From positions 1-24,582 of IMG/VR virus record IMGVR_UViG_3300025806_000216: 24,582 nt of DNA; one strand, given 5' to 3'. Below are positions 1 through 24,582 of this stretch, in pieces; the stretch's first letter is position 1; each line of letters opens with the position of its first letter. The notes beneath the pieces are model-generated. The model saw only the letters and a program-made list of their open reading frames with translations, did no database searches and had not been told where the DNA came from. Origin of the DNA: a virus. The position numbers were made by a program, and so were the translations under genes.

Positions 1-191
1 AGTCTGGATTACCTAGACATACACATACTTTGCTTGGTGGCGGATTTAATGGTAGTTCAGGCGCAGAACCCGGCAGCAACACAGGGAATCAGTTAGGGAA
101 TGTCGGCTTTGCTGAAGGTCAAGACGCCGTCCACTCCCACACCAATAGGATGCCATATAAAGTTGTATCTATCTGGATACGAACTGCTTAA
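1..191 (+). CDS. Short tail fibre C-terminus, phage tail-collar domain (gp12-like), 5' truncated
   Basis: Only the last 62 codons are present. The reading frame begins at base 3 and stops at 189-191. The peptide starts SGLPRHTHTLLGGGF, carries a second HSHTN motif, and ends NRMPYKVVSIWIRTA. Two H-x-H motifs followed by a terminal MPY...WI-(K/R)-T segment are typical of the phage tail-collar domain. In T4 gp12 such histidines bind a metal ion at the trimer axis of the receptor-binding tip. A short fibre that binds the host surface is therefore the likely role. In T4, gene 12 lies a little upstream of gene 13, which fits the position here. The N-terminal shaft is outside the window, so it could instead be another collar-domain fibre rather than a strict gp12 orthologue. 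Confidence 0.75.
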   Translation, partial: SGLPRHTHTLLGGGFNGSSGAEPGSNTGNQLGNVGFAEGQDAVHSHTNRMPYKVVSIWIRTA

Positions 192-209
192 TGATCTACA
201 CACGAACAT

Positions 210-217
210 TATAAATA
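210..217 (+). promoter_or_regulatory. T4-type late promoter box TATAAATA
   Basis: An exact TATAAATA lies in the 56-base gap between the collar-domain gene and the 995-residue fibre gene. It ends 30 bases before the ATG at 248. This is the T4 late promoter consensus, recognised by the phage sigma gp55 with gp33 and the gp45 clamp. By the T4 rule transcription would start near 223. The long same-strand run up to 16093 could be one transcript from here. Confidence 0.85.
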
Positions 218-247
218 TAAAGTAATTACCAATCTAAGGAAATAGGA

Positions 248-3235
248 ATGTCGAATAAGAAGTTTACAGATTTACCGGAATTAGATGCCCTGGCGGATGC
301 GGATTTGTTCGCCGTCACGGACAGTGACGCCACCACATCTAAGCACATAGTCGCTTCTAATGTTACTAACTTTATTCTATCCGATGTTAACGTAGCGTCA
401 AAAGCTGCCACTATAGTTGATAAGATTAATCTCATAAATCCCACCCTCGGTAATAATCTTGGTGCTCAACGATTGTGGATCACTGACGCATATCAGCCAG
501 GAGAATACTTTTTAAACTATTCGAACCTGACTAATAAGCCTACGATACCTACAAATACTTCTACATTCGGCACTGTAGAAGGATTCACTAACGACGGCAA
601 TCTCGTATCACATGATAGTACTGCCAACCCACCAAAAATGGTGGTATCTGGCACTGGATCGACAACACAGGTAATGACATCCGATTATGTGAATGAAGGC
701 GCTGTTAATCTATTCTACCAAGATCAGCGAGTTGACGATAGACAAGCCCTGAATTTTGGTAACCTGTTCAACACATACAGTAGCACATTTGATGGCGGTG
801 AAGTTCGAGATAGCTTGCAAGATGTTCTAGGAACATTTCAAAACATTGCTGACAATCAATCGAATGTTCTGAGAATATCAGATAAAAATGTAGAAGCTAA
901 CTTCTCAGCTGGCCAACTGATAAGAATATATGGCGCATCGGCAAACACTGCCAATAACATAACAACCTCGCCCGGATTAACGCTGACAGTTTCGAATGGG
1001 GGCGGATTCACGGCTGCCGCAGGTACAAATTCTAAACTTTTTGAATATAGAGTAGCACTCTTTAATCTTCAGACAGGCGAAGTAGGCCCACCATCAGCCA
1101 CATCATCTGTAACAGTATATAATGAAGGCAATGATGTGTTGGGCGAATTCAATACTAATAATTTTATCAGTCTTGCACTCACAGGGCAATCAGGAAGCCA
1201 AGGTATTTTGGTGTATAGACAGGTTGCAGGTGCAGGTGGGTTTAAGCTACTGGCCGTATTGGGATCTAAAGATTTATTAGTCGCTTGGAAAGACTATCAC
1301 ACATTCGACTACACTAGTTGGTCTGGAAAAAACTCTACCGACAATACGTACATTAGCACCACACACTTTCCTGTAACTGTACACACTGGCGCACTTAGAG
1401 GTTGGACTGATGTGACTATATCTAGCATAAGCAGTCAGGCTACATCTTTCGACTTAAACTTCGACACAGCATACGTTTATGTGGACACTTCTGGCGGTGC
1501 TCAAGTAGCACACAACGACACAAACAAGATAAATGAAGCTATTGTGACGAAGGCGACACAGGGTAGAAAGAGTGTAGAGTTGAACGCTAAGACGTATAAC
1601 GTATCTCATATCGCAGTACCCAGTAACTTTGGTCTTATAGGAACAGCTAACATCACACAGATTAAGAAGCTGCCATGGGCGTCTTACGCTGTTAACGAGC
1701 CAGATAATTCGATCATTAGGTCTACAGTAACATCTAATGCAACGGCAATATCTCTTGTAGGCATAGATATGGACGGCAATATAAAAAGTCAATTCTTACA
1801 TAACGATGATGAAGACGTTACTATAAACTATGCACTAGATTTTGGATTAAATCCATCGTCGATTCTTTTGGATATGTGTAGAGTTAAAAATATAATTGGC
1901 GGTGGCGTTTACGCATCGTCTCCTGTTGAGTTTAAACTAACTACAAGTGAAGTTGTAAATAGCGGCGTGACAGACAGATGGTCATTCTCTCCTCTAATTG
2001 TAGATAATGGAACAAGCACACTCATTACTGGTAATAGATTTCAAAATTTCACAGACTCTGTTGATGCTTCTGTAACAGCTCAAGGCGTTATAGCAAATAA
2101 CGTGGTTAAGGCATGTGGCGCTGGCATATTCACTTACGGATCATCATTCTTAGTATCTTCTCCTAACGTATTGATCGGTGCGGCTAACGAGTATCTATCT
2201 AGTCCAGACATCTTGAATAGTGAGTACGATTCAATCAATATAAATCTAGGCATAGCCGAATCGACTGCGCCATATGGTAGCTCTGCGCACGTATATCAAG
2301 AAAACGGAGCAGCTTTCAATCTGGCTCAAACTAGCATAGAAGCTCAGCCGGCAACGATTGAGTATAGAGTAAAATTAATAAGGAAGCTCTCTAACGGAGA
2401 TGAAGAAGTATACGGCAATCTAGTTGGCGCAGGCGCAAAGGGCATTGACGGAGTTAACTGGTCGACAATCGCTAATGATGGATTCATACAAGGTAAACGA
2501 TATAGAATAATCGCTCCAGGCGATACAAACTGGACAGCAATTGGTGCACCTAACGCCAACGTAGGCACATCATTTGTTAAGAACAATGTTGCTGTGACAG
2601 GTACCACAGGCACAGCAACTCCCGACGAGTTTGTTGGATATAGTGCTAATAAGCCTATTTACATTAAAGATATTGATTCAGGCATGAATAGAGCATTAGG
2701 TCAATTTAAGTTTGAGATAAACGACACTGAAGGCAGTACTGCGAGCTGGACAAATCTGACTAGTGGAATATACTCTAAGGGTCAGCTTGCGACACTGTAC
2801 GCTGGGCAAATAACAGCAGGGAATCATCCTGCTGGCTCTGCTCATGTCGGCGTAGCGTGGACAGCGAATTATAGAGGTTACGCTAATGCGGGTTCAATAA
2901 TCGCATCGGGCACTTGGGATGCAACAGATACAACAAACCCTACATATACTGTAACTGTAACACCGTCTTCTTTAAATGTGCCTCTAGCTATTGGTCACGT
3001 TATTAGAATTGATGGACACGGCACTTTCGCTTTAGGTAGTGCCATTAATTATGGACAAATAGCTAACATAGCCGACAGTGGCGATAATAAGATACTAGAA
3101 ATCAAGTATTGGAAAGGCGGTTCAGGTGATGCTGGTGCTGGTGTTACTCCAGGCAATGCTTCAGGCACACCAGCATCATACGGCACTATAAATATAATAG
3201 ACGACTTCGTAATGGCTCAAGGGCTCATTAAATAG
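248..3235 (+). CDS. Tail fibre/tailspike-like virion protein with predicted beta-helix
   Basis: The protein has 995 residues. The start is ATG 248, with AGGA at 237-240 and a 7-base spacer. The N-terminus (FTDLPELDALADADLFAVTD) resembles phage fibre attachment regions. Residues about 241-361 look like a fibronectin-III-type module (YRVALFNLQTGEVGPPSATS ... DYTSWSGKN). From about residue 421 (AHNDTNKINEAI) to about 690 comes a region with short, Asn- and Gly-rich beta turns and segments such as TYNVSHIAVPSN, as in right-handed parallel beta-helix tailspikes. Residue 752 starts a copy of the Y-x-I...G...W...VG-x-x-F module found in several genes here. The C-terminus is beta-rich and ends DDFVMAQGLIK. 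I see no convincing catalytic residues, so binding or depolymerase activity cannot be separated. A surface-exposed trimeric adhesin is the inference. Confidence 0.75.
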   Translation: MSNKKFTDLPELDALADADLFAVTDSDATTSKHIVASNVTNFILSDVNVASKAATIVDKINLINPTLGNNLGAQRLWITDAYQPGEYFLNYSNLTNKPTIPTNTSTFGTVEGFTNDGNLVSHDSTANPPKMVVSGTGSTTQVMTSDYVNEGAVNLFYQDQRVDDRQALNFGNLFNTYSSTFDGGEVRDSLQDVLGTFQNIADNQSNVLRISDKNVEANFSAGQLIRIYGASANTANNITTSPGLTLTVSNGGGFTAAAGTNSKLFEYRVALFNLQTGEVGPPSATSSVTVYNEGNDVLGEFNTNNFISLALTGQSGSQGILVYRQVAGAGGFKLLAVLGSKDLLVAWKDYHTFDYTSWSGKNSTDNTYISTTHFPVTVHTGALRGWTDVTISSISSQATSFDLNFDTAYVYVDTSGGAQVAHNDTNKINEAIVTKATQGRKSVELNAKTYNVSHIAVPSNFGLIGTANITQIKKLPWASYAVNEPDNSIIRSTVTSNATAISLVGIDMDGNIKSQFLHNDDEDVTINYALDFGLNPSSILLDMCRVKNIIGGGVYASSPVEFKLTTSEVVNSGVTDRWSFSPLIVDNGTSTLITGNRFQNFTDSVDASVTAQGVIANNVVKACGAGIFTYGSSFLVSSPNVLIGAANEYLSSPDILNSEYDSININLGIAESTAPYGSSAHVYQENGAAFNLAQTSIEAQPATIEYRVKLIRKLSNGDEEVYGNLVGAGAKGIDGVNWSTIANDGFIQGKRYRIIAPGDTNWTAIGAPNANVGTSFVKNNVAVTGTTGTATPDEFVGYSANKPIYIKDIDSGMNRALGQFKFEINDTEGSTASWTNLTSGIYSKGQLATLYAGQITAGNHPAGSAHVGVAWTANYRGYANAGSIIASGTWDATDTTNPTYTVTVTPSSLNVPLAIGHVIRIDGHGTFALGSAINYGQIANIADSGDNKILEIKYWKGGSGDAGAGVTPGNASGTPASYGTINIIDDFVMAQGLIK
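3187..3194 (+). promoter_or_regulatory. Possible internal late promoter TATAAATA
   Basis: An exact TATAAATA lies inside the last codons of the preceding fibre gene, ending 50 bases before ATG 3245. The other late boxes in the window sit 26-35 bases before their genes, so this one is somewhat far. The octamer also occurs once in a place with no gene start nearby (20486), so chance is possible. It could boost the two giant paralogs downstream. Confidence 0.5.
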
Positions 3236-3244
3236 GAAAAAGAA

Positions 3245-6200
3245 ATGTCAAGTATAACGAATGTAAACAACAACTCTAGTGTAGTAAATGTAGGCAGAAC
3301 CACTCCAGTGTCGCCAGGTCCACAGACTGCTGAAAAGTCTATTCCTGTAGTAATGTCATCCGATCAGACTGCTATTCCTGTAGTAGAACAGAATAAAGTA
3401 CAATCTGAAGTGGCACTATCTCTCTTAGGTATTCCTAGAGCAGAAGTTGCATTGGGCATCTTCGCAGATGTTAACACATATGATGTTAACCCATCAGAGT
3501 GGTCTATGTCACCCGCATACCATGTATCGGGCTATGGAGTTAAACATTTACCAACAGAAGCTGGCGCTCTTGTTGAAGCACCCAGAAACAAAGTTTCAGT
3601 ATTAACATCTAAGCGTTTCTTTAGATATCAGCCTGGTCGTGTATCAGCCGCTACATTTGGTATAAGAAGCTCTGTAGGATCAACTGACTTTTCTCAAAAT
3701 CCAACAATCCGCAAATATGGCATCTACGATAAGTACGATGGCTACTACTGGGAAACTAGAAACAGCGGTAAAGAAGATAACTTCTCTGTTGTTCGTAGAA
3801 CTCAGTCTATTGCATATTCTCCTGTAAGCCCTTACGGCATTGGTAGCACTGGTGCAGGCACCGGTACTCTACTAAGAGGTAATACAGCAACAGGAGAAGT
3901 CTCAACTACTCAGGTAGACGACTATAGAATCGTTGGCCAAGGCGCAGGCGAGACTGAAGTTAGCGAGGGGAAACTAGTATCAGATAGACAGATTATAGCA
4001 GACAATCGTTTTGAGATTATCGACAACGCACTATTAGCCGCATACAATCAATATCCTGCGCCAGGGACTGACTACGATACTACAGGTGCAGCCGGTGCCA
4101 CAATTACTGTCGATGATGACGCTTCAACCACATTTGTCGCCGCAGGCTTTGCTACTGAAGCGGAACATAGATATTATCTCGATCTTGCCGCAGGCATCAA
4201 CGCAGAAAACGGTGGCGCCCCAGACATCACACCTATACAAGTTAGAGACAAGTGTAAACGTGACTTAGATTACTGGATTGACAACTTCCTACTCGATATG
4301 AAGCATGATGGTAAGGCACACACTATAATTAACACATCTAACTTTGCGCTATCAGACGGTGCGTCCGACTGGTATGATATAAAAGTAGGGCTATTTCCTA
4401 AAATCACTAGATTTGAGAAGCCTGTACACTTAGCACTTCGACAGATATTTAAAGAGGGTAAATTATACCTTGCGGATGGCAGCGACACCAGTGTGGGCAC
4501 TATCGGTGTTCCGACTGGAACATCTCTTGGTCTTAGTGATGACGGTAGAGAATTCTTAGGGGATGATACCAATGGCCTACTAACAACAGTAACAGAAGTT
4601 GCTTTCGCTAATGACGATTTCTATGATAATGGCATTACTGCACCTAGCGCCATAAGTGCTGCCGATTACGGAACTAAGAGTAAGCTAGACACATTCTTCG
4701 ACGTTAAGAAGAACTTCTGGGCATACTGGGTAACAATTAAGACATTAGCCGGTACTGCGACATACGATACCAACACTAAGGTAAATTACTATCTTCCTGC
4801 TGGCGGTCTTAGTCAAGCAAACGGCGATGGCAGTATCATAACGACAGAAGATATCAAATATAAATGTCAACGTGACGTTGGCTACATCATTGATGGTTAC
4901 AAGAATGATCTTATTGGTGGTGGAGACGCAGAGACAATATACAACGCATCTATGTTCCTCAGAGGAACAGGATTATCTGTATACTCTCAGCAGGGTGGCG
5001 CAGGAAACAATGACGGAAACATAAGCGAGCCAGAGCGTCACGCACATTTAAAGACTAGAATACTGAACGACCTAAAGGCGTTTGGATATGCAGATGGATC
5101 AACAGAACACGATAAAATAGAGACTCTCGCAGAATTGATTGTTGATAACTTTGACACGGAAGAGGTCAAAGGTATGGAGGTCGGCAACAGAGGATTTGCA
5201 GGTAACTTAATAACTCTTCGTGACGGTCTAGTTCATGTTCATGCTGGTGTTTACGATCCGTCCATGCTTAAAGACTCTAAGAAGATTGTAGCTAAAGTTA
5301 CTGCTGGCACTAATGATGGCACTGATGCTTGCAGATTCAAACTTACTAGCGGAGTTGTAACATTTGGACAACATATCAAAATCAGTTGGACAGATACAGC
5401 GTCTGTAAAAGACGGCATAAATAAAGGAGAAATCCTAAAGGTCACTAGAGTATATGGACCAAAAGGAAATGAATTTACAGCATCAAAAGAAGATGGCACA
5501 GCAGTGACATTTACTCAAGCCGAGAGTGATAGTCTCACGAAAATTTACATAGAGACTGTTGTACCTTTCATATTCCCTAAAGACTATGACATCACGTCTT
5601 CAAATATCCAAAGCTTTGCATCTAAGATTGATACTACTCCTGCAACGATCAATAATGCGGCGGCAGCGGTGGACGGAACTGATGCTAGAGTATTCAACAC
5701 TAAGGCATCAGACTTTGATACAGGTCTAATACCTAAGGGCGCATCTTTCCCATATATGTATTCAAAAACAGATGATCTACTATCGACCACATTCTACGGT
5801 ATTAACGATTATGTTGGCTTTGTCAACACCGCAATTGATCCCGCAGTTAGCCTAGCTAATGTGAACACAATTCGCTCACAGGTGGATAACGTGAACTTCT
5901 ATCCAGAATATGTAAATTGGATCAAGAACAATGTTAAGCCTGAATACTATGGCGTTTACGAGTATAGAATTCCAAGATCACGATTCACTCACGATGCTTT
6001 AGATGGCATTAAGTCTACAGATGATGCTAAGACTTCCGCTGCTCCAGGCTCAAGAAATAGAGTGTACAGCGATGTAGCAACAGGATCTTCAGGTATCGCT
6101 AGACCGGGTGAGAACTATGTAATCACCGACAATGTAGCAGAGAAGCAAGATAGTTTATACGCATTCGACTTCACTAAAGTAACTATGCTTAAGATTGAAT

Positions 6201-7579
6201 TCTCGTGGTACGGTGCGGTAGGTGCATTATTCTTAGCATATGTTCCTGTTGGTAACGGTGAAGCTAGATGGGTGCGAGTCCATCACTTGAGAGCTTCTAA
6301 TCAGTTAAAGATTGCGTCTCTAGGTAACGCAACACTGCCTATCACCTACACAACATATGGTGGTGGAGATCAATACTCTCTAGGCGATCTTGGTGACGTA
6401 ACTGAGAATCAAATACCACAGGGATATGGCAATATCTCACACAACATCGTTAAGTATGGTGCATCGTATTATATCGATGGTGGTGATAGAGGTACTGTAA
6501 GATTATACAGCTACAATAACGATGCTCAAGTTCCTACTGTTGGTAAGCAGTTTATTCAGACTAGCACCAAAGCCGGTACTGCCTACCTATACACTGCGGA
6601 AGATACTACTATCACAGGATCTACGATGCCGTCAATTGTAGTCAACGCTCTTGATGATGCTGGTGCTATAATTTCTCCAGAGTTCTATATTGGAGCTACA
6701 GTCAAGACTGCCAGCAGACTAGATCAAAATGTTAAAGTGGTGTGGACAGATGCAACTAAAGTATATCTATCTGGCCCGCTGTCTGGCGCAACCACATCCG
6801 CCACACTATTACCAGACAGAGCTGAGACTATATACGGATTAGAAACAAAGAAAGTTATTCTTAGCACAAGAGAAGGTAACGCAGTAAGAAACAGAGTTCA
6901 AGTATATCCTACTAAACTCTCAACTGCTAACACTGGTAACAACACTGTAAGATTAAGATTCAAGAAGACTCCTATCTTCCAGACTCTTGTTGCAACCACT
7001 GGAACGATTAGACCGACTGCTGAGTACACAATCGATAACACAAATGCTCCTATTGCCATGACTCAAAGTTCAACATATATGGTAAACGGAACAAGCGTTT
7101 ATGGATGGTTCAGAGGAAGAATAGAGGCTGATGATGTTACAGTATTTGGTAGACTGTATAAAGAAGCCGATCTATATTACTTTGAGATGCTCCAGTCATT
7201 CGAGGGCACTGTTGTACTGAAAAATGGCGTTAATGATTTTTTCTTGAAAGACTTGAGATTTACAGCAGATGGTGACCAGGTGGCTTCTGTTACAGATGTG
7301 ACAAAGAGTACCAGCGAGATCGAAGGACTTAGCTCATTGAAAATTGCAACTGACACTACAGTTCCTATTCCAAACACAGGCTCAAACGTAGCGACTATAT
7401 ACTTACAGCAAGGAACTGAACAGTTCGATTTAAGTGCATATTTCGACTACAATAAAGAGTATTTATCGTTTCCGTTAACAAATGTAGCAGACAGCCTTTA
7501 CTTCGCTGTCGATTCAGATACAGACAGTACAACGACCGACGATAACATAAGCTTGGGTGTAACATGGGAAGAGCAGTAA
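3245..7579 (+). CDS. Giant virion structural protein, paralog of the next gene
   Basis: The protein has 1444 residues. The start is ATG 3245 with AGGA at 3234-3237. The N-terminus has tandem SIPVVMSSDQ/AIPVVE-type motifs. Landmarks in order are LGIPRAE at 61-67, FRYQPGR at 126-132, KIEFSWYGAVG at about 983-993, VPVGNGEARWVRVH just after it, KYGASYYIDGGD at 1070-1081 and NAVRNRVQVYP from about 1212. All of these recur in the next gene. Between FRYQPGR and FSWYG lie about 850 residues, against about 120 in the paralog. This extra block holds two related motifs, KCKRDLDYWID (from 336) and KCQRDVGYIIDGY (from 540). I recall similar sequences in marine T4-like phage virion proteins, but no experimentally fixed role. 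A baseplate or fibre-associated location is inferred from position. There is no signal peptide or membrane segment. Confidence 0.7.
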   Translation: MSSITNVNNNSSVVNVGRTTPVSPGPQTAEKSIPVVMSSDQTAIPVVEQNKVQSEVALSLLGIPRAEVALGIFADVNTYDVNPSEWSMSPAYHVSGYGVKHLPTEAGALVEAPRNKVSVLTSKRFFRYQPGRVSAATFGIRSSVGSTDFSQNPTIRKYGIYDKYDGYYWETRNSGKEDNFSVVRRTQSIAYSPVSPYGIGSTGAGTGTLLRGNTATGEVSTTQVDDYRIVGQGAGETEVSEGKLVSDRQIIADNRFEIIDNALLAAYNQYPAPGTDYDTTGAAGATITVDDDASTTFVAAGFATEAEHRYYLDLAAGINAENGGAPDITPIQVRDKCKRDLDYWIDNFLLDMKHDGKAHTIINTSNFALSDGASDWYDIKVGLFPKITRFEKPVHLALRQIFKEGKLYLADGSDTSVGTIGVPTGTSLGLSDDGREFLGDDTNGLLTTVTEVAFANDDFYDNGITAPSAISAADYGTKSKLDTFFDVKKNFWAYWVTIKTLAGTATYDTNTKVNYYLPAGGLSQANGDGSIITTEDIKYKCQRDVGYIIDGYKNDLIGGGDAETIYNASMFLRGTGLSVYSQQGGAGNNDGNISEPERHAHLKTRILNDLKAFGYADGSTEHDKIETLAELIVDNFDTEEVKGMEVGNRGFAGNLITLRDGLVHVHAGVYDPSMLKDSKKIVAKVTAGTNDGTDACRFKLTSGVVTFGQHIKISWTDTASVKDGINKGEILKVTRVYGPKGNEFTASKEDGTAVTFTQAESDSLTKIYIETVVPFIFPKDYDITSSNIQSFASKIDTTPATINNAAAAVDGTDARVFNTKASDFDTGLIPKGASFPYMYSKTDDLLSTTFYGINDYVGFVNTAIDPAVSLANVNTIRSQVDNVNFYPEYVNWIKNNVKPEYYGVYEYRIPRSRFTHDALDGIKSTDDAKTSAAPGSRNRVYSDVATGSSGIARPGENYVITDNVAEKQDSLYAFDFTKVTMLKIEFSWYGAVGALFLAYVPVGNGEARWVRVHHLRASNQLKIASLGNATLPITYTTYGGGDQYSLGDLGDVTENQIPQGYGNISHNIVKYGASYYIDGGDRGTVRLYSYNNDAQVPTVGKQFIQTSTKAGTAYLYTAEDTTITGSTMPSIVVNALDDAGAIISPEFYIGATVKTASRLDQNVKVVWTDATKVYLSGPLSGATTSATLLPDRAETIYGLETKKVILSTREGNAVRNRVQVYPTKLSTANTGNNTVRLRFKKTPIFQTLVATTGTIRPTAEYTIDNTNAPIAMTQSSTYMVNGTSVYGWFRGRIEADDVTVFGRLYKEADLYYFEMLQSFEGTVVLKNGVNDFFLKDLRFTADGDQVASVTDVTKSTSEIEGLSSLKIATDTTVPIPNTGSNVATIYLQQGTEQFDLSAYFDYNKEYLSFPLTNVADSLYFAVDSDTDSTTTDDNISLGVTWEEQ

Positions 7580-7582
7580 TTT

Positions 7583-10500
7583 ATGGCAAAGCAGATAAAG
7601 ATTGGACTGGACAAAGTACCAGCTCCAGTCACGAAGCAGTTTACGCAACTGGTAGACATCGAGGGGACTAAACTCTTCGATGCCGCAGGTAATCCTCTCG
7701 TAACAGAAGAGGAAGTATCGCTACTTAAGTTCACGAGTAGCGAAAACGCACTATCTGTATATGTGAATAATGATGAAATTCGAACTATACCTATTGAAGA
7801 ACAGTTCCCCGATACGTCAGACGTAAGCTCTTCTATTCTCGGCGTTCCAAGATCAGAAGAGCAGCAATCGCTATTCTCAGATGTCGCCACATATGGCTTA
7901 GACGAAGAGCAGTGGAATCAGTACACGTTTGCCAACCAACAGTCACCTAGCCAGTGGTATCGTAAAAAGCATCCAATATATGGACGTAGGTCTAATCCAA
8001 CATTCAATGAGGGATCTACAGAGCAAGCATTGTATCTGAAAACCTTTCCTAGTCAGTATAACTTTCCTAGAGGTACAGTAGAGTCTAGAAGGACTAGTCC
8101 CACTGACGGGTTTAGGGCTTACATGAATTTCATAGGATTAGGGAAATACCTATACACTATTTTTAAAAGTAGTGATCCAGATTTCGCAGAAAGATTTCTA
8201 ATCAATGATGATATAGCATACGTTGTCGATCAGAGTGGGGAACAGGTTGAATATAAACTGCTTCTTAATGGATCAAAGGCAGTCTTTGATAAAAATGGCA
8301 ACTGGCACGATGTAGAGTATGGCGGCGACGACATACAGATAGCATTCGATGCCATAGAAAACTGGACATTTTTATTCGAACAGATAAAGGATGGCATAGC
8401 CAAATTTCCTCCATTGCTCGGAAGTGCTGAAACAGATTACACCAGATCATCTGGCTATAGTAAACTTGTATCGTTCGCCAGATCAACCGATTGTGTGCCA
8501 GGAGGATCATCACTTAATAACCAGGTTGCTGTCCTAGAGAGTAAAAGAGCATTTAGATATCAGCCCGGTAGAGCAAGCGGATTCACATTCGGCGCTAGAC
8601 TAGCATCTTCTCCAAACAGTATAGACACAACTCTAGAGTGGGGCTGCTCTAACGACACTGACGAGTATATGTTTCAGTTAAAAGGCAGTCAGTTCAATAT
8701 AGTTAGAAGAAGTACAATTAGGATGCCTGATGAACTACTTCTAAGACAAGGACTATCTATTGAGGATCAGTCCGATACGGCAATCTATGTTGACGGCATA
8801 GGTAACTCTGAAGCACTCTGGGAAACTACAATACTGAGATCCAAGTGGAACGGAGACGCACTTTTAGGTATAGGCGAATCTGGCTACATATTGTCCTTTG
8901 AAGATGTGACAATGTATAAGATAGAATTCTCTTGGTATGGTGCCATAGGCGCTAGATTTTACGCATATATCCCAGTTGGTAATGGGGATGCTAGATGGGT
9001 AAAACTACACACATTTATAATAGAGAATGGATTAGGTCAGCCCGTATTGGCGAATCCAGACTTTAAATTTAAGTATATACTAAGTTCTGGTGACAACGCT
9101 AACATTAGGGCACCGGTTTATCTATACAAGTATGGTAGTAGTTATTATATTGATGGTGGAGATGAGGGCACTATACGACTGTCTACTACAACGGCCAACA
9201 GTAAGGCGTTCACAAGTAGAACTCCCATACTAGGAGTATTGCCAAAAAATCACATTTTAAACTCTAAAGGGGCAGCGGTAAGAAATTACAAGAAAGCTTA
9301 TCCAGTTAACATTTCAATAAACTCTGATAAGCTATGTAGAATAGATGTAGAAGAGATTGTAGGATCTCCACAAGGCGTACACTTCAACTTCTCACCATCT
9401 ATTCACATGAATGGTAGACATCCTAAGTCGAGATCATTAGACTTTGGCTATACGAGCGACTCGCTAATCGACATATTGCAGCCGACAGACGCAACTGTTC
9501 AAGGCACTATAAACGTAGAAGCAAGCTCGAAGAATGTCATCGGTGTCAGTACAGCATTTACGACTGATCTTGTTATTGGAGACAATATATCGATAGCTGG
9601 TGTTGAATATCAAGTAGCACTAATAGACGACGATAACACATTGACTCTTGCCACTGAATATATAGCCGCTACTGCTACAGGTTTAACAGTGACTGTTGTT
9701 AAGAGGCTGAACTCCGATGACCAATACGGCCACATTATTGCGGATGGAGTTTATGGGGTCTACGTTAATCCTTCGTATCAAGCTAACGGACGATCCACTA
9801 ATACGCTCAGAAGAAATAGCTCATATAACTTAACAGAACAATCAGTCAGAAGAAGCTTAAATGTGAATGGATCAATATTAGATCCTAGTAATAGTGCGAC
9901 ATTCTCTGGTGTTCTGACTAATTATAATACTATTGTAGCCTCAGAGACTCCAATAAACGCTAATAAGTTTAAAATACACTTTTTAAACCCACAGGGCAGA
10001 GACGGTTCATATCTAAGTAAGCATTGGGCAGAATTTACAGTATCGGTTACTCCATATAAGCCTATCGCTCCCGGCGGTGATGCCGATGAAAATAAACTTC
10101 AGTTTGATAATAGTTTCATTGAAGGGGCTCCCGATTATAAAGACTATGATATCAACGCACATCCATTCGTTGAGTATTGTCATGTATCAACAAACTACTC
10201 TCAGATATCGAGAGCAGAGTTTGAGGAGTGGGATCCTACATACGGCGATCAAATGGAAATAGACCCCAGATTAACAAATCCAGCGGGTGCTGATTCTGGC
10301 GATATATCCACGGTGGTCGGCAGTGTATCACTTATCGATTATCAGGTTATAGGTGTCGAACAAGGCACAGGCGAGTTCAGTGCCTTCGTAAAAATCACCT
10401 TTGCATCAGGGGTATCAGGGCCAACGAACAACACAATTAAATTCGACGCTAATGGTGCTGGCTTATCAGAAGTAGGCATAGGATTCGTGGGAACAGGTGA

Positions 10501-11188
10501 ATTCTTTGCGACAACTATCACGCAACCTACTGATAGTAATGCGTATGTATACGTCACTGATAATAACAGTGGCGCTCTTGAGACCGCAATTGATGCACTA
10601 ATTTCTAATGGGCAAGCATTTATACAAACTAAGATATTAGAGCTATCGCATGACTGGCAAGCAATTTCATATGACAAGAATGGACAAGAAAGATTTACCG
10701 ACAACAAGTTCATTAAGTCGCAGGTAATACCATTCAACGCTCAACCTCTATATCCAGTATTTGCTCTACAGGACTTTGCGAAAATCAACGGCATTGTCAT
10801 TGAAGAGATAGGCGAAGATGGATTGATTAGAACACATACGCCATCACTTATAACAGAAGCAGATACATATAATACGAATATATCTATAGTCAATAGCGGG
10901 GGATCTAATAAAACTGAGACGCCGTGTGCATTCAATTCCGATGAGCAATTGGCTAGTTGTCGTTACGATTCAACCGCACTTAATCCTTTAAGATCAGGTA
11001 GTAACCTATACTCGTTTTACGTTGATGCCAATAAGCCCACACTTATGGATCTAACCTCCATCTTCAATGTGGACAGAAAGGGTGTATCTAGAGGACTACT
11101 AAATAATAAGGCAATATACTTCACCGCCACAAGTTTAGATGGCAGTCAAGGAAATGTCGAAGCAACTCTTACAGTCAGGGAACAATAA
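7583..11188 (+). CDS. Large virion structural protein, tandem paralog of the 1444-residue protein
   Basis: The protein has 1201 residues. ATG 7583 follows the previous stop by 3 bases, with a GGAAGAG ribosome site inside the end of the upstream gene. Shared landmarks are ILGVPRSEE at 85-93, FRYQPGR at 324-330, KIEFSWYGAIG at 446-456, IPVGNGDARWVKLH, KYGSSYYIDGGD at 516-527 and AAVRNYKKAYP from 564. Both paralogs also end in an alignable D-L...F...YF...EQ tail. This copy has about 170 extra residues between LGVPR and FRYQPGR. A module at about 641-706 (from GTINVEASSKNVIGV, with GDNISIAGVEYQV) resembles a beta module seen in other phage structural proteins. The function is inferred from context as a baseplate or fibre structural component. 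The stop overlaps the next start as TAATG, suggesting translational coupling. Confidence 0.7.
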   Translation: MAKQIKIGLDKVPAPVTKQFTQLVDIEGTKLFDAAGNPLVTEEEVSLLKFTSSENALSVYVNNDEIRTIPIEEQFPDTSDVSSSILGVPRSEEQQSLFSDVATYGLDEEQWNQYTFANQQSPSQWYRKKHPIYGRRSNPTFNEGSTEQALYLKTFPSQYNFPRGTVESRRTSPTDGFRAYMNFIGLGKYLYTIFKSSDPDFAERFLINDDIAYVVDQSGEQVEYKLLLNGSKAVFDKNGNWHDVEYGGDDIQIAFDAIENWTFLFEQIKDGIAKFPPLLGSAETDYTRSSGYSKLVSFARSTDCVPGGSSLNNQVAVLESKRAFRYQPGRASGFTFGARLASSPNSIDTTLEWGCSNDTDEYMFQLKGSQFNIVRRSTIRMPDELLLRQGLSIEDQSDTAIYVDGIGNSEALWETTILRSKWNGDALLGIGESGYILSFEDVTMYKIEFSWYGAIGARFYAYIPVGNGDARWVKLHTFIIENGLGQPVLANPDFKFKYILSSGDNANIRAPVYLYKYGSSYYIDGGDEGTIRLSTTTANSKAFTSRTPILGVLPKNHILNSKGAAVRNYKKAYPVNISINSDKLCRIDVEEIVGSPQGVHFNFSPSIHMNGRHPKSRSLDFGYTSDSLIDILQPTDATVQGTINVEASSKNVIGVSTAFTTDLVIGDNISIAGVEYQVALIDDDNTLTLATEYIAATATGLTVTVVKRLNSDDQYGHIIADGVYGVYVNPSYQANGRSTNTLRRNSSYNLTEQSVRRSLNVNGSILDPSNSATFSGVLTNYNTIVASETPINANKFKIHFLNPQGRDGSYLSKHWAEFTVSVTPYKPIAPGGDADENKLQFDNSFIEGAPDYKDYDINAHPFVEYCHVSTNYSQISRAEFEEWDPTYGDQMEIDPRLTNPAGADSGDISTVVGSVSLIDYQVIGVEQGTGEFSAFVKITFASGVSGPTNNTIKFDANGAGLSEVGIGFVGTGEFFATTITQPTDSNAYVYVTDNNSGALETAIDALISNGQAFIQTKILELSHDWQAISYDKNGQERFTDNKFIKSQVIPFNAQPLYPVFALQDFAKINGIVIEEIGEDGLIRTHTPSLITEADTYNTNISIVNSGGSNKTETPCAFNSDEQLASCRYDSTALNPLRSGSNLYSFYVDANKPTLMDLTSIFNVDRKGVSRGLLNNKAIYFTATSLDGSQGNVEATLTVREQ

Positions 11189-14100
11189 TGGCAATTTTTA
11201 GAGGTCTTAATATCGCAAAGGGTATGATCGATGTAGACGACCCTCGCATAGCTTTGCGTAACTTGGGATTAAATAGAGCCGATCTCGATTTAATCAGGGG
11301 ACTGACTCAACCCGGTACCGATGTCACCGTAACAGATTTTCATGCTGTGTCTAAACTAATAGAGCCTCAAAAAACAACACTACAGTCTCTGGCCTCAACC
11401 GCAGAAACTACTAATGATGTATTAGAGTCTGTAAGTGATATTAGAGTTCCTATGGACTTCAATATGTCAATAAATTCCCGTATAGCGGGCAGTGCCATCA
11501 AGTTTAATTATATAGACTTTAGTGAAGTTGATGGATTGAACTACTGGTCATTAAAGGCATCAGATATATCTACATCAAGACAGTCCTCATGGTCACCAGT
11601 TGGCAACGAGCCAACTCCAAGCGATTACATTCTTTACGGCGGTGAAGCTAAAGTTATAGGCGACACTATAGCATTCACGAACCTAGAGACAACGGTTGCT
11701 CCTATACCTAAGACGTTCAGGGCTGAAGTTGCAACCCATGTCTTAAAAATAAATAATACGAATGCGGCTGATGCTACAAACACACACCAATTCTTAGCAA
11801 TGAAAGGCATACCGATAACATGGAATGCATATTTTAGAGATGTTGATCTTGGCGCAGTCATTACGCCTGGAGGAGTCAGTGACTCCGCAGGCTTAGTCCC
11901 TATAACATGGAGAATCACGAATACTGACGGAAGTGATTTATCGTATAATTCTGGTGACGGCACGGCTGCGAATCCGGGCAACATAGGCATCGGAACAGAA
12001 ACTAATCCCGCAATCTATGCATACAGAGACACGTCATCTAAGCCTAGAAGACTTGAATTTTTCTACGATCCATCTAAGGTTCAGAGACTAGATGTAGAGA
12101 ATACCAATTTAATAGATTGGACTAACATAAGCTTACCCGCACTAAAGATTTTAAATATAGAGGGCAACGACTTCTCTATTATGCCAGAATTTAGAAGTGA
12201 CGCTACAGTAGCAAAGTCTGGTTACGCTGGTGGCGCAGGTCTTGCTACAGCACTAGAAGAGATTTCGATCACAGGAAACAACTTAGGCTTAACTAGAGCG
12301 GCACAATACATAGAAGGCACAAACGGATTCACAGAATCATCGGCGCTCTCAGCAAGTACGGCATCGGCACAGCTAAACAGACTTCCGACAACCATGACAA
12401 CTATATTCGCTAACGGATGTTTTAGGGATGCCACACCTGTGAATTTAAAAGATTATAAGGCTCTTCGTGACCTCTCTATGGGCGCCACATATCAAAGAGA
12501 CCTCGTCAGAGCTATGCTCGGTTCGAAGATATCTCCGCAGACATATGATCCTTTAGAAGCGAACACTGGTCTAAGAAGTGTAACCGATCTATGGCCGGTA
12601 AGCGGCTCAGTCACAACAATATCTCTGGCGACACTACCTTCAGGGTATGTAGACATTTGGTTCGATGGTGGGACTTCATCGTTAAGTTCTACTAAAATCT
12701 ACGTCAAATATAATCAGAGAGTTGATCTCTACCCAAGACTTGGCGCTGGCGTAACTGGCTTAACAGACGGAGAGGTCTACATATTCGAAAAGATTGGAGA
12801 TGGGTCAAGTAACATAGTCAATGTTCTAAATAAAGAAGATACTGCCGCAGTCACAATGTCTACAAGTGGATCTAGTGTAGGAGGACACTCGTTCGTTAAA
12901 TGTGATGTAGACGGCAATCTCGAATATTATGGCACTGACGGCATATCATATTACTCTACTTACCGACAACCATTCTCTGGTCTGTCGCCTGGTGTATATA
13001 GAAGTCCAAACACAACGTATGTTGATATTAGACAGAACGGCACATTCACTAACTCAGAGTATCCTAATTACGATGGTACGAATACTGCCACTAAAGTGAA
13101 AAGCTCGACTGATATGGCCATACCAGCATTCAGAAGCTCCAACATCACCGAATTCCAATCAGAATACGGATATCATAATGTTATAGATATGTCAAATAAG
13201 ATAAATCTAAAGAGATATTCTCAGAAGCACAACTCAACCGACAGTAGATGGCAAACCGCCGAGAGGACCATAGACGGCAAGTTTGATGGATGTACCTCTC
13301 TAGAATACTTCAATTTGTATAACCCTAGAAATATGAGGGGCAACTTTAAAACTAATGGAATGTTTCAAGGAAAGGCAAACTTATATTTTATCGACATTAG
13401 ATGGGGCTATGGCGTCCGTGGAACAATACAAGATGATATATTCTTAGGGTCTAACAATTTAACACATTATTTGAACGCAGGAAGTGATAAGGAATTATAC
13501 GGTAATGACATTTTCTCTACTAGTGGTGCCGTAAATCATCGAGGACAGGCTTTCGCAAACTCTCAAAGACTACAGTATCTATATTCATACCAGCATTGGA
13601 GATCATCTGGAACTATTGTTCATCCTACGAACGCTGACTATAATTTAAACCTAACTAACTGTAAAAATCTCAAACAGATATATCTAGCGGCTAACGATCT
13701 CAGAGGCACTTTACCTGATTTTGCTGCCAATCAAAAACTCGAATACTTAGACCTCAGAGAGAACGCTAGATTAAAGGATTTAATATGGGTACAGGCAGAG
13801 CAGACATACACTATAATAAGCCTTTATGGAGACGCTACCACTAATACAGCATCCAAACTTCAGTGGGAACAAATTGGTTGGGTAGACGGGGGAACTGATC
13901 CAATAACAGGTGTAAATCACGGTGCGAATCCTACAGTGGGAGATTCGTTTGTTGCACAAGCCATCAATCCTAAAACAGTACAGCTCGACGCTAGTAAGAG
14001 ATATATGATAAGAAAGGTAGGCACACACACTGAGTCTGAATGGCATGCCATAATGAATGGCAGTCCTAGCATATATCCAGGCAGAACCTTTACTGCCAAC

Positions 14101-14676
14101 GCCGCTGCTGTTATAGGTGGCTCTAACTCAGGCGCTGAGGTTATGCCATACGCAAAAGACAGAATTTTGAGTAGAGGTCTAACGGGGACATTCCCCATAC
14201 TTACTCATCCAAAGCTTAAGACAATAAAGATGAATGTTAATTCATTTAGCGGTCAATTTCCTGCGCAGGAATTGCCCAAGCTTCAAACGTTATGGCTAAA
14301 CGATAATGAATTCAGCGAATTAATTCCAGATTTCTCTAATACGCCATCGCTGAAAAACCTGAGAATGCAAAATAATAAATTAAATGGATATAGCGCAGGC
14401 TCTCTTAGATACTGTTTAGTAATGAGGGATTTAGACTTCAGCAATAACAATCTTCGTGCCTCGACTGCAACAGAGTTGATATACGATCTATATGAAAACT
14501 ACCAAGCTAGACCTAGAGGTGGCGTAACATTGAATTTCTTGGGACAGAGCCGCTCAGATGGCTTAGATACATTATCTCAAGCTGCTGTAGATGATGACGA
14601 CACAGATGGCATAGCTTCATCCTCAAACAAGCTAGCCGCTCTCAGATCAAACGGCTGGACAATACTTTTAGACTAA
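11188..14676 (+). CDS. Leucine-rich-repeat tail fibre-like protein
   Basis: The protein has 1162 residues. ATG 11188 overlaps the previous TAA as TAATG, with AGGGA 6 bases upstream. The N-terminus (DPRIALRNLGLNRADLDLIRGL) has the D-P-x-x-A-L-x-N-L-G-L pattern common at phage fibre attachment ends. Leucine-rich repeats appear in several blocks: about 288-335 (LPALKILNIEGNDFSIMPEF), about 700-730, about 828-865 (LKQIYLAANDLRGTLPDF, LEYLDLRENARL), and about 990-1090 (LKTIKMNVNSFSGQFP, LQTLWLNDNEFSELIPDF, LKNLRMQNNKLNG). The L-x-G-x-(L/F)-P pattern is of the long LRR type. The last solenoid is interrupted at about 872-975 by two back-to-back copies of the dispersed Y-x-I...W...VG-x-x-F module (Y874 and Y939). 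LRR surfaces usually bind protein or glycan, so host recognition is a plausible but inferred role. Confidence 0.75.
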   Translation: MAIFRGLNIAKGMIDVDDPRIALRNLGLNRADLDLIRGLTQPGTDVTVTDFHAVSKLIEPQKTTLQSLASTAETTNDVLESVSDIRVPMDFNMSINSRIAGSAIKFNYIDFSEVDGLNYWSLKASDISTSRQSSWSPVGNEPTPSDYILYGGEAKVIGDTIAFTNLETTVAPIPKTFRAEVATHVLKINNTNAADATNTHQFLAMKGIPITWNAYFRDVDLGAVITPGGVSDSAGLVPITWRITNTDGSDLSYNSGDGTAANPGNIGIGTETNPAIYAYRDTSSKPRRLEFFYDPSKVQRLDVENTNLIDWTNISLPALKILNIEGNDFSIMPEFRSDATVAKSGYAGGAGLATALEEISITGNNLGLTRAAQYIEGTNGFTESSALSASTASAQLNRLPTTMTTIFANGCFRDATPVNLKDYKALRDLSMGATYQRDLVRAMLGSKISPQTYDPLEANTGLRSVTDLWPVSGSVTTISLATLPSGYVDIWFDGGTSSLSSTKIYVKYNQRVDLYPRLGAGVTGLTDGEVYIFEKIGDGSSNIVNVLNKEDTAAVTMSTSGSSVGGHSFVKCDVDGNLEYYGTDGISYYSTYRQPFSGLSPGVYRSPNTTYVDIRQNGTFTNSEYPNYDGTNTATKVKSSTDMAIPAFRSSNITEFQSEYGYHNVIDMSNKINLKRYSQKHNSTDSRWQTAERTIDGKFDGCTSLEYFNLYNPRNMRGNFKTNGMFQGKANLYFIDIRWGYGVRGTIQDDIFLGSNNLTHYLNAGSDKELYGNDIFSTSGAVNHRGQAFANSQRLQYLYSYQHWRSSGTIVHPTNADYNLNLTNCKNLKQIYLAANDLRGTLPDFAANQKLEYLDLRENARLKDLIWVQAEQTYTIISLYGDATTNTASKLQWEQIGWVDGGTDPITGVNHGANPTVGDSFVAQAINPKTVQLDASKRYMIRKVGTHTESEWHAIMNGSPSIYPGRTFTANAAAVIGGSNSGAEVMPYAKDRILSRGLTGTFPILTHPKLKTIKMNVNSFSGQFPAQELPKLQTLWLNDNEFSELIPDFSNTPSLKNLRMQNNKLNGYSAGSLRYCLVMRDLDFSNNNLRASTATELIYDLYENYQARPRGGVTLNFLGQSRSDGLDTLSQAAVDDDDTDGIASSSNKLAALRSNGWTILLD

Positions 14677-14686
14677 GGAAACTAGC

Positions 14687-16093
14687 ATGGCACAAGGCTT
14701 TGTCAAAAACTTAAATTTAGTAGAGAGTGGCTCTGCATCTTCTGACAGAAGTATATTGGACAATCTTGGTGGAACTAATATTCACCAAGATATTCTGTTG
14801 TTTGACGGAAACGGCAACTTTAAGAGTGAACTAGCGAATGATCCAAACGCCCTTGCCGCTACAAATACCGCATTCGGATCATTTGTGTCCACTAAGTCTT
14901 ATAAGATATTTGATCTAGGAACATCTAGAAACTGGACGGGAATAGGCGCAGACGCTTCACCCGCAGTAGGAGAGGTGTTTCAGGCGACTGGCCAAGGTGA
15001 TATTAGTACGGGCACTGATGGTGTGGCTACAGAGATTCAGCCACAAGTAGACTTTCAGAATATTGACGATCCGGTTGATGGACACACCATAGTTGTCATA
15101 GGACAAAATAAAGTAGGGTACGCTAACGGCACAGCAATATCTATAGACGAGGGTACCACTTATCCATACATAGTATCTAACTCTAATGCCTTAGACCGAT
15201 TTCAGTTGCTCGATTCGAGCAACAATGTTGTTAATCTAGCTAGTGTTGCTACCATCTCAAACGTATCGCTAACTAGAGACGATGTAGTTAGCATTGACAA
15301 TTTAAAAAACTTAAATCCAGTGCTGTTGCTAACAGACGACAGTGGTGGTGGTGGACTAGTTAGTCCTGAGAGTGTTGATGGCACCGATGATGTCGTCGAT
15401 AATGGATATGATACGTTTGAGCAAACTGCATATATATCAAATATAATATCCAAGATTGCCTTCAAGAAAACTCGTGTTCCTCTAACATACTTAGACAGTG
15501 CATTCACTGAACCTGTTAGGATTAAAGGTCAAGTTAGTATAACAAACAGCAATAATCTAGAGGTAGGTTATCCTAGAACGATAACCACCGCACTAGTCAC
15601 TAATGAGCAGTACAAGATAATTGACAAAGGCGACACTATTGATGCTGACTGGACTCACATTGGAGCAGACGCTTCACCCGCAGTAGGAGAAATCTTCACT
15701 GCCAACGGAGCAACTACACAAGCAGACGGTACTGCTATATCTGGTATAGGCTCTGGTACTGTAAAAGCTGTTAATCCGCCAGGACTATTCATATTAAACG
15801 GCGCAACTGGTCAGGAAGTTCGAGCGTTCTCTGGATCTGATAATCCTTGGGAGGAAGTTGCTGCTGGAGATAGTATAACCGGTTCTGCCGCACTAAGAAC
15901 AACATCAAATAATGCTCAGATATCTAAACTCACAATCAGCTCTACTGGCGCAACCCCTGTCCTAATTAAAACGGACGGAGCAGCAACTCTTGATATTGTC
16001 GATCTAGTAGTAAGTGAGTCGAATCCCACGTATACACATAAGTTACCCATACTAGTTAACGGAGAACAGTTCTACTTACTAGTTAAAGATTAA
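14687..16093 (+). CDS. Fibre-like virion protein with two copies of the dispersed module
   Basis: The protein has 468 residues. The start is ATG 14687, with AGGA at 14676-14679 overlapping the upstream stop. The N-terminus (MAQGFVKNLNLVESGSASSD, then ILDNLGG) resembles the ends of the neighbouring fibres. Residues 72-117 (from YKIFDLGTSRNWTGIGA) and 309-361 (from YKIIDKGDTIDADWTHIGA) are two copies of one module. They share a perfect 26-base DNA repeat. Residues about 160-205 contain RFQLLDSSNNVVNLASVA. The C-terminus ends LPILVNGEQFYLLVKD, matching the C-terminal motif of the minus-strand gene it runs into. The stop at 16091-16093 overlaps that gene's stop. The exact role is unknown; a virion fibre or baseplate accessory protein is inferred from modules and position. 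Confidence 0.65.
   Translation: MAQGFVKNLNLVESGSASSDRSILDNLGGTNIHQDILLFDGNGNFKSELANDPNALAATNTAFGSFVSTKSYKIFDLGTSRNWTGIGADASPAVGEVFQATGQGDISTGTDGVATEIQPQVDFQNIDDPVDGHTIVVIGQNKVGYANGTAISIDEGTTYPYIVSNSNALDRFQLLDSSNNVVNLASVATISNVSLTRDDVVSIDNLKNLNPVLLLTDDSGGGGLVSPESVDGTDDVVDNGYDTFEQTAYISNIISKIAFKKTRVPLTYLDSAFTEPVRIKGQVSITNSNNLEVGYPRTITTALVTNEQYKIIDKGDTIDADWTHIGADASPAVGEIFTANGATTQADGTAISGIGSGTVKAVNPPGLFILNGATGQEVRAFSGSDNPWEEVAAGDSITGSAALRTTSNNAQISKLTISSTGATPVLIKTDGAATLDIVDLVVSESNPTYTHKLPILVNGEQFYLLVKD
14948..14973 (+). repeat. 26-base direct repeat, copy 1
   Basis: These 26 bases are identical to 15665-15690, 717 bases downstream and in the same reading frame. They encode ADASPAVGE in the first module copy of the 468-residue protein. 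The sequences on either side diverge at once. Confidence 0.95.
15665..15690 (+). repeat. 26-base direct repeat, copy 2
   Basis: This is the second identical copy of the repeat at 14948-14973, in the second module copy of the same gene. The identity far exceeds that of the surrounding module, where only scattered residues match. Confidence 0.95.
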
Positions 16094-18852
16094 GTTAATG
16101 TATTATCATTGACCAGAATCTTATAAGTATTTCCGTTAAATGTTATAGGAACATACTTATCTGAAACAGAATTCGGATCACTGAATGGATTAGTAGCTAG
16201 ACTTACCACATTAGATGTAGCCACATCAGCGCCCAGTTCTCGAAATATTAGACCCTCTGTAATCAAATCTGGGTTTCCACTAGGAGTAGCTAGACCTTCA
16301 CTTGTACTTGTCCAAGGAGGAGCAGTGTTTAATGGAATAATACAATACTCTCTATTCTTATATTTACCAGCGTTTGTATCAGACATAAGAACTACAGTGG
16401 TTCCCGTCTCAATCGGTGCAGTTATATTTCTATCAAGAGTTATATATGTACCAGTAGCATCGGTGCCAGAACCAGTCACGAGTGTAGCATTCGTAGAGGA
16501 ATTATTCGAAGATTGGTCTATCACGGGTGAAGCCGAATTCGAACCAACATAGTATGCGACATCATTAACCATATCGGCACCTCGGCTAATATCGCTAACA
16601 TATATTTTCTGTGGTGTCGCTATCGGAGAGGCTACATTAACCTCTAGTCCATATGCGCCCTCACACTCACTTTTAGCAGATATGTCGTTCAGTCCTCTAG
16701 AGGCATACACAATCGCAATACCATCGCCAGATATCATATCCGCACTATCTTTGGGATGAACGGCTACGACAACTGAAGCCTGTGTACTAGTAGAACTTAT
16801 CGAATTCACTTTGAGTGGATAATTATGTGCTGGTAGGCTGCCCGCCGCTCCCGTAAACGTGACAGTATGGACCAGATCGCCCACAGAAACTAGAGACGTA
16901 TCCTTGTCCATTGCGCCAGTTCCAGTGTCTAGTTTACGAAGCAGACACTCATTAGTGGCTGTAGGAGCATCTTTCTTATAGATACCTATTAGTCCACGAT
17001 TTTTTACCAGTATTAGATAGTGTGTTTGTTCAAGAGCTAAGCCCATTAATGTGCCATAATTCTTTGAGACGTAAGCTTTACTGCCAGCAGGAAGGTATTC
17101 TATCTGAAACGCATATGCCTTCGATGCCGCATTTGCCCAGTTTGTGGTAAACGCAGGAACAGCAACAATCCAGTCGCCCTTTTGTGATCCACTAAACGTG
17201 CTGCCGTCTAGTACATCATCTAGAACACCATCCTCAACCAACTTAACATCGTCTGCCGGCACGGTATCACTTGCTGTGTTATAACCAGTTATAACATCTT
17301 GGGTATTTTGACTTGGAGTGTACTCAAGAGATAACACATCATCAACAGTCAACTTTGCGCCGGACTCTTGCTTTAATATATTCGCTCTATTTTCATTAAA
17401 GTATGGAAAACTGTATTTGCCATATACATCAGTTGAGCCATCATTTTTATAAAAATACTGAAATCCTAGACTCTCGCCTCCCCCTATATCTGAGAACAGC
17501 TTACTGGGATACTGTAGACCTTGTCCCAAACTAGGCCAATATGTACTAATTCTAACTCTTCTCCTTTCAGATAAAGCAGTTCTGGTGAAGTAAAAAATCT
17601 CTGAGTTAATTCTCTCATCGAATAGATCATACTCAAAAGTTTGGATCGATCCGCTAGTGTCTTCGGTGCCTACGTCCTGATCTAACTCCGCATAGTAAGT
17701 GAACGTTCCATCACCATTAGAAGTCCTATAGACTCGTGTCACCTCAGCCCGTATATCATTTATAACGATATCCATTCCATTACAAACCCTCTTATAATCA
17801 TCTTCATCGGTAAATTCGATTAGAGTATTTTGGTCGCTCAGTGTCCACTTGATTTCGCTAAACGTCTTAATAGTCTCTGTGGTAACAGCTTTCAATAGGG
17901 ACCAGTTATTCTCACTTCCGTCGTCTACCCGATCCTCTTCTATAATATAGAAACCTGTAGACTCGACCTGTATATCCCATTGCCCGCTCAGATATCCTGT
18001 CCACTGAATTCCACCAAAAGTGTTAGTGAAGCTTGGATGAATCTTTCCAGATAGGTTGAATTTTCCGTTTGTCCAGAATTCCTCAGGACCCACTATCGAA
18101 GTTAGTGAAGCGTCTACCTTTGTGGTGAACAACTGATTCGAGGTTAGAGCATTTGCGTTTGCTGTGCCCGAGTTACCATTAGGCAATGTGACATTTCTAC
18201 ACGCCGCAGCGTTGTGATTTCCATCACCAACAGCATCAGAAACAGTGACCGCACAAGTGAATATGCTGCCTATAGCGTATGTCACATTAGTAGTACCAGC
18301 TATATCGTTCCACCCGTTTTGGTTAATGTTCGCCAGCACTTCTATTCTATATCTGTTTCCTACAGTTAAATCCTGTGCGCCACCACCCTGGGTGTCGCCT
18401 GGATCACAAGCTATAATGCTGCCTACATTGTCAGTAGTATTTGCATTTAATCTATCTGATGGAATGAATGTAGCATCGGGACCAGTGCCGCCGTCAACCC
18501 AAGGCGGATCTCCAAGGATTGTCTTAAAGTTGGTAATATAATCTTGAATAGTCACACGAGGCTCAACATCTATCAGTGTGCCGCTAGTCGAGGTAGCCCG
18601 TAGAGTATTTCCAGCAAGATTCAATAATTCCGAAGATTGTCCGGATACAGTTAGATTATTAGCCAATCCGGTCTCTGCGAGTCCTATTAAGGGAAACAAA
18701 TCTGATGATGTGAATCCCAAAGGGTTACCGTCACTATCTACCTGGGCAGATATATCGTTAAGTATGTTATCTAATGCAGCCGATGGATCTGAAAGATCAG
18801 ATAGATTCTTGTCTGCTCTTGCACCAAATTTTAAGTACTTTGTTGTTGACAT
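16090..18852 (-). CDS. Fibre-like virion protein encoded on the opposite strand
   Basis: The protein has 920 residues, with ATG at 18852-18850 on the minus strand. A GGAAG ribosome site (plus-strand 18857-18861) and its own TATAAATA box lie upstream. The N-terminus (KNLSDLSDPSAALDNIL) has the NLSDLSDP-A-x-x-N pattern of phage tail fibre attachment regions. Residues about 168-221 hold a divergent copy of the dispersed module (YRIEVLANINQNGWNDIAG). At 280-290, GGIQWTGYLSG followed by a GFYIIEEDRVDDG stretch looks like a PA14- or lectin-like beta domain. About 425-440 has LSERRRVRISTYWPS. The C-terminus YVPITFNGNTYKILVNDNTLT matches the end of the convergent neighbour. It is the only minus-strand gene among the genes seen here. 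A virion adhesin is likely; its exact location in the particle is unknown. Confidence 0.75.
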   Translation of the reverse strand: MSTTKYLKFGARADKNLSDLSDPSAALDNILNDISAQVDSDGNPLGFTSSDLFPLIGLAETGLANNLTVSGQSSELLNLAGNTLRATSTSGTLIDVEPRVTIQDYITNFKTILGDPPWVDGGTGPDATFIPSDRLNANTTDNVGSIIACDPGDTQGGGAQDLTVGNRYRIEVLANINQNGWNDIAGTTNVTYAIGSIFTCAVTVSDAVGDGNHNAAACRNVTLPNGNSGTANANALTSNQLFTTKVDASLTSIVGPEEFWTNGKFNLSGKIHPSFTNTFGGIQWTGYLSGQWDIQVESTGFYIIEEDRVDDGSENNWSLLKAVTTETIKTFSEIKWTLSDQNTLIEFTDEDDYKRVCNGMDIVINDIRAEVTRVYRTSNGDGTFTYYAELDQDVGTEDTSGSIQTFEYDLFDERINSEIFYFTRTALSERRRVRISTYWPSLGQGLQYPSKLFSDIGGGESLGFQYFYKNDGSTDVYGKYSFPYFNENRANILKQESGAKLTVDDVLSLEYTPSQNTQDVITGYNTASDTVPADDVKLVEDGVLDDVLDGSTFSGSQKGDWIVAVPAFTTNWANAASKAYAFQIEYLPAGSKAYVSKNYGTLMGLALEQTHYLILVKNRGLIGIYKKDAPTATNECLLRKLDTGTGAMDKDTSLVSVGDLVHTVTFTGAAGSLPAHNYPLKVNSISSTSTQASVVVAVHPKDSADMISGDGIAIVYASRGLNDISAKSECEGAYGLEVNVASPIATPQKIYVSDISRGADMVNDVAYYVGSNSASPVIDQSSNNSSTNATLVTGSGTDATGTYITLDRNITAPIETGTTVVLMSDTNAGKYKNREYCIIPLNTAPPWTSTSEGLATPSGNPDLITEGLIFRELGADVATSNVVSLATNPFSDPNSVSDKYVPITFNGNTYKILVNDNTLT

Positions 18853-18887
18853 AATTCTTCCAATTAGTTCATATAGGGTTGTTCTAT

Positions 18888-18895
18888 TATTTATA
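18888..18895 (-). promoter_or_regulatory. T4-type late promoter for the minus-strand fibre gene
   Basis: The plus-strand TATTTATA reads TATAAATA on the minus strand. It ends 35 bases before the minus-strand ATG at 18852, close to the spacing of the other late promoters in the window. Transcription would run leftward through the 920-residue gene. Confidence 0.75.
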
Positions 18896-18899
18896 AATA
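18892..18899 (+). promoter_or_regulatory. T4-type late promoter for the three-gene cassette
   Basis: An exact TATAAATA ends 26 bases before ATG 18926, with GGAG at 18915-18918. It would drive the 124-, 357- and 99-residue genes. It overlaps the leftward box on the other strand, so both directions share one core site. Confidence 0.8.
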
Positions 18900-18925
18900 A
18901 CTGTAGTATCTATTGGAGAAAAAAG

Positions 18926-19300
18926 ATGGCAATTAAAGCAAATATAACAATCGATCAAGGAGCAGACTTTAGTGCTACTATCGACGTAAAGGCCGCAGAC
19001 GGGTCAGTATTCAGTCTGGCAAGTCATACAGCACTAGGACAAATGCGAAAGAACTACTCATCGTCCACTTCTGCCGCAAGTTTCGTATGCACAGATAATG
19101 GAGCCTTAGGTCAAATCACGATCAAACTACCTAATGCATCCGTTCTCACAGACGGCGTAGTTACACAAGTTGGAACAGCGGACCTAGAGCCTGGTAGATA
19201 TCTATATGATATAGAAATCACAGATAGTGGTGATCCTGCTATAATAACTCGTGTTGTGCAGGGCACAGTCACAGTGACCGCAGGGATGACTAGAGCATAA
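18926..19300 (+). CDS. Small Ig-like/BppU-N-like virion protein
   Basis: The protein has 124 residues. I chose ATG 18926 because it follows the late box and GGAG with a 7-base spacer. The frame stays open upstream to 18578, but that part overlaps the minus-strand gene and lacks these signals. The sequence (ITIDQGADFSATIDV, LASHTALGQMRKNYSS, GALGQITIKLPNAS, LEPGRYLYDIEI, RVVQGTVTVTAGMTR) follows a beta-sandwich pattern. I recognise it from small proteins near the neck genes of marine T4-like phages, and it resembles the N-terminal fold of baseplate BppU-type proteins. The role is probably virion-associated, as an adaptor or fibre accessory. It is the first gene of a cassette with TAATG overlaps to the second and third genes. 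Confidence 0.65.
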   Translation: MAIKANITIDQGADFSATIDVKAADGSVFSLASHTALGQMRKNYSSSTSAASFVCTDNGALGQITIKLPNASVLTDGVVTQVGTADLEPGRYLYDIEITDSGDPAIITRVVQGTVTVTAGMTRA

Positions 19301-20373
19301 TGAATGATGAAGAGTTAACAGCAAGCCTGAGCATCGATGACTCTTTATCGGTCTCTGTCAGTAGCTTCTCACAGAATCTAAACGCTAATCTGAATCCAGA
19401 TGGCAGTTTAGTAGTGGAAAAGTTTCAGATAGATCCTGCTAACTTCACACTAGGCAACCTATCTAATGTTGCGATAACTAGTCCAGTTGATGACGCATAT
19501 CTCTACTATGATCTATCCACAACATCTTGGAAAAACTCAGCAACTTCACTAGACGACAAAATAGACAATCAAACACCTGAAATATATCCATTCAAGAGAG
19601 AGTTCGGTTTTGGAGACTATCCTGGTGGCGGTAAAGCATTAACAAGCACCTACACAGGCTTCGGAACATCTACATTTCAGTACTTGGGTATACCTGCACC
19701 AAAGGGTGGCCCAAAAAGACAAAGAGTTAGAGTAACGCTAAGATTCTATGTTAATGTTACTGGTACTCTCGGTGTCGGAAATACTGCAAGATATACGATA
19801 CGAGATCAGATCAGATATGTTTCGAACCCTACGGCCAGTAGACAGTTTGTGACTACACTCGTAAACGCAGATCCAGACTCTGGATATTTTCCATCATTCG
19901 GAAAGAGAGCGAACATTGCTGGCAATCAAACAGAGTTTATATCTCCGCACGGCAGCATATCTCTAGCAGCCACAGGAACAACAGTGTTTCCCTTAGATGC
20001 CGTGTGGTATGACGCAGGATCTGATACGACGATAATATCATATCTTGATTTCTCTAATACGTTTGTATCTGGCGACACTATATATTATAGTGACTCTGCA
20101 TTCTTAGCGGGTAATGGATCGCCATTGGTCACTGTCGAGAATACGCCAAGATCAGCAACTCTTTCATCTTTCTTAGGACAAAATCAAGATGGAGCATACA
20201 CACAAACGATATCAACAGAGGAATTCGTTGAACATCATTACGATATAACTCTACCTCTAACATCATTAGCCAGACAGATTCAGATTAGAACGAAACTGGA
20301 AGAAACTCCAAATAGCCAGTTAAGCTCGAATATACAAATACAAAAAATCTTCGGATCAGTGGAGAACTTCTAA
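19300..20373 (+). CDS. Virion-associated protein of unknown function
   Basis: The protein has 357 residues. ATG 19300 overlaps the previous TAA as TAATG. Residues 51-78 (LGNLSNVAITSPVDDAYLYY ... SWKN) form a short motif common in phage tail and fibre proteins, where a LSNV...D...L.Y...W repeat links shaft segments. The remainder is beta-rich with many Thr, Ser and Gly residues, for example RVRVTLRFYVNVTGTLGVG and RQIQIRTKLEET near the end. I do not recognise the family beyond the N-terminal motif. Lack of a signal peptide or membrane segment and the late promoter upstream argue for a structural role. The stop overlaps the next start. Confidence 0.6.
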   Translation: MNDEELTASLSIDDSLSVSVSSFSQNLNANLNPDGSLVVEKFQIDPANFTLGNLSNVAITSPVDDAYLYYDLSTTSWKNSATSLDDKIDNQTPEIYPFKREFGFGDYPGGGKALTSTYTGFGTSTFQYLGIPAPKGGPKRQRVRVTLRFYVNVTGTLGVGNTARYTIRDQIRYVSNPTASRQFVTTLVNADPDSGYFPSFGKRANIAGNQTEFISPHGSISLAATGTTVFPLDAVWYDAGSDTTIISYLDFSNTFVSGDTIYYSDSAFLAGNGSPLVTVENTPRSATLSSFLGQNQDGAYTQTISTEEFVEHHYDITLPLTSLARQIQIRTKLEETPNSQLSSNIQIQKIFGSVENF

Positions 20374-20672
20374 TGGCATACAAATACTACCTTAAATACG
20401 AGAAGAATAATGGTGAAGTTCAAGTCATAGACAGTGGCTACCCCACAAGCGGTGGTAGTACTACACTAGATACTGCCATAGCACATATAAATAGTACGAT
20501 AGCTTTCTACATAGCAGATAACGGTACACTACAAACCGACGATACATCCTATAGATTTGCTATGATCTCTCTAGCTATACCTAATCCTCTAACAGAAGGC
20601 TATTACGTATATAAAACAGAAGATTGGATAGTCGTTGACCTGAAGCCACTTGAGACTATAGCTACTAGATAG
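20373..20672 (+). CDS. Small hypothetical protein
   Basis: The protein has 99 residues. ATG 20373 overlaps the previous stop as TAATG, with GGAG at 20361-20364. The sequence begins MAYKYYLKYEKNNGEVQVID and looks like a small alpha/beta protein with no transmembrane segment. I do not recognise the family. Its tight coupling to the two genes before it and its place between late promoters suggest it is made late, as a small virion or assembly protein. It is the last gene before the neck block. Confidence 0.6.
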   Translation: MAYKYYLKYEKNNGEVQVIDSGYPTSGGSTTLDTAIAHINSTIAFYIADNGTLQTDDTSYRFAMISLAIPNPLTEGYYVYKTEDWIVVDLKPLETIATR

Positions 20673-20683
20673 TAATCGTCGCT

Positions 20684-20691
20684 TATAAATA
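20684..20691 (+). promoter_or_regulatory. T4-type late promoter before gp13
   Basis: An exact TATAAATA lies in the 50-base gap before the neck genes and ends 31 bases before ATG 20723. It is the probable start of the gp13-gp14-gp15-gp16 late transcript. Confidence 0.85.
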
Positions 20692-20722
20692 CTATAATCA
20701 ATATTATAATTAGGAAAGAGAC

Positions 20723-21721
20723 ATGGCACAGCCGACAACAAAAACGCAATTCAAAGAATGGTGCTTAAGAAAATTAGGTAAGCCCGTCATTGAGATAAAC
20801 GTCGATCAAGACCAAGTTGATGATCGTATTGAAGAAGCACTTCAATTCTACTACGACTACCACTTCGATGGCGTCGAGAAGACTTACGTTAAGCATCAGG
20901 TAACAAACTCCTTCATAGAGTTCGCAGCTCTCGCTGAAGGCGACTTTGCAGTAGGAGATGTCGTATCTGAGGTAGACGCAGCGGACGGTAATGCGGCTGC
21001 TACTGCTCAAATGCTTGTCGGTGCTATAGACCTGACTGCAAACAGACTATACTTTAAAAAGCCTAGCTCTGGAACATTTACCGTAGCAAAGAATGTCACA
21101 AGTGAAACGTATCAGACTAAAATCGGTGATGGTGCAGTAAAAGAAGTAACAGCAATACATCAAGGATCGTTTGAGCTTGAATATATTCCCGTTCCTGAAA
21201 ATATTATCGGAGCAGTTAACGTATTCACTCCAAACTCTACAACATCGATAGGATCTGGCATATTTAATGCGAAGTATCATTTCATACTAGAAAATCTTCA
21301 CAATATAGTTAGCTCTGAGTTAATAACCTTTCAAATGGCAATGTCACACCTACAGCTAATGGAAGAGCTTCTCGTTGGTGCAGTTCCCATGCGATATAAT
21401 AGACATCAAGACAGAATAAACTTAGATATGGACTGGAACACACTTGTTGTCGGCCAATACATCGTCATTGAAGCATACTCAATTGTCGATCCTGCAACAT
21501 ACTCTGATGTTTGGAAAGATCGTTTTCTACAGAATTATGCTACAGCAAAAATCAAGTATCAGTGGGGTTCGAACCTTACCAAGTTTAACGGCATGACCCT
21601 ACCCGGCAATGTTCAGTTCAATGGTGAACAAATTTTAAACGATGCTAGAGAAGAGATACAGAAGCTAGAAGAAGAGATGTATAACAGCTATTCTCTACCC
21701 TCAGTCGATATGATAGGATAA
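20723..21721 (+). CDS. 13: Neck protein, head completion
   Basis: The protein has 332 residues; T4 gp13 has 309. The start is ATG 20723 with AGGA at 20712-20715. The N-terminus (FKEWCLRKLGKPVIEINVDQ, then DRIEEALQFYYDYH) and the C-terminal half (MRYNRHQDRINLDMDWNTL, KIKYQWGSNLTKFNGMTLPG, GNVQFNGEQILNDA) are strongly characteristic of T4-like gp13. With gp14 this protein seals the filled head and forms the neck to which the tail joins. Residues about 70-138 (FAVGDVVSEVDAADGNAAAT through GTFTVAKNVTSETYQ) look like a small beta module added to the core. The gp13-gp14 order matches T4. Confidence 0.93.
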   Translation: MAQPTTKTQFKEWCLRKLGKPVIEINVDQDQVDDRIEEALQFYYDYHFDGVEKTYVKHQVTNSFIEFAALAEGDFAVGDVVSEVDAADGNAAATAQMLVGAIDLTANRLYFKKPSSGTFTVAKNVTSETYQTKIGDGAVKEVTAIHQGSFELEYIPVPENIIGAVNVFTPNSTTSIGSGIFNAKYHFILENLHNIVSSELITFQMAMSHLQLMEELLVGAVPMRYNRHQDRINLDMDWNTLVVGQYIVIEAYSIVDPATYSDVWKDRFLQNYATAKIKYQWGSNLTKFNGMTLPGNVQFNGEQILNDAREEIQKLEEEMYNSYSLPSVDMIG

Positions 21722-21725
21722 AAAA

Positions 21726-23222
21726 GTGGCTAAAAATTATTATTTTGAGAACTTTGAAAACTCGATGGAGCAAAACCTCGTCGAGGACCTGGTCATCGAG
21801 TCGATTCGAATCTACGGCATGGACGTTTGGTACATACCTAGAACCCTAGTTGGAAAAGATGATATTCTCAACGAAGACGATATCTCGACATTCAATGATG
21901 CGTACATGGCAGAAATGTATGTGAAGAGTGTTGATGGATTTGAAGGTGAGGGAGACTTCCTATCTAAGTTTGGACTTCAGATTCGTGACTCGATTACAAT
22001 GACGATTGCTCAAAGAACATATGAATCAGAGATCGGATCAAACGAAGAAAACACCAGACCGCTTGAGGGCGATCTGATCTATCTTCCTTTGAACAAGAAG
22101 ATATTCGAGATTCAGCACGTCGAGCATGAGTCTATCTTCTATCAGATGGGATCACTGCAAACATACGATCTTCGTGCTGAGTTATTCGAGTTCAGTGGTG
22201 AAAGATTCTCCACCGGTCATAAGTTCATCGATGACGAGTTCAAGAATGTTAATATATTCGAGAGTCTTGTGGTTGCAGACAACTCATTCACGGTTCAAGT
22301 CAATGATGGATATGCATTCTATATCAAGCAGTCTAGTGCATCTGGTGACGTATTACCAGCTTACACATTAGAGCTTAATGAGGGCATAGAATATACATTC
22401 GATCAGTCTCACGCATCTAATCACATTTACTTGGATAGTGCTGTAGAGTTGGGAATATACAACAACGGCACTACAACTTTAGCGAATGGATATAATCAGA
22501 CTACGAAGAAGTTTACGCCGGTAGCGAGTGGTACATATGAGTACAAAGCACTAAATGGAGCAAGTAGACAGAATGATCTATTCTTTACCAGCAGACTAGC
22601 AGACGGAATACCCAGTAATACTTGGCAACAAACATCCGTAGCTGGTTCAGCCATTAATGTTGATCCAATCGGTGGCAATAATGCTAATACATATACATTC
22701 CAAGCAACAAACTCTGGCTCGTTGAGTCAAGCAGTATCCATATCTCCGAGCGGTCGATACTTCACCGCATCAATATATGTTAAGAGTGCTACAGCGGGCA
22801 TGAAGCTACGTATCGATAACTCCGCTAACGATGCTCTAGGAGCAGAAGTTGACATTCCTCAGTCTAGTGAATGGCAGAGAGTTTCTGTCCAGGCATCATT
22901 CGGCGCTAACATCTCAACACCTAGAGTATCTATAGTGAATACATCAGGAACAGAGAATATAACTTCAGTTCAATTATGGGGCGCTATGCTACAAAGTGCC
23001 CTCGGGACATTAGAAGCACTTGGTAACTATCAACCAGTCGGCTCCACATTCAGCGCAACTGATATTAGAATCACTGGTGGTGAAGCGAAAGTTATTGTGT
23101 CGAGAGATGCGCTATCAGACAACACAGCACTCGAAAGCTTTATCGATAAGAATACAGGTGTTGCATCTGACAACATAATCGACTTCAGTCAAAGTAATCC
23201 ATTCGGTGAGGATACATTCTAA
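21726..23222 (+). CDS. 14: Neck protein, with large extra domains
   Basis: The protein has 498 residues; T4 gp14 has 256. The start is GTG 21726, with AGGA at 21715-21718 and a 7-base spacer. The first in-frame ATG is 13 codons later and would remove the conserved NYYFENFENS start. Residues 1-180 are typical gp14 (EQNLVEDLVIESIRIYG, YIPRTLVGKDD, RPLEGDLIYLPLNKKIFEI). The extreme C-terminus DFSQSNPFGEDTF is also the family ending. Between them are two added parts. Residues 211-278 (PAYTLELNEGIEYTFDQSHA onward) resemble the cupredoxin-like domain of marine phage proteins. Residues about 279-440 (YFTASIYVKSATAGMKLRID, W383 QRVSV, W418 GAML) resemble a carbohydrate-binding jelly roll. The core role is head completion and neck formation with gp13; the inserts probably project outward. 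Confidence 0.92.
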   Translation: MAKNYYFENFENSMEQNLVEDLVIESIRIYGMDVWYIPRTLVGKDDILNEDDISTFNDAYMAEMYVKSVDGFEGEGDFLSKFGLQIRDSITMTIAQRTYESEIGSNEENTRPLEGDLIYLPLNKKIFEIQHVEHESIFYQMGSLQTYDLRAELFEFSGERFSTGHKFIDDEFKNVNIFESLVVADNSFTVQVNDGYAFYIKQSSASGDVLPAYTLELNEGIEYTFDQSHASNHIYLDSAVELGIYNNGTTTLANGYNQTTKKFTPVASGTYEYKALNGASRQNDLFFTSRLADGIPSNTWQQTSVAGSAINVDPIGGNNANTYTFQATNSGSLSQAVSISPSGRYFTASIYVKSATAGMKLRIDNSANDALGAEVDIPQSSEWQRVSVQASFGANISTPRVSIVNTSGTENITSVQLWGAMLQSALGTLEALGNYQPVGSTFSATDIRITGGEAKVIVSRDALSDNTALESFIDKNTGVASDNIIDFSQSNPFGEDTF

Positions 23223-24184
23223 TGTACGGTAATCATTTTTATAACGAATCTACTAGACGATATGTTGCTGTTTTTGGCACGATGTTTAACGACATAGAGA
23301 TCACTAGAAAGGACAACGCAGGCACAGCAATACAGAAGATGGTCGTGCCTATTAACTATGCACCCATGCAGAAGATGCTCGCTAAACTAGAGCAAGATCC
23401 CAACTTAGATGCTCCTGCTATGACTCTACCTAGAATGTCATTTGAAATTAGTGGCATGACATACAGTGCAGAGAGAAAGCTAGGTAGCTTGAATAAAACG
23501 GTCTCAGGAACGACTTCATCAGGCACACTACAGACTATGTTTTCACCTGCTCCATATGATATCGAGTTTCAACTTAATATCATGACAAAGTACAATGAAG
23601 ATGGTATGAAGATTCTTGAACAGATACTACCGTACTTTAAGCCAGATTGTACCGTAAGTGTTAAGACGATAGATGCTATTAACAAGTATGTTGATATTCC
23701 TATTGTCCTGAATAGCGTATCTCAAGAAGACACCTATGAATCAGACTTTCAGACAAGACGAGCATTGGTCTGGACACTGAACTTTACAATGAAGGCATTC
23801 TTCTATGGGCCAGTGACAGAGAAGAAGAGAATCAAGTTTGTTGACGTTGACTTATATCCGTCACTAGTAGATAGTGAGGGTGGGGAGCAAATAACTGTTC
23901 AGGTTGAGACTATACCTGTGACAGCAACTGCTAGTTCTACTGTACTGGAATCTGGTAAACAATACAAGATATATGATTTTGGAACCAGTACTCAAGCCGA
24001 TTGGAATACATATCTTACTGGATCATCCCTTACAGGAAACGTATATAAACTTGGTGACATATTCACAGCGAATGGTAATTCCATACCATCCTTTTCTCAA
24101 GTAACTCCGGTTCCAACCAACGGAGAAGAGTGGGAGTATATTGTGCAGATAGTAGACGGAGATGGAACAGAGGACGAAAGTTAA
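23222..24184 (+). CDS. 15: Tail sheath stabiliser/tail completion protein
   Basis: The protein has 320 residues; T4 gp15 has 272. ATG 23222 overlaps the gp14 stop as TAATG, with GAGGA at 23208-23212. Residues 1-220 carry the family signatures: HFYNESTRRYVAVFGTMFND, LARLEQDP-like LAKLEQDPNLDAP, TLPRMSFEISGMTYSAERKL, YDIEFQLNIMTKYNEDG, LEQILPYFKPDC. In T4, gp15 forms the terminal hexamer that caps the tail, stabilises the sheath and docks to the neck. Residue 248 starts a copy of the dispersed module (YKIYDFGTSTQADWNTYLTG ... GDIFTANG), before a short acidic tail. This accounts for most of the extra length. Confidence 0.9.
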   Translation: MYGNHFYNESTRRYVAVFGTMFNDIEITRKDNAGTAIQKMVVPINYAPMQKMLAKLEQDPNLDAPAMTLPRMSFEISGMTYSAERKLGSLNKTVSGTTSSGTLQTMFSPAPYDIEFQLNIMTKYNEDGMKILEQILPYFKPDCTVSVKTIDAINKYVDIPIVLNSVSQEDTYESDFQTRRALVWTLNFTMKAFFYGPVTEKKRIKFVDVDLYPSLVDSEGGEQITVQVETIPVTATASSTVLESGKQYKIYDFGTSTQADWNTYLTGSSLTGNVYKLGDIFTANGNSIPSFSQVTPVPTNGEEWEYIVQIVDGDGTEDES

Positions 24185-24188
24185 TATT

Positions 24189-24582
24189 ATGATTGATGAG
24201 ATAGGTAAAAGTTTAGGACTTGAGCCTCTGGATGATGTAGTTGAAGGGAAAGTAATTGAACGAGTAGAAGTTCCCACTGACAACAAGATAGACAAAGATT
24301 ATGAATATGCTAGAAGCAACTTTTATAATGTAATCGAGTCTGGAACAGAGGCGTTAGAGCAGATGCTCGACGTGGCAAAGGCATCCGAGCACCCAAGAGC
24401 ATATGAGGTTGTTTCAACAATCATGAAGACGCTTGTTGACGCAAACAAAGACCTCGTTAAGATGTCTACAGATAAAATCAAAGCTGAATCTGAGATTGGT
24501 GGTGGAGAAGTACCTAAAGGCTTAACGACGAATAATAATCTATTCGTAGGCTCCACGAACGAGCTACAGCAACTACTAAAGG
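24189..24582 (+). CDS. 16: Terminase small subunit, 3' truncated
   Basis: The first 131 codons are present and the frame is open at the window edge. The start is ATG 24189, four bases after the gp15 stop, with only a distant AGGA at 24171-24174. The sequence DYEYARSNFYNVIESGTEAL, then LDVAKASEHPRAYEVVSTI and LVDANKDLVKM, is characteristic of T4-like gp16, including the coiled-coil-prone helices. gp16 binds DNA and regulates packaging by the large terminase gp17, expected next. T4 gp16 is 164 residues, so most of the gene is here. Confidence 0.9.
   Translation, partial: MIDEIGKSLGLEPLDDVVEGKVIERVEVPTDNKIDKDYEYARSNFYNVIESGTEALEQMLDVAKASEHPRAYEVVSTIMKTLVDANKDLVKMSTDKIKAESEIGGGEVPKGLTTNNNLFVGSTNELQQLLK

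Follow-up and report, generated by a model that had tools for sequence, protein, structure and literature searches.

A palindrome shared with T4 is a probable bidirectional late promoter in a marine T4-type phage

Introduction

In bacteriophage T4 late transcription the replication clamp activates promoters and the orientation of the clamp sets the direction of transcription. T4 late promoters are gp55-, gp33-, and gp45-dependent and carry a TATAAATA box at -13 to -6 (PMC1524935), and promoter melting spans -12 to +2 (PMC7892883). The standard descriptions of these promoters are one-way. Bidirectional promoters are known from E. coli and Salmonella, where they have symmetric -10 elements and transcription starts located 7-25 bp apart (Warman, Grainger, and colleagues; PMC12825309, PMC10268837). 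Among the E. coli sigma-70 bidirectional promoters the common start spacings are 18, 10, or 23 bp and the two directions compete only under strong transcription, there being no competition at basal activity (PMC12825309). A search of the open-access literature (older subscription papers lay outside it) gave no description of overlapping diverging T4 late promoters or of the T4 26/51 site considered below.

Here we analyze a palindrome found in a 24,582-nucleotide stretch of a marine T4-type myovirus, called the window throughout. The element resembles a T4 late promoter in having the exact consensus at a normal distance from the gene. It differs in having two boxes, which face away from each other and have four bases in common. 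It also resembles the E. coli and Salmonella bidirectional promoters in its overlapping -10 elements, in the predicted 23 bp spacing of its starts, and in that one binding event would exclude the other. In contrast to those promoters, the sigma factor would be a gp55-type phage protein rather than sigma-70, the full consensus is found on both strands, and activation would presumably be by a directional sliding clamp rather than by -35 elements or DNA-bound activators.

Results

Two late promoter boxes share their TATA between diverging genes

The first-pass annotation of the window had reported a 14-base palindrome with an exact late box on either strand and a four-base overlap, and both the sequence and the coordinates proved exact. 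The palindrome, TTATTTATAAATAA, lies at 18887-18900 and contains an exact TATAAATA on each strand, with the TATA at 18892-18895 being common to the two boxes. The symmetry of the outermost pair (18887/18900) is not retained among relatives, where the conserved unit is the 12-mer TATTTATAAATA plus the T at 18887. As TATTTATA followed by TATAAATA can share TATA at most, TATTTATAAATA is the tightest packing, that is, the shortest possible sequence that holds two diverging TATAAATA boxes.

The 12-mer occurs once in the window, where 0.006 copies are expected, and is placed exactly between two diverging gene starts. Symmetry by itself is weak and was not used as evidence, because 14-base palindromes are common by chance (about 1.8 per window expected from a Markov model and three observed). 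The TATAAATA box is found six times in the window versus 2.3 expected, and four of the six are directly upstream of gene starts. Elsewhere in the window, boxes at 210-217, 3187-3194, and 20684-20691 are followed by gene starts at 248, 3245, and 20723, respectively, and the box at 20486-20493 is intragenic with no obvious start downstream. The features of the junction and its neighborhood are as follows.

18888-18899, both strands: palindromic core TATTTATAAATA, probable bidirectional late promoter, exact and invariant in diverging relatives (counts given below)
18892-18899, plus strand: late promoter box TATAAATA, retained alone in five collinear relatives
18888-18895, minus strand: late promoter box TATAAATA, found in all 21 diverging relatives and in one of the 34 collinear ones
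18905, plus strand: transcription start (A) predicted from T4 geometry, A in 6/8 distinct sequences
18882, minus strand: transcription start (A) predicted from T4 geometry, A in 17/17 distinct sequences
16090-18852, minus strand: gene of 920 aa (N-terminal sequence KYLKFGxRADKNLSDL), a candidate for a fibre or another virion protein
18926-19300, plus strand: first gene of the plus unit, 124 aa, profile match to phrog_1084 / phrog_3304 (L-shaped tail fibre protein assembly)
19300-20373, plus strand: second gene of the plus unit, 357 aa, without assigned function
20373-20672, plus strand: third gene of the plus unit, 99 aa, without assigned function
20684-20691, plus strand: next one-way late box, upstream of a neck gene (Ad2 / gp13-type, 20723-21721)

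The plus box is 26 nt from its ATG at 18926 and has GGAG as ribosome site, and the minus box is 35 nt from the minus-strand ATG at 18852, where the ribosome site is GGAAG. The normal distances and good ribosome sites claimed for both starts are thereby confirmed.

When T4 geometry is applied and distances are counted from the first base of each box, initiation would take place after about 13 bp, at 18905 for rightward and at 18882 for leftward transcription, which places the predicted starts 23 bp apart. The element would thus consist of two gp55-type -10 boxes fused at the common TATA, and the late RNA polymerase would bind the palindrome in either orientation. Since the regions predicted to be melted in the two directions share 18893-18894, the two open complexes would be mutually exclusive and we infer that one polymerase at a time opens the palindrome. 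The first-pass argument that two polymerases are unable to occupy the site together is therefore geometrically sound. We also infer that both predicted starts are used late in infection.

The genes on either side

The palindrome would serve the 920-aa minus-strand gene, which probably encodes a virion protein, plus a three-gene plus-strand cassette. The assignment of three genes to the cassette fits the position of the next late box at 20684. On the other side the minus gene is a single-gene unit that overlaps the 14687-16093 gene tail-to-tail. Profile matches were obtained for the neck proteins Ad2 (20723-21721) and Hc2 (21726-23222) and for a tail sheath stabiliser (23222-24184). For the 20723-21721 neck protein, 1289 matches were found in named phages, each with <60% identity, and the best-ranked come from T4-like phages of Stenotrophomonas, Sinorhizobium, Methylophilales, and Caulobacter.

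The minus protein belongs to a family of roughly 800-1200 residue proteins (alignment A1), which have the N-terminal KYLKFGxRADKNLSDL sequence and conserved C-terminal motifs. In all aligned loci the family gene is on the minus strand and faces away from the plus cassette. The window protein had no family match in Pfam, PHROGs, or NCBIfam, and the family gave a single weak match (phrog_15769, E 8e-5, in 1/15 members). Two members used as tblastn queries had no match in named phages, and a sequence search found no match among solved structures. The predicted structure is beta-rich (pLDDT 62, pTM 0.34) with weak and mixed fold matches. Owing to the low confidence and these fold matches the model was used only to describe the protein as beta-rich and virion-like. 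The fibre gene of the first-pass annotation is a plausible assignment, but one that amounts to a guess.

Both boxes are retained where the genes diverge

Relatives were collected as 61 loci in viral contigs by way of the phrog_1084 gene, with the neck gene adding the diverging loci L065 and L066, and the loci were classed by the gene arrangement upstream of the phrog_1084 gene as diverging or collinear. A box on both strands was found in all 21 diverging loci, the window included. Loss of the palindrome from relatives having the same arrangement was one of the outcomes that the first-pass annotation had named as refuting its proposal. The proposal passed this test, the exact 12-mer being present in 20 of these 21 loci. 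The remaining locus, L017, has TATTTATATAAATA at 9951-9964, in which both boxes are retained with an overlap of two bases instead of four. In contrast, the minus box is found in only 1 of 34 collinear loci, the sole exception being L006.

None of the 12 positions of the palindrome varies among 15 dereplicated sequences, and the 30 bases of the left flank have a mean pairwise identity of 47%. The only two invariant columns of that flank are the base adjoining the palindrome and the predicted minus start at 18882. Hence both boxes are kept together with divergence and the minus box is otherwise absent with one exception, which supports use of the element in both directions.

Note that the diverging relatives form one clade (support 98/89) and thus 21/21 does not represent 21 independent events, although retention inside the clade is strict. 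In L006 the palindrome is present at 9963-9974 and the upstream tail gene is of another type and is on the plus strand. As L006 is nested within the diverging clade, the preferred reading is that a gene was recently swapped there and an orphan minus box stayed behind. The junction DNA had no similarity to named phages. In the nearest named isolates, HTVC008M, Melnitz-1, phiM12, Cr30, and DLP6, the arrangement is collinear and the 12-mer is absent there.

The identical element is present in T4

The view of the first-pass annotation that a bidirectional arrangement is unusual for T4 late promoters did not hold. T4 itself (NC_000866) has the identical 12-mer as a single genomic copy at 116450-116461 (L074, L214), between the diverging late genes 26 (minus strand, ATG 116428) and 51 (plus strand, ATG 116479), and has other junctions with boxes on the two strands. 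The palindromic late promoter is not unique to the window phage. The 12-mer is found at the 26/51 junction of 10 of 11 T4-type loci, over which gp51 identity falls to 44%, and the eleventh locus (L221, contig G030) has a crossed version, TATAAATATTTATA, with a box on each strand. RB69 and IME08 each have one copy, at 26/51, whereas the 12-mer was not found in RB49, KVP40, Aeh1, S-PM2, P-SSM2, Syn9, phiM12, Cr30, DLP6, HTVC008M, or Melnitz-1.

The T4 26/51 junction and the window junction are alike in TATTTATAAATA, in the diverging late genes, in their ribosome sites, and in having predicted A starts on both sides. They differ in that the T4 genes are those of the baseplate hub and hub assembly whereas other genes are found in the window, and in that the T4 leaders are shorter, with 21 and 17 nt between box and ATG. 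Moreover, the window phage is of a different host and lineage.

All virus contigs were then scanned with a strict pattern (CTCCT, the 12-mer, and AGGAG), for which a composition-matched palindrome was the control. The strict pattern gave 15 matches versus none for the control palindrome. With a looser ribosome-site-flanked pattern, 81 of 123 sites were between diverging starts versus 0 of 62 for the control, among the matches listed. In virus contigs of any type the sites located between diverging frames belong to >30 different gene pairs, as judged by the listed N-termini.

Compaction as an alternative to competition

At other T4 diverging late junctions the paired boxes are crossed or spaced, as at 77349(+)/77364(-). 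At T4 77330-77395 and 112000-112065 (L231, L233) the boxes are crossed with the plus box to the left of the minus box, an order such that the leaders would overlap as complementary RNA. A crossed late-box pair is also seen at a second diverging junction of the marine group (G001 66145-66175, G015 42329-42365).

The use of crossed or spaced pairs by T4-type phages at other diverging junctions speaks for an explanation by compaction alone, in which two working late promoters are squeezed together, the overlap is devoid of regulatory meaning, and polymerases do not meet because they initiate too rarely. This explanation opposes only the competition or switch part of the proposal and not bidirectionality, and we regard its chances as evenly balanced. 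It is also favored by G030 (L221), which carries the 26/51 pair in the crossed form, and by the E. coli bidirectional promoters, which lack steric competition at basal activity (PMC12825309). However, at the window junction the whole clade keeps the exact maximum overlap, as do most T4 types at 26/51. Moreover, clamp activation is expected to make late promoters with consensus boxes strong, and this favors competition.

Promoter class

The palindrome is very probably a bidirectional T4-type late promoter. It has the exact gp55 consensus, its neighbor genes resemble virion genes, and gp55 is present in a relative. The window is a 24.6 kb fragment and the gp55-type sigma (phrog_234, E 1.1e-60) was found in G001, the contig that carries the near-identical relative L002. 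A search for gp45 gave no match in the contigs of the relatives, which are fragments, and matched nothing anywhere.

A host sigma-70 bidirectional promoter having a symmetric -10 element and used early could also account for the overlapping -10 elements, and 23 bp is a common start spacing in E. coli (PMC12825309). The same three observations argue against it, and no -35/-10 hexamer pair uses or overlaps either box. The single weak match to such a pair elsewhere is fewer than were found in shuffled sequences. A sigma-70 promoter is thus quite unlikely and was rejected.

A further explanation is that the plus box is the sole promoter and that the left half-site is due to chance or is a relic. 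The palindrome of L006, which persists without an adjoining diverging gene, and the predominance of plus-strand orientation in the region are consistent with this scenario. However, the left half does not vary among the diverging relatives and is missing from the collinear loci (except L006), the base at the predicted minus start is likewise constant, and no other TATAAATA lies near the minus gene. We therefore consider a plus-only promoter very improbable. Finally, an operator for a dimeric regulator would have the perfect dyad symmetry seen here but is hardly credible, since an operator need not spell TATAAATA, the variants (L017 TATTTATATAAATA and L221 TATAAATATTTATA) alter the symmetry spacing yet keep both boxes, and the identical 12-mer is found between the members of many gene pairs that are unrelated to one another.

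Discussion

If the palindrome functions as a bidirectional late promoter, what would select the direction? By analogy with T4, for which a clamp polarity rule has been given (PMC2988020), the most plausible candidate is the orientation of the clamp. Passing replication forks would leave clamps behind that orient transcription of the same 12 bp either leftward or rightward. An attractive extension, proposed in the first-pass annotation, is that the palindrome may provide a ratio control or a switch. In its general form, the proposal is that palindromic late promoters, that of T4 26/51 included, are clamp-read direction selectors by which fork direction sets the ratio of virion genes, and we put this forward tentatively as a possibility we rather doubt. 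As T4 has the same device, a laboratory phage and an in vitro system of purified components are at hand for testing the clamp idea.

The 12-mer provides a simple signature by which diverging late genes can be located in virus contigs. With a promoter of this kind, the class of bidirectional bacterial promoters, itself described only recently, would come to include a phage sigma factor. Moreover, a fully symmetric late promoter would be a natural two-way reporter of clamp orientation.
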